A stretch of 59,782 nt of DNA, taken from a virus. The stretch's first letter is position 1, and each line of letters begins with the position of its first letter. Shown here one piece after another: positions 1-59,782 of this stretch. The translations under genes were made by a program, and so were the position numbers. The notes beneath the pieces are model-generated. The model saw only the letters and a program-made list of their open reading frames with translations, had not been told where the DNA came from and made no database searches. The stretch covers positions 1 through 59,782 of IMG/VR virus record IMGVR_UViG_3300031999_000023, one strand, 5' to 3'.

Positions 1-127
1 TATGGTGGACGTAATGATCATAATCTCGCTTTTAGCATTGGCGGCAGCAGACCTATGGCAATATCTGGCAAACCATCGATAGGCAGAGACATCAGGGTCG
101 CATCAGGGTCGCATCACCAGACGAAAC
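1..127. repeat. Terminal direct repeat, left copy (circular contig overlap)
   Basis: The first 127 bases are identical to 59656-59782. An exact 127-base overlap equals a common maximum assembler k-mer, so this is best read as the join of a circular assembly rather than a biological terminal repeat. The unique circular length is then 59,655 bp. A physical direct terminal repeat of a linear virion genome is the alternative, but the repeat sits inside the regulator-integrase region rather than beside terminase. Confidence 0.93.
2..82 (+). CDS. 26-residue single-pass membrane peptide
   Basis: Short ORF beginning MVDVMIIISLLALAAADLW and ending after NHR; a second copy lies at 59657-59737 because of the contig overlap. 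The second copy shows a strong ribosome-binding site (GAGAGGAAG) just before the start codon. Residues 2-16 form one hydrophobic helix. It sits between the rightward regulator gene and attP/integrase, downstream of a dyad-rich region, so it may be co-expressed with the lysogeny control genes. No family recognised; function unknown. Confidence 0.5.
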   Translation: MVDVMIIISLLALAAADLWQYLANHR

Positions 128-138
128 ATACGAAACAT
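91..138 (+). repeat. Tandem short repeats beside attP (possible arm-type sites)
   Basis: Two adjacent copies of the 11-mer ATCAGGGTCGC (91-101, 102-112) with a partial third (ATCACC), followed by two adjacent copies of the 9-mer ACGAAACAT (121-138) and a partial third (ACTAAT). They lie about 60 bp from the tRNA-like attP core. Tyrosine integrases bind short direct repeats called arm sites next to the core, so these are candidates for integrase or excisionase arm sites. The function is inferred from position. Confidence 0.5.
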
Positions 139-197
139 ACTAATAGCTAAGCGCCGTCGCACCTTTGATTTTGGCTTAAAACCGCATTTTTAGGCTT

Positions 198-236
198 ACG
201 CCCGTGGCTCAGTAGGATAGAGCGTCGGTTTCCTAA
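198..236 (+). other. attP: Putative attP core: 5' half of tRNA-Arg(CCT)
   Basis: These 39 bases match positions 1-38 of a canonical tRNA: 7-nt acceptor strand, T8, D-stem GCTC/GAGC with an AGTAGGATA loop, anticodon-stem strand TCGGT, and loop TTCCTAA with anticodon CCT. After the anticodon loop the match ends; there is no complementary anticodon strand and no T-arm. The segment lies 70 bp before the integrase. A flanking inverted repeat (CCGCATTTTT at 182-191, AAAAATGCGG at 277-286) brackets it. It is most likely the identity block for recombination into a host tRNA-Arg(CCT) gene. Carrying the 5' rather than the 3' half is unusual. Confidence 0.72.
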
Positions 237-307
237 TCTAAAATACTTGATTGTAAGTATTGAAATAGTAACAACTTAAAAAAATGCGGGTCGTGAAAGG
301 GTGGTTT

Positions 308-1312
308 ATGAGGAAAGTACGGATATACAAACGGCAGGATCGGCTTGGCTATTATATCTCTTGGCGGGAAGATGGCCGCGAGAAGAAACGGGCCCTGCCG
401 GACAAAAAACTTGCCGAGCATTATGCGTCGATAAAATACCACGAACTGAATATGGAAGTCTTCCGGTCTCAAATCGACCTGCCGTGGCCGGACCTCGTTG
501 ACAGGTACATGCGAACCTACGATGTTCGTTGCCTGGCCTCAAGCTCGAAATACGAAGGCAATCTGACGCTAAGGCACTTCGGGGAGATGGTCGGCGAGTT
601 CAGCTCCAAAAACATATCGCAAGATATGATTGACGAATATATAATCCTGCGTGCGGAAAAATTATCCGAATGGACTCTTAATAAAGAAATCTCAAATCTC
701 AGGGCATTTATACGTTGGGGCCAGAAAAACTTCTACCTGTCAAAAGAACTTGAAATACACAAGGTCAAGGCGACGCCCCGGACGCCAAGATCGCTGACAG
801 AATCGCAGGTACATAGTTTACTCGAATCTGCCAGACAGCGTAGCGACTGTTGGTATATCCGCGTCCTGCTGGCGGTAACGACCGGGCTTCGTAGTGGGGA
901 CATTGACCGCCTGACTATCCGAGACATCGACTTTGAGACCAATTCCGTATGCACCCGGAGCAAGAAGACCAGAAAGTCAATGTCGGCCCGACCGTTACAC
1001 ACCCACATCATGCCTATACTCAGTCGGTACGTCGCCGAACTGCCGGCCGGACAAGAGAAACTGCTTACCGATACGAATACCTTCAAAAAGTGGAAAAAGA
1101 TTCGGGACCGGGCCGGATTGAAGGATTTGAGATTCCAAGATCTGCGAAGTGTGTTCTCAAACGCCCTGCAGGCGCGAGACGTGCCACTGAGCGTCGTCCA
1201 GAGCTTGCTGGAGCACAGTTCGCCGCGACTGACCGCTAATACCTATACGAATACGAATCCGATGCTGGCGCCCGCAGTGGAGCGCCTGCCGGTTAAGGAG
1301 TGGATCATTTAA
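308..1312 (+). CDS. int: Tyrosine recombinase integrase
   Basis: Catalyses site-specific integration and, with a helper, excision. The C-terminal domain shows the first catalytic Arg in TGLRSGDIDRL, a Lys-rich beta-hairpin (SKKTRKS), the second Arg in FQDLRSVFSNA (Gln where most members have His), the LLEHSS His box and the terminal nucleophile in NTYTN. The N-terminal part resembles the arm- and core-binding region of phage integrases. The start is placed at 308 because AAAGGGTGG precedes that ATG; the upstream ATG at 284 has no such site and lies inside the attP inverted repeat. The 3' end overlaps the convergent leftward gene by 8 bases. About 334 residues, normal for the family. Confidence 0.93.
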   Translation: MRKVRIYKRQDRLGYYISWREDGREKKRALPDKKLAEHYASIKYHELNMEVFRSQIDLPWPDLVDRYMRTYDVRCLASSSKYEGNLTLRHFGEMVGEFSSKNISQDMIDEYIILRAEKLSEWTLNKEISNLRAFIRWGQKNFYLSKELEIHKVKATPRTPRSLTESQVHSLLESARQRSDCWYIRVLLAVTTGLRSGDIDRLTIRDIDFETNSVCTRSKKTRKSMSARPLHTHIMPILSRYVAELPAGQEKLLTDTNTFKKWKKIRDRAGLKDLRFQDLRSVFSNALQARDVPLSVVQSLLEHSSPRLTANTYTNTNPMLAPAVERLPVKEWII

Positions 1313-1481
1313 CTAACTCCGTCCGTTCGATTTCAACTGTCAAATCGTGCATATCCAGTTCGACTTCGTGCAAAGCCTTGAAGGGATACGTTATGTGTTT
1401 CTCCTCCTGCAACCTGCTAACTTCGTTCCTGAGTTTCGTCATAAGCCTCAAGAGCCTGTTCTTATGGCGTTTAGGTGTCAT
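1305..1481 (-). CDS. Small basic coiled-coil protein, last gene of late operon
   Basis: 58-residue ORF beginning MTPKRHKNRLLRLMTKL. Its start overlaps the stop of the upstream membrane-protein gene (ATGA), which indicates translational coupling. The N-terminal third is strongly basic and the rest is Glu/Leu-rich and probably helical. It is the terminal gene of the leftward late operon and runs 8 bases into the convergent integrase gene. No family recognised. Position after a holin-like gene allows a lysis-accessory role, but nothing in the sequence proves it. Confidence 0.55.
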   Translation of the reverse strand: MTPKRHKNRLLRLMTKLRNEVSRLQEEKHITYPFKALHEVELDMHDLTVEIERTELVK

Positions 1482-1720
1482 TTCTGCGCCTCCGCCTCCA
1501 TGATTTTGAGTATCTTCGCGATATCGACTTGCATCGTCGTAACCCGTTCCTCGAATTTTATCCGGTGCTCGCTATTAAGTTTAACTTCAGGTTCCATAGT
1601 ATTAACTTTTTCGCCAAGTATGCCATAAGCCACAGCCGCGCCGATGATAACGACAATGAATCCGCCAATAGTTGCTATGATCTTCCATGTTCCGTTCCTG
1701 CCGTTGCGTTCTCGTGCCAT
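1478..1720 (-). CDS. Small membrane protein, holin/XhlA-like architecture
   Basis: 80 residues with one clear transmembrane segment at about residues 13-36 (IIATIGGFIVVIIGAAVAYG) followed by a charged helical tail (about 37-80). Phage haemolysin XhlA/holin proteins often combine a coiled coil with one helix, though usually in the opposite order. It lies between the giant virion protein and a 58-residue coupled gene at the end of the late operon, a usual place for lysis genes. Other holin-like candidates exist at 20344-20628 and 37499-37687, so the assignment is tentative. Confidence 0.6.
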   Translation of the reverse strand: MARERNGRNGTWKIIATIGGFIVVIIGAAVAYGILGEKVNTMEPEVKLNSEHRIKFEERVTTMQVDIAKILKIMEAEAQK

Positions 1721-1740
1721 TTACTCCGCTCCTATTCGCT

Positions 1741-4700
1741 TCAAATTTCTGGTGCCACTATATTGATTGCCTTTTTATAGTTTAGATTGTACTGATTCTG
1801 AATGGCTATCGCATTGCGCCGTCGTTCCGGCGTATATCCTCTTAGGAATTCGTTTCTGTCTTTAACGGCGATCTTGCCGAGAGGGGAACGAGAAGATTGG
1901 CTTTGACGGATAGCCGCAAGTGTTTCCTTTCTGTTTTTCTTGGAGTCGGCAAGAATGATTTTCAGGTATTTTGCCGCATCTTCGACATCCCCGGCAATTA
2001 CCTGTCTCGCCGCCAGTTCGTAGGCCAATGTGTTTTCGCCCACCCCGTAGTCGGGTGTACCCATAAGGACTTGGTCGGTATAGGCTTTGACCTTATCGGT
2101 TGCAGTTGGATTCTCTTTGGCGTTGTTCCATTTCCAACCTTCCGACCGCCAGTCGTAATACTCTTTTGAGATGTTCTTGGGATTGATGTACTTGCGGTCG
2201 ATCTTCTCGGCCAATCGTTTGATCTGCCGGTAGGGAGTGATCTCCTTCTCGGCCAATCGTTCAAGGGCTTGCAGGGTCAGAGACGGTTTCTTTTTGATAT
2301 GAAGAGCCGTTTCCCAGACGTTCGCCGCCGTCCGGGCCGAGACGCCCGTTGCCCAATCGTAGATGCCGTAACTGAAATCGGCCAGCATCCCAACCACTCC
2401 GCCATCAAGAAGGTCGTTCAGTATGGCCATCGCCGTTTCCCTTTCTTTCGGGTCTTTGAGATATTGGCTCAGGATGGATTCCTTCTTATCGAAGAGGAAG
2501 TCTCGCAGAATGTTGTAGAGTTCCCCGGCGATGAGCGTACCAATAAGAAAACCCAACAGACGCGTGGGATCCCCGGTCTTGACCGTGTACTTGACAACGT
2601 CTCGCCAGATCATGTTGAGTTGTTGTACGGGCCAAGTTTTGAATTGAACCAGTGCCTTTATAAAGGGCCGGTTGTCGTACCAGACAGGTTTTGTACTCAG
2701 GATCATCGGGAATGCTTTATCCCGGACGGCCTTATGAAGCATGAACTCAACTTCTTCCTGCATCAATTCTTCGCCCTTGAGGGCTTTTTCAAGTGCCTTC
2801 TCGCCTGCCGCGTCGCTGATACGGTGCTTGATCTGCGCCTCGCCGCCGCCCCAGATGTAACTGATAGGATTGAGTATCTTGCCCAGAACATCCTTCTTAC
2901 CCTTGAGATCAGCAAGGTCTTTCAGGAACTTATCGTACTGCACCATGCCTATAAAGACCTGGTTGCCGCGCTCGGATTCACTAAAGGGGGAAGTAACCAT
3001 CTCCGTCAAGATGTTGCCAGCCTCGTAACCTTCAGACAGTGATCCGTGGCCGAAGACGGCTCCACTGCGAATGAGCCATTCTTCGTGTTTCTGCGCACTC
3101 CTGATGAACTGGTTCAAGAATGGCGGGTACTTGATAAACGTCTTGATCGTACTCATCGGAGAAATGGTAAAGCCTTTCGCGATACGGTCGAACATATTGC
3201 GGGCAATGGTAATGGGGCTCATGCCCACCTTCGTAACGAATTGATAACCTCGAATCTGCCGCGAGATTTCGCGGGCCGCTTCGCTGGCAACCGAACGTAT
3301 TCCAAACGATGTCTCAATGAAGAGTTTGACGCGATAAGCGGCATCCGCACCGTAGTCCTGCCGGATTCGCTCAATACGGCTGCGGGCCAGCTCGAATTTG
3401 TCGCCCCATTCCCGGACGCCCTCGACGGTCATCCAGTTACGTTCAATCAAATGCGGAAGAACGTGCAGGCCGTCCCAATCGATATATTCATCCGGCAATT
3501 CAACCCGTTCGGCTTCGAGATAGAGGTTGATGCCGCGCATTCGCTGCTCGCGGAATCTATTCAGGGCAGTAATCGCTTCGTCCACATCTTCGTACTTGCC
3601 GGCATTAACCTGACTCTGCGCCCAGGCAAAGACGCGGGCCGAGGCTTTGCCCTGTGCCGCCGCTTCTTCCAGGAATGCGACACCTTTGGCGTTAAGAGCC
3701 TGGGGATAGGCTTTGCCCGAACCGCCGATGGGAATCTTCTCGCCTTTGACCTTGCGCTTCATGCCGAGGGCATTGGCCTCGTTCATAGCCCGGTCGAGAA
3801 CGCCACGCAGGGCTTCGGCCTTCACTCGCAGGCGGACGGGTACGGATTCCGGCGTCCTTTTCTCGTTGATAACCTTCGAGATAAGTTCGCGAGATTCCTT
3901 ACTCATACCCCTGTAGATATTGCGAATGTCCTGCAAGTCATTGTTGGTATTCTTGGTGACGCGGTAAGTGATCTGGTCGATATTATCGGCCAGTATTCGA
4001 CCGGAACCGCCCAGGAGTCTCATGTAATTGGTTGCTCGCCGGGCATTGCGATTGATCATCTGGGAGAGGGCACTGCTGAACTTGGCCGGATTGTGGTAGA
4101 GTTTGTTGCCGATGGTCTGCAACTCGGCGGCCACATCAGGCAGAACGGTTGTACCCCCGGCCTGTCGCCCGCCGGGCAGTTTGCCTTCTGGGGGTTCTTC
4201 GCCTGGTTCTTCTTTGGCGGCTTCGGCCTTTGGCTCCGGTTCTGGCTTTTCAACTTTCTTCTCCGTCGGTATACCCAGTTCCGCCTTGAGTTCTTCGCTT
4301 GGTTCACCGGGATTCACGGGCATCGTGATCGTCTGTGTAGAACCATTTTCGGCCCTTGTCAGAATCTGCCTGTCAAAATACGGGAAGTATAACTCAATCG
4401 ACTTATCCCCTCGCACGGCGTGAAAAGCCATTGCGTCGAGAAGATAATCTGGATTAACGGCCCCAAGTATCTTGCCGCCTTCCAATACGTGAATCTCCGC
4501 GTGCCCTATCTCCGGCGAACCAGTGGCAAAGCCGAGCGAACCATCCTTGTTGAGAATGACCATAACGCTTTTGGATTCTTCACTCTGCATCGCTTTGGCC
4601 TGCCAAAGCCGCCGCCAAACATCTTCCATACCGTTGACGTTGTTCTTTATGCGGGAGTCAATCTGAACTGCGTCCTCACTCCTGTAGTCCGGCATGATGT

Positions 4701-7700
4701 CCTTCCATGACGGAAATTTCTTGCCTTCCTTGTCCGCTTTGCCCAGCAAACCATTCTTGAGCGATTTGGTATCCAGATAGAGGCCATCCTTGCCCCACTT
4801 GCCTTTCGCAATGAACATCCTTCGGCCATCGGTGGCTATGAGATTCTCGCCTTCGACCAGGACGCCTTTGATGCCATATCGGCTTGGTTCTTCTTTTGCT
4901 TTGTCTGCCGCGACATAGACACCCTTGATATGCGATTCTTTATTCGGATTGGCTTTGGGCAATTGTTTCGGTCTTGGAATAGATACCTTGCCCGTCTTTG
5001 TCGGCATGGCCTTCATCTTGGCCATCTCTACCGCCAGGGCCACCATGTCTTTTTCTTTGCCCGGCATGGCAAAAAGACTCACACCGGCTTGACCGGACGG
5101 CACATCGGTCTGAACTGTCCGGTAGGCTTTATCGACCTGTTCGGAGCTATAGAGCACTTCTTCAATAAACATGGCTCTATCTTTCCAACCAAGTTTGTAA
5201 ATGCCTTCAAGACCATAAGGTTCGCGTACATCCATGCGTCTTGGACGGTCTTGCAAATACTCCTTGTGCTGCTCGATTATCTTGAGGGCGTCTTCGTGCT
5301 TTGTGGGATCGAGCGTGCCTGTTGGCTCAAGGGAAACAGTTGGCCCTGCTTGCCCCTGCTGTATCTCAGCACTTGGTTTAGGCTCAACAATGGCTTCTTC
5401 TGTGGTTTCTGGTTCATGTGTAACTCCTTCTACTTCCTGCTCCGGCGTTTCAACCTTTCCCCCACCGGCCTCGGCGGGCATCGGGGTTTCTCTTACCAAC
5501 TCAGGATATTCGGCAAGAATGTCAGGGCGCACATTTTCACCTGTACCGACTTTGTGCTTTATCAGAACCCGCCTCAGTATATCTCTTCCTTCGAGTGTTT
5601 TGGCATATTCATCTGTTCTCCATCTGTCTGTCACAAGCCAGGGTTTCTGAACCTCATTCCTGAAAGCGTCATTTTCCCAGTCAGCATTACGAAACTCCTC
5701 TTTACTCATATCCCAGGCGGGCATCGGGGCGGGCTGGGCTAAGGCTTCGGGGTTGACTCTTTCCCAAGCACCGCCCTCAATTAAACGCCTCACGTCTGCA
5801 CGAGCCATTCCTGCATATTCAACACCTTTGGCATCGGTAAATTTTAAGGTGTTTCCTTTTATTTCTCTTATTGTTACAGGGGGCGACATATTTGACCGAC
5901 CCTTTGTGTCTATAACATCCCCAATCTTAAATTCGGACTTGGCTGGTGTTTTTGAACGGGCGGACTGCTTGACTGCCTTCTCCGCCTCGGCGGGGGCTAA
6001 CTTGCTCTTAATATACTCCTTCGAAGCAGGTATCAAATAATTATCATGCAGGTCTTTTGCTAATTCACCACCACCTTCAAATCCTGTTTCATCAATACCG
6101 GTAAATGCTGAATGGACTACATCACGTTTTTGTTCCGGTGTAAGTTCTGGATGTTTGCTGATAAATTCATCCGTTGCTTTTTGCCATTTTGCCGCCCATT
6201 CATCGGCTTTTAAGTCTAATCCTTCAATCTGTTCGGCTGGAACATTCTCTTTAACTACTAAAAGTCGTGATTTGTCTTCTACATGACCTTCGGCCTCAGT
6301 CTTGATAATAGAAGTTATTTCCCCCTTCTCCGCCTCGGCGGGGGCCAAGGAAGATATTGCTTCCTGTGCCCACGGTTCGGATTTGAACTCTTCCAAAACT
6401 TTAATGGGAATAGTTTCCCCTCTGGCTTGAGCGGCAACAATGGACATTTTATGTGCATCCCTATCAAAATATACCCAGTTCCATTGCTCTCCATCTTCAT
6501 CCTTAAATTTAGCTAAATGTCCGTCTTTTAATCCATGTCTTTTCGCCCAATTCTCCGCTTCCTCTCTGGTTTTATAAGTCGGGGAAGCGAACTCATTCTT
6601 TTTGTTGGCATATTGTGTTATTTGTCCGTCAGGAGATTTTCTGAATTCTTCCCTCGTCATCTTCCACGATGGTTTCTCCACCAGTGCCTCGCCAGCGGCT
6701 TTGACTTCGGGGACTGGCGCTATTGGCTCGGAAGGGGCTTCTTGGATTTTCAATTTCCGAGTTTCGATTTGCGATTTATCTTCTGGCAAAATTACATCAT
6801 TCCCTGCATCATAAGAGTAATATTTACCATCTAATTCATATATGACTCTTCCTTGTTTGGTGTAACCTACGTCTTTGGCCTTATTAAAGAAATCTTCCTT
6901 TGCCGGAACTTCGGTCTCTACACGACCCATTTCCTGCCCTTGCTGCTTTGCTGGACCTAATATCTGTTCTTTGCCGAGCATCTGGTCGGAAGTGGGTGGT
7001 TTTAATGCCCCTACGGGCGTCTCGATTATCGGTTTTTGCGTCGTAACCGCTTGCGTTATAGGGATTTGTGGCGGTTTTTCAGTTGGTACAGGTTGGTTAT
7101 ATAAAGGTGGTTTCTCTGGAATTCCCGCCTTCTGCACGGTTTTTACCGGATGTAAAACCGCCTTTCCTACCTCTTTGGCAGATTCAATGGCTTCACCTAC
7201 GCGGGTAGTAGGCATTTGAATAGCCGGTTTCGTTTCTCCGAGTCCTATCTTGAGACTATCGATGGCCCGCCGTGCCGCCATGTCGGGCTTTTCGATAAGT
7301 TCCTGGCCCCTCTTGTAGAGGTCGGCGGCCTTCATGTGGCGCAATTGCGCTTCGCGAACGGCGACTTCTTTGTCGATTCGCTTGAGGTCCCTGTTTTTCT
7401 GAGAGCCGAGAGAGGACGTAGCATTTTTGAGCCTGTGGAGTTCCTGGGCTCTGAACTGTGCATTTTCCGGCGTATCCGGCAATGCCTGTATCTGGCGGAT
7501 TTGATTGTCTATCTGCGTGATAGCGTTGTCGAATTTCGCCCTGTGAGCATCAAGTCTCACTTGACGATATTGCTTGGTCCATGTTCTCGTATCATACTCG
7601 CTGGCAAAAGCGAATACGCTTGCGACTCCGCCCATGATCGCGGCTTCTTTGCTGATATGCTTGATAGCATCCCCGGCGGGCAGTTCTTCGCCCAGGACTT

Positions 7701-8568
7701 CCGGCAATGCCGTTACCGTCCCGACCGTTGCACCTTTCGTGAAAGACTTGATTGCGTTCTCGGCCACATTGACGAGTCGGGGATACTTCTCGGCGATTTT
7801 CTCAATGCCCCCCATCACCTTGAGAGCTTCTGTTGCTTTTGCTACCTGCGGTATTTTACTAATCGCCTTGCCGGTAGTTCCTACTGCCGCAAATAATTTA
7901 GGGTAGATATAGCCCCATTCGATGGCCATCGATATCGTATCTGCCGCAGCCGGTGCCAGTGCAGGGGCAAGTCCGCTCGTGATCCCTTCTCTTGCATCTT
8001 CATCAATAGCCGCCCTGAGTTGGCTGGGTTTCAATCCCATCAACGGCCCTGCCAATCCTCCTAATGTAAGAACGCGAACGCCGATATTCTCCAACGCTCT
8101 CGGAATCTCTTTGAAGGCTTGACGGGTTTCTTTCTCGGTATAAGGTGTTGTCGGGGCAACCATCTCTCGAAAAGATTTGCCAATTTCGGAAAGGCCGATA
8201 TTATCAATGATGTCCTGATATTTATTTTTTGGTGCAACGGCGAATCCTTCTGTATCAAGTTCTTTCCCGGGCGCAAATCCATAAGACGGCCTTGTGGAAA
8301 CTGTCGGCGCGGTAGTCGCTGGCTGGCCAGGCAATCCCCTGACATTCTGCGGAGCCCCCATTAACGGTTGCTGATCGAAGAATGGCCGGGCGTAAACCTC
8401 GCCGGTCAATGGCGGGCCTTCTTCCGGGGCCGAAATGGTTATGCCTTGACTCCGTATCTGCTGTGGCACATCTTCCTCAAGTGGAATAGCCTCGCTTCGC
8501 CATTTGGGAGTCGATACTGTCACGGGTTCATCTTCAATCAGGATTGCTTCTTCTCTCCATTTAGCCAT
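1741..8568 (-). CDS. Giant internal virion (polyvalent) protein with a sliding-clamp-like domain
   Basis: About 2275 residues, the largest gene. Visible in order: a Pro/Glu-rich N-terminus; a long Gly/Ala-rich, partly hydrophobic stretch (about 130-330) as in DNA-ejection proteins; a charged coiled coil (about 340-430); Pro-rich linkers; a region at about 1215-1420 resembling domains 2-3 of DNA polymerase III beta clamp (LIATDGRRMF, KFPSWKDIMPDYR, LGAVNPDYLLDAM, TITMPV); and a C-terminal part (about 1690-2275) with VGMSPITIARNMFDRIAKG like other large polyvalent virion proteins. The start is the ATG overlapping the previous stop (TGATG), preceded by CAGGAAAC. Probably packaged and ejected with DNA; the enzymatic roles are not determined. 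Confidence 0.8.
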   Translation of the reverse strand: MAKWREEAILIEDEPVTVSTPKWRSEAIPLEEDVPQQIRSQGITISAPEEGPPLTGEVYARPFFDQQPLMGAPQNVRGLPGQPATTAPTVSTRPSYGFAPGKELDTEGFAVAPKNKYQDIIDNIGLSEIGKSFREMVAPTTPYTEKETRQAFKEIPRALENIGVRVLTLGGLAGPLMGLKPSQLRAAIDEDAREGITSGLAPALAPAAADTISMAIEWGYIYPKLFAAVGTTGKAISKIPQVAKATEALKVMGGIEKIAEKYPRLVNVAENAIKSFTKGATVGTVTALPEVLGEELPAGDAIKHISKEAAIMGGVASVFAFASEYDTRTWTKQYRQVRLDAHRAKFDNAITQIDNQIRQIQALPDTPENAQFRAQELHRLKNATSSLGSQKNRDLKRIDKEVAVREAQLRHMKAADLYKRGQELIEKPDMAARRAIDSLKIGLGETKPAIQMPTTRVGEAIESAKEVGKAVLHPVKTVQKAGIPEKPPLYNQPVPTEKPPQIPITQAVTTQKPIIETPVGALKPPTSDQMLGKEQILGPAKQQGQEMGRVETEVPAKEDFFNKAKDVGYTKQGRVIYELDGKYYSYDAGNDVILPEDKSQIETRKLKIQEAPSEPIAPVPEVKAAGEALVEKPSWKMTREEFRKSPDGQITQYANKKNEFASPTYKTREEAENWAKRHGLKDGHLAKFKDEDGEQWNWVYFDRDAHKMSIVAAQARGETIPIKVLEEFKSEPWAQEAISSLAPAEAEKGEITSIIKTEAEGHVEDKSRLLVVKENVPAEQIEGLDLKADEWAAKWQKATDEFISKHPELTPEQKRDVVHSAFTGIDETGFEGGGELAKDLHDNYLIPASKEYIKSKLAPAEAEKAVKQSARSKTPAKSEFKIGDVIDTKGRSNMSPPVTIREIKGNTLKFTDAKGVEYAGMARADVRRLIEGGAWERVNPEALAQPAPMPAWDMSKEEFRNADWENDAFRNEVQKPWLVTDRWRTDEYAKTLEGRDILRRVLIKHKVGTGENVRPDILAEYPELVRETPMPAEAGGGKVETPEQEVEGVTHEPETTEEAIVEPKPSAEIQQGQAGPTVSLEPTGTLDPTKHEDALKIIEQHKEYLQDRPRRMDVREPYGLEGIYKLGWKDRAMFIEEVLYSSEQVDKAYRTVQTDVPSGQAGVSLFAMPGKEKDMVALAVEMAKMKAMPTKTGKVSIPRPKQLPKANPNKESHIKGVYVAADKAKEEPSRYGIKGVLVEGENLIATDGRRMFIAKGKWGKDGLYLDTKSLKNGLLGKADKEGKKFPSWKDIMPDYRSEDAVQIDSRIKNNVNGMEDVWRRLWQAKAMQSEESKSVMVILNKDGSLGFATGSPEIGHAEIHVLEGGKILGAVNPDYLLDAMAFHAVRGDKSIELYFPYFDRQILTRAENGSTQTITMPVNPGEPSEELKAELGIPTEKKVEKPEPEPKAEAAKEEPGEEPPEGKLPGGRQAGGTTVLPDVAAELQTIGNKLYHNPAKFSSALSQMINRNARRATNYMRLLGGSGRILADNIDQITYRVTKNTNNDLQDIRNIYRGMSKESRELISKVINEKRTPESVPVRLRVKAEALRGVLDRAMNEANALGMKRKVKGEKIPIGGSGKAYPQALNAKGVAFLEEAAAQGKASARVFAWAQSQVNAGKYEDVDEAITALNRFREQRMRGINLYLEAERVELPDEYIDWDGLHVLPHLIERNWMTVEGVREWGDKFELARSRIERIRQDYGADAAYRVKLFIETSFGIRSVASEAAREISRQIRGYQFVTKVGMSPITIARNMFDRIAKGFTISPMSTIKTFIKYPPFLNQFIRSAQKHEEWLIRSGAVFGHGSLSEGYEAGNILTEMVTSPFSESERGNQVFIGMVQYDKFLKDLADLKGKKDVLGKILNPISYIWGGGEAQIKHRISDAAGEKALEKALKGEELMQEEVEFMLHKAVRDKAFPMILSTKPVWYDNRPFIKALVQFKTWPVQQLNMIWRDVVKYTVKTGDPTRLLGFLIGTLIAGELYNILRDFLFDKKESILSQYLKDPKERETAMAILNDLLDGGVVGMLADFSYGIYDWATGVSARTAANVWETALHIKKKPSLTLQALERLAEKEITPYRQIKRLAEKIDRKYINPKNISKEYYDWRSEGWKWNNAKENPTATDKVKAYTDQVLMGTPDYGVGENTLAYELAARQVIAGDVEDAAKYLKIILADSKKNRKETLAAIRQSQSSRSPLGKIAVKDRNEFLRGYTPERRRNAIAIQNQYNLNYKKAINIVAPEI

Positions 8569-9512
8569 CACGGTTTCCTGTATTTCTTGCCAGTTTCAGC
8601 GTCTATGAACTCCGCACCGGAAGGAAGTTTGTCATAATCTTCGTCTGAACTGACCTTTGGTATTTCCGTCCCTTGTGCTATCGTCACATCGGCCTTTGCC
8701 TGTTGAGGAACCGGTTGCGGCGTTGAAACCGGCACATATCCGCCGCCAAAACTGCCCCCGCTCTTGAATTGAAGATTGCTGGGTGTCTTCGTTCGAGCAG
8801 GACTTGGTTGTTGCGTTTGAACGGATTCGCCCGTCGGCTCAAGGAACTGTTCCGCTTGCAGGGCCATGTTACCCATTGTTGGTGACGGTTGTTGCGATTG
8901 AGGTGGCAGGCCCGTTACAGGAGCCGCCATAGTTACGGCGTCCACGTTTACCGCTGCCGGTGCCGATTTCGGCATTAGTGCATCCATTTGCTTATCAAGA
9001 TTTTCTACCTGGGATTTTAATTTCGCCCTTCTGTCTTCATCTTCAATCTCATTTTCATATTGCGTGGCAAGATAATCTCTTTTCGTCTTGAGGTCGCGGA
9101 ATTGTTTCATGGGGTCAACTTTACCGGAAGCCCCGCCACCTTTATAATATGCCGCCTGTGACTCTATTAGTTTACGCCTTGCCTCCTTGAGTGCCTTATC
9201 CTCCGGCGACATTAACATACCGGCAAGAGATTGACGGGCAAGCATATTGCCCATCACACCGCCGCCGTATTGGGCTATGTTCAGTATCTTGACCCTCTTG
9301 TCTTCCTCAGTCATTCCCTGCATTCCCATCGCTTTCTGCTCATCCGAAATGAGGGGTGTTTTCATAACGTCGAGAACGGCATTGGTCTGATTGCGCTGCG
9401 TGCGAAGTTCCTTTATCTGGCCGATGGTCTGAAACAAGTCCCTAAGAATCTCACCCACCTTACCTGCGTATGGGTCAACCATCGGTCTTGGTGCGAATAC
9501 TATATTCGGCAT
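8568..9512 (-). CDS. Virion-associated protein of unknown function
   Basis: 314 residues, beginning MPNIVFAPRPMVDPYAG. The N-terminal half has helical, Gln/Arg-rich segments and a Gly-rich stretch around GGGVMGNMLARQSLAG; residues about 110-200 look coiled-coil; the C-terminal half is Pro/Gln/Ser-rich and probably disordered. An AAGGGG element precedes the start. It is translationally coupled to the giant internal virion protein (TGATG overlap), so it probably works with it, for example as a second internal or ejection protein. No family recognised. Confidence 0.7.
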   Translation of the reverse strand: MPNIVFAPRPMVDPYAGKVGEILRDLFQTIGQIKELRTQRNQTNAVLDVMKTPLISDEQKAMGMQGMTEEDKRVKILNIAQYGGGVMGNMLARQSLAGMLMSPEDKALKEARRKLIESQAAYYKGGGASGKVDPMKQFRDLKTKRDYLATQYENEIEDEDRRAKLKSQVENLDKQMDALMPKSAPAAVNVDAVTMAAPVTGLPPQSQQPSPTMGNMALQAEQFLEPTGESVQTQQPSPARTKTPSNLQFKSGGSFGGGYVPVSTPQPVPQQAKADVTIAQGTEIPKVSSDEDYDKLPSGAEFIDAETGKKYRKP

Positions 9513-9523
9513 AATTAAGCCCC

Positions 9524-10582
9524 TTACCCTACTTTACTTTTGACGAGTTCGTGCAGTTCGTTTACTGCGTTTACGAGCAGGGCCGCTATAGCATCTAATT
9601 TGACAAATTTAATACCATCCCGCTCAATCACCCCCTCCGGTAAGACGGACTCCAAATCCTGCGCCATAACACCTGCGTCTCTTTCGTTGGAAGGCCGGAA
9701 AGTATAATTGTAAGTTTTGCCCTTCAAACTCTCCAACTTCTTCAGCGCATCTTTAATTGGAACGATGTTTTCCTTAACACGTTCATCGCAAGCAACCGCT
9801 GCTCCAATACCAGCTCCTATTGCGGGAGCAAACTGCTGAAATATGCTCGGCGTCATCATACCTGGATTATACATAGACGTTGTTTCTCCGAGCAGGTTTC
9901 CGGCGGCTCCGTATTTAGCCTGTAAATCGGTCATTATCTTTTGAAATTCAGCATCGGATTTTGCCTGTTCGATAGTTCTCGGCAGCGAACCGTAAGATGT
10001 GGCCGCTCCTATCTTGTTCATTGCCGATGATTCCCCGCCGCTGACAAGAGAGTTTATCAGGTTGGCGGCCGTAAGCTGATTGCCGCGCACCTGCGACAGG
10101 TAAGGCGCCAGTGCCGCTACCATTGAAGTCTGGCCTCTTGCAAGCTCGCGGCCCACGGCAGAGCCCTGCGGGCCGGAAGTGCCCATGCCCGCCAACTGCG
10201 TGCGCCTCATTGCGGAATTGACGAGATTCCCGGTTTCGTTTTCTATCGAACTCATCAAAGCCTTTATCTCCGGCAACTGAGTTACATCGACGGGCTGGTC
10301 CAAAAGTCCCGTTAGAAAACTTAAAGCCGACTGCCTTTCGGTCGAAGCAGGCTGGCCGAGAAATTGATTGAGCAGCTCCATTCCTTTTGTCTCGGCACCG
10401 GACATGCCGGCAATAGTTCTCGTAGGAGAGGTGTTGCCCTGCATCACAGTCATATAATAGTTTCTTGCCGCATCCTGCTCCGACGTTGAGGGTATTGACT
10501 TAAAACCTTCACCTTCAATTTTACTTCCAAATATTTCATCGGGGTATAAAACTGAAGTTATATCATCTAAACCGAATCCCAT
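9524..10582 (-). CDS. Virion protein with C-terminal S74 intramolecular chaperone domain
   Basis: 352 residues. The last ~90 residues match the Peptidase S74 chaperone fold: CDERVKENIVPIKDALKKL, YNYTFRP, DAGVMAQDLESVLPEGV and a final helical AIAALLVNAVNELHEL. S74 domains trimerise fibres and then cleave themselves off at a Ser-Asp junction; here the Ser is Cys (about residue 264), so cleavage may be altered or absent. The N-terminal part is Ala/Gly/Ser-rich with a helical ERQSALSFLTGLLDQP segment and resembles internal virion or tail-hub proteins more than an enzymatic spike. It lies between fibre genes and the two large virion genes. Confidence 0.8.
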   Translation of the reverse strand: MGFGLDDITSVLYPDEIFGSKIEGEGFKSIPSTSEQDAARNYYMTVMQGNTSPTRTIAGMSGAETKGMELLNQFLGQPASTERQSALSFLTGLLDQPVDVTQLPEIKALMSSIENETGNLVNSAMRRTQLAGMGTSGPQGSAVGRELARGQTSMVAALAPYLSQVRGNQLTAANLINSLVSGGESSAMNKIGAATSYGSLPRTIEQAKSDAEFQKIMTDLQAKYGAAGNLLGETTSMYNPGMMTPSIFQQFAPAIGAGIGAAVACDERVKENIVPIKDALKKLESLKGKTYNYTFRPSNERDAGVMAQDLESVLPEGVIERDGIKFVKLDAIAALLVNAVNELHELVKSKVG

Positions 10583-10690
10583 TGTGTTACCTCACTTTCT
10601 TTCTGCACCTTTCGCATTTCCACACTTTATTCCTTTACGGGTAAGCCCAGATACGTTTTAACCGTTCTATAATTACAATTGCAAATCTTT

Positions 10691-11710
10691 TTATAACTCA
10701 CCTATCATGATAACTTGGCCGCCTGAGACGCCGGGTATTACTATTCCACCCATCAAATACAAATCAAAAGATGTGAGTGTGGGAGCTGACCTGCCTCTTG
10801 TGACACTTACCGTCCATCCCCTTTTTATTAATATCGCTTTACTTATTAAACCGTTGATTGTTGGTGGGGCGTTAGTACCGCCGACATCGAGTGCATTAGT
10901 TAGTGACTGGCTTATTACGCAATCGTTCAGGACATTATCAACCTGGTCACAAGTCAACTCGCAATTATCAAAGTCAACTTTAGTGAGAGTGGTTGTTAAA
11001 TAAGTGAAAGCACCACGACATCTCTTTCGGCTAAGATTGGAAGAATCATACCTTATATTTGTTGAATAGACATATAAATTAACCAGGCTTGCCGGAAGTA
11101 CCCAGCTGGAGATGTCACCGGAAACACTGGTTCCATAGACATAGAAAGTAACCAGGCTTGCTGGAAGTATCCAGCCAGATATGTCACCGGAAACACTGGT
11201 ATTATCGAGACGGAAAGTAACCAGGTCCGCTGGAAGTACCCAACCAGATATGTCACCGGAAACACCGTTAGTATTGACATAGAAAATAGTCAGGACTGCT
11301 GGAAGTACCCAGCCTGATATGTCGCCAGAAACACTGGTTGAATTGACAGAGAAATAAGTCAGGCTTGCCGGAAGTACCAAGCCGGAGATGTCACCGGAAA
11401 CTTTATCAGCATTTATATCTATTTTAGTAATGGCATCCCAGGCACTGCAAACGTACTGTAGTTTCTCGCCCACAGCAAGGGCAATGCTATCCTCGACGTT
11501 GGTAGTCAGGTCTTTTACATAGACATCTTCTACGTAGACCTTGACAGTTCCGCTTGGGAATACAAATAAAGGTGTAACCGTCGATACACCAGTCGCTCCA
11601 TATAATGTAATAGTCGTATCAACTGCTCGAAGTTGTGGACAGAAACAAAAATAACTTAACCCAATTAAAGCAGTTAGAATCCAATGAAATTTTAATTGTT
11701 TTTTTACCAT
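10691..11710 (-). CDS. Secreted leucine-rich-repeat-like protein
   Basis: 339 residues. A basic start (MVKKQLKFHW) and hydrophobic segment (ILTALIGLSYFCFC) followed by PQLRA form a Sec-type signal peptide. Residues about 105-230 hold five to six 23-residue repeats of the form SVSGDISGWVLPASLVTFYV, an LRR-like solenoid. The protein probably acts outside the cytoplasm as an adhesin, decoy or fibre-associated binding module. It lies in the fibre gene block. An alternative is a lysogenic-conversion surface protein. No exact family assigned. Confidence 0.75.
   Translation of the reverse strand: MVKKQLKFHWILTALIGLSYFCFCPQLRAVDTTITLYGATGVSTVTPLFVFPSGTVKVYVEDVYVKDLTTNVEDSIALAVGEKLQYVCSAWDAITKIDINADKVSGDISGLVLPASLTYFSVNSTSVSGDISGWVLPAVLTIFYVNTNGVSGDISGWVLPADLVTFRLDNTSVSGDISGWILPASLVTFYVYGTSVSGDISSWVLPASLVNLYVYSTNIRYDSSNLSRKRCRGAFTYLTTTLTKVDFDNCELTCDQVDNVLNDCVISQSLTNALDVGGTNAPPTINGLISKAILIKRGWTVSVTRGRSAPTLTSFDLYLMGGIVIPGVSGGQVIMIGEL
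11040..11420 (-). repeat. 69-bp intragenic tandem repeats of the LRR-like gene
   Basis: Units of about 69 bp, each containing a close variant of GATATGTCACCGGAAACAC, recur at about 11110, 11178, 11247, 11316 and 11385. Each unit encodes one 23-residue solenoid repeat. Similarity at nucleotide level makes copy-number change by slippage or unequal recombination likely. Confidence 0.85.
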
Positions 11711-11720
11711 TTGATAATCT

Positions 11721-12704
11721 TTACAAACCTGTTACTTTGGTTACACGAACACGGGCGATTACAGTTGACGCCGTACCGTCGTCATCGTAAAAGTTATTAA
11801 AGATCACCTGAACCTGACTGGCCGTTATAGGAATATCCATCGCCCACGTATCAACGGCACTGGTTCCGGTGGCATCGACCGTATAGACATCCGTATCCAC
11901 AGTCAATGCGTGCTCGATACCGGCAATACCCGTAATCGTATCACCGGCGTCGCCACTGTTATCGATTTGATATACAATCTCACAGTTGGCAACATTGGCG
12001 TCATCGACCGGGTAGAGAAAAACCAATTTACCGTCGTGATCCAACTTTCCCGTTGCCGGGTCCGTCACATCAAGAACGGTTTGCCCTATCGCTTCATTGG
12101 CTTTGACATCGGATTTAACCGCCGTATTCGGTGTACTAAGCAAACGAGCATATTCAGACCATGAATCATCGACACCCGATTCGCTTGCAGTCATAATGAT
12201 GATTTCAGTACCTTCATGCGCCGTTGTGCTCGCCAGGCAAACATCGATATGAAGTGTTGCGGCATAACACGCGCTCACATTGATAGACCCCGTACTCTTG
12301 ATACCGGCGCTATCACCAGTAGCCGTTATCTTCGTCCATTCCATTGCCTGCGTGTTCTCAGTCTTTGTAAGAGCCGCCTGAGATATGCAGGGCCATAACA
12401 TGAACAGAAGAAAAATCAACAGTATCAAACCGGCGTCAATCTGAGTGCGCATTGTTTCATAGGCTGCCGAGACAAATTTAGCCCGCCGTTTCTTGTAATT
12501 ATCGATGGCCTCCTGTGCCTGATTGCCAATGGAAATTTTCACCGGTGCAGTCGCGTCCCCGCCCGTGAAATTCTCCATGAAGTCCTGGTCGATAACCGTC
12601 TGAGGGCCTACACCTAAATCGGCTCGATCGTCATCGGTGACTTTCACATGAACACCGACCATATTCTCGCTTGGAAATGCTTTTGTTACTGTTTTTGATA
12701 ACAT
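11721..12704 (-). CDS. Putative virion/fibre protein with an internal signal-like helix
   Basis: 327 residues. Residues 1-84 are soluble and charged, then residues about 85-112 form a hydrophobic segment (LILLIFLLFMLWPCISQA) that looks exactly like a signal peptide with an AQA-type cleavage site, followed by a beta-rich, Thr/Asp-rich domain. The internal Met85 has no obvious ribosome-binding site, so the two parts appear to be one polypeptide, perhaps a fusion of a small phage protein with a secreted one. It lies between the LRR-like gene and fibre genes. Function unknown. Confidence 0.65.
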   Translation of the reverse strand: MLSKTVTKAFPSENMVGVHVKVTDDDRADLGVGPQTVIDQDFMENFTGGDATAPVKISIGNQAQEAIDNYKKRRAKFVSAAYETMRTQIDAGLILLIFLLFMLWPCISQAALTKTENTQAMEWTKITATGDSAGIKSTGSINVSACYAATLHIDVCLASTTAHEGTEIIIMTASESGVDDSWSEYARLLSTPNTAVKSDVKANEAIGQTVLDVTDPATGKLDHDGKLVFLYPVDDANVANCEIVYQIDNSGDAGDTITGIAGIEHALTVDTDVYTVDATGTSAVDTWAMDIPITASQVQVIFNNFYDDDGTASTVIARVRVTKVTGL

Positions 12705-12715
12705 TATTTTTCTCC

Positions 12716-14590
12716 TTAATCAACATTTGATAAAAAGTATCCACAAATTGAAACTTTGACCCAACTGGGATCGTCGGTATCGTCAAAGTCGAGGAATATC
12801 ATCCTGTTCGCCGCTATTGTTGCCGCAGTGATAGTAGTTTCCGTCACTGTATATGGCCCAGCCCCGGTTGCAATTTCAAGAGCATCTACAGTGGCATTAT
12901 TTCCGGCCCCGTCAGCATCGACAACTTCCACATTTAATGTCGTATCGTCAGTGCTTGACCATGCCTCAATCTTCGTAATTACAAACGACATGCCCGTTTC
13001 GTTCGACCATATTGGAAGGGCGTCGCGGGTAGCATCGGCAAGATCGTTTGGTTTTATAATCGTGCATTGGATAGATTTTTGCTGTTGTGCCAGGGCTATT
13101 TGTAAAGGTGTGTTCCCGCCGTCGATGGAACGCAAAACAACATCGTTAGGCTCATTGCCGCCGTCTGTATCGACCGATAGCTCACCCATAGCATCAACGT
13201 CGGGGTCGGCACTTGCAACCGGCATGACGGCCTCAGTGACAATACGGGTAACATCCGCCAAATGACCGGTTAGCTCGGAAAGAGAATCGACCTCGGCGGT
13301 AGCACCGCCCGTTATAGCCACAAGGCCGGTATAAGCCGAGATATTGGCTTCAAGTCCACCGTATTCATGCTCGATAGTCCCCGCGCCAAAGAATGCCGTC
13401 GCCGAGTCTCCGGTAGTAGCAACTGTGTTGTCGCCGGTGTTCGCACCTGAAACCGAAACCGCTCCAGCGCCAATGGTTAAAACGGAGTTGTTCGCGGCGG
13501 CCGCTGTAAGTGTAAGGGTTCCCGTATTGACCGTCAGCGCTGTAGTGAGCGTTGCATTAGTTACTCCACTTGCCGTAGTGGCTGTATCTGCATTGCCAGT
13601 CAACGCCCCGGTTATATCCGCATCTATCGTTATCGCTCCGAAGTCGAATTTGGTAATTCCTGTAGTCGTGGAGACGACCGCCGTGTTTTCAGTATCGTCG
13701 ATATTGATTGTGAATGACTCATCGAAACCGTCGCCTTTGCCTAAGAATGTTATATCACCGTCGCTGCCGGTTATCAAAACGCCGGCGGCGGCGAGAAGAA
13801 TATCATCATCGAAGGTAGGACTATTACTGAAAACGATAGAACCCGCCGTGCCTGTTTCATCATCAATAATCGCCGCCAATTCAGATGAAGCGTCCATCTC
13901 ATCATTATTCAGGATGGCAACTCCGCCTTCCTGCAATGCTCCCGTCGAGATATTGACTACCCCGTTACCAAATGTGATTGCCGGATCGCCCGCCGAAAGG
14001 TTCCACGACCATATAACCGATCCCTCGCCGCCATCGTCCCAGGTAGTACCGCCTGTAATCTCGGTCGGATCGACTGCTAAAGTAATCGCTCCCGCCGCGT
14101 TAGTTACGTCAATAGCCAGTCCTTCTGTCAGTGTCGCCAATACCGGGTCAGTCGCACCATCGCCGATGGGTATCTGGCCATTCGTTGCCACACCTAATGC
14201 GTGAATAGCCGAAGCACCAGTACCTAAAAGTATGCCGCCATCCGTCAATGTGGAAGCACCCGTCCCTCCTTCCGTTACGGCCAAGTCCGTTGTCAGAGTG
14301 AGGGCTTGCAGACCGATAGAGCCACTATTAAATGTAATTGTAGGGTCTGTTCCGGTGTCCCTGTTCCACGTCCAGACAATAACATCCGTCGAGGCGTCTC
14401 CCCATGTACGACTGCCAAAAAGCTCGGTTATATCAAAACTGATTGTCATATCCGTTCCTGCCCCGGCACTCGATAAGTCTATTGCCAGACCCTCAGTAGC
14501 CGTCAGGTCGGCGTAAACCTTGATACTGAACATCAGAATTATCAGAACCAAAACAATGAATGGGTTTTTATGCTGTTTTATGAATCTCAT
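12716..14590 (-). CDS. Tail-fibre-like protein with signal peptide
   Basis: 624 residues. N-terminus MRFIKQHKNPF followed by IVLVLIILMFSIKVYA is a classic Sec signal. The rest is a low-complexity beta fibre with modules of the type VTEGGTGASTLTDGGILLGT and QIPIGDGATDPVLATLTEGL, which are frequent in phage tail fibres, and an Asp/Thr-rich C-terminal domain. The same GGTGA...DGG.LLG module occurs near the C-terminus of the next gene (14600-17542), showing shared fibre-repeat ancestry. Probably a receptor-binding fibre; why it needs a signal peptide is unclear. Confidence 0.75.
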   Translation of the reverse strand: MRFIKQHKNPFIVLVLIILMFSIKVYADLTATEGLAIDLSSAGAGTDMTISFDITELFGSRTWGDASTDVIVWTWNRDTGTDPTITFNSGSIGLQALTLTTDLAVTEGGTGASTLTDGGILLGTGASAIHALGVATNGQIPIGDGATDPVLATLTEGLAIDVTNAAGAITLAVDPTEITGGTTWDDGGEGSVIWSWNLSAGDPAITFGNGVVNISTGALQEGGVAILNNDEMDASSELAAIIDDETGTAGSIVFSNSPTFDDDILLAAAGVLITGSDGDITFLGKGDGFDESFTINIDDTENTAVVSTTTGITKFDFGAITIDADITGALTGNADTATTASGVTNATLTTALTVNTGTLTLTAAAANNSVLTIGAGAVSVSGANTGDNTVATTGDSATAFFGAGTIEHEYGGLEANISAYTGLVAITGGATAEVDSLSELTGHLADVTRIVTEAVMPVASADPDVDAMGELSVDTDGGNEPNDVVLRSIDGGNTPLQIALAQQQKSIQCTIIKPNDLADATRDALPIWSNETGMSFVITKIEAWSSTDDTTLNVEVVDADGAGNNATVDALEIATGAGPYTVTETTITAATIAANRMIFLDFDDTDDPSWVKVSICGYFLSNVD

Positions 14591-14599
14591 TTTTACTCC

Positions 14600-17542
14600 T
14601 TATGGATATACAACCTGTTCGGCTGCATAAATCACGTTTTCTCCCGCGTAAGTAACATTCTCCTGTGGAAGTCCCCATGAAGTAAGAGCAGACCTTTTCC
14701 ACGTATTATCCGCCACGCAGACATAGACATAACCGGAATCCCAGGCAATATCGCCTTGTGTACCAGCGGCGGCAGCACTCGCCGGTGTCTGCGCCGTCGC
14801 TATATTGATTTCATTGCCTGTCAACGTAGTTTTAACAAACGTCGGAGAATCGCCCGTGCCAAGCCCTAAAGATGTTCGTGCCGTATTCCCGGATTCGGCA
14901 ACGGGATCGGTTGTGCCGTCCCCTACGATAAATTCGCCATCCGCTAAAACCGCCATCGGCGTAAAGGCGGATGTGCCGGATCCGAGCAATACCCCGCCAT
15001 CGGTAAATGTCGCCGCTCCCGTTCCACCCTTGCCGACAATTACGGGATCGACAATGCCGATAGTAATCGTACCGTCGCCATCGTCGGCAATATCCGTCTC
15101 ATCCGCAACGCCAGTTACCCATAAATTCAAGTTTGTGGACGCCAGAACCTTGCTCGCGTTAGTGGAAACAAGACGTGATGCCGTGAGGTCGTTGATTGTC
15201 AAGTCATCAACGGTCAGACTATTGACATCGACATCCTGCGGCATATTCACATCGGCGTTGATAATCAGCCATTGGTCGTTCGGGTCTTCGGCGAAGTAGC
15301 CGTACATCATGCCGTGGCCCTTCTCGCCCAAGTAAGTGCCCCTGTCCAGATTGTCCAGGAAGAACCTGTTCGGATCGGTAGTATTGTGCGCGCCCGAGTA
15401 CGTGCCCAGGTAAAGGCCGTCGTCGGCGCCTCCTGTTACAAGTGTTGCCGCGTAAGCGCCTAAAGCCGTGACACGATGGACATCTGGCCCCCCCGGAACC
15501 TCTAATACACCGTTGAAAACTACATCGCCCTGCAAAAAACTACTACCTGCAGGTGAAGACCACGTTGCTAACATCGCACCCGCCATATTGTTAATTTTAG
15601 TTATATAATTACCGTCCGTATCATAATAATATAAAATATCTATCTGGCCACCCGTTGAATCCTGGTTTACAACAACCAGATTATTCCAAAGGTCAAAATA
15701 CAAACCAGTGCCATAGGCAGGCCCGGCAAAAGAAAGAATGCTATTCAGAGTTGTACCATCCCATTGTAGTTTATATATTGTGCTTGCAGCAGCTTGTGGT
15801 ACAATCACATAGATATAACCATCATAAATGGCAATATTGCCAGTACCAACATCTCTTGTATAAGTCATTCCTGATTTAGTATAAAGGTCGCCAAGGCGCA
15901 CAGTCGCACCTTTGCTGTTATCCAGTGTTCTGACACCCAGATTATACATAGTTGCTTTGGTGGCCTCACTTGCAGTTGCCAGACAAGCCATGTAACCACC
16001 GCCGATGACAATATCTAAATCATCATCAACGATAACATCATAAACTAAACCACCGAGTACTGTTGGATATAAAGTAGGTATACCCATCGAAGTTAAAACT
16101 GTAGCCGTTCCATCGGCGGCATCCAATTTAGTTATACTGCCCGGACTACCTTTACTTACGTAAAGATTATCATCTGCATCAATAGCAATTTCGTAATCGA
16201 CCGAATTTCCTGTTACTGTCCATTCACTAATACCTGTTGCCAAATCAAATTTGATAATAGTAGTACCGGTACTGAGAAAATATAAATATTTGTCATCGGG
16301 TGTAATAATTAAAGATAAACAATTAACACTTGTTATCGGCCAAGTCAGAGAATCATATACAAGAGTACCATCCGGTTTAATTTTTATAATACTTGTGCCA
16401 TTCACTTTGTCCCAGTCTATGCCATAATAAATATTACCGGTTGAATCCATAGCCATACGTCCACAACCGGAATGAGAATCTGTAATCTGTTTAATAATTG
16501 TTTCAGTCCCATCGAACGTCTCCGCAACATAAGCCGCCGTAATTTGTAATTCATCCTCTGTTGTACCGGCCAGTAAAACTTCGTCTGCGTTATAATTTCC
16601 CGTGCCCGATATATCAACAGTATCACCCACCAAAAAAGGATGATCGGCAAATGGAAGTCCGACAACGCCGCCGCCAACATTTCTCGCCACTCCGCCAACA
16701 TCTAAAGAAGTTATCGTACCATCGTTTAGAGGAACACCATAAATATATTGAGACTCACTGAAATAAGTCATTGTGTAGGTTCCTACTACATCAGGTATAA
16801 GCGTAGCGTTTCCCCCGATAACCTTATATCCCCACCCGGTATTATCGTTGGAATCGATGAGATACGTCCCTGCGTCCTTGCCGCCAAGAGTGTTTTCGTA
16901 GCCCTCATCGAGCGCATCTCCGGCCCCGTGGCCTATTCTTACATTGTTCGGTCCCGTCGTAACATCGTCGCTGCCCATGCCTATCGTGGTGTTGAAAAGA
17001 GTCGGGTGGAAGTCCAGAAGCGTATAGACCTGGATATAATTATTCGCATACGTACCCTCGGCGATATTGTCGAGCCCGACGCCAAAGGCCGTGTTGGGCT
17101 CGTAGTACGTGAAGTTGTTGGGATCGTCCGTAAGAGGGTAGCCGTTGGCATCAACAAAGATTACGCACCACGGCGTCTTTGTCGGAAATGTGAACTCATT
17201 GCCGTCGTGAACGATCCAGTTGGCATCAAAAGTATCCCATCTCAACTGTGCATTTTGGATCCCTTCCGTAGTTAATACCGAATTAGGATCGCCCCAGTTT
17301 ACCGGCAATCTCATATAGTACGTGACATTCATCGACTCCGAGGCGCGAAAACTTACAGTATTGGCATCATTGCCATCGTCAACGTAAACGGTATCGAGGT
17401 TGTAAAATACCAATTCTTTCTCATCATCAGATAAAAGTATATTACCCTTTTTATTCTCGTAATCTCCGCGAATCTTGTAAGAGCCGTGACCATAAACTAT
17501 GGTCGCTATGGAAAGTAGAATTATTATAGCTTTTTTAATCAT
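14600..17542 (-). CDS. Large fibre protein with propeller-like domain and signal peptide
   Basis: About 980 residues. The start is set at the internal ATG of MIKKAIIILLSIATIVYGHG, which directly follows the upstream stop; this gives a typical Sec signal. The order is: a fibre-like N-terminal part with GMGSDDVTTGPNN; a central part with about six NHL/PQQ-like blades (for example IIKIKPDGTLVYD, IIKFDLATGISEW, ITKLDAADGTATV), suggesting a beta-propeller; then a fibre region with VGKGGTGAATFTDGG modules; and a short Tyr-rich end. Likely a receptor-binding tail protein. An upstream start 36 bases earlier is open but overlaps the preceding gene. Confidence 0.75.
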   Translation of the reverse strand: MIKKAIIILLSIATIVYGHGSYKIRGDYENKKGNILLSDDEKELVFYNLDTVYVDDGNDANTVSFRASESMNVTYYMRLPVNWGDPNSVLTTEGIQNAQLRWDTFDANWIVHDGNEFTFPTKTPWCVIFVDANGYPLTDDPNNFTYYEPNTAFGVGLDNIAEGTYANNYIQVYTLLDFHPTLFNTTIGMGSDDVTTGPNNVRIGHGAGDALDEGYENTLGGKDAGTYLIDSNDNTGWGYKVIGGNATLIPDVVGTYTMTYFSESQYIYGVPLNDGTITSLDVGGVARNVGGGVVGLPFADHPFLVGDTVDISGTGNYNADEVLLAGTTEDELQITAAYVAETFDGTETIIKQITDSHSGCGRMAMDSTGNIYYGIDWDKVNGTSIIKIKPDGTLVYDSLTWPITSVNCLSLIITPDDKYLYFLSTGTTIIKFDLATGISEWTVTGNSVDYEIAIDADDNLYVSKGSPGSITKLDAADGTATVLTSMGIPTLYPTVLGGLVYDVIVDDDLDIVIGGGYMACLATASEATKATMYNLGVRTLDNSKGATVRLGDLYTKSGMTYTRDVGTGNIAIYDGYIYVIVPQAAASTIYKLQWDGTTLNSILSFAGPAYGTGLYFDLWNNLVVVNQDSTGGQIDILYYYDTDGNYITKINNMAGAMLATWSSPAGSSFLQGDVVFNGVLEVPGGPDVHRVTALGAYAATLVTGGADDGLYLGTYSGAHNTTDPNRFFLDNLDRGTYLGEKGHGMMYGYFAEDPNDQWLIINADVNMPQDVDVNSLTVDDLTINDLTASRLVSTNASKVLASTNLNLWVTGVADETDIADDGDGTITIGIVDPVIVGKGGTGAATFTDGGVLLGSGTSAFTPMAVLADGEFIVGDGTTDPVAESGNTARTSLGLGTGDSPTFVKTTLTGNEINIATAQTPASAAAAGTQGDIAWDSGYVYVCVADNTWKRSALTSWGLPQENVTYAGENVIYAAEQVVYP

Positions 17543-17543
17543 T

Positions 17544-17873
17544 TTACTCGGAGTCTCGAATCCCACCCCAAAATACATGCTGAGTAGTCCAATGAGAGTT
17601 ATTTTTCCAATCCGTGCCGGTTAGCTCCTGAATAACGAAGTTGACCGCAGCTCTCCTTTCCTTGCCCGGATGGTAGCCTACTTCAGGTCCTATCCGCCAG
17701 CGTTTCATGCCTGCCGAAAAGTAAAGCCATTCTTTGAACAGAATCGCATCGCTTATATTCCTGTACGCATCCTGCAAACGCCTGTTGTTCTCGTTGAGAA
17801 TCTGCTTTATCTCTTCGAGACCGTTGGCGTCCGAGAAACTCAGCAAGTCTAATTGTTTTGTCATTTTTGCCAT
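17544..17873 (-). CDS. Small tail protein of unknown function
   Basis: 109 residues beginning MAKMTKQLDLLSFSD. The N-terminal half is helical, the C-terminal half Trp-rich (EWLYFSAG, SHWTTQHVFWGG). It lies between the gp10-like stabilisation protein and a large fibre, with gaps of only 1-6 bases, so it belongs to the tail operon. Its size and position suggest an adaptor between the tail hub and the fibres. A start three codons later is also possible. No family recognised. Confidence 0.65.
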   Translation of the reverse strand: MAKMTKQLDLLSFSDANGLEEIKQILNENNRRLQDAYRNISDAILFKEWLYFSAGMKRWRIGPEVGYHPGKERRAAVNFVIQELTGTDWKNNSHWTTQHVFWGGIRDSE

Positions 17874-17879
17874 AATAAA

Positions 17880-19496
17880 TCAACGATCACTGTCTGCCTC
17901 GTAATCGAACAGAATGCCTATAAAGTCGAACAGTACGGTAGATGTCCCCTTGATAAGGAAATGCCTCGCCCGAATATCCGGCGACAATTCGACAATCGTA
18001 AATTTGTTTGCGCTCTCAAGGGAAATATCGCCTAACGATTGCCAGTCGGCTTCGTTATCTTTTTTTGTGAACAGCGATATCACGCCTTCACTGCTTCTGC
18101 CTGCAATATATACGTATATTTTGCCGATTCTCTTGAAGTAACCTAAAGCCAGCCCATTCTCCATGTCACTTGAAATAACAAATTCCCGCGTTACGGAACT
18201 GCCTTTCTCGGTTTCCGAGGTATGAAGAATGTACGTATAGCCGGAGTAATCGCTGCATATATCGAGAGGGAAGCCCGCGATATTGCTCACGTAGTCGATA
18301 AAAGGAAGCTCGGCATCGAGTCCGTCGATAGTAGTCGAGAGGGCATCGAGCCCGTCGATAGTATAGGATTCCTGCCGGGTCCAGTCGCCGAACGCCCTTA
18401 TTGACCACGGGTATTCGTGCCAGATGTTGTAATCGAGATTGAGCGCTATGACCTTATCGTTGCCCGTCGAACTCAGGGAAGACGGTATCGACCACCATAT
18501 CTGGTTGTACGAATCTATGAACGCCGATTCGATGTGGTCCTGATACGTGACATTTAGGCCGCGAATGGTAACATCTTTCCCCATTGATATTATACCGCCC
18601 CTGAACTTCCTGACCGTGTAGTCCGAGGCGAAGTAGTAGAGATTGCCTTCCTTATCGTTGCAAACGGAATGAGTTGCCAGGAGTCCTACATTGCCGGCAA
18701 GCCTGTCGATATTCCAGACATCAAGGCTCTCGACAAGCCATTGCGCGTAAATACTTTCTCCCTTAAAAACGACAAGGTAATTCGTGCCGCCGTAGGAATA
18801 GTTGCCGAACCCCTTCAGAACGTCGGAGCCTACGGGAAAATCTTTGAAGTACGTATCTCCTTCGCCGTTAACGTTAAAACTGGAAACATCGTTATAATCC
18901 GACCATCTTTCACGGCGCGCGTGCAATTCCCCGTTTTCCGTAGTGGCGCCGAGTATGAGATAGCCCTCGCACGTCGCACAGTATCTCGCCTTCTGGAGTA
19001 AATTCGTTCCTGCGCCGTCGAGATCGATCCCGGCAGCCGAGCCCAGGGGCACGAATATCGTTCCGGGCGTAGTTTCGTCCCAGACCAGGACGAAGTCCAC
19101 GCCATTAGTGGCAATTATCTTGCCGTCGATAGATACAGTGTCCCACAACGTGCAGTCGCCGGTACAGGTCCAGAATGTGCTGTAGAGTTTGGTTGTTTCA
19201 TCCCACTTGTAGATATGGGCTTTTGTAAAGACAAATTCATACTCGATTTCGGCGGCGGAAACATGCCGCCAAATCCGTATTATCGGATTGCCGTCGGTAG
19301 TCTGTACTTTAGTTGGAACAGCATCGACAAAGGCCCCGGTATTTGCTCCCGGCATCGACCTTAGCAGGCCGCGCTGAAGGAAAACGCCCGAACTGCTCGG
19401 CATGAACGCGCTGGACATCTTGATATTCGGGACGTCCTCGCGATCTCCCATGAAGTCGGAAAGTATACCGTATTTTTGCTCTGTTACCTGTGGCAT
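17880..19496 (-). CDS. P22 gp10-like packaged-DNA stabilisation / tail nozzle protein
   Basis: 538 residues, beta-rich throughout with regularly spaced short strands (IYKWDETTKLY, FVLVWDETTPGTI, YLVVFKGESIYAQWL, DVWNIDRLAGNVGLLA), the pattern of beta-propeller tail proteins of podoviruses. The motif of a glycine-rich N-terminal strand and the late KVIALNLDYNIWHEYPW also recall this family. It lies two genes after the head-tail connector, as in P22-type tail machines. It would close the portal channel and hold packaged DNA. Assigned from architecture and neighbours rather than a diagnostic motif. Confidence 0.75.
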   Translation of the reverse strand: MPQVTEQKYGILSDFMGDREDVPNIKMSSAFMPSSSGVFLQRGLLRSMPGANTGAFVDAVPTKVQTTDGNPIIRIWRHVSAAEIEYEFVFTKAHIYKWDETTKLYSTFWTCTGDCTLWDTVSIDGKIIATNGVDFVLVWDETTPGTIFVPLGSAAGIDLDGAGTNLLQKARYCATCEGYLILGATTENGELHARRERWSDYNDVSSFNVNGEGDTYFKDFPVGSDVLKGFGNYSYGGTNYLVVFKGESIYAQWLVESLDVWNIDRLAGNVGLLATHSVCNDKEGNLYYFASDYTVRKFRGGIISMGKDVTIRGLNVTYQDHIESAFIDSYNQIWWSIPSSLSSTGNDKVIALNLDYNIWHEYPWSIRAFGDWTRQESYTIDGLDALSTTIDGLDAELPFIDYVSNIAGFPLDICSDYSGYTYILHTSETEKGSSVTREFVISSDMENGLALGYFKRIGKIYVYIAGRSSEGVISLFTKKDNEADWQSLGDISLESANKFTIVELSPDIRARHFLIKGTSTVLFDFIGILFDYEADSDR

Positions 19497-19502
19497 TGTT
19501 TA

Positions 19503-20354
19503 TCAATATCCTATGGCGATCCAGTCGATGCTTCTGCTCGTTCCATTGCCCTGACTAACAACAAAGTTAGTCTTGCTTTTTGAAATTAGTACACAACTGT
19601 AAGCTGTTCCCCACGATGTCATTGAAAGGCTGGTTGTCACTCTTGTGCACGCCGTAGGAAACGGAGTGGAAAATGTAACTGTCAAGTCCGAACCTGAATA
19701 AGCATTGTTACCCTGCTTTATGATCATACCGTTAGGGAATGTAGCACTTTCGCCGCCGGTATAACTTGCGGGACTATATCCCGGGTAAGAATCGACATAA
19801 GCCTTAATACTCTGCTGAGAAGCAAGTTTGGTAGCAGAATTGGAAGCCATATCGTCTTCGTCAAGGAAGGCCGTACCGGATACCCCGGTATTGATTACAG
19901 GGCTTGTAAGGGTAGGTGTAGTCAGGGTAGGCGTGACTATCGTCGTAGAGGTCAGTAAACCGATATTGAAAACTCCGCCGGAAGTCAGTTGCACTTCGTC
20001 CCCATCTTCATCTTCCCAGTGAAGCTCGGTCTTGGCACTAACATCTTTGGCGTATAGCCAACTTTTGTTCGCAGCTGAAGTCGGCTTGGTAATAGGCCCG
20101 TAGAATTCAATTTGTCTATGTTGTCCGGTCGCGGCGTCACTGACCTGCGTTCCTGTAAGGGCAAAATAATGCTCAACATTTAGTCTTTCCTGCCAACCGT
20201 ATTTGTCATTTCTTGCGTAGTCATCGAGTACTGACGGAGCCATCGTGCCTACAGGGTTGGCGCAGTCTAATGTGTACGTAAAACCATACAGATACAAACA
20301 AGTCAGAACCAGTAGCCAAATACTCAATAACGCAATTAACTTATTATTTTTCAC
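19503..20354 (-). CDS. Tail fibre with gp53-like C-terminal domain and N-terminal membrane/signal segment
   Basis: 283 residues. N-terminus MKNNKLIALLSIWLLVLTCLY is a signal peptide or anchor. A collar-type sequence ELHWEDEDGDEVQLTSGG and Thr-Pro-rich repeats (TPTLTTPTLTSPV) follow. The last ~80 residues end in a Trp-Ile-Ala-Ile-Gly-Tyr motif (IDWIAIGY) with FPTACTRVTTSLS and SKTNFVVSQGN, the hallmark of the gp53-like/receptor-binding C-terminal domain of phage tail fibres. Its start overlaps the stop of the upstream holin-like gene. Confidence 0.82.
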   Translation of the reverse strand: MKNNKLIALLSIWLLVLTCLYLYGFTYTLDCANPVGTMAPSVLDDYARNDKYGWQERLNVEHYFALTGTQVSDAATGQHRQIEFYGPITKPTSAANKSWLYAKDVSAKTELHWEDEDGDEVQLTSGGVFNIGLLTSTTIVTPTLTTPTLTSPVINTGVSGTAFLDEDDMASNSATKLASQQSIKAYVDSYPGYSPASYTGGESATFPNGMIIKQGNNAYSGSDLTVTFSTPFPTACTRVTTSLSMTSWGTAYSCVLISKSKTNFVVSQGNGTSRSIDWIAIGY

Positions 20355-20628
20355 TTTCAGTCTCCTTGATTTTCATAAGAGGTTTCCTGGCAACGGCCCT
20401 GCCATAGGCCGCATAGGCAAGTCCTGTAAATTCCAGAAAATGTGTGATTGATTCAAATGGACTCGCCTGCCCCTGCGGTACTTGTTCCCAGGAGGGTCCC
20501 AAGTCATCAATCGTCTGGGCAACTTCCTGTGGTGCGATAACAAATAATTGCATAGTAATGCCAATCAGGACAATGAGAATCCCTCGAATCGTTTTGGATT
20601 TAAGCGCGCTAATAATATCAAGTTTCAT
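20344..20628 (-). CDS. Holin-like membrane protein
   Basis: 94 residues from the ATG of MKLDIISALKSKTIRG, which has GGAGGAC upstream; the longer frame starts at a non-favoured codon. One strong helix (IRGILIVLIGITMQLFVI) and a weaker second (ITHFLEFTGLAYAAYGRAVA) followed by a basic tail. The SKTIRG...YGR pattern is shared with many small phage holins that end in an A-YGR-x-A segment. It lies between the connector and a fibre gene. Probable role: timed inner-membrane permeabilisation. Confidence 0.65.
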   Translation of the reverse strand: MKLDIISALKSKTIRGILIVLIGITMQLFVIAPQEVAQTIDDLGPSWEQVPQGQASPFESITHFLEFTGLAYAAYGRAVARKPLMKIKETESEK

Positions 20629-20632
20629 AATC

Positions 20633-21226
20633 TTAATGTCCTCCAGCAAATCGGGGCTGGCCGGGGTTCGCTAAAATTAACGTCTGTATCTGCGCCCTAT
20701 AAGGCCCTTCCCATATTGCTATGTACCGCGACAGGCCCTTCTTTAAGGCCGTGTAGTACGTGGCCCCGAAGTTGAAGCAGTTCGTCAAATCGTCGCCGAA
20801 TTCAATATCATCCGGATCGAGGTCGTGCTTCTTGTAGTAGTCCAAAGTAATCGTATAAGCCTGGTCCGCCGTCGGGTACACGTATATCTTGCCGTTGAAC
20901 CTTGCGTAATACAGGGGCGTGGATTCGTCGCCGGAAGAATAGCCATCCATCGCTTCCTTATAACCTTTATAGCCGCCCGGCATTGGCAGTAACGGCTCAA
21001 GGTCGTCACTGCCGTCGTTTAGAACTATGGAAATCGGGTCTTTGAAATCCGAGGGCTGGTCAAAAGACGTACTGCCGTCGCTGAGAGTCAGGCTCGTACT
21101 CTGGGCTTCGAGTATGCTCAAAAACCGCAAATCGTTGATGACGGATTTTATCTGTTCGTCAATATCCGTTTCCGTTCTTGACAACTGGCCATTAACAAAA
21201 ATCAGGATGTCACTTTTCTCAATCAT
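20633..21226 (-). CDS. Head-tail connector / adaptor (P22 gp4 or T7 gp11-like)
   Basis: 197 residues. Begins MIEKSDILIFVNGQLSRTETDIDEQI, then IKSVINDLRFLS, a beta-rich core with SFDQPSDFKDPISIVL, YARFNGKIYVYPTADQAYTITLDYYKK, and a helical end. The final strand-turn TLDYYKK plus the N-terminal helix that starts the fold are typical of connector proteins that dock under the portal. Its place between capsid/portal genes and the gp10-like gene fits. The first gene after an intrinsic terminator at 21273-21313. Confidence 0.75.
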   Translation of the reverse strand: MIEKSDILIFVNGQLSRTETDIDEQIKSVINDLRFLSILEAQSTSLTLSDGSTSFDQPSDFKDPISIVLNDGSDDLEPLLPMPGGYKGYKEAMDGYSSGDESTPLYYARFNGKIYVYPTADQAYTITLDYYKKHDLDPDDIEFGDDLTNCFNFGATYYTALKKGLSRYIAIWEGPYRAQIQTLILANPGQPRFAGGH

Positions 21227-21272
21227 ATTCTTTTTTTGCTTCTATACTGGAGATTGCCATTTTACCCTTCAC

Positions 21273-21313
21273 GCAAAACCGGGAGGGGCGGTATGTTGCC
21301 CCTTAGCCCGGTT
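21273..21313 (-). terminator. Nested stem-loop terminator
   Basis: On the minus strand AACCGGG and CCCGGTT form an outer stem enclosing a second stem GGGGC/GCCCC, followed by TTTT. It lies between the lipoprotein gene and the connector gene and would end or reduce transcription from the capsid side. Confidence 0.7.
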
Positions 21314-21354
21314 AATGAGGAAAGCCATTGCGTACGCAAGGTTCCCTGTCTTGT

Positions 21355-21684
21355 TTATTTCATATCTTTCGGTAATTGGTCTAACGGGACAAACTCGCCT
21401 TCGACGCCGAGTTCCGGCACGGCTACCTTTTGCTTTGCCGGCTGGGCCGGTGGAGTATTGGCCGCCCGTATCTTTGCAACTTCAACCTTCAATAACAGGA
21501 TGTCTCGCATCAACAGCGTTTCTTCCTGGACGATCTTCATCGTCCTTATGCGTTCGAGCGTATCCGTTTCGGCTTTCTTCGCCTGTGCCTTGGCCGCCTT
21601 CTGCGGGTCGGTCGGCGTCATTGTCACCGTACAACCCGTTACTGCCACGAGCAGTATCAACATTGCAATGGTCTTCCTGATCAT
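21355..21684 (-). CDS. Small lipoprotein, possible outer spanin
   Basis: 109 residues from the ATG of MIRKTIAMLILLVAVTGC, preceded by CAGGAGTAC. The signal peptide ends in a VTGC lipobox, so Cys18 would be lipidated. The mature part is helical and Lys/Ala/Glu-rich (PQKAAKAQAKKAETDTLERI) with a Pro-rich end. Outer spanins are short phage lipoproteins; no matching inner spanin is evident beside it, so this is only one possibility. It lies among capsid and tail genes. Confidence 0.7.
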   Translation of the reverse strand: MIRKTIAMLILLVAVTGCTVTMTPTDPQKAAKAQAKKAETDTLERIRTMKIVQEETLLMRDILLLKVEVAKIRAANTPPAQPAKQKVAVPELGVEGEFVPLDQLPKDMK

Positions 21685-21740
21685 TTTTGTACTCCTGAAA
21701 AAAGTTAAAATGGGGCCGGAACGCCCGGCCCCCTTACAAT

Positions 21741-21968
21741 TTACTCCGTTGTTACACCCGCCGCGCAAGAGCAGTCCTTAAACACTATGGGTGTCCCGGT
21801 AATCGGGTATCCAAAGTCATTGAAATAATTCATGGATATGTGCTTATTGCACTTACCGAATCCAGACCATATATTGTCGTGCTTCAACTTCTCGAAAAAG
21901 TCACAGTCCTTGCACTCGCCGGAATACGGCGGGTCGTAAATCAGATGTCCATTGTCGTCAAACGGCAT
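21741..21968 (-). CDS. Small cysteine-rich protein
   Basis: 75 residues beginning MPFDDNGHLIYDPPYSG. Contains CKDCDFFEKL, FGKCNKH and DCSCAAG, giving about six Cys plus His that could bind one or two metal ions. It directly follows the 803-residue signal-peptide protein (8-base gap). No family recognised; a structural zinc-binding role is plausible. Confidence 0.65.
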   Translation of the reverse strand: MPFDDNGHLIYDPPYSGECKDCDFFEKLKHDNIWSGFGKCNKHISMNYFNDFGYPITGTPIVFKDCSCAAGVTTE

Positions 21969-21976
21969 ATAAACTC

Positions 21977-24388
21977 CTATGAACCTGCACTACTGTAAAC
22001 ATAGATGTACATGGGGTCTGTTTTACCGAGAATTTGAATCTTCAAAGCTCCCAGTTTCGAAGTAGAAGCTGAAGTATGGGTAGCATTCTCCGTATAAACA
22101 GCCGCCGCTGCATTGCCAAACGTGAACAGGTAATCAGGGGTATCGCCGGTAGCAGCACAGTTGAAGTGAATCATGGAAGAAAGTTCCGGGGCATCACCTG
22201 AATTGACCTGGTATTCAAGGTTCAATATGCGAATCTTGGAAGCCGTTAGAGTCGGTCCACCATCAGTATAAAGGCCAAAGTCAGCAGCCGCAATTAGAGA
22301 ATCCGGTCCATCCGTCATTATACCGCCGGTGATATTGAGCCATGAGCCCATTCCGTAAACTTTACTATCGGTCGCTCCGGAAATATTACCTTCGACATAA
22401 AGGCCGACACCCTCGGACGCCGTTGCCCCTGCTATACTGCCCGATACTTTAAGGGCGTACAGGCCGTCGGGAACGGCGGAAGATGTAATCGTAGTCCCGC
22501 CTACATCCGAAAGAATATCGATTGCCGTCTGGCCCGTACCCTGGTTGGCGTGGATGTGGACGGTCTCGGACGTTCCACCATTGGCCTCAATATCGATACC
22601 GGCAGCAGCCGTATCCGTCGATATGAGTGTGAACTTATCCGCTACCGTTAGCGTCATATCGCCATTAGTCGCACCGGCTGTCGTTAAGGCTATTGGTCCG
22701 TCTGTGGTGTCGACATCGAATCCACCATTCGTGCCGGTAACGTCGATATTGACTGCATCGGTAACCGCCTCGGTTGCTATAAGCCCGATTGAACCGCCGG
22801 TATTGGTAACGATAAAATCTTCGCCTGCCGCACCCGTGATATCGAAAGTCACATCGTCACCACTGACAAACGACATTACGCTTTCCGAATCAATCGTAAT
22901 ATCGCCATTAGCCGCACCGTCGGCGAGAACTGAAATCCCGCCGTTGGTGGTTTCAAGCTGAATGGCTACACCCGCAACCGTACCGACTGCATCGACCTTG
23001 AACTGGTTGGCCTCGGCGTCGTTGGTCGTAAGGGAAACGTTTCCCAGACTGCCAATGAGGGTATCATCCGCTGTGGCCCATTTGAGATATTCGGAGGATG
23101 TATCTCCGTAGAACGTCCAATCCAGGCCCGCACTATCGACACCAACGACCACGCTTCCGGTTCCGGCAACTACTTGACCGATGGTGAATACATTGGTCGC
23201 AACAGACATGGTAATATCGCCCGTACCCAGCGCATCGCCGAACTGAATCTGGTCGCCTTCGCCGATACACAGGGATATGCCGTCAACCTGGATGTCATCT
23301 GCGGTGAAGAATACTTCCGCACCCGTAGTTTCGCCATACCATGTCAGGGGAACGTCGTCAGCGTCATTACCTATCGCCATAGCTCCCGTGCCGGGCACGA
23401 CGACATCAATCAGGAGAACGTCGCTTTCATCGGACATTTTGAAATCGCCCGTGCCCAGCGTGTCGCCGAAGAGAATGGCGTCGCCGTCGCCCAAAGCGAT
23501 CTCGGCACCCGACGCCGCACCTTCAACCTGAAGCTGATCGCCGGTCATCTTGATGTAGTTGCCCGTCGTCTCGCCGTACCAGGTGAAAGGCACATCATCG
23601 GCGTCATTGCCGATAGCGATTTCGCCGGTTCCCGCTACCACAACGTCAAAAGTAAGAACGTCCGTCTCATCGCTGATCTTGAAGTCCCCGGTCCCCAGGG
23701 TATCGCCAAACAAAAGGTGGTCTCCGTCGCCCAGCGCCACACTGCCGTCGTCAACGAGAATCGAGGCGCCAACGGCCTCAAGTTGCTCATCACTGGCGTC
23801 CCAAAGGATGTAATCCCCTGTGGTGGCCGCGAAAAATTCAACGTCCATACCCTGGGTGTCCAGACCAAACCACCAGATCGGGGTCTCGTCGGTAGCGGCG
23901 GGTGTTACTGTAAAACGGTTTCCCACAGCACCGCCCACCAAGACGAAATCCGAGTCCGAGCCGAACGTCGCCGACTGGGCATCGGTATAGGCCGTCGAAC
24001 TGACCGCCGAGAGAAACGTCGGCAAGACAATACGGCCATCCGACGCCGTAGACGAGGCATGACCATAATTGGTCATGGTATTCGTGCCGTCACCGATGGT
24101 GTAATCCCAGGCGTCCGCCCCCCACCAGTAGAAAGTCCCACTGGACAACGTGGTATTCGTCGAGGATGTAGTCATCGGCTGGGTAATAGCATTAAGCTTG
24201 GCACGGTCCTTATAGATCGTGGCAGCACTGGTTGTCCCGGACAACCTTATCGTAACGGTGCTTATGTTCGTTACCGGCCTGCCGTGCTCATCGACGACCT
24301 GTACTTCATGGTAGACTAAGCCGGTCTGGGCATAGGCCGCAACTCCCATTGCCAGGAGTGCAATCGTTGTAAATAGTAACTTCTTCAT
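21977..24388 (-). CDS. Large secreted/virion beta-repeat protein with signal peptide
   Basis: 803 residues. MKKLLFTTIALLAMGVAAYAQ is a textbook Sec signal peptide. The next ~100 residues (VYHEVQVVDEHGRPVTNIST) look like an Ig-like/carboxypeptidase-regulatory fold. The remainder is Asp/Gly/Thr-rich with repeats of the form ILFGDTLGTGDFKMSDESDVL and AIGNDADDVPFTWYGETTG, occurring three to four times. It follows the major capsid gene, a position often used for head decoration or fibre proteins, yet the signal peptide implies export. Product could be a capsid-surface adhesin or a secreted host-surface protein. Confidence 0.7.
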   Translation of the reverse strand: MKKLLFTTIALLAMGVAAYAQTGLVYHEVQVVDEHGRPVTNISTVTIRLSGTTSAATIYKDRAKLNAITQPMTTSSTNTTLSSGTFYWWGADAWDYTIGDGTNTMTNYGHASSTASDGRIVLPTFLSAVSSTAYTDAQSATFGSDSDFVLVGGAVGNRFTVTPAATDETPIWWFGLDTQGMDVEFFAATTGDYILWDASDEQLEAVGASILVDDGSVALGDGDHLLFGDTLGTGDFKISDETDVLTFDVVVAGTGEIAIGNDADDVPFTWYGETTGNYIKMTGDQLQVEGAASGAEIALGDGDAILFGDTLGTGDFKMSDESDVLLIDVVVPGTGAMAIGNDADDVPLTWYGETTGAEVFFTADDIQVDGISLCIGEGDQIQFGDALGTGDITMSVATNVFTIGQVVAGTGSVVVGVDSAGLDWTFYGDTSSEYLKWATADDTLIGSLGNVSLTTNDAEANQFKVDAVGTVAGVAIQLETTNGGISVLADGAANGDITIDSESVMSFVSGDDVTFDITGAAGEDFIVTNTGGSIGLIATEAVTDAVNIDVTGTNGGFDVDTTDGPIALTTAGATNGDMTLTVADKFTLISTDTAAAGIDIEANGGTSETVHIHANQGTGQTAIDILSDVGGTTITSSAVPDGLYALKVSGSIAGATASEGVGLYVEGNISGATDSKVYGMGSWLNITGGIMTDGPDSLIAAADFGLYTDGGPTLTASKIRILNLEYQVNSGDAPELSSMIHFNCAATGDTPDYLFTFGNAAAAVYTENATHTSASTSKLGALKIQILGKTDPMYIYVYSSAGS

Positions 24389-24455
24389 TGTGCTAATCCT
24401 TAAATAAGATTTACGTTTCTTTGAAATTCACGAAATACAGAGAGAAACCCGCTTT

Positions 24456-25673
24456 TTAGTCTGTGATCACCTCCGTATCGAAGCAGTAGATGGCCTCATC
24501 CTGCCCTGCCGTGGTGCCGCCGTGCGCGTTGAATATCATGCGCTTGACTCCGTAGAGCATATCGGTCTTGACTATCGGCTTGTTGACATCGTAGTAATCC
24601 TCGTACCAGCCGGGGAACTGAGCCCAGCCAAAGGCAAGGGCATTAGCACCTAACAGCATACCCCTCGCCACGCTCCTGCCGGTCGCACAGGCGTCGTTAG
24701 TTGCCGTCCTGCCTGCATTGAGCAGGAATCCCTCGGCCAGCGTAGTGCCGCCTGCTCCGGTCCTGACCGGAACCCTGTCGTACTCCCAGCAGATCATGCC
24801 GTCCCACATGAACGCGGCCCCGCTGAATATGGGATTGATATTGCCGCGCTCCTGGGCCGCGGCACACATGGCCTTCCAGCCTATAGTCCCGCTTTCGGCC
24901 TTAATCGCCTTGATTTGCAGGGGATGCAGGAATACGAAGAAGAATCTTCCGGCCTGTGGAAGCCCCTGCCCGGATCGTATGTCATTTGGCGTGGCCTTGG
25001 ACAGGTCTTTAATCCGCCCGCCTGCGAATCTCGGCTGAGCGGCTATTGCCTTGCGCTTGATAAGCTCAAGCAATAATGTGCCGCAGAGATTGTTGGCCTG
25101 TGTCCCGGCGGTAAGCAGAGCATCGGTACCGTAAGTAACTCCCGAATTACCGAGTGTGCCAGCTGCGCTTTGGCCTCCGTAATATATCCTTGAACTTGTA
25201 GGATAGGATTCGTTGATTGTTTGAATGTCCCCGGACGATGAATTCTCGTTGTAAAGACCGGCACACGAAGTCACAAGATCGTTCTCGATGGCCTCTGTAA
25301 TCCAGTCGCCTAATTCGAGCTTGGAATCTTCGCGGAACTTCGAATCCGTAAGCTGCTCTGAAAGCTTGCCGGCGGATTGAGTACGGGTCGCACGCTCGTG
25401 CACGAGCAGGGACATATTGCGTCTCTTGATCTGCTGTGCATTATTTGTCGTGTCGCCATCGTCTCCTTCGCCTGCACCTGTAAGGCGCTCGCGGGCCTTG
25501 AAAACAATTGTTCCACCCGACTTTTTCGTCAGGTCTTTATCAACGTGAATAAAATCGTTCGACGTTTGACCCATCAGCGGGCTGAGCATGATGTTCGGCA
25601 TACAGTAGTCGAACAGATTCTTAGACCATATGGTCTGCGCGCGTGGATCTGTGAAAGCATAAGATGTATCCAT
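24456..25673 (-). CDS. Major capsid protein, N4-gp56/DUF4043 family
   Basis: 405 residues. Starts MDTSYAFTDPRAQTIWSKNLF; the N-terminal signature DLTKKSGGTIVFKARERLTGAGEGDD matches the N4-gp56 group (aspartate/Lys-rich turn, GDTI-F-R-RLTG). Also typical are LGDWITEAIENDL, FFFVFLHPLQIKAIK, and a final LLLGANALAFGWAQ with a Gly-Trp rich end. HK97-type fold expected. It follows the scaffold gene; the ribosome-binding site sits in the 3' strand of a strong hairpin (25679-25734). Confidence 0.9.
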   Translation of the reverse strand: MDTSYAFTDPRAQTIWSKNLFDYCMPNIMLSPLMGQTSNDFIHVDKDLTKKSGGTIVFKARERLTGAGEGDDGDTTNNAQQIKRRNMSLLVHERATRTQSAGKLSEQLTDSKFREDSKLELGDWITEAIENDLVTSCAGLYNENSSSGDIQTINESYPTSSRIYYGGQSAAGTLGNSGVTYGTDALLTAGTQANNLCGTLLLELIKRKAIAAQPRFAGGRIKDLSKATPNDIRSGQGLPQAGRFFFVFLHPLQIKAIKAESGTIGWKAMCAAAQERGNINPIFSGAAFMWDGMICWEYDRVPVRTGAGGTTLAEGFLLNAGRTATNDACATGRSVARGMLLGANALAFGWAQFPGWYEDYYDVNKPIVKTDMLYGVKRMIFNAHGGTTAGQDEAIYCFDTEVITD

Positions 25674-25678
25674 TTTTT

Positions 25679-25734
25679 AAGGTCCTTTCGTTAATGGCCC
25701 CGCGTCACTTGCCGCGGGACCCCGGACGGACCTT
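25679..25734 (-). promoter_or_regulatory. Hairpin that can sequester the capsid ribosome-binding site
   Basis: On the minus strand an outer stem AAGGTCC/GGACCTT (25728-25734 with 25679-25685) encloses a perfect 9-bp inner stem (25713-25721 with 25696-25704). The outer 3' strand contains the AAGGA element just upstream of the capsid start codon. Base pairing would hide the site until the upstream scaffold gene, whose stop overlaps the outer stem, is being translated. This gives a simple scaffold-to-capsid coupling device. Confidence 0.6.
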
Positions 25735-26593
25735 ATTCATCGACTCCGAACGCCGCATAAACATGAGCAAGCGTCGGATTCTTTCCCAGTTCTGGATTTG
25801 CAGGCGGAGCGGGAGTCTTTTCCTGCTTTTGTCCTGCCCTTAGTTCTGATCCGTCCGTACTTTGTTTCGATTGTTGTTTTTGGACGGATGCCTTGGCTGG
25901 CACTTTTGCCTTGAGTTCGGCCCGGAGCTGTTTGGCCCTATCACCCCCGGCTTCGAGAGTCTTGTAAATGCAGCGTTTATACAGGAATTCCGCACCATCC
26001 TTGCCTTCCTCAATGGCCCTTCTGAGATCAACCTGGTCGCCTTCCGTAAGAACGTCCTGGGCATTGGAAAGAATCTTGTCGAAATCACTGTACTTCCTGC
26101 GAGCCTCGACGGAAGAAATTTTCGCCCTGTTGTTAATGGTCGATTCTTCCTGTCTTTTACGGTCCTTCTCCGCCTGCTCTTTCTCAAATTTCCTCTGGGC
26201 CATTTGAACTTTTGCAGGAAAGGGTGTCGTATCCGGGTCGAAAATTTCCTTATTCTCTTCGACGTACTTTTCTTCCGGCGACTTCTCGGGCGGCAGGACC
26301 GGCCTTTCGGCCTCCATGCGTTCCGCCGTCTTCTTGTCGAGTTCGCGCAGCAAATGCCTTCTTGCCGTTATTGAATTCAGCAACTGGTCATTCACGCTTT
26401 TGAGAGACTCTATCTCCGGCGATTCCCCGGCCGGCTCATCCGTAGCCGCAAGAGCTTCGGCCGCAAGTTTGGCCTCGTCACTCATCATATTATCATCAGT
26501 GACTGCCGCCTGTTCCTGCTGCTCGCTACTAACCTTCTCTTCTGTCGCGGCCACCGGACTCTCAGTTTGTTGTGTCTCTACCGTAGCATCCAT
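25733..26593 (-). CDS. Capsid scaffolding protein
   Basis: About 286 residues from the ATG of MDATVETQQTES, preceded by GTGAGG. Highly charged, Glu/Lys/Ala/Gln-rich and almost wholly helical, with a disordered N-terminus and a helical C-terminus ending LAHVYAAFGVDE. This is the usual composition of scaffold proteins and it lies immediately upstream of the capsid gene. No protease gene is seen nearby, so scaffold may be released rather than digested. Confidence 0.8.
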   Translation of the reverse strand: MDATVETQQTESPVAATEEKVSSEQQEQAAVTDDNMMSDEAKLAAEALAATDEPAGESPEIESLKSVNDQLLNSITARRHLLRELDKKTAERMEAERPVLPPEKSPEEKYVEENKEIFDPDTTPFPAKVQMAQRKFEKEQAEKDRKRQEESTINNRAKISSVEARRKYSDFDKILSNAQDVLTEGDQVDLRRAIEEGKDGAEFLYKRCIYKTLEAGGDRAKQLRAELKAKVPAKASVQKQQSKQSTDGSELRAGQKQEKTPAPPANPELGKNPTLAHVYAAFGVDE

Positions 26594-26742
26594 AACTATA
26601 AACCTCACTTTCCTGTTAACCGGCCAGGAACGCCGAACTCGCGAATCCCCGCGATAAGGTCTTGGTCTTTAACTGTCTCCAAGATGACAGAACGCCTGAA
26701 CCGTCAGGCTGGCAGAACTCGGTTTGCCGCCCACCGATAGGG

Positions 26743-26919
26743 CTAAGTTGTCTTTAACGCCTTTTGGCTGTCCGCTATTTCTGTTTTTAGTTGCTCGCGT
26801 GCAGCCTTTAATAGCGGTTTATCTCTCAGGAGTTTTGCATAGCTTCGGAGTGTTGATGCAGCCGACTCTATAGCCCATCGTTTCTCGTCTCCTTTTAGTT
26901 TTCCGAACTCTTTATCCAT
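26743..26919 (-). CDS. 58-residue basic helical protein
   Basis: MDKEFGKLKGDEKRWAIESA... ending KALKTT. A TTGGAGAA site precedes the start. Wholly helical by composition, Lys/Ala-rich. It lies just upstream of scaffold and immediately behind a strong terminator-like hairpin whose T-tract abuts its ribosome-binding site, so its expression probably depends on read-through. No family recognised. Confidence 0.6.
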   Translation of the reverse strand: MDKEFGKLKGDEKRWAIESAASTLRSYAKLLRDKPLLKAAREQLKTEIADSQKALKTT

Positions 26920-26931
26920 TTTTTCTCCAAT

Positions 26932-26974
26932 AAAAAAACCCTTGCCAATCCCGATTTAAGGGACTAACAAGGGT
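26932..26974 (-). terminator. 15-bp terminator-like hairpin abutting a ribosome-binding site
   Basis: Minus strand: ACCCTTG (26974-26968) pairs perfectly with CAAGGGT (26944-26938), and the inner TTAGTCCC pairs with GGGATTGG through G-U pairs, leaving a 7-base loop; a T7 run follows. Only a few bases separate the T-run from the TTGGAGAA site of the next gene. It would end the transcript carrying the tRNA or act as an attenuator. Confidence 0.85.
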
Positions 26975-27039
26975 ATAATTACATTGCCCACGTATTCAGT
27001 TTTTTACTTCAAAGAGCGTTTTTACGATTGTCTCTAATT

Positions 27040-27136
27040 GTTGACGGCAAGGATTAACATAGCTACTTCCCCCTGCCTATGGGGGCTTCGACGGTTCTAT
27101 ACGCCTGGCAATTTCACTAAATGCCTTGTCGTCAAC
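27040..27136 (-). ncRNA. Structured RNA candidate between tRNA-Met and terminator
   Basis: Minus-strand GTTGACGACAAGG (27136-27124) pairs with CCTTGCCGTCAAC (27052-27040) with one mismatch, closing a ~70-nt domain that contains a CCCCC/GGGGG hairpin (27085-27081 with 27073-27069). The region is bounded on both sides by copies of AAAAACTGAATACGT. No ORF with a credible start occupies it. Identity unknown; it could be a small RNA processed together with the adjacent tRNA. Confidence 0.5.
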
Positions 27137-27156
27137 GGTACGTATTCAGTTTTTAA

Positions 27157-27230
27157 TAGCGGGGGCCGGATTTGAACCGGCGACCTCCGGCTTATGAGGC
27201 CGAATTTCTACCAGACTGAATTACCCCGCG
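27157..27230 (-). tRNA. tRNA-Met(CAT), initiator-like acceptor
   Basis: 74 nt with full cloverleaf: acceptor CGCGGGG/CCCCGCT with an unpaired 1-72 position (C-T), D-arm (T11-A24, T12-A23 and C13-G22 paired; 10-25 is A-A, unpaired), anticodon stem TCGGC/GCCGG, loop CTCATAA (anticodon CAT), T-arm GCCGG-TTCAAAT-CCGGC, and A73; no encoded CCA. The unpaired 1-72 and overall sequence resemble bacterial initiator tRNA, but the anticodon stem is GGC/GCC rather than GGG/CCC and the 11-24 pair is of the elongator type. It is therefore a hybrid; charging with Met is near certain. Confidence 0.9.
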
Positions 27231-27257
27231 ATCATTTTCTCTTCGTTTCATGTAAAA

Positions 27258-27692
27258 TCAATCTCTTGGGAATGCGAAACCAATCCCATCCCATTGAACA
27301 TCCCCACCCATGAATATTGGATTTACTACGCTTACGTGCCCTCTTGGCCTGTCTTCGTCCGGGTATATAGGTGAAACCCACACGGGAATTCCCAGCAAAC
27401 CGCCAGACAATCCCGTATAGTATGGAGATTTTTTAGCCCATGATTCAAAGAGATTCCAACCTTTTTTGTTAACAAAGATGTGGCTTATTTCGTTTCCTTT
27501 TTTTCGATACATAAGAACTGTTTCTATAATATTATCTACAAAATTCAGTTCCTCTATATCCTCTATAAAATTATCTATGGAATCCGGTTTCTCTTTTTGC
27601 TGAACCGGAAACTTGCAGTCAGGTTCCTTTACCAATGCCGCCGGGGTAACCTGTACTAACCCAATCAATTTTAGAAAGCCTCTAAGTTTCAT
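27258..27692 (-). CDS. Unknown protein in the late operon
   Basis: 144 residues beginning MKLRGFLKLIGLVQVTP. The N-terminus is weakly hydrophobic but has no convincing cleavage site. The middle is acidic (SIDNFIEDIEELNFVDNIIET), the C-terminal half beta-rich (HIFVNKKGWNLF, GIPVWVSPIYPDEDRPRGHVSVV). It precedes the tRNA-Met. No family recognised. Confidence 0.6.
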   Translation of the reverse strand: MKLRGFLKLIGLVQVTPAALVKEPDCKFPVQQKEKPDSIDNFIEDIEELNFVDNIIETVLMYRKKGNEISHIFVNKKGWNLFESWAKKSPYYTGLSGGLLGIPVWVSPIYPDEDRPRGHVSVVNPIFMGGDVQWDGIGFAFPRD

Positions 27693-27733
27693 AAGTTTAA
27701 TTTCATATCGGCTATTCGCAGCCTATTTCTGTA

Positions 27734-27943
27734 TCACTGAATATTTACCACATTCACTTCGTTTCCATTATCCACGTCAAAATCATCCAGTTTCAACGCC
27801 GGCATGAACATATCGATAGGCACGTTATTAGCACCAAATTTTGAACTATCAAGCCTGAAGATGATTTTGCCCGTCATTGACGGGAAGGCCCGCCATATCA
27901 TCGACCTGCACCTCGACAAGACCTTTTTTTGCTCGTTTGTCAT
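27734..27943 (-). CDS. Small unknown protein
   Basis: 69 residues beginning MTNEQKKVLSRCRSMIWRAF and ending EVNVVNIQ. Mixed alpha/beta composition, no Cys cluster beyond one, no membrane segment. It lies between two small late genes with short spacers. No family recognised. Confidence 0.5.
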   Translation of the reverse strand: MTNEQKKVLSRCRSMIWRAFPSMTGKIIFRLDSSKFGANNVPIDMFMPALKLDDFDVDNGNEVNVVNIQ

Positions 27944-27982
27944 CCTATTTCTTTTCCATTGCCCCTTACGGGGTTTGAAGGC

Positions 27983-28327
27983 TTACGCCTTCGCCGGAAT
28001 AGCCTGGGCCACCGCCGCCGTGACAATGGCCTTCATCGCCTCGGCCCACGGGGAATTGATAATATCCCGTGCCGCGTAGTCCGTCTCATTAATGCCTATG
28101 ATGTTCTCGGCGTTCTTGCCACTCGTGGTAGCTCCCTGCTCGACACTTCGGGCTATCTGGGCATTGATAGCACCCATCGAGACAACCATGTTGGTTGCCA
28201 TCGCATCGAACAGCACCCGGTTGCGACCGGCGATATCTGCCGCATTCTCGACCAACTGCTTGAGGTTCACAATGTAAGCCTCATCCTGCCCAATGTCCTG
28301 TTTTTCTCTTGTTTCTGCCTCTGCCAT
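27983..28327 (-). CDS. Small Ala/Asn-rich helical virion-region protein
   Basis: 114 residues beginning MAEAETREKQDIGQDEAYIVN. Helical and rich in Ala, Ile and Asn, with VENAADIAGRNRVLFDAMATNM and a C-terminal AVTAAVAQAIPAKA. Such small helical proteins often accompany portal and capsid genes. No enzymatic motif. Function unknown. Confidence 0.6.
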   Translation of the reverse strand: MAEAETREKQDIGQDEAYIVNLKQLVENAADIAGRNRVLFDAMATNMVVSMGAINAQIARSVEQGATTSGKNAENIIGINETDYAARDIINSPWAEAMKAIVTAAVAQAIPAKA

Positions 28328-28367
28328 TTTCGTAACTCCTTTAATAATTATTAGTGTTTCATTGCCA

Positions 28368-28562
28368 TTACTCGACTACCTTCATGTACCTTCTTTTTTG
28401 ACCCGTCGAACGATTGTCACGATAAGCCTGCAACTGAATCTTACCATCATGCAACCTGAAATTTATCCTGTGAACAAGACCACAGTCACAACAGGACATC
28501 TTGTACCCCTTTCTTATGGGCTGTATCCATTGACCACTCTTCACTTTTGGGTACTTTGTCAT
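28368..28562 (-). CDS. Conserved small phage protein with CxxC
   Basis: 64 residues: MTKYPKVKSGQWIQPIRKGYKMSCCDCGLVHRINFRL... The CCDCGLVHRxNFR core followed by a strand and an FRDNR-like turn (YRDNRSTGQKRR) is a recurrent small phage protein of unknown function. It overlaps by one base (TAATG) with the upstream gene, indicating coupling. Confidence 0.75.
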   Translation of the reverse strand: MTKYPKVKSGQWIQPIRKGYKMSCCDCGLVHRINFRLHDGKIQLQAYRDNRSTGQKRRYMKVVE

Positions 28563-28864
28563 TACATGCCCGCCCTGGCGCGAAGCCTGCCGAGTTCCAG
28601 CATTTCGCCCGGCGTCGGCTGGTCTATCTTCCGGCCCATGTTCGCCATTCCCTCAAGTTCCTTGAACCTTACTCTTTCATCGTCTGATAACGGCTGAAGG
28701 TTTTCCGGCTGCGGTTCGGCAGGTTCCATTGCTGGTGCCGGTTTCCTGTTGCGAGTCTCTATCCTGAGAAGATCGCAAAGATTTTCGTAGCTTTCTCTCG
28801 CGTCAAACTCCACGCCCATCGCGGTCAGTTCTTCGATAACCTTATCTCTTGATTGTCTTGACAT
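28562..28864 (-). CDS. Small acidic helical protein
   Basis: 100 residues beginning MSRQSRDKVIEELTAMGVEFD. The first 35 residues resemble a HeH/SAP-like helix-extended-helix (TAMGVEFDARESYENLCDLL), followed by a Pro-rich linker and a helical end LELGRLRARAGM. Possibly nucleic-acid or protein binding. In-frame with neighbouring virion-region genes; function unknown. Confidence 0.6.
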   Translation of the reverse strand: MSRQSRDKVIEELTAMGVEFDARESYENLCDLLRIETRNRKPAPAMEPAEPQPENLQPLSDDERVRFKELEGMANMGRKIDQPTPGEMLELGRLRARAGM

Positions 28865-28876
28865 TGTAAATATCTC

Positions 28877-29194
28877 CTATGTTTTAAGCTGACTGTTCTT
28901 TACAAACTCCCTGAACATCTTTTTCCGTATCTTGCCCGGAATTGCTATAATCGCCTGCCTTGCTTTATCGGCGTCCTTATTCCTCATAATAAAAGCCTTG
29001 TTCTTCGCGTCCCACGTCACCTGCGGGCAATCTTTTTTAAAATCAAACTTCTCAAGATGCTCAAGACTGATAGCCTCAAGGCCGCCGATTCGGTACAACA
29101 TTAACGCGGCAAAGGCCCAATAGAACTCCTTTTTGAACACGGGCAGTTCTGCATCTGCCGGGATTTCCTTATTTTCGCCGTTATTACCGGTCAT
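28877..29194 (-). CDS. Small unknown protein
   Basis: 105 residues beginning MTGNNGENKEIPADAELPVF. A helical segment FYWAFAALMLYRIGGLEAI could be a membrane-associated or buried helix; the rest is Lys-rich. Its ATG overlaps the stop of the upstream lipoprotein gene (AATGAC), which ends in the NEVKQ tag. No family recognised. Confidence 0.6.
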   Translation of the reverse strand: MTGNNGENKEIPADAELPVFKKEFYWAFAALMLYRIGGLEAISLEHLEKFDFKKDCPQVTWDAKNKAFIMRNKDADKARQAIIAIPGKIRKKMFREFVKNSQLKT

Positions 29195-29904
29195 TGCTTA
29201 ACCTCATTCTCTGTGAAAGTAAATCTGCCCATACCATCAATCGCATCGTCCGACCCATCATTTTGCTTAACCTCGTTCGGCTCTATCTTTGAATTTAAGT
29301 ACACCTGCATCTGACTTAGTACATATTTGTCAAAATCGTTCGGATCAACAAATGTGCAATTGTCGAACCACATACCTTCATCGCCTTCCATGAGTTGAAT
29401 CGCTTTCAACTCCGCAAATTCAATCTTTACATCACCCGTTGACCTCGGCCCCTTTAGGACATTGTATATCCTTCGCCATAGCTCACTTTTGCTTACGTTG
29501 CATTTCAGGCGATTATCGCCGTTACGCTCAATTACCGCTCCGTCAATTTCAAGATTGTCCGGCTTCATAGAATCAAAATCAACAACAGCAAACGCTGCGT
29601 TATTAGAATAATCGTTGAAGTCAATAACTAAAGGTTCGTTCGGCTCAAATCCTTTAATCTCAAGGCCACCATCGTTTCTCATGAGGCGGATAAAGTCATC
29701 GTGTTGAATATAGTTATCGTTCGGTTCGTTCGGCTCGGCAAATTCGCAATCCTTTTTAAGATGTTCGATATATCTATCAGCTATACTATTGGCAAGTTTA
29801 TCATAATCTTCAATCTGTTGTCTCAATTGGGCATATCCATCTTGTTGTTTGTCCCTGCACCCAAACATCAATGATAAACCTATGACAAGTATTATATTCT
29901 TCAT
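29191..29904 (-). CDS. Phage-encoded lipoprotein
   Basis: 237 residues. MKNIILVIGLSLMFGC is a lipoprotein signal peptide with the lipobox MFGC (Cys16). The mature part carries EPNEPN and KIEPNEVKQNDG segments, a style typical of Planctomycetota proteins, and a mixed alpha/beta body. It ends TENEVKQ, almost the same tail as the upstream gene, with the stop overlapping the next start. Likely an envelope protein made during lysogeny or infection, for example superinfection exclusion; this is conjecture. Confidence 0.7.
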   Translation of the reverse strand: MKNIILVIGLSLMFGCRDKQQDGYAQLRQQIEDYDKLANSIADRYIEHLKKDCEFAEPNEPNDNYIQHDDFIRLMRNDGGLEIKGFEPNEPLVIDFNDYSNNAAFAVVDFDSMKPDNLEIDGAVIERNGDNRLKCNVSKSELWRRIYNVLKGPRSTGDVKIEFAELKAIQLMEGDEGMWFDNCTFVDPNDFDKYVLSQMQVYLNSKIEPNEVKQNDGSDDAIDGMGRFTFTENEVKQ

Positions 29905-30287
29905 TGCTTAACCTCATTAGGTTCGGTTTGCCAGTCTTTATAAACATATTTCCACTTCCTGTGCGAGCCGCAATCCCCACATATTTCAGTAACATCACTT
30001 GTCAGGCTGGCATACTTTCCATCTGGTTCACACTTAGGACAATAAACGCCCACAAAAGGCAGGTTGCCCCTTTCTTTTCTGCAATTAGTACAGAACTTCG
30101 TAAAAGAATAATTGCCACAACTTGGGCATAAATTCTGTTTGGGTATTTTCCCCCAACCATTTATGTAGGTTTGTTTAATCTCAGACAGATTGCCCTCTTT
30201 CGGACCATCATCAAATGCGTAGAGGCATAATAGAATACTGCCAATAAGTATAAAAACTATACTGCTTAAAAAAATATTAAATTTCAT
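29901..30287 (-). CDS. Membrane-anchored double zinc-ribbon protein
   Basis: About 128 residues from MKFNIFLSSIVFIL, preceded by GAGGAG; the longer frame opens at a TTG without a site. One N-terminal helix (about 3-23), then two zinc ribbons: LCPSCGNYSFTKFCTNC and VYCPKC...EICGDCG. Ends TEPNEVKQ, and the stop overlaps the lipoprotein start. Probably inner-membrane with metal-binding domain; function unknown. Confidence 0.7.
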   Translation of the reverse strand: MKFNIFLSSIVFILIGSILLCLYAFDDGPKEGNLSEIKQTYINGWGKIPKQNLCPSCGNYSFTKFCTNCRKERGNLPFVGVYCPKCEPDGKYASLTSDVTEICGDCGSHRKWKYVYKDWQTEPNEVKQ

Positions 30288-30294
30288 GCCGTTT

Positions 30295-30621
30295 TCACTC
30301 CTCAATCTTCAATGAGTGGAACAGTATTTTCTTCATGTCGGCCAAGTGTTTTTGTACGGCCATCATCGCACCGGCACTGCCTGAGCCTTCACTCGGACGC
30401 AGACCACAATTCCAGAGATCGTCCATGAGTACCTGTGCCTGTTCTTTGTCTATTCTTGCGAAAGATGGAACCGATTCTTCGTCAACCATCTCTCGCATAC
30501 ATAGTTGATCGGCGGCGGAATATTTTTCGCCAAGTTGTTCCATATAATAAAGGTTAATCTTTCGACCGAAGCCCATTGGCGATAATTCTGCTCTAATCTT
30601 TATTGAATGATTATTTTCCAT
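30295..30621 (-). CDS. Conserved-looking small phage protein
   Basis: 108 residues beginning MENNHSIKIRAELSPMGFGRK. Contains SFARIDKEQAQVLMDDLWNCGLRPSEGSGSAGAM and a helical end AVQKHLADMKKILFHSL. The pattern (strand, then ...QVLMDDLW..G.RP...GS.G.L.A...HL.DM..L) is one recalled from many small phage proteins next to terminase or portal genes. Role unknown. Confidence 0.7.
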   Translation of the reverse strand: MENNHSIKIRAELSPMGFGRKINLYYMEQLGEKYSAADQLCMREMVDEESVPSFARIDKEQAQVLMDDLWNCGLRPSEGSGSAGAMMAVQKHLADMKKILFHSLKIEE

Positions 30622-30645
30622 GATTTCCTTTGTTGATATTCGCTT

Positions 30646-30852
30646 TCATATAGCTTTCTTCTTTCCAAATACCTTATCGTAATCGAAATACTTTGTTTTC
30701 CCTGGAATTGACACCTTCTCCACCCACTTCTTCTGGTAAGCAGGCTCGAAGCCGACCTGGGCCTTTTCAAAGGCTTCACGAGGCGTCACACCTCGCCCGG
30801 CATTGCGAACAATCACTGTCGGGGCTTTTGTGATTTTCTGTTTATACTTCAT
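30646..30852 (-). CDS. Small basic protein
   Basis: 68 residues beginning MKYKQKITKAPTVIVRNAGRG, with GVTPREAFEKAQVGFEP and a Lys-rich end. Start overlaps the stop of the 31-kb Cys-rich gene. Possible nucleic-acid binding because of its charge; no family recognised. Confidence 0.55.
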   Translation of the reverse strand: MKYKQKITKAPTVIVRNAGRGVTPREAFEKAQVGFEPAYQKKWVEKVSIPGKTKYFDYDKVFGKKKAI

Positions 30853-31511
30853 GTAGTTTTATTCCACGGTAAAACTTTCACTTTTACAAGCTGAAATTCA
30901 TCTTCTCTCCGCACTAATTCGTACATTTCGGACTCGTAAAAGATAAACAAGTGGCCGCCGTACTCCATTTTCTGCAAGAGAAGTTTTCCGGTAGGCTCTT
31001 CAGTAGATTCTCTGTGCCTCTTTTCCATTTCAGAAATGAATAAGTGAGCCATTGGATTTTTACACTTGACAACTTTTTTGCAACAAAAACATTGAGGCCT
31101 ATCTTTGTATATCCGGCAGTAGTAATCATCCTCGGGTTCGTATTCGGGACACTTAACATAACAATTGCTTAGAATGGTCTGCGGCTTGAAGTGGTCACAC
31201 TTTGTATTGTGAATGGGTTTTACTCCAAGACGAACCCTCATTGGTAATGCACATTCAGCACGATATGCACAAAAACAGCAAGGTTCTACTGCGTCATAAG
31301 ATATTTTCTGGAAACATTCAGTTGACCCCCGCGCCTTGGCGGCACCACGCACGAACTCGACAGTCCGCCTTTCCATTAAAGCGCGCTCAAAATTTTTTAC
31401 CCTGTCTTTAGCATCTTTTCTGCCGCAAATAGTAGCGGTGGCATAGAAAGTACAGAATAATAAAAAAAATGAGACTACACATATTATCTGAAGATTTGCG
31501 CTCATATCCAT
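30849..31511 (-). CDS. Membrane-anchored Cys-rich protein
   Basis: 220 residues. N-terminal helix (IICVVSFFLLFCTFYATATI) and a soluble part with many cysteines: CCFCAYRAEC, TKCDHF, NCYVKCPEYE, YYCRIYKDRPQCFCCKKVVKC. At least twelve Cys suggest several metal sites or disulfides. The start follows the upstream stop directly (TAAATGG). Function unknown; the architecture is like other envelope-linked genes in this cluster. Confidence 0.65.
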   Translation of the reverse strand: MDMSANLQIICVVSFFLLFCTFYATATICGRKDAKDRVKNFERALMERRTVEFVRGAAKARGSTECFQKISYDAVEPCCFCAYRAECALPMRVRLGVKPIHNTKCDHFKPQTILSNCYVKCPEYEPEDDYYCRIYKDRPQCFCCKKVVKCKNPMAHLFISEMEKRHRESTEEPTGKLLLQKMEYGGHLFIFYESEMYELVRREDEFQLVKVKVLPWNKTT

Positions 31512-31682
31512 TTACCCGGCCCTTCTCAATCGTTTTGCCTGATGGATTTTCTTATGAAGAATCTCAACCGCTTCGTGGCGTTTAATTGGGCCACATACGT
31601 CACATTCGTAGTCCATGCCATTCACACACAAAATCAGTCCTCTGCATTTAGGACATTTAACTATTTTGTGATAGATTGCCAC
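31512..31682 (-). CDS. Small zinc-ribbon protein
   Basis: Short protein with KCPKCRGLILCVNGMDYECDVCG, two CxxC knuckles of a zinc ribbon, and a basic C-terminus (KIHQAKRLRRAG). The start is placed at a GTG with GGGGAT upstream, since the longer frame overlaps the portal gene end; the exact start is uncertain. Possibly DNA- or RNA-binding. Confidence 0.55.
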   Translation of the reverse strand: MAIYHKIVKCPKCRGLILCVNGMDYECDVCGPIKRHEAVEILHKKIHQAKRLRRAG

Positions 31683-31701
31683 AATTGTGGATCCCCATAA
31701 T

Positions 31702-33762
31702 TTACCCGGCCTTAGCGGCAAGGAACTGCTGCGCCTGCTGCTGCTTATCTTCCATTTCCCTGATTATATTTTCCTTATCGGCTATACCCGAAGCCTCAAG
31801 CAGTCTCCTCGCCGATAACGGCGGCTGGCCGCTCTTGATGAGTATCTCGTTGATCTCAAGCCTCTCTGCCATATCGGCGATACGCATCGTCGGCGAGTAC
31901 GGGCTCATCGTCACCGTAGTATTGTACCTGCCCTTTCTCAGGTTGCTTATCTCCTCGTAGAGCATGTCCATCGCTATCGGCCGGGCAAGCTTATCGATAA
32001 TGGCGTTCTGGCGTTTCATCAATTCAAGGTCGGCGAGATAGTTCTGGGCATAGGACTGGTCTATCTGCGCGGCTTCCGGCTCCAGATTGCCGGGATGCTC
32101 GGCTAACTTCACGCCCCTTGCCTCAAGCTCTTTGACCACCTCGTTTCGCGACTGCTCCAGCAGATCGTTGTCTATCATATCGTCAGAATCGACAATTTCA
32201 AGAATCTCATCCATTGAGTAAACCTTGTTGTTTCTCAGAATCTCCACAATCAACTTATTCAGAATTGTTTGTGAATAATCGAAGTTGTGAAGGATAGGCG
32301 AATTGCCGGTCATCGACGAACGCTGCTTGGCTTCAATCGCCTTGCCGCTCAGGCTCGATTCATCATAGCTGGCATCCTCGGAGCGAACGCCGCTAATCAA
32401 GTGCAGATTGCGGATGGACAATTCTTCCTCGCGGTCGAAGCCGGCCGGGAAGGTCGTAGGCTCGATTTTCTTAATTTCGCCTCCGGCCTGTGATACATCA
32501 AGCACTATGTTATCCTCGGCCCCGTTTTCTTCCAGCCATGTTTTGAACGTGCCCAGGGGATCGCTCTTGATATACCAACCACTGTTCGGCATCTTCTTCA
32601 GGATGTTAAGCTTCTGCGAATGGCAGTAGTTGATTTCTTCCTGCGTGCCTTTCAGGTCTTCGGCCATGCCGCCCCGATAGCCGTTGTCAAAGTACGGACT
32701 GAACGGAACTATCTCGAACATATCGACGCCGTTAAGTTCATCTTCGTTGTGTTCGAGAAGCAGATCCCCCAAGATAACGGTATGGCACATTATCTGCCTG
32801 ATTACGCGATAAGCAGTTATCTTCGGCAGTCTTGAACCTTCCGGCGGAGCAAGGTAGATTTCGTCCCTAATGGAACCCTCGCCTTTGATGTAACCCTTTG
32901 CGTACAGCTCCCTGAATATCTCGGAGATATCCTTTTCTTTCGTCACAAGAATAGCATCAAGCTCGTTTTCTTCATCCTTAAAAAACATGAAACTCCGCTT
33001 CGGCATTCGCCAGAAGCAGTGTGTGATGTGAAACTGATTCTCGTGTGACTCTATGGAGTGCATTATCCTGTTGCCGGAGATCGTAGACATCGCATTCCTG
33101 AATCCACCCCATATCCTTGACCAGAAGCCCGTAGTATCGTTCATAATCGGCTCAAAGCCGTAATCTTCAAGGTCCGGTGCTTTCTTCGGGTACTGCTCTT
33201 TAATCAATTCCTTATCAACCCAGGGCTCCCAGACTATGTACTTGGCGCCGGTTGTGAAATTGTTGAGGTCGTAACTGATACAGTTGGGATCGACTGCGAC
33301 ATCATCCTCATTGAGCTTCTCGATTATAAGATTGCCGTTCTTCGGATCATCATTCCAATCGATGTAACAACGGATAAATCCCACACCCGAAGCCAAGCCG
33401 GCCTCGAACCACTGCGTCTTTTGAAATAAGGACTGGCTGATATCGTTGACGTGCTTTGCCAGCTTCGTCAGTATCCTCGCCCCGGACTCCGTGCCGCCCC
33501 GATTGGCCTCAACCTTCACATCTTTGGGATTCTGCAACTGCATACCAACCACCTGCTTGATGATTGGCTTTATCAACGGTACCTGGAGCGAGAATTTGCC
33601 CTTCCGCCTGTTCCATTCCTTAACGGCTGGGTCCCACTGGTCGCGGTACGTGAACCTCTTGCCTTCTTCCATGCGGTCGAACAGGTCCGAACCGCCCATG
33701 ACCGCAGACTCGCGCATATCCTTTACCTTCTCTACCAATTCTTCATCCGTTAACTTTTTCAT
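31702..33762 (-). CDS. Portal protein, P22-type
   Basis: About 686 residues from MKKLTDEELVEKVKD, overlapping the end of the upstream gene by 20 bases. Contains the P22-portal-type N-terminal block QWDPAVKEWNRRKGKFSLQVPLIKPIIKQVVGMQLQNP, a wing with DWNDDPKNGNLIIEKLNEDDVAVDP, and a helical crown/stem with SISGV-type RSEDASYDESSLSGKAIEAKQRSS. It forms the dodecameric channel at one capsid vertex for DNA entry and exit. The length suits P22-type portals. Flanked by terminase, small genes and capsid genes. Confidence 0.9.
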   Translation of the reverse strand: MKKLTDEELVEKVKDMRESAVMGGSDLFDRMEEGKRFTYRDQWDPAVKEWNRRKGKFSLQVPLIKPIIKQVVGMQLQNPKDVKVEANRGGTESGARILTKLAKHVNDISQSLFQKTQWFEAGLASGVGFIRCYIDWNDDPKNGNLIIEKLNEDDVAVDPNCISYDLNNFTTGAKYIVWEPWVDKELIKEQYPKKAPDLEDYGFEPIMNDTTGFWSRIWGGFRNAMSTISGNRIMHSIESHENQFHITHCFWRMPKRSFMFFKDEENELDAILVTKEKDISEIFRELYAKGYIKGEGSIRDEIYLAPPEGSRLPKITAYRVIRQIMCHTVILGDLLLEHNEDELNGVDMFEIVPFSPYFDNGYRGGMAEDLKGTQEEINYCHSQKLNILKKMPNSGWYIKSDPLGTFKTWLEENGAEDNIVLDVSQAGGEIKKIEPTTFPAGFDREEELSIRNLHLISGVRSEDASYDESSLSGKAIEAKQRSSMTGNSPILHNFDYSQTILNKLIVEILRNNKVYSMDEILEIVDSDDMIDNDLLEQSRNEVVKELEARGVKLAEHPGNLEPEAAQIDQSYAQNYLADLELMKRQNAIIDKLARPIAMDMLYEEISNLRKGRYNTTVTMSPYSPTMRIADMAERLEINEILIKSGQPPLSARRLLEASGIADKENIIREMEDKQQQAQQFLAAKAG

Positions 33763-33928
33763 CTGCCTGTTTCCTGAAATCTGCCACACCACAGGGATCC
33801 GGGTCTATCGCTCCTGATTCAATCGAATGAATGCGAGTGAGAATATTCCATGCCAAGAAGATTTCACCTTTCGACTTGGCCATACCGTAAAGCTCTCTTA
33901 GTTCTTTGATGTGCTCATCGTTTGTCAT
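33743..33928 (-). CDS. Small protein upstream of portal
   Basis: 61 residues from MTNDEHIKELRELYG, with AAAAGGAGAATAG upstream. Helical N-terminus (ELRELYGMAKSKGEIFLAWNILTRI) reminiscent of short helical-bundle proteins that follow terminase genes. The end overlaps the portal start. Role unknown. Confidence 0.65.
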   Translation of the reverse strand: MTNDEHIKELRELYGMAKSKGEIFLAWNILTRIHSIESGAIDPDPCGVADFRKQADEKVNG

Positions 33929-33932
33929 TGTG

Positions 33933-34097
33933 CTATTCTCCTTTTGTTCCTTCGGATATGAACTGTTCCAACTCATCTTCTGACATAGAGTTATACATAC
34001 TCAAAGCGGCCTTATTGAGCTGTTCTTTCTTTATCTTTTTTCGCTTGCAGGCAAGTGCCACCTTTGCGGCCCCTATCTGTTTTTCCGTCCACGGCAT
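33933..34097 (-). CDS. DUF3008-like small protein
   Basis: 54 residues: MPWTEKQIGAAKVALACKRK... with ALSMYNSMSEDELEQFISEG. The MP-x-x-x-KQ...A..ALA.KRG...L..ASKSMY.SMSE.ELE.FA arrangement is the DUF3008 family (short proteins of unknown role often found near phage or plasmid genes). Too short to be listed by length filters but has a proper start and sits in the operon between terminase and portal. Confidence 0.75.
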   Translation of the reverse strand: MPWTEKQIGAAKVALACKRKKIKKEQLNKAALSMYNSMSEDELEQFISEGTKGE

Positions 34098-34112
34098 ATT
34101 AAACGTTCCTTT

Positions 34113-34781
34113 CTAACCCATAACCATCGGCGATTGAGGCCGTTTCTCTGTATGTCTATAGCCGACGCGGTCTCTTTCAATCTTCTGTTCTTCTGCCGGA
34201 TAATGGTTTTTCATTTCTATTACAGCCAAAGCCAAAGCCTCTATAGCCGGGAATTCGCCTTGTTCCAGTTCTACGATTTCCTCCTGTTCAATCAATGACA
34301 AGTAATTAACGATGTTACTGTTTTTGAGGAATAATACTCTATGCTCCGGGTCTAATAACTCCTTTAGTTTAGGCAGGATATACGAATACAGTTTGCGTAT
34401 TTCCAATATCATCGACGTCGATAGTACAATATTTCTTACTGCCGCTCCTGACCTCGCTTGATTTTTGAGTTCAACTCTCAGCTCCTGAATAAATTTGTCG
34501 GCAGTCTCGTTCTTATCGTCTCCTATCCATAAGGCGGGTTTGAACTGCGTGTCAAGCGCAGCGCATTTCCTTATAAGTTTTCTTGTGTCGAAACTTTCGT
34601 ATTCAGCCAAAAGATACATATCGTTAGTGTCGTAATGCTTCTTGTTTGTCATTGCAACGACTACGGCGCACCCCTGTCGCTTCGACGGCCAACTTACCCC
34701 ACCATAAACCACCTTGCATTGATCCACGAGTTCAATCTCTGTGTGAGGATGATTTATTGGAGTTGTTGTAATGTTTAGCAT
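34113..34781 (-). CDS. Unknown protein coupled to terminase
   Basis: 222 residues beginning MLNITTTPINHPHTEIELVD. Alpha/beta with GCAVVVAMTNKKHYDTNDMYLLAEYESFD, ALWIGDDKNETADKFIQELR and IVLSTSMILEIRKLYSYIL. The start overlaps the terminase stop (TAATG), so the two are co-translated. It could be a terminase accessory protein. An RNase H-like core is imaginable from the strand order, but the catalytic acids are not clear and the terminase already has a nuclease domain. Confidence 0.6.
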   Translation of the reverse strand: MLNITTTPINHPHTEIELVDQCKVVYGGVSWPSKRQGCAVVVAMTNKKHYDTNDMYLLAEYESFDTRKLIRKCAALDTQFKPALWIGDDKNETADKFIQELRVELKNQARSGAAVRNIVLSTSMILEIRKLYSYILPKLKELLDPEHRVLFLKNSNIVNYLSLIEQEEIVELEQGEFPAIEALALAVIEMKNHYPAEEQKIERDRVGYRHTEKRPQSPMVMG

Positions 34782-36082
34782 TATGCCAAGTCACCTTCAG
34801 AAAAATAAAACTTGCCTTCAATACCGTAAATTCCGTATCGAACACAATCGCAGGTATGGTCGTTGACTTTCAGCGGCTCATCTTTCGCAGCATGACTCTC
34901 TGTACCTTCAGACCACTTGTAGCCGCCGATTTCCTTAACTGTATTCTTGCATGTATTGAAGATAAATAGTCGGGGCTTGCCGTCATCCTGCACCTTCAGT
35001 GCCGCCTGAACAGCCTCGATGCCCAGGTGAACGTCTTTTTTGGCCGGCATAGTGGAAATGCCCAGGCTTTTCAGTTCGCAGCAATCCTGAGAATCGTGGT
35101 CGGCCCACGTCACCCGGTATTTCTCGGCGCTGCTGATCTGCTTGATACGCTCGGCGTGATAGGCTAATGTCTCACGGGACTGATAATGTTCGGCGTATAC
35201 ATACCATCGCTTGTCGGGGTCCCTGGCCAACCAGAGGCAGACAAACGGATTATTGAACCCCCAGTCGATAACCCTATACCGTGCCCAATCGTCCGGTATT
35301 TTGAACGGCTTAATTACATGGGTATCACGGCTAAAAGTCTTATAGACGGCTCCGGCGAATGCTGCGAAGTAACCCTTGATACGGGTCTGCTGCACTTCGG
35401 CCGGCCACTCGGCTATCATAAGATTGATCTCTTTGTCGTCGATGTAACCGCCCCGGCTCTTGCGATTATCGTTCAAGTCGGCGTAGAAGATCGCGTCCGT
35501 CTCGGGTAGGGCCTTAATACGTTCTTCGAGCCAACCCTGCGGAATGATAGGCGTCATTGACTGTGCGGAAAAGCCGTTTTTGTCCATTAGTCGGGCCTGT
35601 ATCTCCGTCCAAATTCCTTCGGCGTCGGATTTGCATTGCTCATCACCATAGAAGGCGTCAATCGCTCTGCCTTCGAAGGCTTTACGGCCTTGTTCGTAAG
35701 CCTTAAACTCGATACGATTACCATTAGTGAGGCGCAGTTCTGCGGGGATTTCATCTGCTTTGTTGTGCCAACTAATCGACTGGATTTGACTCATCAGCAA
35801 ATACGCCTGAATCTTCTCGCTCCATAACAGCTTGCCCACCAATGGCCAACTGTTTGCCGCCGCCCAGATCGTAGCCTGTTTCGGCGTCTTACGGTACGGA
35901 TGGCAGCCAAGAGCGAAAGATGATAAATCGAATCCGATACAACTCTCAGACTTGCCGGAACGATTACCACCGAAAATCCAACGGTTCTTAGCTTGGCTCT
36001 TGTGGAACTCCTTCGGCCCCGGCAGAGGCTTGTACAGAAGAATCTTCCTGCCAATACTGCGTATTTGCCTATCGGTTAGCAT
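34781..36082 (-). CDS. terL: Terminase large subunit
   Basis: 433 residues. ATPase domain: Walker A FGGNRSGKS (about 38-46), Walker B-like DAFYGDEQ (about 140). Nuclease domain: RVIDWGFNNPFVCLWL with the first catalytic Asp, TWADHDSQD (second), and NDHTCDCVRYGIYG near the end with the third acid. Motor for DNA packaging, docking on the portal. Overlaps the upstream TerS-like gene by 7 bases. Headful or cos packaging cannot be told from the sequence. Confidence 0.92.
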   Translation of the reverse strand: MLTDRQIRSIGRKILLYKPLPGPKEFHKSQAKNRWIFGGNRSGKSESCIGFDLSSFALGCHPYRKTPKQATIWAAANSWPLVGKLLWSEKIQAYLLMSQIQSISWHNKADEIPAELRLTNGNRIEFKAYEQGRKAFEGRAIDAFYGDEQCKSDAEGIWTEIQARLMDKNGFSAQSMTPIIPQGWLEERIKALPETDAIFYADLNDNRKSRGGYIDDKEINLMIAEWPAEVQQTRIKGYFAAFAGAVYKTFSRDTHVIKPFKIPDDWARYRVIDWGFNNPFVCLWLARDPDKRWYVYAEHYQSRETLAYHAERIKQISSAEKYRVTWADHDSQDCCELKSLGISTMPAKKDVHLGIEAVQAALKVQDDGKPRLFIFNTCKNTVKEIGGYKWSEGTESHAAKDEPLKVNDHTCDCVRYGIYGIEGKFYFSEGDLA

Positions 36083-36453
36083 TGATTCAGAAGAACCTTT
36101 CTGATTTCTTCACATTCACTGTCCGTCAAAGTGTTCTCATTCTCGATGACAAGATGCTCTACAGCCTTGCCTTCCTCTCGGTCAATCGCATATCGGGCAA
36201 GTCTTTCAGAGCCGGAGTATCTACCTACCTTGGCGTGATCCACAAGCTTAAGTGCCGTCTGTTGGGCTTGGGTAAGTTTCTTTCTGTCTAACTTCTCAAG
36301 CTCGGCGTCGGTCATAGCCATGAATTGACAGAAATAAACCCAGAGCTGAGTGCGCCGAACGGGAGGACCTGCAGGATTGCCGCTTTGGCCGGGCTTGAAT
36401 TCGCATTCTTTCTGTTTGGCAGTACGTTCAATTTTCTTCTTCGGCTCGGCCAT
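36076..36453 (-). CDS. Putative terminase small subunit (DUF5681-like)
   Basis: About 125 residues from the ATG of MAEPKKKIERTAK, with AGGAAG upstream. The FKPGQSGNPAGPP motif is the DUF5681 signature, found in many phage proteins just upstream of large terminase. The following helical part (TDAELEKLDRKKLTQAQQTALKLVD) fits a DNA-recognition or oligomerisation domain. Coupled to terL by a 7-base overlap. Assigned as TerS from family and position. Confidence 0.72.
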   Translation of the reverse strand: MAEPKKKIERTAKQKECEFKPGQSGNPAGPPVRRTQLWVYFCQFMAMTDAELEKLDRKKLTQAQQTALKLVDHAKVGRYSGSERLARYAIDREEGKAVEHLVIENENTLTDSECEEIRKVLLNQC

Positions 36454-36553
36454 TATCACTTAAACTTCCTATCGATACAGGCCCTGATTGCACTTCAAGC
36501 TCCGGTCCGTAATATTCGACCAAATACCAAGATTCTATTGTCGTTTCTTCCAT
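36428..36553 (-). CDS. Possible 41-residue acidic protein
   Basis: ORF starting MEETTIESWYLVEYYGPELEV and ending GRAEEEN, overlapping the preceding zinc-ribbon/membrane gene and the following TerS-like gene, each in a different frame. It is acidic and beta-prone. Tight overlaps on both sides fit phage gene packing, but the start lacks a clear ribosome-binding site and the family is unknown. Confidence 0.35.
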   Translation of the reverse strand: MEETTIESWYLVEYYGPELEVQSGPVSIGSLSDNGRAEEEN

Positions 36554-36753
36554 CTTCTTATTAACCAGGCAAGCGGCACGAATACAACAGCGATTATCAC
36601 CTTGCCGATTGCGTTGATTATTCTTTCGCCTGTGCCGTACTTCGGATTCTGCTGCACTTTGTAGTTGTCTGATAAACATAAATAGCAATAACCGCCAGTT
36701 GAGCGGTATGTCTTAATGGGATAGCCGCATTTTTTGCAGTTCATTTGAGGCAT
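36535..36753 (-). CDS. Small zinc-knuckle membrane protein
   Basis: 72 residues: MNCKKCGYPIKTYR and YCYLCLSDNY form a zinc ribbon; IINAIGKVIIAVVFVPLAWLI is a transmembrane helix followed by RRWKKRQ. The arrangement is an N-terminal zinc domain with a C-terminal membrane anchor. It follows directly on the outer-membrane-like gene. Function unknown. Confidence 0.65.
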   Translation of the reverse strand: MPQMNCKKCGYPIKTYRSTGGYCYLCLSDNYKVQQNPKYGTGERIINAIGKVIIAVVFVPLAWLIRRWKKRQ

Positions 36754-36754
36754 A

Positions 36755-37309
36755 TTAGAACGGTATTCTTATCCCAAAATATCCGTTTAATTGCCGGTCC
36801 TCGACAACTGACAGATCGCCAAAGTTGGCGTCATAACCAATCTCGAATATCAGTTCCGTATTGCTGTCGGGCGTTGTTTGGACCCTGACTCCGGCAATAC
36901 CGCCCATCATGCCGGCATCCTGGTCGATGAAATTCCAAGTGTTCTGAAAGCCTATATAAGGCCGAATCACAACATCTTCCGACAATATCATCAGAAACGC
37001 ATCGGGTATCCAGGGCAAGGTATTGTTCGGATCAACTATATCCATCGAGTGATATATCAAGCCTAAAGTCAGCACTTGCGGCGGCTCCATATCGCCTTCT
37101 TCATCCCATCGGGGCCGCCAAATAGAGCCTACAAACGGCTCAAGTCCGCCATTATCAGAGCCGAGGTAATAGCCAAGACGCAATGCTAAGGCATTCTGGC
37201 TATCAACGTTAGCCACTTGCTCCGTCATGCCCCAGATCGTCAAGCCTGCGGCCTGTACGGCATTACACATACACAATGCTATGATGATTGCTACAATAAT
37301 TCGTTTCAT
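36755..37309 (-). CDS. Outer-membrane beta-barrel-like protein
   Basis: 184 residues. MKRIIVAIIIALCMCNAVQAAG is a Sec signal. The mature part has alternating amphipathic strands with aromatic girdles (ALALRLGYYLGSD, VVIRPYIGFQNTWNF, ELIFEIGYDANFG) and ends in a strand with C-terminal Phe (LNGYFGIRIPF), the usual signal for outer-membrane insertion. About eight strands are possible. In a phage genome this may be a lysogenic-conversion or superinfection-exclusion porin-like protein. A role is not proven. Confidence 0.68.
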   Translation of the reverse strand: MKRIIVAIIIALCMCNAVQAAGLTIWGMTEQVANVDSQNALALRLGYYLGSDNGGLEPFVGSIWRPRWDEEGDMEPPQVLTLGLIYHSMDIVDPNNTLPWIPDAFLMILSEDVVIRPYIGFQNTWNFIDQDAGMMGGIAGVRVQTTPDSNTELIFEIGYDANFGDLSVVEDRQLNGYFGIRIPF

Positions 37310-37325
37310 GTTTTGCTCCTTTTGC

Positions 37326-37484
37326 TTATTTTATTTCCGATTCATAAAGTTTTAGCCAGCAACAGTCATCATTACAAATTCTGGCTTCTTTATTGAGATA
37401 AAATACTACCCAACCCCGTTTTCTCAAGTATTTCATCATAAGGCGATGATGGCATGATTTGAGATTTCTCAACCATGTTTTCAT
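37326..37484 (-). CDS. 52-residue conserved-looking phage protein
   Basis: From MKTWLRNLKSCHHRLMMKY, with AAAGGAGC upstream. Contains HHRLMMKYLRKRGWVVFYLNKEARIC and CCWLKLYESE. The MxKYLRxRGWVVFYLxxEAR core recurs, from memory, in small phage proteins of unknown function. The longer frame has no ribosome-binding site. Confidence 0.65.
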   Translation of the reverse strand: MKTWLRNLKSCHHRLMMKYLRKRGWVVFYLNKEARICNDDCCWLKLYESEIK

Positions 37485-37498
37485 GTTTTGCTCCTTTA

Positions 37499-37687
37499 CT
37501 ATTTTGGTGAATGTTTCTTTATTCCCTGACTCAATGATAAGCCGGTAACAAGCTTGATTCGTGAAAGCCAAACATCGACTTTATCGAGGATAAGATTATC
37601 CCGGCGAGTCGGCGTGAAATAAACAATTGCGCGAGCTATGATGTACAGAGCTCCGATGACGGCGAGGACTTCATCTGTGTATTCCAT
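37499..37687 (-). CDS. Small membrane protein (holin-like)
   Basis: 62 residues: MEYTDEVLAVIGALYIIARAIVYFTPTRRDNLIL... One helix (about 7-25) followed by a TPTRRDN turn that recalls the ALTPTPKDD motif of small phage membrane proteins often annotated as holins. First gene of the leftward late block; an AAAGGAG site precedes the start, and the upstream region is AT-rich and divergent to the rightward cassette promoter. Confidence 0.6.
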   Translation of the reverse strand: MEYTDEVLAVIGALYIIARAIVYFTPTRRDNLILDKVDVWLSRIKLVTGLSLSQGIKKHSPK

Positions 37688-37785
37688 TTGTTATACTCCT
37701 TTCTGATAGAAGCGTTAGTGTTGCCCATCGGCTTTTTGGGGTCTTAAAAAATATCATAAAATATAAAATTATTTTTATTTTTATC

Positions 37786-37814
37786 TTGACTTCCTATACC
37801 TGATATGTTAGTTT
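37786..37814 (+). promoter_or_regulatory. Sigma-70-type promoter of the rightward cassette
   Basis: TTGACT at 37786-37791, a 17-base spacer and TAGTTT at 37809-37814, preceded by a long A/T-rich stretch that could act as an UP element. It points at the DUF7666 gene 160 bp downstream. The -10 box is a weak match. Confidence 0.55.
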
Positions 37815-37893
37815 GTTATTTGGCATGGTGATAATGACTTTACAACTTGAACTCCCTCACACACAAATCAAACAAACAATTCTGCGCAAACAT

Positions 37894-37953
37894 AAGCTCC
37901 CCAAAGATTCCGGCTTCACTCACCATGCTGCTGGTTTCCGCGGGGGCTTTTTT
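37894..37953 (+). promoter_or_regulatory. Terminator-like leader hairpin before the DUF7666 gene
   Basis: AAGCTCCCC (37894-37902) pairs with GGGGGCTT (37942-37949) with one bulge; the 3' strand runs into a T6 tract, followed 10 bases later by AAGAAGGG and the start codon. Same arrangement as the leader hairpins on the other strand. Confidence 0.5.
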
Positions 37954-37972
37954 AAGAAAGAAGGGTAAGAAA

Positions 37973-38635
37973 ATGAACAAGATTATAAAGTACAAATTGA
38001 CAAATCAAAATCTACAGACACATAACAATTTTCGATGGAAAGTAAGAAAATGGGTAAAAGTAAAAGGAAAACTTAAACAAAGTTTATGCACAGATGGGTG
38101 GTTGCATTGTTATGATAGCCCGCTGTTGGCTGTGCTGCATAATCCAATACACGCAGCTATCGAAAATCCCCGACTGTGGGAAGTAGAAGTCGATGGGGAA
38201 TGTAAAAATGACCGGGGATTAAAGTGTGGGTATCGGAGGATGCGATTGTTTCGAGAAATTCCCGTCCCGAATATGAGTATAATACAAAGAAAGGCGTATG
38301 GAATACTCTGTGCTAAAGAAGTTGTAACCGATAATAAATGGAATCTCTGGGCGGATAATTGGTTATCGGGCAAAGATAGAACTGCCAATGCCGCCTATGC
38401 CGCCGCCAATGCCGCCGCCGATGCCGCCTATGCCGCCGCCGATGCCGCCTATGCCGCCGATGCCGCCGCCTATGCCGTCAATGCCGCCAATGCCGCCTAT
38501 GCCGTCAATGCCGCCAATGCCGCCTATGCCGCCGCCTATGCCGCCTATGCCGCCGCCTATGCCGCCGATGCCGCCCGTCCTAAAACTATTAATTTTGTGA
38601 AATTGGCTAAACAGGCCATGAGCTTTGAATACTAA
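37973..38635 (+). CDS. DUF7666-like protein with long alanine-repeat tail
   Basis: 220 residues from MNKIIKYKLTNQNLQTHNN, preceded by AAGAAGGGTAAG. The N-terminal domain (about 1-120) shows WKVRKW, LCTDGWLHCYDSPLLAVLHNPIHAAIENPRLWEVE and ILCAKEV, the pattern of a phage/prokaryote domain I recall as DUF7666. WADNWLSGKDRTA follows, then about 60 residues of AAYAA/NAA/DAA repeats and a short conserved end. The repeat would form a long amphipathic or surface-exposed helix. Function unknown. First gene of a rightward cassette inside an otherwise leftward genome. Confidence 0.78.
   Translation: MNKIIKYKLTNQNLQTHNNFRWKVRKWVKVKGKLKQSLCTDGWLHCYDSPLLAVLHNPIHAAIENPRLWEVEVDGECKNDRGLKCGYRRMRLFREIPVPNMSIIQRKAYGILCAKEVVTDNKWNLWADNWLSGKDRTANAAYAAANAAADAAYAAADAAYAADAAAYAVNAANAAYAVNAANAAYAAAYAAYAAAYAADAARPKTINFVKLAKQAMSFEY
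38383..38578 (+). repeat. Trinucleotide-type microsatellite encoding the alanine repeats
   Basis: About 195 bp made of GCC units alternating with AAT, TAT, GAT or GTC, encoding Ala-rich NAA/YAA/DAA/VNAA runs in frame. Such tracts vary in copy number by slippage. Confidence 0.9.
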
Positions 38636-38678
38636 TTAACTACTAAAACATTAAAAAATAGTATGAAAGGGTAGGAAA

Positions 38679-39326
38679 ATGGCAACACAATTATATCTAA
38701 GAGATTTGAGCGAAGAAGCTCAAGAATATTACAAGAAAGAAATTCAGTCAAATCCAAAATTGACAAAGCTACGCGAAGCACTTCATAATGGCGATGATAT
38801 TGTAGTTGGTACGTTATTCGATACAAAAAAGGGTTTTACGCACGAACCATCGAACAGCCAGAATAAAGATTGGTACACTCCGCCAGAAGTCTTTGAGCTT
38901 TTGAAGTTTCCAGAATTTGACCTTGACCCTGCAAGTCCGGGCAAATCTAAAGTCAAGTGGATACCGGCAAAAGAACATTACACGGAAAACGGCTTGCTTA
39001 AAGAATGGCATGGCCGCGTCTGGCTCAATCCGCCTTATGGTCAAGAAACAGGCGACTGGCTTAATAAGTTGGCTCTGCATGGCAACGGTATTGCTTTGGT
39101 CTTTGCCCGAACAGATACTCTTTGGTTTCATACTATTGCTTGCAAGGCCGATGTGATATGTTTTCTCAATGGCCGTATTCGGTTCATTGATGAGAATGGC
39201 AAACAAGGCGGTTCTTCTGGTTGTGGCTCTATGCTTTTGGCGTGGGGCAATGAATGTGCCGAGATACTTGTTGGCTCAGGTGCTGGCTGGTGCGTTGATA
39301 ACCGTAAACCAATTTTGGAAGGGTAA
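38679..39326 (+). CDS. Phage Dam-like N6-adenine methyltransferase
   Basis: 215 residues. Core motifs of the phage Dam family: DWYTPPEVFELLKFPEFDLDPAS, then YTENGLLKEWHGRVWLNPPYG (NPPY catalytic motif), LVFARTDTLWFH and a C-terminal GSGCGSMLLAWG-like loop. Preceded by AAAGGGTAGG. The family methylates adenine in phage DNA, usually to evade restriction. Second gene of the rightward cassette. Lacks a target-recognition domain beyond the family norm. Confidence 0.9.
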   Translation: MATQLYLRDLSEEAQEYYKKEIQSNPKLTKLREALHNGDDIVVGTLFDTKKGFTHEPSNSQNKDWYTPPEVFELLKFPEFDLDPASPGKSKVKWIPAKEHYTENGLLKEWHGRVWLNPPYGQETGDWLNKLALHGNGIALVFARTDTLWFHTIACKADVICFLNGRIRFIDENGKQGGSSGCGSMLLAWGNECAEILVGSGAGWCVDNRKPILEG

Positions 39327-39330
39327 GAAG

Positions 39331-39645
39331 ATGAATGAAAGCAAACATACGCGAACGCCTTGGCATTTCAAAAAGCCTCCGGCAGATAGTTTGATGGGAA
39401 CAAAGATATATGGCCCCCTACATAGGGATGGTACTGATTACGCTGCCTTATGTGAACTTCAAGATATGGAAGATGCTCGGTTCATCGTCAAGGCATGTAA
39501 CAGCTATGATGCTCTGCTGGCTGCGTGCAATACTATTAAACATCACGAAGAAGGGTGTTTGCGTCAAGGTTGTGGTTATGACTCTATCGTTCATCAAATG
39601 GCCAATACCGCCCTTGCTCTGGCTCAGAAAGAAGGTGGAAAATGA
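39331..39645 (+). CDS. Small phage protein of the TPW-type
   Basis: 104 residues from MNESKHTRTPWHFKKPPAD, with GGAAGGGTAAG upstream. Contains DARFIVKACNSYDALLAACNTI, the ARLIAAAPDLLEAC-like helix that marks a large group of small, uncharacterised phage proteins, and a Cys-containing C-terminus (GCLRQGCGY). Its stop overlaps the next start. Function unknown. Confidence 0.75.
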   Translation: MNESKHTRTPWHFKKPPADSLMGTKIYGPLHRDGTDYAALCELQDMEDARFIVKACNSYDALLAACNTIKHHEEGCLRQGCGYDSIVHQMANTALALAQKEGGK

Positions 39646-39788
39646 AAACTTGCACGAACTGTACAGGCTACAGGAGTTGTGCCAAATTACTCAAGCGATT
39701 AAGCATTGACCCGGACAATCCAAATAATGAAGCCATTATGATTTGCGCTCGTTATCGCGACAAAAATATCAAGGCTCGGAAGTCTTAG
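39642..39788 (+). CDS. 48-residue Cys-rich protein
   Basis: MKTCTNCTGYRSCAKLLKRL... with a CxxC-x5-C cluster and a later Cys (IMICARYRD). Preceded by GAAGGTGG inside the previous gene. Similar short CTNC...C proteins occur at the end of phage cassettes; metal binding is likely. Last gene before the cassette terminator. Confidence 0.6.
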   Translation: MKTCTNCTGYRSCAKLLKRLSIDPDNPNNEAIMICARYRDKNIKARKS

Positions 39789-39801
39789 AAGCATTTTCTT
39801 A

Positions 39802-39837
39802 CCGCCCCTCGCGCTCGTTGCCGGGGGGCATTTTATT
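39802..39837 (+). terminator. Terminator of the rightward cassette
   Basis: GCCCC (39804-39808) pairs with GGGGC (39825-39829), extended by flanking G/C, followed by ATTTTATTT. It lies 14 bp after the last cassette stop and separates it from the converging leftward early operon. Confidence 0.7.
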
Positions 39838-39893
39838 TGCGCTCGTATATGCGAGATTTGGGGCGTGCCAACCATGCCTCGGAGCGAGATCGT

Positions 39894-40118
39894 TCATTGT
39901 GGGTCATGTGGTCGAATCGATTCGGCTATCAAGCATACCAAATCAATCGCTTCGTTTTCATTCTTGCACAACTTGATTCTGTGCCATCTATTTTTATATT
40001 TTCCTTGCACCCAGACCGGCGCGTTGATATCGATGGGTATTTGCGAACCCTTCTTCTGCGTCCGTTTGATTCTGACCGAGAGGTAAGGGCCGTTATGATT
40101 CAGGTGACGACGTGACAT
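39894..40118 (-). CDS. Small basic protein at the end of the early operon
   Basis: 74 residues: MSRRHLNHNGPYLSVRIKRTQ..., beta-prone with WVQGKYKNRWHRIKLCKNENEAIDLV. Start lies inside the end of the upstream gene. The strand pattern suggests a compact beta-alpha fold. Function not recognised. Last credible gene before the converging cassette terminator. Confidence 0.55.
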   Translation of the reverse strand: MSRRHLNHNGPYLSVRIKRTQKKGSQIPIDINAPVWVQGKYKNRWHRIKLCKNENEAIDLVCLIAESIRPHDPQ

Positions 40119-40434
40119 CTACCGTCTCCAGTGCGCAGGTCAGGGCTTCGAGAATTTCATCAAGGAAAAAATTGCACCTTTGAAAAAGTGTGTCAATTAT
40201 CATCGCTGAGAGAATTTCCACTTCTTTCTGATTCAAAAAGAAAAGGTGAACTGAACCGTATAGATAAAACGTATGTGCCGGTATTTCTCTTGCAACTTTC
40301 TGCACTATGGTTAATCGCCCAATATTATCTCTGTTGCAATTATCAAGAAGACATTCGCAAAGACTCGATATGTGCGAACTGTTCATCCCGATTATGTGTA
40401 TGCACTTCCTTGTGTCGTCTACTATTTCTATCAT
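40093..40434 (-). CDS. Unknown early protein
   Basis: 113 residues: MIEIVDDTRKCIHIIGMNSSHISSL..., with several short strands, two Cys clusters (SLCECLLDNC) and a helical C-terminus (ILSAMIIDTLFQRCNFFLDEILEAL). It follows the methyltransferase with an 11-base gap and overlaps the next gene by 26 bases. No family recognised. Confidence 0.55.
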   Translation of the reverse strand: MIEIVDDTRKCIHIIGMNSSHISSLCECLLDNCNRDNIGRLTIVQKVAREIPAHTFYLYGSVHLFFLNQKEVEILSAMIIDTLFQRCNFFLDEILEALTCALETVDVTSSPES

Positions 40435-40445
40435 TTTGTTTCTCC

Positions 40446-41894
40446 CTAAACTTTCCGCATACAGAGCACAGTTTCATAGTCAATACGGACATCGTCGTTC
40501 CAATCCCAATGCACTTCGCCGGAATCCATAAAAGCAAGTTCCTGGGCCTTTTGTAGAATCCTGCATAGTTTGGCTTTAGTGAGTTTCTCTGTGGCCTTAG
40601 TAATCCATATCTCGTGTGATTCTTGAGGTAGCGTTTTCCAATAGTTTCTCCAAGCCGCTTTATTGTTGGCATTTCGGCGGAAGAATGATACCCGTTCTTT
40701 ACGTTGTTTTTTGGCCCAGTCCATAATCATTGTTGCCGGCTCTTTGTAAAGCATGGCGTGGTGTAGGCATACCGTTTGGAAGCCCTGGGACTCGCACAGG
40801 CGTTGCCAGTCGCCGGGGAAGTCTACGAGCTTGCCTTTGCGGACAAATGCCTTGACGACCCATATAGCGAATCCCTGGGGCTTTAGGATTTTGTAGCATT
40901 CGGAAATTATAATTTTCGCTGCGGACCAGAATGTTTCGCCCTGCTGTTGACCAAGTTGACCTTGTGCATCGCCATATTTGCGTTCGTATCGCTTTGTGGA
41001 ATCGTGTGGGCATAAGTCATTTGATTTATTGGGCGTAGTCATACTTCCTTCATACGGTGGGCTCGAAATGATTGCCGAGACTTCGCCGGGCGGCAGAGAG
41101 GCTATGTTGCCGGGAGTATTCATATCTGCATAATCTTGTTTAACTCTGGCCGCACTATCGACTCCACCTGCCCATTGAGCCTTTCCTGCCGTCATATCTT
41201 TTGGATTATTATTTACCTGAGTCGATTGAGAGAATGGCGGCGAACTAACCACCGCATCGACGCTGCCGGGCTTCATGGCGCCCAACTGGCCGGGAGTCTG
41301 ACCGTGATTCTCTGGCATATATGAACGTTTGCCTACTAAGTCGAATACTCCTTTGCGTTGTGATTCGTTGTGATATCCTTTCTTCGCAATCCCCCCGCCA
41401 GTTTGTGCTTCGGCGAAAGGCGGACTCCCCACGATACACTCCGCCCGTCCGATGATTTCGGACAACTGGCGGCTGTCGCCCTGGATCATTACCGGCTGGT
41501 AGCTGTGGCCGAAGTGGCCGCACTCGAAAGCCTTGCGGTTGCGCTCGAAGTTGCCGACGTAGTGATGCGGCTCGGAGCATGGAATTATGCCCGTGTGCTG
41601 TTTATACCATCCTTGAGCCTGACCATGACATTCAGGGCATATATCGGGATTCTTGCGGAACCTGTTAAACCATCGCAACCATTCAGGCTTGCTCATGCCT
41701 GGGCAATCGTAGCTGTTTGCCATGCGATAAAATTCAGACTCTAATTCCACACAGACCACACGCAGGCCCAGAGAAGCGCCGACGAGTCCCGTCGAACCTA
41801 TCCCGCCGAACGGATCGACTACGACGTCGCCGGGCTTAATCCATCCTTCGCCCATGGCGTGCTTGAATATCCGCTTTGTAAGAGCGTAGCTCAT
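40446..41894 (-). CDS. DNA methyltransferase (adenine or N4-cytosine type), main part
   Basis: About 482 residues. Motif I DPFGGIGSTGLVGASLGLRVVCVELE, several SPPF/SPPY catalytic motifs (CIVGSPPF, VVSSPPF, IISSPPYEGS) and ILKPQGFAIWVVKAFVRKGKLVDFPGDW. Multiple SPP boxes are characteristic of a group of phage methylases. The ATG at 41894 has no ribosome-binding site; homologues start about 38 codons earlier, and that part is present in frame at 41904-42008 but ends in a TGA. It is therefore either translated by read-through, started internally, or inactive. Confidence 0.8.
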   Translation of the reverse strand: MSYALTKRIFKHAMGEGWIKPGDVVVDPFGGIGSTGLVGASLGLRVVCVELESEFYRMANSYDCPGMSKPEWLRWFNRFRKNPDICPECHGQAQGWYKQHTGIIPCSEPHHYVGNFERNRKAFECGHFGHSYQPVMIQGDSRQLSEIIGRAECIVGSPPFAEAQTGGGIAKKGYHNESQRKGVFDLVGKRSYMPENHGQTPGQLGAMKPGSVDAVVSSPPFSQSTQVNNNPKDMTAGKAQWAGGVDSAARVKQDYADMNTPGNIASLPPGEVSAIISSPPYEGSMTTPNKSNDLCPHDSTKRYERKYGDAQGQLGQQQGETFWSAAKIIISECYKILKPQGFAIWVVKAFVRKGKLVDFPGDWQRLCESQGFQTVCLHHAMLYKEPATMIMDWAKKQRKERVSFFRRNANNKAAWRNYWKTLPQESHEIWITKATEKLTKAKLCRILQKAQELAFMDSGEVHWDWNDDVRIDYETVLCMRKV

Positions 41895-41903
41895 CTTGGC
41901 AAG

Positions 41904-42008
41904 TCATGGGTGGGCAAACGCTTCAGGCACAATAATACCTTGCCACGATTCATCGTAACAGTTGTGCCATTTGCTAATGCCCACCGGTTCCTTTTTGTTT
42001 TGATTCAT
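41904..42008 (-). pseudogene. N-terminal piece of the methyltransferase, cut by an in-frame TGA
   Basis: 34 codons encoding MNQNKKEPVGIS-KWHNCYDESWQGIIVPEAFAHP, the usual N-terminus of SPPY-type phage methylases, preceded by AAGGG. Homologues continue HPAK-SY; here the codons TGA and CTT lie between HP and AKMSY in the same frame. The downstream gene at 41894 is in frame. A six-base insertion carrying a stop would explain it. Confidence 0.75.
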
Positions 42009-42009
42009 A

Positions 42010-42549
42010 TTAACCCTTGTGATTGGTTGTTCTTCCTAATTTCTCAACTATGCCATGACAACTACGACACAGAATAACAATATTGTCTGGCCCAAATGCT
42101 TCTTCATGGTTTTCACATTCAGAATATGGTTTTTTATGATGCGGAATAGCATTAAACCCCTTAACGTAAACATTACATCTATCGCATTTATTTTTTGCTC
42201 TTTGAAGTGCCCACAACCTCATAACCTTCCATGCCGTACTCCTACTTCCAAACCGAGTGCTTGTGCCACCTTTCCACTTTGAAGATTTTGTTCCAGTAAG
42301 TGTTTTCTGAAATTCGTTCGCACATTCTCGACTACAAAAACGTCCCCTACCTTGTTTAATTCTCCATTCAGGAACTGAAAAAAAACCCATGCATTGTGGA
42401 CATATCGTATCAACAAACCGTCTTTGTTTTTTACTTCCACTACCTTTGCCTGCACAATAACAACATGTTTTGCTTTTTGTACTTTTTGCCTTGCCACACT
42501 TTGGGCATGCCTGGAAGTTCTTTTGATATTTTCTATTCAGCAATAACAT
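42010..42549 (-). CDS. HNH homing-type endonuclease inserted in the methyltransferase
   Basis: 179 residues. N-terminal zinc fingers (ACPKCGKAKSTKSKTCCYC, TICPQCMGFFSV, RFCSRECANEF), an NUMOD/AUXIN-like SSKWKGGTS segment and a C-terminal HNH core: KNKCDRCNVYVKGFNAIPHHKKPYSECENHEEAFGPDNIVILCRSCH. This matches phage HNH endonucleases of group I introns or free-standing homing genes. It lies exactly between two copies of the methyltransferase N-terminus, so the gene likely moved there by homing. Confidence 0.85.
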   Translation of the reverse strand: MLLLNRKYQKNFQACPKCGKAKSTKSKTCCYCAGKGSGSKKQRRFVDTICPQCMGFFSVPEWRIKQGRGRFCSRECANEFQKTLTGTKSSKWKGGTSTRFGSRSTAWKVMRLWALQRAKNKCDRCNVYVKGFNAIPHHKKPYSECENHEEAFGPDNIVILCRSCHGIVEKLGRTTNHKG

Positions 42550-42620
42550 ATTATCCCCTGCCAGCCATCATCGTAGCATCCGTGCCATTCGTTACAGATT
42601 ATTTCGTTCTCAAAGTTCAT
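42534..42620 (-). pseudogene. Second, divergent N-terminal fragment of a methyltransferase
   Basis: 28 codons ending ...CNEWHGCYDDGWQGIICYC. The block WHGCYDDGWQGII aligns with WHNCYDESWQGII of the downstream methylase but differs at many synonymous and other bases, so it is not a recent copy. It breaks at the position where the HNH gene begins. Its start overlaps the stop of the 53-residue gene (ATGA). Confidence 0.65.
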
Positions 42621-42778
42621 TCGACCTCTCTAAATACGGAAATTAAAGGCTCTTGCAGGCGCCTGAACTGGTCCTTCATAGCCGCCTTCTCGAACGGCGT
42701 GAACTTCTCTTTGCGCTCGCGCTGGCGGTCTCGTATCATCTTTTTCAGTTGAGCGGTTTTTCGTTCTTTCCAGTCCAT
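42617..42778 (-). CDS. 53-residue basic helical protein
   Basis: MDWKERKTAQLKKMIRDRQR... ending LISVFREVE, preceded by CGGAGTAAAAG. Extremely basic helical N-terminal half (RDRQRERKEKF), then an amphipathic helix. A nucleic-acid or protein interaction is likely, but no family is recognised. It lies just behind a three-way-junction RNA element. Confidence 0.55.
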   Translation of the reverse strand: MDWKERKTAQLKKMIRDRQRERKEKFTPFEKAAMKDQFRRLQEPLISVFREVE

Positions 42779-42821
42779 CTTTTACTCCGTTCTGAATCTT
42801 GCCCGATACCGGGTTAAAATA

Positions 42822-42888
42822 GGCGGCGGGGACATAGGCAACGAGCCTATCCGTGAAAAACGCTTATTCATAAGCCGCCCCCGCCACC
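42822..42888 (-). ncRNA. Three-way-junction RNA element in a leader
   Basis: Minus strand: P1 of 10 pairs (42888-42879 with 42831-42822, one G-U) encloses P2 (GCTTAT/ATAAGC, 42875-42870 with 42867-42862) and P3 (ATAGGC/GCCTAT, 42850-42845 with 42839-42834). A further CCCG/CGGG hairpin and the start of a 53-residue gene follow. The arrangement of strict helices without an ORF suggests a cis-regulatory or processing RNA. Confidence 0.5.
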
Positions 42889-42926
42889 AAGTTCTCAATA
42901 CTTCATAGGCGATCCACCTCCTTTCG

Positions 42927-43319
42927 TTAGGCGGCCTTTTCGTTGCCGTCGAAGCCCATATTCGATTGCCTTTCTTCGGCCATCATCTTCCGCTCGGTGA
43001 CAATCTCATGGGTATCGTCCCGCGTCACAATAACTTTGCCTTCGGTGTAGTTCAGTTCCATCGTGCAGGCCGTGTTGCGATAATCGTATTTGTTGCGGAC
43101 AAGATTGCGTTGCACTTTGGCTGCGGCTTCCTTGGCTTCGATCTGTGCCTTGAAGTCGGCCACAACCTCCTTTCGCTTGTCGTCAAGGGCTTCGAGTTCG
43201 TCGAGATTGCGAGCTAATTCCTGAGCGGCAACTCTGACCTCTTCCACGGTAAGCTCGCATTTCAGAAGCCTTGTTTCATGCGTGGTTTTGATGCTTGGTA
43301 AATCATTTTTCTTTGCCAT
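42927..43319 (-). CDS. Conserved-looking early coiled-coil protein
   Basis: 130 residues beginning MAKKNDLPSIKTTHETRLLK. Residues about 20-80 are coiled coil (LARNLDELEALDDKRKEVVADFKAQIEAKEAA), then a small beta unit VRNKYDYRNTACTMELNYTEGKVIVTRDDTHEIV. The pattern of helix followed by beta hairpin with VxVxRxDTxEIVxxR is known to me from many phage early regions. Function unknown. Confidence 0.7.
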   Translation of the reverse strand: MAKKNDLPSIKTTHETRLLKCELTVEEVRVAAQELARNLDELEALDDKRKEVVADFKAQIEAKEAAAKVQRNLVRNKYDYRNTACTMELNYTEGKVIVTRDDTHEIVTERKMMAEERQSNMGFDGNEKAA

Positions 43320-43344
43320 AGTGACATTCCTTTCTTTTCGATTA

Positions 43345-43848
43345 TTATGTATTGCATTCCTGCAGCAACATTTGCTGGGACTCTTTTTCTCGTTCGTTAC
43401 TTAGTGCGGTTATGTATATTTCCGTGCGCGGGTTTTCAGAATATCGTTTTATAATCCGCCCATCGCAAACCTGCGAATCGTTTCGGAAGAACACGCCCGT
43501 CAGGGCATCAAGAACAAGTTTATCGCAGTTATCACGGTCTTTGCCCGTATCCTTCCAGATCGATGCGGAGTCCTTGAGCTTACCCGCGTTCCGACCGGAG
43601 CCGTAATCGGTCTTTCGGTACGCATAGAAGAAAAAACAATCGACGCGCAACGGCCCGATCAGGGGCTTGTCCGGCGCCTGGGCTTGGACTATGGACCGCA
43701 GAGACTGTTTATCAACGGCGGACGGGTCGTATGCTCGCACGAACTTCAACGGCTTGCCGTTACGGTCCTTGCCTGTGTACCTGTGCCGCTTTTGGGCTTG
43801 TGGCTCGCCGAGTATTACGAGCTTATAGTCGTAGGGCTGCTTAGCCAT
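43345..43848 (-). CDS. rusA: RusA-like Holliday junction resolvase
   Basis: 167 residues. Beta-alpha fold typical of RusA with the active-site segment WKDTGKDRDNCDKLVLDALTGVFFRNDSQVCDGRIIKRY, containing DxDN-x2-K and D-S-Q-V acids, and early strand YDYKLVILGEPQAQKRHRY. Cleaves four-way junctions during recombination or before packaging. Lies in the recombination/replication section; the start overlaps the previous stop. Confidence 0.85.
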   Translation of the reverse strand: MAKQPYDYKLVILGEPQAQKRHRYTGKDRNGKPLKFVRAYDPSAVDKQSLRSIVQAQAPDKPLIGPLRVDCFFFYAYRKTDYGSGRNAGKLKDSASIWKDTGKDRDNCDKLVLDALTGVFFRNDSQVCDGRIIKRYSENPRTEIYITALSNEREKESQQMLLQECNT

Positions 43849-44090
43849 CAGTCAGTTCCTTTGCACTTAAAATATTTCTTCCGCGTCATACCAAAATGTT
43901 CTTCTGCCATGCTCTGATTAAAATATTCACCGCAATATAGACATCGAAATGCCATCCAAACAGGTATAGTTCCAGTACGTATATCACCACAATTACGAAG
44001 TGTTACATAGCCCATCTTCGCTTCCTGCATTTGTTTTGCTACAAATTTACGTTTGGCTTCAACTGTTTTTCTCGTATCCGAACATTTCAT
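43848..44090 (-). CDS. Small Cys-containing early protein
   Basis: 80 residues: MKCSDTRKTVEAKRKFVAKQ..., with FRCLYCGEYFNQSMAEEHFGMTRKKYFKC, a C2-H-C-like zinc knuckle. Helical, basic N-terminus. Start and stop overlap neighbours by a single base, showing tight coupling with rusA and the next gene. A DNA-binding role is possible. Confidence 0.6.
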   Translation of the reverse strand: MKCSDTRKTVEAKRKFVAKQMQEAKMGYVTLRNCGDIRTGTIPVWMAFRCLYCGEYFNQSMAEEHFGMTRKKYFKCKGTD

Positions 44091-44350
44091 TATTCACCAC
44101 CCTTCTTGTGAGTTCTCGAAAATCCCAATTTTGAAGCTCCTGAAATTACATCGGCCCGCAGCGACATGACGTCTTTGTACTGATCACCAGTCAGTCGCGG
44201 CAGATTAAGGGCCTCGGTAATCTGGTAGTCCTTGCCGCACCATCCACACCGGAATAAATTGCGCCAAGGTTGCCAGAGTAAGTTGGGTTTACCGCAATTC
44301 TTACCGTCGCACGTCGCCCGTTCTGCTATGATTTCGAGTTCATTTTCCAT
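44090..44350 (-). CDS. Small zinc-ribbon early protein
   Basis: 86 residues: MENELEIIAERATCDGKNCGKP..., with CDGKNC and FRCGWCGKDYQITEAL, forming a zinc ribbon, then a helical end. Coupled on both sides by one-base overlaps. Function unknown. Confidence 0.6.
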   Translation of the reverse strand: MENELEIIAERATCDGKNCGKPNLLWQPWRNLFRCGWCGKDYQITEALNLPRLTGDQYKDVMSLRADVISGASKLGFSRTHKKGGE

Positions 44351-44577
44351 TAGTCACCTCTTTTCTTGTTATGGCCTGCTTTTATCCGGCGTGTTCTCAA
44401 AAAAGCCTTTGCACGGTCTATGACAATATCTCTCATCTCATAAAGTAAAAACCAGCAGTTCGTTGTCGATAAATTACGGCATTCCCCGATGAGCTTTCTT
44501 AACTCGTCGCTGGATAACTTGCTGATTGAATTATCAAATGCTTCACTGATTTTGCTGATTCGTTTGAAATTAGACAT
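44350..44577 (-). CDS. Small early helical protein
   Basis: 75 residues: MSNFKRISKISEAFDNSISKL..., three predicted helices (SDELRKLIGECRNL, WFLLYEMRDIVIDRAKAFL) and a basic end. No motif recognised. Coupled to the downstream zinc-ribbon gene. Confidence 0.55.
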   Translation of the reverse strand: MSNFKRISKISEAFDNSISKLSSDELRKLIGECRNLSTTNCWFLLYEMRDIVIDRAKAFLRTRRIKAGHNKKRGD

Positions 44578-44581
44578 CGGT

Positions 44582-44998
44582 TCATCCTGTTAATAGTTTT
44601 GGCATTTCTGATTTTTGAAGTCTTGCAATATTCTCCGGCATTCGCATGAAGTCGCCTACTGTCGTGCCGTCAGGCAGCGCCATCATCGCAAGGAATTGAT
44701 CTTCAAACGTTATTCCGCCGGACTGGATTTCTTCCAGTTTCATTTTGAGGCTCATATAGAATATCCGCCATCGCTGCCGGACGGCCTGTTTGTATCCGCT
44801 GTCGGTCCTGTAATCGTTCGGACTGGGCATTGGGACGTTATGCTTAAAAACCTTGCCCTTGTATTTGAATCCTATGCCATCGCCTCGGGGACTCGTGCCG
44901 AAAAAGAATTCATCGATCCCGTAATTTATCAGAAGGTCTTGGACTTGAACTTTAGTCCTGCTTACCTCTACTGTTGTATTTTTGGCGTATTTAGACAT
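44582..44998 (-). CDS. Conserved phage protein of the MSKYAKNT type
   Basis: 138 residues from MSKYAKNTTVEVSRTKVQVQ, preceded by CGGAGGGGG; the longer frame is a shadow of the AP2 gene. Contains LLINYGIDEFFFGTSPRGDGIGFKYKGKVFKHNVPMPSPND, RWRIFYMSLKMKLEEIQSGGITFEDQFLAMMALPDG. This order is a well-known uncharacterised phage early family. Start overlaps the previous gene's stop. Confidence 0.8.
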   Translation of the reverse strand: MSKYAKNTTVEVSRTKVQVQDLLINYGIDEFFFGTSPRGDGIGFKYKGKVFKHNVPMPSPNDYRTDSGYKQAVRQRWRIFYMSLKMKLEEIQSGGITFEDQFLAMMALPDGTTVGDFMRMPENIARLQKSEMPKLLTG

Positions 44999-45710
44999 TA
45001 TCCCCCTCCGCCTCATTGAAAGACGTACCATGACAACCAAGACACTCCGTTGGCTTGCTCTGGAATTCAAGCCCGCACTTTTTGTTTTTGCATATCCAGA
45101 TTTTCTTTTTGACATGCCCCTGCCGGTCCGGGTTATTCTCTGCCTGCTCGGCCATGTCGGAGTTCTGCCGCCCGGCCAAGGCACGCAGCCTTGCAGCCTC
45201 TGCGTGGTTGCCTTCATGCTCGGCATAAGCGGCCGCGGCCAGCTCCTCAATTTCGAACTGGCCCAGAGAAACAGCTTTCCCATTTCCCCAATATTGAGCC
45301 CGCCACATCAGCGTGCCGTCCTGCCTCTGCTTGGCGGCTGAGACACCTTTGTATTGCGATGACTTTTTCCTCGGCCCGCGTAAGCCCGGGATGTGTTTGG
45401 GTTTGTCCTCCTTGACCGCCTTTTTGTATTTGCCGCGCAGCTTTTTCCCGGCCTTTGTTTTCGGTGCAGCCGCCGGCTTTTCTGCCGCAACCTGATTCAG
45501 ACTATCTGTTTGTATGAATGGCTCAAAAGTCGCTTGGGCCGGTGTAAACTGCGAACATACATCATCGCCGAGCAAAAGGTCTGATTCTGATCCGTCCCCG
45601 GTGCAGACCAAAGAGACTATTTTAACGGTCCGCGCGTCCCTGAGTAAATAACACTCTCCATCAGCCCCCACATAAAACCTGGTTTGTTTAATCGTTTCTT
45701 CCGTGATCAT
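44991..45710 (-). CDS. AP2-domain protein with C-terminal zinc ribbon
   Basis: About 239 residues from MITEETIKQTRFYVGAD, with GAAAGGAGAAAC upstream. A small N-terminal domain (FYVGADGECYLLRDARTVKI), an Ala/Lys linker, an AP2 DNA-binding domain (SSQYKGVSAAKQRQDGTLMWRAQYWGNGKAVSLGQFEIEELAAAAY) and a zinc ribbon (WICKNKKCGLEF, TECLGCHG). AP2 domains without HNH may serve as regulators or as remnants of homing enzymes. The overlap with the following gene is 8 bases. Confidence 0.78.
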   Translation of the reverse strand: MITEETIKQTRFYVGADGECYLLRDARTVKIVSLVCTGDGSESDLLLGDDVCSQFTPAQATFEPFIQTDSLNQVAAEKPAAAPKTKAGKKLRGKYKKAVKEDKPKHIPGLRGPRKKSSQYKGVSAAKQRQDGTLMWRAQYWGNGKAVSLGQFEIEELAAAAYAEHEGNHAEAARLRALAGRQNSDMAEQAENNPDRQGHVKKKIWICKNKKCGLEFQSKPTECLGCHGTSFNEAEGDNV

Positions 45711-45739
45711 TTTTGTTTCTCCTTTCACCTTTACGGGAT

Positions 45740-46132
45740 CTACGCCGTCGTTTCGTTTTCGTGGATGTTTCCGATGACTTCGACAGCTCTGCCTAAATAA
45801 AATCTTGGCTCTGTTTGTTGGTCTCGCAAAAAAGGCATCCAGCCACAACTACACCAAGCCACCATACTGCAAGGTTCGTGGGGAGTTAGTAATAAATCCC
45901 CCTCGTATATCTCTTGCCCTTCTGGGAACTCTTCTGTTCGCTTGCAGTCCTTGAGGCTGGTGAACTCGCCTATGGTTTCGGGAAGGACTGAATAAAATTC
46001 TTCAAACTCTTTTCCGTTAATACCCGTATGAATATAATACTCCACACCATCGGCCAACCGTTCCCAATCGAGTGACCCGTAAACCCATTCCCCATTATCT
46101 ATACGCTTGCCTCTGAACTTTATCTCTCTCAT
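45740..46132 (-). CDS. YopX-family protein
   Basis: 130 residues. MREIKFRGKRIDNGEWVYGSL at the N-terminus and ...EIYEGDLLLTP, VIGNIHE at the C-terminus are YopX signatures. Contains IHTGINGKEFEEFYSVLPETIGEFTSLKD. Common in phage early regions; function unknown. Confidence 0.85.
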   Translation of the reverse strand: MREIKFRGKRIDNGEWVYGSLDWERLADGVEYYIHTGINGKEFEEFYSVLPETIGEFTSLKDCKRTEEFPEGQEIYEGDLLLTPHEPCSMVAWCSCGWMPFLRDQQTEPRFYLGRAVEVIGNIHENETTA

Positions 46133-46135
46133 TGT

Positions 46136-46930
46136 TTACTCCTTTGTTTTTTGTTTAGCCACACTTGCCCTGTAGCCAATTTCTTTATCGAGTCTGGAGA
46201 AGAACACCGCCATTGGGATTCTTCCTGATTTTGAATCTTTTGCTATCACGAGAATCTTTTGATAAATAGTTTCATTCAAAAGTTTTTCTTCGATTTGGAA
46301 CTTCACCCATTGAATGAGGTTCAACAATGCTTGTCTCTGTGATTTCGAGTTAGGTTTGAGCGATTTGTCCAAGTCTTCCGCGAACCGTAACAAATCCATA
46401 GACAAAGATGCGCGAGCTTTAGCCATATCATGGTTCTTACGATTAGAAAAATCGTTACTATGTTCTTCTTCTTCTTCTTTATCTGCTTCTGCTTCTGCTT
46501 CTGCTTCTGCTTGGGCTGACTTTTGCTGACATCCTGCTGACATTGCCTGTTTTAACATTCCTTTTTTGTCTCGCTCTCTTTGATTCCTTTTGGCTATGCG
46601 GTTCTGTTCACGCCGTTTTTCTAAATCACGGTTTCTGCGATACTTATCATAATTTATCAAATGCCAGCCGCCTTGAATCCGCTCGATTCGACGTCCTTCT
46701 TTGTCGGGAGTTTTGCTATACATATCAGGACTTTGCAGCTTTTCAATTGCTGACTCATATTGACATTTGCTGACGTTAGCTGACGTCATCAACCGTCGCG
46801 GATCGCCTATGACATTTCCATCCACGTCAGCCATAGCTAAAAAAGTTATCCAAACAATTCGTGTTGCGGTGTCCTCTTCCCAAATACTACTGTTGATTAT
46901 GCCGCTGTAGAGCTTCGTGAATCCGTTCAT
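46136..46930 (-). CDS. Replisome organiser / replication initiation protein
   Basis: 264 residues. N-terminus MNGFTKLYSGIINSSIWEEDTATRIVWITFLAMADVDGNV matches the winged-helix domain of phage replisome organisers, with LMTSANVSKCQYESAIEKLQ and RRIERIQGGWHLINYDKYR. A low-complexity AEAEAEAEADKEEEEE linker follows, then a helical C-terminal domain. It would open the origin and load helicase; no helicase or loader gene is seen next to it, so host factors may be used. Confidence 0.82.
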   Translation of the reverse strand: MNGFTKLYSGIINSSIWEEDTATRIVWITFLAMADVDGNVIGDPRRLMTSANVSKCQYESAIEKLQSPDMYSKTPDKEGRRIERIQGGWHLINYDKYRRNRDLEKRREQNRIAKRNQRERDKKGMLKQAMSAGCQQKSAQAEAEAEAEADKEEEEEHSNDFSNRKNHDMAKARASLSMDLLRFAEDLDKSLKPNSKSQRQALLNLIQWVKFQIEEKLLNETIYQKILVIAKDSKSGRIPMAVFFSRLDKEIGYRASVAKQKTKE

Positions 46931-47037
46931 AGTAGAATCCTAAAAATAAACCCCAGGCTGACCGCAAGATCAACAAAGTTGAAATGCACCTGGGGTTTTG
47001 TATATAATCGTTCAATCCATTCGGTTATGATATACAT
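46927..47037 (-). CDS. 36-residue peptide upstream of the replisome organiser
   Basis: MYIITEWIERLYTKPQVHFN... ending GFIFRILL, preceded by GGGAAG, with the stop overlapping the replication gene start (ATGA). One hydrophobic C-terminal stretch (LAVSLGFIFRILL). It is too short for family assignment; it may serve for translational coupling. Confidence 0.4.
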   Translation of the reverse strand: MYIITEWIERLYTKPQVHFNFVDLAVSLGFIFRILL

Positions 47038-47077
47038 AGCTTCCCTGCTTATGCTTCCTTGCTCTTTTAACGCCTTA

Positions 47078-47803
47078 TTATTTCGGATATTCCTTAAACT
47101 CAATTCTAAATACCCACCAGTTACCATCCCACGGATAGCCGCGATTGGAATTGATGGAGTCCCAGAGGCATTCATAGGCTTCTTTTGCTGTACTAAATCC
47201 ACCACCTTTTTCAGGAAATGCTGGATATATCATTACTGGATTAAAATGTGTTCCTCCGCCATGTGCCGAGTAACCACTTATGCCTTCCCTTATCGCATCT
47301 TCCTCGGTAATATCCCACAACTGCTCTATTCGTACATTTACAACCTCAAGCCATTTCCGGGCCGCCCACTTCGGCATGAACATAGGTGAACGCTTTCGCC
47401 AAGTGCCTCTAAGGGGGTTGGTTTGTTTCCAATGAATTTTCGTCGGCTCGATTCCACCAATACCCTCAACAAATGGGTCGGGACAGTCTGCTACATATCG
47501 CGGCTTAACTGTATGGCTTTGTGTCAGACTTTGCCATTTTCCGTTCTCCATGTGGCCTATGTCCCACCATGCTTCTTTTATCCAAAGCAAATCACCGACG
47601 TTATAATGCGAATAAATTGTCTTGGTTCCGCAGTCGCCGTAGATAATAAATTCCTCGGCACCATTTGGATTATTCTCAAACGCTGTATATCTTCGATGCC
47701 ATTTTTCGGGCATATTCTTAATTATCCGCCGGGTAACAGTCTTGCGCCCTTCAAGTATTGCCTTAACCATTTCGGCTGTGAATGATATTGGTTTTTCAAT
47801 CAT
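47078..47803 (-). CDS. ASCH-type phage protein
   Basis: 241 residues from MIEKPISFTAEMVKAILEGRKTVTRR, with AGGAG upstream. KPISFTAEMVKAILEGRKTVTRRII is the typical ASCH/phage morphogenesis start, GDLLWIKEAWW and PMFMPKWAARKWLEVVNVRIEQLWDITEEDAIREGI confirm it. ASCH domains bind RNA or modified nucleosides. Ends FKEYPK, echoing the tail of the upstream gene. Confidence 0.88.
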   Translation of the reverse strand: MIEKPISFTAEMVKAILEGRKTVTRRIIKNMPEKWHRRYTAFENNPNGAEEFIIYGDCGTKTIYSHYNVGDLLWIKEAWWDIGHMENGKWQSLTQSHTVKPRYVADCPDPFVEGIGGIEPTKIHWKQTNPLRGTWRKRSPMFMPKWAARKWLEVVNVRIEQLWDITEEDAIREGISGYSAHGGGTHFNPVMIYPAFPEKGGGFSTAKEAYECLWDSINSNRGYPWDGNWWVFRIEFKEYPK

Positions 47804-48723
47804 TTCGGATACTCCTGCCTCTGTGCCCATAAGGGCCATTCTGCCGGTTTATTACTGCACTTGCCGTTAATGGGAACCTGCTTTACAAAACAGGCCACAC
47901 CAGACTCTCGGTATTGATTAACAGCATTGCGTACATCCTCGATACTGCATAACCTTGCGTTCAGACCGCTTTCGCAACCGATGATTACCCAGTCAATTTT
48001 GTTTAAGCCTCTACTTACATCAATTATATATTTGCCCCCACAAGCGTTGATATGTCTGAAATCTATCCTTTCCAGCATCGGCTCAAGGCTGATAAACCGC
48101 ACGGAGGCGGGAATTTGCAGCAATATCGGGATGTTCTTATCTGCGTCGGCCTGTGTGGAAATTGATGTTCCGAGCCAGAGATTTGGCAAGGGCTTATCAT
48201 TGAAGTCTGTTTGCTCTGCCGCCTTCTCAAACCTGTCCCAATTCCTGCCAAGATAGCCCTTGTGTCCCTCATCAAGCCAGCCCGTTAAAACATTGTACCA
48301 TTGAGGCATGCGGTCAACCCGATATGAATCATCAATTGACGTTCGTGTCATGTAGTATTCCATCGCCCGTTCAATCCGTTTCGTCAGAACCTGGAATGTA
48401 TGTTGGGGACATAAGGCTATTATCGCGTGAGCCCGGTCGATATACTCGAACGGCACGTCCTCGTGAAAAATATCCGTCATCGACCCGAGAAATATCATTC
48501 TCGGCTTCCTGAGTCGCAATATCATATCGAGTTCGTGCATCTGATACCCGATTTTGCCTGTCCATTTTCCATGTGGTCCTACTACGTCGGCGTAAGCCTT
48601 GTGTCCCATAGCCCTTAACCGCCTTGCCATTTGCTCTGCGTAGCAATGAAGGCATCCGGTGGCACATTTTGTACAGCCAACCCAGGGATTAACCGTTATT
48701 TCCGTCCAGGGAATTTTTGTCAT
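47800..48723 (-). CDS. DUF5131 (phage Gp37/Gp68-like) protein
   Basis: 307 residues from MTKIPWTEITVNPWVGC, with GAGGAAAAAG upstream. IPWTEITVNPWVGCTKCATGCLHCYAEQMARRL carries the Cys cluster of this radical-SAM-like family; MIFLGSMTDIFHEDVPFEYIDRAHAI and FQVLTKRIERAMEY, WLGTSISTQADADKNIP, FISLEPMLERID and DWVIIGCESG are further hallmarks. Role unknown, possibly nucleotide modification. Ends QEYPK; the stop overlaps the ASCH start. Confidence 0.9.
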   Translation of the reverse strand: MTKIPWTEITVNPWVGCTKCATGCLHCYAEQMARRLRAMGHKAYADVVGPHGKWTGKIGYQMHELDMILRLRKPRMIFLGSMTDIFHEDVPFEYIDRAHAIIALCPQHTFQVLTKRIERAMEYYMTRTSIDDSYRVDRMPQWYNVLTGWLDEGHKGYLGRNWDRFEKAAEQTDFNDKPLPNLWLGTSISTQADADKNIPILLQIPASVRFISLEPMLERIDFRHINACGGKYIIDVSRGLNKIDWVIIGCESGLNARLCSIEDVRNAVNQYRESGVACFVKQVPINGKCSNKPAEWPLWAQRQEYPK

Positions 48724-48805
48724 CGTCTTTTTCCTCAAGTATTCTCCATGCCGCCAAAAGCGAATATTCCTTTGCCCTGCCTGTAGGAGTATAGATTACC
48801 GACAT
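48689..48805 (-). pseudogene. N-terminal stub resembling a second radical-SAM protein
   Basis: 38 codons: MSVIYTPTGRAKEYSLLAAW... The YTPTGRAKEYSPLA opening is that of COG1533/SPL-type radical-SAM proteins, which should continue with NLYxGCxHGCxYCY; here it turns into an unrelated acidic tail. It precedes and overlaps the DUF5131 gene in another frame. Likely the relic of a gene replaced by DUF5131. Confidence 0.45.
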
Positions 48806-48861
48806 AGGTTCATCCCTGAATATTTTAAGCCCTCTTTTTCGACGGCTGTTTCATCAAACCC

Positions 48862-50022
48862 TCAATCAGTATTTCCCTGACAGCCTGTTCGACCAAATAA
48901 CGCTCCTAAGACTCTAATTGCTTTTTCTGCACATTGAGGCACGACGCCGTTTCCGAGGAGTCTAAGTCTGTCCACCCGGCAGGAAGTCCCATTAGTTGCT
49001 CCACCCACGCCGGATTGAGTTTGCCCTTGCCGTATTTCGTTATTGCCTTTTGAAATTCTCCCTGTCCCTGTCCCTGATCTGCGCTTAACCCGTATGGCGT
49101 GGGCCACAACTCTCGGCTCTTCCCATTCGTACTGGGGCTGTCCGGGCCGGGCAGGCCATCTTGTACCGCCACATTCAACGGGTATGTATTCCTGTCGAAT
49201 TGGCTCGGCCCTGCGTTGTTCTTCGCATCCTGTGCCGTTACTGTCAGCCAGTTGACTTCCGTCTGGTCTTCCAGTTTCCTCAATCCCCCGCCCGGCGTAT
49301 TTCTCGGACAACCTCCACCGCTCGGTTGTTTTGGTGTTATCCAGTTGACCTGATCCCTCAATTTGTAATGCCCGTCCTTGCCCGGCAGGTTCTCCATTAC
49401 CCCGCCCTCGGCATCGTCGCTTGGACTTCGCCATGATAAACAATCGTTGCCGTTTGTGGGGAGCGCCAACCTCTGCCGCTGTAAACAGTCCCGCCTCAAC
49501 TGAGTAACCCATATTTCGCAGGCTGCAATAAACTTCGGGGAATCCGAGGCTAAGGTGTCCGGCAACGTTCTCGAAGATGCACCAAACAGGTCTAATTGTC
49601 TCGACGATTCGAGCAATATACGGCCAAACCCATCGAGGGTCTTTTGTTCCGAGACGTTTTCCGGCAACGGAAAAACTCTGGCAAGGGTATCCCCCATGAA
49701 TGATATGTACCATTCCTTTATACGGTTCCGGGTCAAAGGTTGCGAGGTCATCCCAGATAGGAGCGTCATCCAAGAGTTTCTTTTGAATCTTTGCAACCAG
49801 ATTGCAGACCGCGTAAACTTCCCTCTCCACGTAGCAGACTGTTCTAACATTCGGGATTGCTCGTTTAAGTCCAAGGCCGAGCCCTTCATATCCTGAACAT
49901 AAAGAAATTGCGGTAAATACATCCATGCCATTATCTTGCCTTTCTTTCGCGTTCGTCGGGACGATCTGATCGAGTGGGATCAACTGGAAATTTGTGTTAC
50001 TTGCCTGGTTCGTGTTGCTCAT
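48862..50022 (-). CDS. DNA (cytosine-5) methyltransferase
   Basis: 386 residues with the ordered C5-MTase motifs: I FTAISLCSGYEGLGLGLKRA, IV IIHGGYPCQSFSVAGKR (catalytic Cys), VI WCIFENV, VIII APHKRQRLFI, and IX/X RVDRLRLLGNGVVPQCAEKAI. The region between VIII and X is charged and Gly-rich. Modifies phage or host DNA, probably for restriction escape. AAAGGAG precedes the start. A second long frame overlaps the C-terminal two thirds (see 48906-49931). Confidence 0.92.
   Translation of the reverse strand: MSNTNQASNTNFQLIPLDQIVPTNAKERQDNGMDVFTAISLCSGYEGLGLGLKRAIPNVRTVCYVEREVYAVCNLVAKIQKKLLDDAPIWDDLATFDPEPYKGMVHIIHGGYPCQSFSVAGKRLGTKDPRWVWPYIARIVETIRPVWCIFENVAGHLSLGFPEVYCSLRNMGYSVEAGLFTAAEVGAPHKRQRLFIMAKSKRRCRGRGNGEPAGQGRALQIEGSGQLDNTKTTERWRLSEKYAGRGIEETGRPDGSQLADSNGTGCEEQRRAEPIRQEYIPVECGGTRWPARPGQPQYEWEEPRVVAHAIRVKRRSGTGTGRISKGNNEIRQGQTQSGVGGATNGTSCRVDRLRLLGNGVVPQCAEKAIRVLGALFGRTGCQGNTD
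48906..49931 (-). other. Open alternative frame inside the C5 methyltransferase
   Basis: 341 codons open in another frame of the same strand, fully nested in the methylase. Its C-terminal part reads ...VTAQDAKNN, LWPTPYGLSAD and KGKLNPAWVEQLMGLPAGWTDLDSSETAS; similar LNPxWVEWLMGxPxGWTDL sequences are, from memory, annotated as C-terminal parts of many phage methylases. The same DNA encodes motif X of the methylase in the main frame. Either genuine overprinting or a family-wide frame artefact. No separate ribosome-binding site was found. Confidence 0.4.
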
Positions 50023-50049
50023 GATTTTCTCCTTTCTTTATATGTTTTC

Positions 50050-50165
50050 CTTAAAAACCAGCTTGGGGCGGGCAGGATTATATTTTATAGTTGAACTCAT
50101 CCGACTATTGCCGGTTTCCTGCTGGTCAACTCATTTCACGGCTTCCGCCGCCGCCCCATGCCGGC
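50050..50165 (-). promoter_or_regulatory. Long-range leader stem before the C5 methyltransferase
   Basis: Minus-strand GGGGCGG (50157-50151) pairs with CCGCCCC (50071-50065); the 3' strand runs into T5 (50057-50053) shortly before the AAAGGAG site. The 5' strand sits in GGCATGGGGCGGCGGCG, nearly the same words as the leader at 56404-56524. A TTTTTGACAAGTAAATA element lies upstream. Confidence 0.5.
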
Positions 50166-50230
50166 CTCAATACGGGCGGAATCCTTTCCGCTTATTGGAA
50201 CTTACAAGGCTCATCAATTATTTACTTGTC

Positions 50231-50277
50231 AAAAATAAGGGCGGGGCGGCCACAAGGATGAAAAAACCGCCCGCCTT
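50231..50277 (-). terminator. Terminator after an HNH gene
   Basis: Minus strand: AAGGCGGGCGG pairs with CCGCCCCGCCCTT (one or two bulged bases) followed by ATTTTT. It lies about 12 bp after the HNH stop codon and overlaps the TTGACA-containing element of the next leader. Confidence 0.7.
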
Positions 50278-50288
50278 GAAGGAAAAAA

Positions 50289-50777
50289 TCATAACAAGTT
50301 AATACACGCAAATTCTCCAAAATAAATTTTCGCCGATTCGTCGTAGGCTTTTACGGCTTCGATTTCGGAATTGAAATATCCGAGATGTTTTTGTTTGCCG
50401 TCAACTCCAATAAGTGCCCGCCATTTGTTTCTGGACTTCCTCCAGGAAACGCCTTTGAAGGCCGACGAATGATTTCTCCTCAAACATTCATTTTGATGAT
50501 TTTGTGAGTTATTACATATTCTCAGGTTATCTCGCCGATTATCGAGGCCGGTATGGTTTTTATGGTCACACAGTTGTGGATCGCCCGGTTCCAGGCCCAG
50601 GATGACTCGGTGCATTAGTATAAGCGTCTGTTTCCCACCTGGTTTTGTAATATTTCTCACGGCATAAAACGTATTGTAACTTTTGACAGCGTACCACTTC
50701 CACTGGCTAAGCCACTCGTAATCTTCATCGTCGACAATGGCAACCTTGCCCTGTGTTAATTGAATTTCCTTGCTCAT
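50289..50777 (-). CDS. HNH/AP2 homing-type endonuclease
   Basis: 162 residues from MSKEIQLTQGKVAIVDDEDY, the ATG overlapping the stop of the upstream ATPase (TAATG). HNH core: LMHRVILGLEPGD-x-CDHKNHTGLDNRRDNLRIC; AP2 domain: SSAFKGVSWRKSRNKWRALIGVDGKQKHLGYFNSEIEAVKAYDE. Same family as those at 53363 and 58236. The upstream in-frame extension belongs to the ATPase reading in another frame. A selfish gene inserted at an operon junction. Confidence 0.88.
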   Translation of the reverse strand: MSKEIQLTQGKVAIVDDEDYEWLSQWKWYAVKSYNTFYAVRNITKPGGKQTLILMHRVILGLEPGDPQLCDHKNHTGLDNRRDNLRICNNSQNHQNECLRRNHSSAFKGVSWRKSRNKWRALIGVDGKQKHLGYFNSEIEAVKAYDESAKIYFGEFACINLL

Positions 50778-52432
50778 TATAGCCTCGTAACAACCCCTTC
50801 TTTTACTTTGTAAACAGCCAACCATTCCGGAATATCGATCTCTGAATAGTCCTTGTCGCTGCTGGCAAAAACCAGCACGTTCTTGATGTGGCACTCATTC
50901 ACCGCCTGAAAGAAAGCATTTGCATTATCACTAACAAGAATCTCGAAGCCGTCCAATGCGACAATGCCTATACCAGACACCTCCGCTAAAGCCAGGCCCA
51001 TGATACACGCCGCTCGATATTGCTCACTTGATGAACAGAATTCAATAGGAATGCCTCGTAAATCAATTTCGCCGTTATCAGACCAAGTAAGTTCATCCAT
51101 GCCCCACAAAGCCAGGATTCCCTTATTGATTGGAAGTTGGCGTCCGCCGGCGGCTATTGCCGATTTGACAGGCCCGCCGTCCTTCAGTGCCTCATCGATG
51201 CGGTCGCATTCTGCAATAAGGGCATCGAGCTTCGCTGAATTCTTTTCGGCCTTTTCAAACTCAGCTTCGGCTTCTTTGAACCTTCGGTAGTTTGCGATAT
51301 TGGCCTGCAGGACGTCCCGTTGCTCCGTGAGACCCTTGAGCAGATCTTCCGAGCCTTTCGGCAGGGCCACCGGCTTAAACTTCTCATTCAATTCCTTGCG
51401 TTTTTCTTCGAGCTTAACCAGCTCGGATTCACAGCCCGCGTTCTGCCTTATGATCTCATCGCGCTCGAGCAGCTTGCCCTGGTAACTTTTGAGCCATTCT
51501 TCAAGATTCTTTTGTCGAATTGTTAATGAGTCCCGTTTTGGCGTGCATTCACATAACGGGCACTTGATGTTTGCGGTTTTATTTTCTTTGAGAAGATCGC
51601 CGATCAGGCTGCAATATACGCTCGCCATCCTGATCTCGTCGGCCGATATCCCAGGGGGCAGGTTTGGCACCTTCCCGATCTCGCCTTTGGCTTTCGTTGT
51701 GCGATTCTCGATATCGAGCAGCTCGGCTTTGATTTCCATATTACGCCTGGCCTCGGCTATGATCTCGCCGCCCTTTGCTATTCTATTGCCGAGTTCTTTG
51801 ATTGCCTTTTCGTCCGGGGCAACATCGTAGTTTACCGGCAGTTCAAAATCTCCAATCAGCGGCGGCTTGCCGGGCAGCTCATTCTTCGTCCTTTTGAGCG
51901 CCCTTCTGATCTCGACAACCTCATTCTTAAATACGTCCACGTCGAGAATGTTAATCCCGCTCGACTTAATTTCTTTCAGAAGTGTTTCGTTGATGTTGCC
52001 GACGTGCTCTGCGATTGCCGCCTTGATAACATCGCTCAAACCGCCGCCAAGAACCTCGGCAAGGACTTTGCCCCTTTCCCTGGCGGGCAATGCGATGAAT
52101 TCGTGGGGACTAAGGCAGTATCGAAGGACGGACTTTGCATCAGACCCCCCCGGTGTGCCGACTGTACGCCTGATCGAATTGATTTCCCCCGTTTCCTTGT
52201 CAACAGTATCAAGCTCGACAAACATGCTATTGTCGCCATTAACAAGGTTGCGTGACTCATTGAACTTGCTCATTGCCCTGGCCTTGCCCGTCAATGCGAA
52301 AAGAATAGCGTCTAAGATTGTACTCTTACCTTGATTGTTCTTGCCCACAAATAGACTTACCGGCCTGTCAAATTCAATGTCGGCTGCCGGCACGCCGACG
52401 AAGTGGTTAATCTTTAATCGTTTCAACTGCAT
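50777..52432 (-). CDS. Rad50/SbcC-like ATPase with zinc hook
   Basis: 551 residues. Walker A LFVGKNNQGKSTILDAIL (about 28-45), a first coiled coil, a zinc-hook CxxC (IKCPLCECTPK, about 290), a second coiled coil, a signature-like CSSSEQYRAACIMGLALAE and Walker B IGIVALDGFEIL. Short for Rad50, but phage SbcC-like recombination ATPases are this compact. No SbcD/Mre11 nuclease gene is visible; it may work with the YqaJ exonuclease or a host nuclease. Recombination or repair role inferred. Confidence 0.85.
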   Translation of the reverse strand: MQLKRLKINHFVGVPAADIEFDRPVSLFVGKNNQGKSTILDAILFALTGKARAMSKFNESRNLVNGDNSMFVELDTVDKETGEINSIRRTVGTPGGSDAKSVLRYCLSPHEFIALPARERGKVLAEVLGGGLSDVIKAAIAEHVGNINETLLKEIKSSGINILDVDVFKNEVVEIRRALKRTKNELPGKPPLIGDFELPVNYDVAPDEKAIKELGNRIAKGGEIIAEARRNMEIKAELLDIENRTTKAKGEIGKVPNLPPGISADEIRMASVYCSLIGDLLKENKTANIKCPLCECTPKRDSLTIRQKNLEEWLKSYQGKLLERDEIIRQNAGCESELVKLEEKRKELNEKFKPVALPKGSEDLLKGLTEQRDVLQANIANYRRFKEAEAEFEKAEKNSAKLDALIAECDRIDEALKDGGPVKSAIAAGGRQLPINKGILALWGMDELTWSDNGEIDLRGIPIEFCSSSEQYRAACIMGLALAEVSGIGIVALDGFEILVSDNANAFFQAVNECHIKNVLVFASSDKDYSEIDIPEWLAVYKVKEGVVTRL

Positions 52433-52466
52433 TTTGATTTTCTCCTTTCAATTATTCTTAGCCTGC

Positions 52467-53093
52467 TTAGTTTGCTTTTTCCTCAAGCGTTGCAATCTCA
52501 TCGCAGAAATACATGACCTTGACTACCGGGTTGTGATACCAGGCGTTTGCCAGCGACTTGCCTCGGCGTTCTTCTTTGCTCTTTGATTCATCGCCCCTCA
52601 GCGGGAATTCGCCCGATTGCCAATCATCTTCTTTGTAAAATTCATTCAGGCCGTAAACGCCCATGTGGTACGTGATTATCAGCTCCTCGATCTCCGTCAG
52701 CTCGATATACTCTTTGATGCGGGCGATGGACAGCAGGGCGTGACCCTTGGGCTGGCCCCGGTTCCACTTGTACGGTTTCTTGATGCCGATAGCCCCGATC
52801 TTGCAAACATCGTGCAGCAGGGCAGCTATGGTGATGTTCTCCTGCGTTAATGGCAGTGGCTCTTGCCCGGAACCCGTGCCTGTGCCGAGCATGAGCATGT
52901 TGTTAAATCCCGTAAGCAACTCATAAACTCTAAGGCTGTGATTTGCCAGCCCGCCCGGATATGCTCCGTGAAATTTGGTCGATGCAGGTGCCTCGAAAAA
53001 GCCCTCCGCTTTCAGGTAACCGATCATCGCGTCCATGCCTTTGCGATTCGTACTTGTAAGCAACTGTATGATTTTTTCTTCCGTGTTATTCAT
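52467..53093 (-). CDS. HD-domain phosphohydrolase
   Basis: 208 residues. HGAYPGGLANHSLRVYELL (His), IAALLHDVCKIGAIG (HD), KGHALLSIARIKEY and IITYHMGVYGL complete an HD metal-binding set. Resembles phage HD hydrolases of the YfbR or dNTPase kind; substrate unknown, perhaps nucleotides. AAAGGAG precedes the start, itself directly after the leader element at 53114-53239. Confidence 0.82.
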   Translation of the reverse strand: MNNTEEKIIQLLTSTNRKGMDAMIGYLKAEGFFEAPASTKFHGAYPGGLANHSLRVYELLTGFNNMLMLGTGTGSGQEPLPLTQENITIAALLHDVCKIGAIGIKKPYKWNRGQPKGHALLSIARIKEYIELTEIEELIITYHMGVYGLNEFYKEDDWQSGEFPLRGDESKSKEERRGKSLANAWYHNPVVKVMYFCDEIATLEEKAN

Positions 53094-53113
53094 TTTGTTT
53101 TTCTCCTTTTTTT

Positions 53114-53239
53114 AAAAAAGGCCGGCGGGCCTATCCCACTTTCTTCGCAGGTTCGCTTCGGGTCAGAAAAAACCGCCTGCTCTCGCGTGCAATGGATAAG
53201 GTGCCAATAGCGCTTCAGCAACATTCCGTCACCGCCGGC
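53114..53239 (-). promoter_or_regulatory. Long-range leader stem before the HD gene
   Basis: Minus-strand GCCGGCGG (53239-53232) pairs with CCGCCGGC (53128-53121), followed by T6 (53119-53114) and then AAAAAAGGAG. The 5' strand follows GATATGCC, as in the leader at 56404-56524. A TTGACAAGTGAATA element lies about 40 bases upstream. Confidence 0.5.
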
Positions 53240-53291
53240 ATATCACGTTGGCCTTTATCGGCCGTTGTGTTCGTATTCACTTGTCAATTAA

Positions 53292-53357
53292 GTCAGGCAA
53301 AACGGGTCGCTACCCCGCACGTTCCTTATTGGCCAGCGCAGTTCTTTATTGCCTGAC
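53292..53357 (-). repeat. Inverted repeat behind the RecT-associated HNH gene
   Basis: TGCCTGAC and GTCAGGCA form a perfect 8-bp stem around a 50-base loop containing a CGGG/CCCG hairpin. It begins just after the HNH stop and ends directly before the TTGACAAGTGAATA element. It may be a weak terminator or processing site; the T-tract is poor. Confidence 0.45.
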
Positions 53358-53362
53358 GCATT

Positions 53363-53926
53363 TTAGAATAGATTGGATTTTAGAGCTCCGGCGGGTTGGA
53401 GCTTTTGCTTTTCCTTGGTGACTTTCTTGTTAGTCTCTTCGTCAAAATTCAAACAGGCAAATTCACCAAACAATTTTATCGCTGCCTTGTCATAGGTTCT
53501 CGCAGCGTCGATCTCGGAATCGAATTGGCCGAGATTCTTCTTCTTGCCGTCAACACAAATTTGTGCCTGCCATTTGTGTCTACGTTTATCCCAGCAAACA
53601 CCTTTATAGATTGACGAACCCGCTCTTCTATTCAGATTTCGGTTACGTTTGTTCTGTAAACTGGTGCAGATCCTCAGATTCTCTCTCCGATTATTTAATT
53701 TGTTGTGATCGATATGGTCGGTCTGTTTATCTGCGGGCACATTCAATATTTCGCGGTGCATATAAATCCATTGCTGTCGCTGTTGTTTCCGTCCACCGCC
53801 CAAGTAGATTGTTCGCATCGCGTAGCCTTTGGAATGGAAATACCACTTCCATCGGCTTAACCGTTCATAATCTTGGTCATCGACAATGGCTACCTTGCCT
53901 TGTGTGAGTGATATTGTTTTTGACAT
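53363..53926 (-). CDS. HNH/AP2 homing-type endonuclease behind recT
   Basis: 187 residues from MSKTISLTQGKVAIVDDQDY, with TTGAGG upstream; the longer frame overlaps recT. HNH core YMHREILNVPADKQTDHIDHNKLNNRRENLRICT; AP2 SSIYKGVCWDKRRHKWQAQICVDGKKKNLGQFDSEIDAARTYD. Ends ALKSNLF, repeating the SNLF end of RecT. Selfish element at the 3' end of recT. Confidence 0.88.
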   Translation of the reverse strand: MSKTISLTQGKVAIVDDQDYERLSRWKWYFHSKGYAMRTIYLGGGRKQQRQQWIYMHREILNVPADKQTDHIDHNKLNNRRENLRICTSLQNKRNRNLNRRAGSSIYKGVCWDKRRHKWQAQICVDGKKKNLGQFDSEIDAARTYDKAAIKLFGEFACLNFDEETNKKVTKEKQKLQPAGALKSNLF

Positions 53927-53936
53927 CACAAAAACC

Positions 53937-54875
53937 TCAAAAGAGATTCGACTGTTTCTTATTTTTATCACCGACGCCGACAGCGTTAAGTTTTTCCTTT
54001 TGTTGATTGATCATCTCGTTGACTTCTTCCGGCCTCTCGTCCGGATCGACCGGCTCGGGCTCGGCTGAATTGACAATCGTATCTTCAATTTGCCGGTCAG
54101 TCACAACTTCATCTTCGCCATCGCCGCCGTTTTGTTTCTTCTCGCGTTCGGCCAGGCGTTCTTTAAGTGCCTCGACGCCGGATTCGATAACGGTGGATTC
54201 GACGTGCTTCGGTCCGATCTCAGCAGCCTCATCCGTTGTCAGCATTCCCATAGTGACTTCCGGGCAATGCCTTCTCTGGAACCATGCCGCCGATCTGAAA
54301 TGGAACATTTGTTCAGACATCGTATTCCATTTGGATTTTAGGATGCCGCCACCGTCCCTTAACTGCTTATCCTTGTTCCAGCCTTCGGCCTCGACCAAAT
54401 TCCAATCAATCCAGGGACCATAAAGAACAGTGCCGGTGCTTTTTCGTGTTGCAAAAGCGCGTATCCTGAAATTTTTCTTGTCTTTTACATCGCCGATAAC
54501 TTCGTATTCAAGCGGATCGATGAACATTCTGGATTGATTAACCAGCGATGTCACCAACGCAGCATCCATACCGATACGGCCATGAACGGAATAGACATGC
54601 TGCATTACGGCCAGCCAGGAAGCCCCAAGACGGGCCGCAAGATCCAACGCAACCAGGCAGTCACGTGGCTTGCCTCTGTACGTATCGGGGACCATTTCGG
54701 AGCCCGCAAGTGCCTCAGCAAGCCGCCAGGCCTCCTCTATAGTCGTAGGCTCGAATCCGCGTCTCGTCATAGCCAGATTAGCCTTTGGCTCCGGCATCTT
54801 TTCGGGCGGCTTTACCGGAGGTGCCGTCACTTGCCCCTTTTCAGGAGCGGTTGTTTGTGTTTGTTTCTTTGCCAT
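53937..54875 (-). CDS. recT: RecT-family ssDNA annealing protein
   Basis: 312 residues. Pro-rich N-terminus, then the RecT core: MTRRGFEPTTIEEAWRLAEALAGSEMVPDTYRGKPRDCLVALDLAARLGASWLAVMQHVYSVHGRIGMDAALVTSLVNQS and MSEQMFHFRSAAWFQRRHCPEVTMGMLTTDEA. Acidic C-terminal tail ending QSNLF. Pairs with the YqaJ-like exonuclease upstream for phage recombination. The spacing of 10 bp between the two genes fits one operon. Confidence 0.9.
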   Translation of the reverse strand: MAKKQTQTTAPEKGQVTAPPVKPPEKMPEPKANLAMTRRGFEPTTIEEAWRLAEALAGSEMVPDTYRGKPRDCLVALDLAARLGASWLAVMQHVYSVHGRIGMDAALVTSLVNQSRMFIDPLEYEVIGDVKDKKNFRIRAFATRKSTGTVLYGPWIDWNLVEAEGWNKDKQLRDGGGILKSKWNTMSEQMFHFRSAAWFQRRHCPEVTMGMLTTDEAAEIGPKHVESTVIESGVEALKERLAEREKKQNGGDGEDEVVTDRQIEDTIVNSAEPEPVDPDERPEEVNEMINQQKEKLNAVGVGDKNKKQSNLF

Positions 54876-54885
54876 GATTTTCTCC

Positions 54886-55830
54886 TTATAATTTGATTGA
54901 TGAAATAGTGTATTCTCTTTTAACTTTTTTCAGCCTCGTTACACGACATTTCGATGTCTTCGTGTATTTGGCTGCAATTTCCGGCAGCTCCTTTCGGAGT
55001 TTCTCTACATCAATGAGACGCGAGCATTGCTCGAAATATGTAAGCATCATTGGCTGTCTATCCAGCACGAAATTTGCAGCCTCGGCGTCGCCCAGGGCCG
55101 TCAGTATCGCAGACTGTGCATCTTCAAGAATAGCTTCGGCCCACTTGACCTTGTTTTTTGCATCCTGAAAATCTTTAATCAACTTGACCTGCTCTTCGTC
55201 AAAATCAATTACCTTTTCAGGAACACGCTTGATCCTCTTGATAAAAGCAAGGCTCGGCGTTATGTTTTCGGGCGGAGTATCGTTCTCTACGCAATCCCAG
55301 AAGTCCAACGCCTTTTCCAGAATCGTATCGACGATAATCTGTTCTCTTTTGACTTCGAACATGACGAACCCTCGACCGCCAATAAAGGCGGGAACGTGAC
55401 ACAATTCATGCTCGGAACATATCATGTGGCAGTGACATTGAATAAGGATTCCGTCCGGCAATTCATCAGATCCGGCTTCGCCCCATTCATCCACAAGCGG
55501 ACCGAACAGGCCCGCCGTCTTGGCTTCGACCGGATCCCCCGTAATGATAACCTGCGCATCAAGGTGATCTATCAAGTGGAACTCTTCAAGAAACAATTCA
55601 ACGTTTCTTCGCAATGGGCCGAGCTGCACTTCCGCCCAGTCAATCACTCCCGGCTCAAAAAGTGTCCCGGCCAGCATGGCTTCGTTCGGCTCGAAATCGT
55701 TCGTCCGGTTTGTCTTGTCTAACCAAACGTCATAGGCATTCTTGTATTTGTCAAATCCAAGAATTGCGGCCATATCGGATGAGCCAATGTATTCTTTGCG
55801 CTTCAGCCTTTCAGCTTCTGTTATCGGCAC
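54886..55830 (-). CDS. YqaJ/lambda-type exonuclease
   Basis: 314 residues starting at a GTG (MPITEAERLKRKEYIGSSD). IGSSDMAAILGFDKYKNAYDVWLDKTN is the YqaJ opening; MLAGTLFEPGVIDWAE gives the first acid, VPAFIGGRGFVMFEVKRE the Glu-x-Lys motif and IVDTILEKALDFWDCVEN the following helix. It resects dsDNA to feed RecT. Insertions between motifs contain a CHCH cluster. Overlaps the preceding gene end. Confidence 0.88.
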   Translation of the reverse strand: MPITEAERLKRKEYIGSSDMAAILGFDKYKNAYDVWLDKTNRTNDFEPNEAMLAGTLFEPGVIDWAEVQLGPLRRNVELFLEEFHLIDHLDAQVIITGDPVEAKTAGLFGPLVDEWGEAGSDELPDGILIQCHCHMICSEHELCHVPAFIGGRGFVMFEVKREQIIVDTILEKALDFWDCVENDTPPENITPSLAFIKRIKRVPEKVIDFDEEQVKLIKDFQDAKNKVKWAEAILEDAQSAILTALGDAEAANFVLDRQPMMLTYFEQCSRLIDVEKLRKELPEIAAKYTKTSKCRVTRLKKVKREYTISSIKL

Positions 55831-56053
55831 GATCTATCTCGCTTTCCGGCAAAAAACATAATTGATCAGGAGCCGTTGCCTGTCCCGTGTAATTCTCGTA
55901 GTTGTCCCAGTCGCCGTCGCATTTATAGACCACAAAGATAAAACTTTGGTTCCAGGATTCAATGCGTCCCTGTTCTCGCTCGCCGGCCATGCCGACGTAC
56001 AAAACCCACCGGCCCTTGTCTGACTCAGTTAATTTGGAAATTGCTATCGGCAT
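55811..56053 (-). CDS. Small conserved phage protein of the RWVLY type
   Basis: 80 residues from MPIAISKLTESDKGRWVLY, preceded by AAGGAGAAGG. RWVLYVGMAGEREQGRIESWNQSFIFVVYKCDGDWDNYENYTGQATAPDQLCF: SH3-like strand pattern recurring in many phages upstream of recombination genes. Function unknown. Confidence 0.75.
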   Translation of the reverse strand: MPIAISKLTESDKGRWVLYVGMAGEREQGRIESWNQSFIFVVYKCDGDWDNYENYTGQATAPDQLCFLPESEIDRADNRS

Positions 56054-56297
56054 TAGCCTTCTCCTTACAATCTTCGCAAAACAGTAGGCCGTCAATTTCA
56101 GTTAAACAGTTCTTGCACCCGACGAAACCGCAGCCGTCGCAAACCTCAGTACAGCCTTTGTGTATCTTCGCATCGCAGACGCTGCAATTCATTAGCTCGT
56201 AGTCGTAAATGGTCCCGCCGCAAACTTCGCAGCTTCCGACTTCGTCGGGGATTTTTGGCGTTACGCCGCAACTGAAACGGTCTAAATTTGAACTCAT
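56025..56297 (-). CDS. Cys-rich zinc-finger protein
   Basis: 90 residues: MSSNLDRFSCGVTPKIPDEV... with SCEVCGGTIYDYELMNCSVCDAKIHKGCTEVCDGCGFVGCKNCLTEIDGLLFCEDCKEK, a B-box/RING-like series of about twelve Cys and one His. Probably binds two or three zinc ions. Its start overlaps the 31-residue gene's stop; the end overlaps the next gene in another frame. Confidence 0.7.
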   Translation of the reverse strand: MSSNLDRFSCGVTPKIPDEVGSCEVCGGTIYDYELMNCSVCDAKIHKGCTEVCDGCGFVGCKNCLTEIDGLLFCEDCKEKANADSNFQIN

Positions 56298-56389
56298 AAT
56301 TTGTCTCGCTTTCCTTCGATCTCAAGCAGGGCGGCAATGGGCCAAATTACCGCGACCATCATCCAGAATATTGCTGTTATGATTCGCAT
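56294..56389 (-). CDS. 31-residue membrane peptide
   Basis: MRIITAIFWMMVAVIWPIAA... ending EGKRDKL, with AAAGGAGA upstream and ATGA coupling to the zinc-finger gene. One transmembrane helix. First gene after the leader element 56404-56524. Could be a leader or regulatory peptide. Confidence 0.5.
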   Translation of the reverse strand: MRIITAIFWMMVAVIWPIAALLEIEGKRDKL

Positions 56390-56403
56390 TGTTTCTCCTT
56401 TCT

Positions 56404-56524
56404 TAAAAACCAGCAGGGGCGGGCAAATCGGTTAATTTGCAGGGCGAAAAAGGCACATCTCTTAACTTTTCTTTTTAGCCTGCGATGTAAGTCCCTGGGC
56501 CACCACGCCGCCGCCCCTTGCTGG
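56404..56524 (-). promoter_or_regulatory. Long-range leader stem (best example of the family)
   Basis: Minus-strand CCAGCAAGGGGCGG (56524-56511) pairs with CCGCCCCTGCTGG (56422-56410): 13 pairs with one bulged A, around a 90-base loop. The 3' strand continues into T5 and AAGAAAGGAGA. A TTTTGACAAGTGAATATG element directly precedes the 5' strand. Confidence 0.55.
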
Positions 56525-56543
56525 CATATTCACTTGTCAAAAT

Positions 56544-56678
56544 TGACCGAGATGAGATTCGAACTCACGCAGATAAGCTACTACCCTTATCTTGGTACTG
56601 TCACAATCCATTAGTAAGATGAACTATCGTACTCGCCGCCGGCGTAAGCCGGCCGCTCTGCCGCTGAGCTACTCGGCC
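56544..56678 (-). tRNA. Atypical tRNA-like sequence with a 60-70 nt insertion (Val TAC-like)
   Basis: Acceptor GGCCGAG (56678-56672) pairs with CTCGGTC (56551-56545), A73 follows; D-arm GCTC/GAGC; an anticodon-like arm GCCGG-CTTACG-CCGGC with only 6 loop bases (TAC if read canonically); T-arm GTGAG-TTCGAAT-CTCAT. Between the anticodon arm and T-arm lie about 68 bases, including an AGATAAG/CTTATCT hairpin. Total length is 134 nt, far above a normal tRNA. It could be a tRNA with a giant variable region, an inserted element, or a fused tRNA relic. Confidence 0.55.
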
Positions 56679-56683
56679 CATAT

Positions 56684-57019
56684 TCATTTGTAAAATAGCC
56701 CGTTAGCCGCCGGGTCGCTCATCATTCCGGCTCTTGGGTTTTCTCTTTGAACTACAACATTCTTAACACCGAAATTTAGAGCCTCAGTATGGGTCGGAAA
56801 ATAGGCATCAAGTCTGTTTCCTTTGATTGCCCCGCCTCGGTCGAGTACAGGCACCGGCTGATTGTTCGCATATCCCGGAACGATCAGCATGGTCCCGAAT
56901 GGAACATCTTTGGAAGCCGCTACAAATTTATCTCCCGGCCGGATAACGTGACCGGAAGCCGTTCGTCTCGGATATATACTTGCCCATCGGCCACAGCATT
57001 TGGTCAGGTGCAGGGACAA
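56684..57019 (-). pseudogene. 3D-domain (MltA-like) lytic enzyme, frame broken near its start
   Basis: The main frame gives KCCGRWAS...TASGHVIRPGDKFVAASKDVPFGTMLIVPGYANNQPVPVLDRGGAIKGNRLDAYFPTHTEALNFGVK, the 3D domain with its Asp residues (LDRGG, NRLDAYF). The conserved lead-in VFRVTAYCPC is present just upstream but in another frame and ends in TGA at 57004-57006; homologues read CPC-x-KCCG without a break. A 5-base surplus at the junction explains it. The 5' part is occupied by an HNH gene. Peptidoglycan cleavage is the normal role. Confidence 0.75.
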
Positions 57020-57031
57020 TATGCGGTTACT

Positions 57032-57595
57032 CTAAATACTTGAGTAATGCACTTCTGTCCCTGCATATGCCCTTTCTTGGTTTCGTTTTCTTGAGGCAAC
57101 TCGCTTCTTAATGGATGCTGGACTGTCTTTGGGGTGCGTTCCATTGAATAAGTCATTATGATATTTGACATGAGCAGAATTACTGCCAAACAAGATAAGG
57201 TTGTCTGCCCTATTGTCCGTTCTCTTGCCGTTCTTGTGATGTACACTTTCTGTTCCTTTCAATTTACGCCCCAGGATTTGCTCCATAACCAAACGATGTT
57301 TGAGTTCGTATTTCTTAGCGGCGACTTTTATATACACATATCCATTAGAACCGACATATTCAGCGCCTATTCTGAGCCGAGCAGCATAGCAGCATTGATT
57401 CGAGCAGTATTTTTTTCGTTCCGATTTTTGGGCTGGGCGCAGAAAGCCTGTTCCGCAAAAAGCGCACTTGACTCGCACTTGCTTTGCTTTGTGATCAATC
57501 TGATAGCATGACCAACTACAATAACGAGGACGCCGACGATAATTTTCCTTCGGAATAACTGTGCCGCATATCTTGCAAAAATATATCTCAATCAT
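57032..57595 (-). CDS. HNH endonuclease with zinc fingers
   Basis: 187 residues. N-terminal zinc knuckles (YFCKICGTVIP, RYCSWSCYQ, VKCAFCGTGFLRP, KYCSNQCCYAAR) and an HNH_3 core: YELKHRLVMEQILGRKLKGTESVHHKNGKRTDNRADNLILFGSNSAHVKYHN. Starts by overlapping the 58-residue membrane gene and ends at the edge of the 3D-domain gene, so it appears inserted between a membrane anchor and that domain. Confidence 0.85.
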   Translation of the reverse strand: MIEIYFCKICGTVIPKENYRRRPRYCSWSCYQIDHKAKQVRVKCAFCGTGFLRPAQKSERKKYCSNQCCYAARLRIGAEYVGSNGYVYIKVAAKKYELKHRLVMEQILGRKLKGTESVHHKNGKRTDNRADNLILFGSNSAHVKYHNDLFNGTHPKDSPASIKKRVASRKRNQERAYAGTEVHYSSI

Positions 57596-57764
57596 GTGCT
57601 ATTCCTTTTGTAATAAAAGACTCCGGCGAACTGGCCACGCTGGCCGGCGGAAATGTCTCGCCGAAATCTCCGGTATGAATGTTCTCTTGATACCAGATGT
57701 GGGACGTGAAACCGATTACGGTTCCACTGATTAAAGTCAGGATGAACTCGATGACATCTTTCAT
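57588..57764 (-). CDS. 58-residue membrane-anchored peptide
   Basis: MKDVIEFILTLISGTVIGFT..., one transmembrane helix (about 4-23) and a Ser/Pro-rich external part, preceded by AAGAGAGGTAAG. Overlaps the HNH start by 8 bases. It may be the former N-terminal anchor of the 3D-domain enzyme before the HNH insertion; this is a conjecture from gene order. Confidence 0.55.
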   Translation of the reverse strand: MKDVIEFILTLISGTVIGFTSHIWYQENIHTGDFGETFPPASVASSPESFITKGIAHD

Positions 57765-57780
57765 GACTTACCTCTCTTTC

Positions 57781-58065
57781 TTAAAAACGGGCGCCGGGGG
57801 CCTCCACCATGTTGCCCCTTGCTTTCGCATCCAACCTGCAAGTCGGCACCTGTCGCGCGATGATGTTGATCCAGTTGACAAACTCATCGCACTTCAAAAA
57901 TATACGTCCGCCTACTCGATAGAACCTCACGCCCATTCCCGGCTGACGGCGAAAGTTGTAGATCGTCGTAACCGGCAGGCCCGTAATCTCGGCAGCCTTC
58001 TTGATAGTCAACAGTCCGCCAGGGTTAATATTTTTTGGCAACTGGATTAAATTTTTTCTTGACAT
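57781..58065 (-). CDS. AlpA/excisionase-like helix-turn-helix protein
   Basis: 94 residues: MSRKNLIQLPKNINPGGLL..., with LLTIKKAAEITGLPVTTIYNFRRQPGMGVRFYRVGGRIFLKCDEFVNWI, the MerR-like HTH_17 fold (helix, turn, recognition helix, wing with RVGGRIFLKxDEF). AAAGGCG precedes the start. Such proteins act as excisionases or as regulators of integrase. The last codons run through the hairpin at 57783-57818. Confidence 0.82.
   Translation of the reverse strand: MSRKNLIQLPKNINPGGLLTIKKAAEITGLPVTTIYNFRRQPGMGVRFYRVGGRIFLKCDEFVNWINIIARQVPTCRLDAKARGNMVEAPGARF
57783..57818 (-). promoter_or_regulatory. Terminator-like hairpin before the 58-residue membrane gene
   Basis: Minus-strand GGGGC (57818-57814) pairs with GCCCC (57801-57797), a GC-rich CGGCGCCC follows and then T5 (57787-57783), directly before AAGAAAGAGAGG. 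Located over the 3' end of the AlpA-like gene. Confidence 0.5.
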
Positions 58066-58131
58066 TGGTTCGCCTTTATGCTACTTTGTCCGTTATGTCA
58101 TTGATGCGTAAGAACTCGGACATGGAGGTTC

Positions 58132-58233
58132 CTACGGTTTTCTGTATACCTTGCAACAAATACATAACAACGCAACGGCGATTGTTGTATGCGCGAACAA
58201 ATTCAAAATTGCTATCCAAAATTCAACTGACAT
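58132..58233 (-). CDS. 33-residue membrane peptide
   Basis: MSVEFWIAILNLFAHTTIAV... ending CKVYRKP, preceded by GAAAGGG. One transmembrane helix. Followed by a 15-codon ORF (MSEFLRINDITDKVA, 58072-58119) and the AlpA-like gene. Function unknown. Confidence 0.5.
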   Translation of the reverse strand: MSVEFWIAILNLFAHTTIAVALLCICCKVYRKP

Positions 58234-58235
58234 TT

Positions 58236-58778
58236 TTAGACCCTTTCAAAAACGGTTGCGGGGCACCGTGCGCTGTGAACAACAGTGCCCCGCGTCTTAA
58301 GAGGAGAATGTGCAAAATTCAACAGGGCGAATTCGCCGAAATATTCTTTGGCCGCTGCGTCGTAGGCTTTGGCGGCTTCGACCTCAGATGTGAAAAGGCC
58401 GAGGTATTTATGTCCGATTTGTGTTTGCCACTTGTTACATCTTTTATGCCAACGAACTCCCTTAAATTGAGAAGAATGGTTTTTCTGTAAACTCTTATTT
58501 TGTTGGTTCTGTGAATGAGTACATATTCTTATATTATCTTGTCGATTATCGAGGCCGTTATGATTTTTGTGGTCTGTTTCTCGTTTATCACCTGGTTCCA
58601 AACCAAGAATAACTCGGTGCATCGAAATAGTTGTATAACTACCATTACGAGAAATACCTCGCACTGCGTACCATGTATTGTGGTCTTTTATGGCGTGCCA
58701 TTTGTATTGATTCAACCATTCATAATCGGCGTCATCAACCAGTGCAACCTTGCCCTGTGTCAGTTGTATAGTTTTCAT
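58236..58778 (-). CDS. HNH/AP2 homing-type endonuclease, first gene of the early operon
   Basis: 180 residues: MKTIQLTQGKVALVDDADY..., HNH core SMHRVILGLEPGDKRETDHKNHNGLDNRQDNIRICT, AP2 SSQFKGVRWHKRCNKWQTQIGHKYLGLFTSEVEAAKAYDAA. AAAGGAG precedes the start. The last ~25 residues are read through the hairpin at 58248-58293 and look unrelated to the family end (normally after the LLNF segment). It is the first ORF after the early promoter. Confidence 0.88.
   Translation of the reverse strand: MKTIQLTQGKVALVDDADYEWLNQYKWHAIKDHNTWYAVRGISRNGSYTTISMHRVILGLEPGDKRETDHKNHNGLDNRQDNIRICTHSQNQQNKSLQKNHSSQFKGVRWHKRCNKWQTQIGHKYLGLFTSEVEAAKAYDAAAKEYFGEFALLNFAHSPLKTRGTVVHSARCPATVFERV
58248..58293 (-). promoter_or_regulatory. 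Terminator-like hairpin before the 33-residue gene
   Basis: Perfect 9-bp stem GCGGGGCAC/GTGCCCCGC (58293-58285 with 58266-58258) followed by AACCG and T5 (58252-58248), then GAAAGGG. Overlaps the 3' end of the HNH coding region. Confidence 0.65.
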
Positions 58779-58793
58779 GTTGCGACTCCTTTC

Positions 58794-58847
58794 AAAAAGG
58801 TCGCGGGTCGTCTTGAGGATGTTCTGCGAGCGAGGGTGACGACCCGC
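58794..58847 (-). promoter_or_regulatory. Terminator-like hairpin before the first early gene
   Basis: Perfect 10-bp stem GCGGGTCGTC/GACGACCCGC (58847-58838 with 58812-58803), GACC, T5 (58798-58794), then GAAAGGAG and the HNH start. Together with the upstream stems it makes an attenuator-like leader. Confidence 0.7.
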
Positions 58848-58874
58848 AACTGGAGGAGATTTGATGCAAAATTA

Positions 58875-59009
58875 AAAAGGCCCGTTCTGCCGACCACAAA
58901 TCTGACGCTAATCGAGATGAGCATGGCAAGCAAGGAACGGGCCGGGACAGCAATCAAGGACGGCCTTTTGGTGGAAAGCTTATTTAACAAGTTGGTATTG
59001 ATTAGCGTC
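58875..59009 (-). promoter_or_regulatory. Knotted inverted repeats at the 5' end of the early transcript
   Basis: Two perfect inverted repeats interleave: A, GACGCTAATC (59009-59000) with GATTAGCGTC (58914-58905); B, GGCCCGTTC (58943-58935) with GAACGGGCC (58888-58880) followed by T5 (58879-58875). The order A5'-B5'-A3'-B3' permits either a pseudoknot or two exclusive folds, B being a terminator. A5' starts at the predicted transcription start. Confidence 0.7.
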
Positions 59010-59017
59010 ATGCCTAT

Positions 59018-59046
59018 ATATTACGGCTATAAATATATAGTGTCAA
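59018..59046 (-). promoter_or_regulatory. Major leftward early promoter
   Basis: TTGACA (59046-59041), 17-base spacer, TAATAT (59023-59018), a near-consensus sigma-70 promoter. The spacer contains the dyad CTATA-TATT-TATAG, and a second TATATAGG lies after the -10 box, so a repressor could bind over the promoter. Transcription would start near 59010. Confidence 0.85.
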
Positions 59047-59087
59047 TAGGCAATTATAGTTTTTATAGAAAATTCTTTTTTCAATAG

Positions 59088-59103
59088 CCATAACATATTA
59101 TGG
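59088..59103. promoter_or_regulatory. Perfect dyad, possible operator
   Basis: CCATAA-CATA-TTATGG, a 6-bp-arm palindrome between the leftward early promoter and the rightward regulator gene. AT-rich sequence around it could also hold the regulator's promoter (TATTAT inside the dyad). Confidence 0.5.
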
Positions 59104-59148
59104 AATAAGGACTTGCGGAAGTGAGTTTTTTTGTCAGAATAAAAAATT

Positions 59149-59466
59149 ATGAGTAAGAAAGATCAGACGACTGTTAATTTGTCCGAAAAGGCGCAGGCGA
59201 TTAAGGATGATTTAGCCCCCCTTTTCGGCTTGAAGAATATCCTGTCCGCCGGGTTAATCCTGTTCGGAAATCTGACGTCGGATCAGCAGAAACGGGCAAT
59301 AGCCGAGAGCAACGGCGCGGAACCTGAAACTATGCCGCCGGCAACGAATCGTGCCCAACGGATTGGACAACTTTTGGATGAATTCCGTAATCTTGCTTTA
59401 TCCGAAGAAGCTCCGGAATTGAAAGTTCCCGCCAGAAGGGGCGTAAAGAAAGTTGCAGGTCATTGA
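59149..59466 (+). CDS. Small putative regulator (ribbon-helix-helix-like)
   Basis: 105 residues. The N-terminal 45 residues (TVNLSEKAQAIKDDLAPLFGLKNILSAGLILF) have the strand-helix-helix rhythm of RHH-type proteins, the C-terminal part is Ala/Pro-rich and basic. Divergent to the early promoter and next to operators, the usual position of a phage repressor. No HTH motif visible. The start lacks a strong ribosome-binding site. Assigned as the lysogeny regulator mainly from position. Confidence 0.6.
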   Translation: MSKKDQTTVNLSEKAQAIKDDLAPLFGLKNILSAGLILFGNLTSDQQKRAIAESNGAEPETMPPATNRAQRIGQLLDEFRNLALSEEAPELKVPARRGVKKVAGH

Positions 59467-59509
59467 TGATTTTTTCCTTATGCAAATCGACGATGCGAGC
59501 CCGTGCCAT
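59330..59509 (-). CDS. Possible antisense ORF with strong ribosome-binding site
   Basis: 59 codons, MARARIVDLHKEKIINDLQL..., preceded by TTAGGAGAAATTTC, antisense to the 3' half of the regulator gene. Charged, helical. The good ribosome-binding site makes it worth listing, but the antisense position and absence of a known family keep it doubtful. Confidence 0.25.
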   Translation of the reverse strand: MARARIVDLHKEKIINDLQLSLRPFWRELSIPELLRIKQDYGIHPKVVQSVGHDSLPAA

Positions 59510-59604
59510 GAAATTTCTCCTAAAAAGTTTTTCCAGACTTCCAATTGATTCTAAGAGTATAGCGATGGCCGATGGAAATTATTACCTATAAATTTTGGAT
59601 TTTT

Positions 59605-59631
59605 GTAAATATTTTGAAAATACGTATTTAC
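59605..59631. promoter_or_regulatory. Nested dyads upstream of the 26-residue gene
   Basis: GTAAATA/TATTTAC arms (59605-59611, 59625-59631) overlap a second palindrome TATTTT-G-AAAATA (59610-59622). It lies about 25 bp before the GAGAGGAAG site of the membrane-peptide gene, in an AT-rich stretch that could hold a promoter; likely operator for a dimeric regulator. The remaining 59467-59604 stretch shows only AT-rich sequence and the antisense ORF start. Confidence 0.45.
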
Positions 59632-59655
59632 CGAAGTTTTCTTGAGAGGAAGAGC

Positions 59656-59782
59656 TATGGTGGACGTAATGATCATAATCTCGCTTTTAGCATTGGCGGC
59701 AGCAGACCTATGGCAATATCTGGCAAACCATCGATAGGCAGAGACATCAGGGTCGCATCAGGGTCGCATCACCAGACGAAAC
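59656..59782. repeat. Terminal direct repeat, right copy
   Basis: Identical to 1-127; see the left copy. Contains the second copy of the 26-residue ORF (59657-59737) with its ribosome-binding site just outside. Confidence 0.93.

Follow-up and report, generated by a model that had tools for sequence, protein, structure and literature searches.

Several described systems resemble the leader reported here in one respect or another. In pyrBI of enteric bacteria, the terminator is located inside the leader peptide gene (pyrL), before the first gene, and a coupled ribosome prevents its hairpin from forming (PMC10135430, PMC4824070). Attenuators of the trp/ilv kind, e.g. ilvB1 of M. tuberculosis (PMC13236596), combine a uORF, mutually restricting folds and a terminator, and they rely on regulatory codons and on a segment shared by the anti-terminator and the terminator. 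In the mycobacterial leaderless short-ORF attenuators (the polycysteine sORFs of Canestrari 2020, cited in PMC13236596) a leaderless uORF controls the next gene; as far as that citation goes, cysteine codons are sensed, and the systems are not described there as a pseudoknot with a terminator. The RBS hairpins of T4 I-TevI, MobE, SegB and seg43 are RNA structures that limit expression of phage nuclease genes, but they are translational, simple hairpins, with no interleaved terminator or uORF described (PMC2988022). The HK022 put RNAs lie near the start of early phage transcripts, and are ~70-nt pairs of separate stem-loops of shared sequence which bind RNA polymerase (PMC9378689) and have no internal terminator. 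Finally, int-alpA RNA (RF02996), a sequence-conserved hairpin with a downstream complementary segment and a U-rich stretch after the outer stem, is found directly upstream of HNH-AP2 endonuclease genes.

The window, i.e. the whole 59,782-nt stretch of viral DNA analysed here, carries a 235-nt leader on the minus strand, also upstream of an HNH-AP2 gene. This gene is the first of a leftward operon that continues with an AlpA-like HTH protein, another HNH gene, RecE and RecT. The features of the locus are as follows.

59018..59046, minus strand: sigma-70-type promoter, TTGACA-17-TAATAT, 10/12 matches; predicted +1 at 59011
58775..59011, minus strand: uORF of 78 codons (MTLINTNLLNKL...FLKGVAT), from the ORF list
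59000..59010, minus strand: A5', TGACGCTAATC, 5' arm of stem A; 11 bp, perfect; covers uORF codons 1-4
58962..58969, minus strand: D5', AAAAGGCC, which can pair with GGCCTTTT at 58882-58875 (end of B3' and T-run)
58946..58957, minus strand: TTGATTGCTGTC, with which A5' pairs locally instead in the minimum-energy fold
58935..58943, minus strand: B5', GGCCCGTTC, 5' arm of the putative terminator stem; 9 bp, perfect, with 58887-58879
58903..58913, minus strand: A3', 3' arm of stem A, between the B arms; pairs with A5'
58874..58887, minus strand: B3' (58887-58879) and T5 (TTTTT, 58878-58874), an intrinsic-terminator-like end
58800..58850, minus strand: stem C, 13-nt arms, 92% complementary, just upstream of the SD
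58786..58800, minus strand: CCTTTTTGAAAGGAG, with the HNH SD inside a possible CCUUU/AAAGG mini-hairpin (from the sequence)
58236..58778, minus strand: HNH-AP2 endonuclease, 180 aa; phrog_99 1.4e-37; HNH_3; AP2 under the Pfam cut-off
58239..58293, minus strand: second C-type element, stem GCGGGGCAC/GTGCCCCGC plus AACCGTTTTTGAAAGGG; z -3.7; before the next small ORF

An earlier note on this DNA had described the leader elements A, B, T5 and C, and direct reading of the sequence recovered each of them. The order A5', B5', A3', B3'-T5 is present, and thus A and B can form only as mutually exclusive or knotted folds, just as that note had stated. It had also placed A5' near the transcription start, which agrees with a predicted +1 at 59011 and A5' at 59010-59000. 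The promoter hexamers were read directly on the minus strand (TTGACA at 59046-59041, a 17-nt spacer and TAATAT at 59023-59018), with 7 nt between the -10 element and A5', a spacing that is alike in the other modules described below; the promoter match alone is no better than chance (3 sites versus 5.9 expected in shuffles). Stem B is G+C-rich, and the B hairpin alone is predicted to fold at -32.5 kcal/mol (z = -4.5). The segment D (AAAAGGCC) may be an anti-terminator, and its 8-bp match is perhaps due to chance.

The stems themselves are hardly expected in a sequence of this composition. A perfect stem of at least 11 bp occurred in 7 of 2000 dinucleotide shuffles of the 235-nt leader and three stems of at least 9 bp in none of 2000, while an interleaved, T-tailed pair at the observed score was absent from all 3000 shuffles. 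The leader module is also the top-scoring interleaved module across the 59.8-kb window on both strands. One could nevertheless suppose that an ordinary terminator is accompanied by a chance inverted repeat, or that a repressor or the endonuclease binds the A repeat as a DNA operator, as in I-TevI autorepression. The two inverted copies of TGACGCTAATC near +1, present nowhere else in the window at up to 1 mismatch, would fit an operator, and I-TevI provides a precedent (PMC2988022). We consider this pair of explanations distinctly unlikely, as the 0/3000 result speaks against a chance repeat, and neither interleaving with B, nor recurrence with new sequences, nor compensatory changes (both described below) would be expected of a DNA site.

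What the earlier note had left out is the uORF. Its AUG at 59011 coincides with the predicted +1 and overlaps A5', which begins at the T of this ATG, and the frame is open through A3', B, T5 and C, ending in a TGA which overlaps the HNH ATG as ATGA. The other two frames of the leader have 3 and 5 stops, and an ATG uORF with such ends is found in 2.5% of shuffles. A terminator inside a uORF that ends at the gene makes pyrBI the closest known logic, and we thus propose that transcription is attenuated in the leader in a ribosome-gated manner, as in pyrBI, but with a near-leaderless uORF and a new, pseudoknotted topology. We would call this about an even call.

In this scenario, RNA polymerase would start at the predicted +1, i.e. 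at the uORF AUG, and a ribosome would load on this leaderless or nearly leaderless AUG while the polymerase transcribes on. A ribosome trailing the polymerase through the uORF would hold B5' and B3' apart, thus allowing read-through into the endonuclease gene; it would then open stem C, stop at the overlapping ATGA and hand over to the endonuclease start. Should A3' be made before any ribosome has loaded, the 5' end would pair with it to form stem A, with the uORF start codon locked. B3' with the U-run would then form the terminator, either alone or as a pseudoknot with A, and the terminated product would be a short RNA sealed at both ends. With its AUG locked, the terminated RNA, which lacks a stop codon, would also be kept free of ribosomes. 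We infer from this that translation would be the "on" state. It needs to be mentioned that suppression normally fails for a terminator lying less than ~100 bp into an ORF, as the first ribosome is still too far behind (PMC4824070), and the proposed mechanism therefore requires a pause or very fast ribosome loading. Moreover, if the ribosome blocks A rather than B5', translation could favour termination.

Compared with pyrBI, the window has an extra stem A, interleaved with the predicted terminator and holding the uORF start at +1, and the element is phage-borne and repeated. Compared with trp/ilv attenuators, the two interleaved stems have no segment in common, and the window uORF shows no evident run of regulatory codons. 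The proposed device would be a variant of ribosome-mediated attenuation and not a new principle. The earlier note had also raised factor-independent antitermination of the HK022 put type, for which the position at the start of an early-type transcript is suitable. Yet put consists of two separate, similar stem-loops that bind RNA polymerase (PMC9378689), whereas the stems found here are interleaved and of unrelated sequences, the second one is a terminator-like stem inside the element, and other modules share no sequence. As the uORF runs across the leader, a ribosome-dependent rather than a polymerase-binding mechanism is suggested, and a put-like RNA seems to us extremely improbable.

The third perfect 10-bp stem of the earlier note, C, was found where it had been placed, with T5 against the first ribosome-binding site. 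It pairs GCGGGTCGTC at 58847-58838 with 58812-58803 (10 bp, or 13 with one G-U), and it is followed by TTTTT (58798-58794), the SD AAAGGAG (58792-58786) and the HNH ATG at 58778. The region 58856-58770 folds at -26.1 kcal/mol, and in the predicted minimum-energy fold GGAG (58789-58786) pairs with CTCC (58855-58852) around stem C. The twin element at 58239-58293, where the HNH gene ends, carries a fully paired stem of another sequence, with the same CC(G)TTTTTGAAAGG ahead of the next start codon; it falls within a C-terminal extension of the endonuclease past the conserved LNF end. This twin is probably a translational-coupling hairpin, and stem C looks like another one. Control could in principle be translational only, stem C and the SD mini-hairpin closing the HNH start as in the mRNAs of T4 homing endonucleases (PMC2988022), while A and B merely fold the 5' UTR. 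Stem C, its twin and the T4 precedent are in line with this, but most other members of the class lack the C element and still have A, B and the T-run, which leaves this explanation very unlikely.

The same architecture recurs in other phages. We read leaders of HNH-AP2 genes from public contigs (designated L), by eye first and then by script with a fixed rule and a threshold score of at least 40. This score was reached by 22 of 178 distinct HNH-AP2 leaders, with A5'-B5'-A3'-B3'-T-run next to the start codon, compared with 0 of 890 controls (five dinucleotide-shuffled copies of all 178 leaders) and 8 of 1408 regions upstream of other genes on the same contigs. Several of these 8 are no less convincing; they lie ahead of an AAA_24 ATPase gene, an AAA_25/helicase-like gene, another HNH gene and unknown genes, and so the module is not specific to HNH-AP2. 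The whole-contig scan of fetched contigs added one before a TnpB-like transposase gene; in that 105-kb phage contig, the TnpB/OrfB_IS605 gene (L259:4135-5370) has the promoter-pseudoknot-terminator module without a uORF. Some of the phages have several copies of it (three in L021). Stem sequences are unrelated between modules (in L020, for example, A is TGCGATGCAGT and B is CCAGCCAGGG; L062, L075, L095 and L052 provide further examples), and no sequence is shared outside one subclass, called type 1. Since unrelated phages follow this plan with sequences of their own, it has the look of a reusable switch, a control cassette that may be placed before HNH-AP2, other nuclease and some other phage genes.

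The promoter and the uORF belong to this plan as well. A promoter with at least 10/12 matches lies 3-15 nt before A5' in 8 of the 22 HNH-AP2 modules, a set that was not selected for promoters, versus 0.11 expected; the distance from the -10 to A5' is mostly 5-8 nt, which puts A5' at the predicted +1. Among 19 promoter-bearing modules, an ATG/GTG frame from A5' is open through B and the T-run in 15 (3.0 expected, P about 4e-10), and the uORF ends within -12..+8 of the gene start in 11 (2.0 expected). The uORF is absent in Bacteroidetes-like members (L025, L061, L065) and in L259. Between A5' and B5', the Bacteroidetes-like leaders L025, L032 and L235 have in common a AAAGATATTT(T/C)AAC-like sequence, most evident in L025 and L032. 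In the window, the order, the T-run, the promoter spacing and the uORF geometry are those of the class, and the AUG offset (-1 from A5') and the stop (+4) are the same as in L021a. The window is, at the same time, the loosest member: the A5'-B5' distance is 56 nt versus 11-42 in most, and B ends 100 nt before the gene, with stem C inserted, versus 15-25 nt between the end of B3' with its T-run and the start codon in the class.

Type III toxin-antitoxin loci have a pseudoknot RNA and a terminator ahead of a nuclease gene. By analogy, the terminated leader itself might be the product, a stable small RNA sealed by the pseudoknot at both ends and acting in trans or as the RNA partner of the nuclease. 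The topology, a terminator-like stem before a nuclease gene and the location of A5' at the 5' end agree with this idea. We find it doubtful, though, as sequence is conserved only within the type-1 subclass, modules also precede ATPase, helicase-like and unknown genes, and the conserved open frame would be left without explanation.

Compensatory changes could be assessed in the alignable subclass (L020, L180, L021, L095, L272, L306, L316). The type-1 loop pattern was found in 47 stretches, only 5 of which were modules, 2 of them new (L306, L316). In the eight-sequence alignment of this subclass, 98.8% of cells were paired versus 25-38% in slid versions, and 13 of 20 pairs had changes on both sides, the seven-sequence version being similar. 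The covariation score of this subclass, which does not include the window leader, was 0.595 versus 0.245. The uORF peptides align in L180/L306 and in L020/L316, and indels keep the frame (+3/-3, and 10+2 = 12), both of which speak for translation of the uORF.

The computed folding order agrees with the proposed ribosome-gated attenuator, and it also leaves room for a switch of opposite polarity. The best fold once A3' is complete contains A in 17 of 17 modules computed, the window included, and B matches or beats A (within 1 kcal/mol) in 15 of the 17 after B3' has emerged. Stem A might then be an anti-terminator which forms first and topologically delays B, and a ribosome on the uORF start would remove A and let B terminate, so that the gene would be expressed when translation initiation is poor. 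That A is the fold present at completion of A3' in all modules computed, and that A5' coincides with the very place a ribosome would occupy on initiation, are points in its favour. On the other hand, a uORF running through B to the gene start, as in many members, would be unnecessary if only A5' had to be covered, and B is usually as stable as A or more so. We thus regard this polarity as rather unlikely and return to the ribosome-gated attenuator in which translation would permit read-through.

Database searches placed the leader in no described family. No DNA homologues of it were found in phages or plasmids. Rfam gave no match for the window leader at gathering thresholds or at E up to 10, RF02996 included, save a chance sR12 hit (E 5.4), and none for the L020 module. 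Searches of the openly accessible literature yielded no account of such a pseudoknot attenuator in phages. Thus, the part of the earlier note which saw a cis-acting attenuation RNA, possibly of a new class, gains support from the recurring architecture, from the covarying stems of the class and from the absence of Rfam matches, in contrast to its put-like part, which the interleaved stems, the lack of shared sequence and the terminator-like stem inside the element all weaken. Other candidates were discarded: a group I intron or known riboswitch (no Rfam family match), an HDV-like ribozyme (A5'-B5' distance far too long) and the RNA of an RNA-guided nuclease (conserved scaffold absent). int-alpA RNA was seen directly upstream of HNH-AP2 genes at L010:4909-4978, L024:636-706, L028:3911-3979 and L053:3915-3979, with a hairpin loop complementary to a segment just downstream (e.g. 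UCCUGA/UCAGGA), an apparent pseudoknot; L006, L046 and L257 have look-alikes.

Homologues of the HNH-AP2 endonuclease number in the hundreds, and in isolated phages (Bacillus phages Stahl, Slash, 268TH002 and others) the genes are promoterless cassettes inside operons. An initial contig scan with RecE found nothing; in relatives identified via RecE (L015-L018), the leader was either not reached or replaced by a different short leader without HNH there, and queries with the AlpA-like HTH protein and the integrase gave no further leaders. Relatives L018 (6520-6666) and L017 (2440-2592) have a structured leader before the homologue of the window gene at 57764; in L018, an 11-bp stem TCTTTTATCTC/GAGATAAAAGA encloses the RBS, and the window has no such leader. 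As for the record itself, a 125-bp direct terminal repeat (1-125 and 59658-59782) indicates that it is circular or circularly permuted. A tRNA-like segment at 187-236, beside the integrase gene (284-1312) and conserved in L018 (5194-5243), is probably the attachment site. Rfam also calls a 135-nt tRNA at 56544-56678 (minus strand), with no ARAGORN call, which suggests either a remnant or a tRNA carrying a large insert.

Taken beyond the window, we tentatively hypothesize, with somewhat less than even confidence, that many uncultured phages carry an undescribed class of sequence-free RNA switches ahead of nuclease and other genes, in which a promoter is combined with a near-leaderless uORF and with a terminator in an interleaved pseudoknot, several per genome, with the genes transcribed only if ribosomes load in the short time before stem A closes. 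The architecture would be under selection, while the bases of the stems would be free. If this is right, such phages would possess a compact cassette that gauges how ribosomes load within one or two seconds of initiation, with a pseudoknot topology in place of shared segments; topology alone would be conserved, and sequence-based RNA searches would be blind to it. Members could then be sought by a simple rule, namely interleaved stems at +1, a T-run and a uORF ending at the gene start. It would also explain how phages may carry promoter-bearing selfish nuclease genes without over-expressing them.
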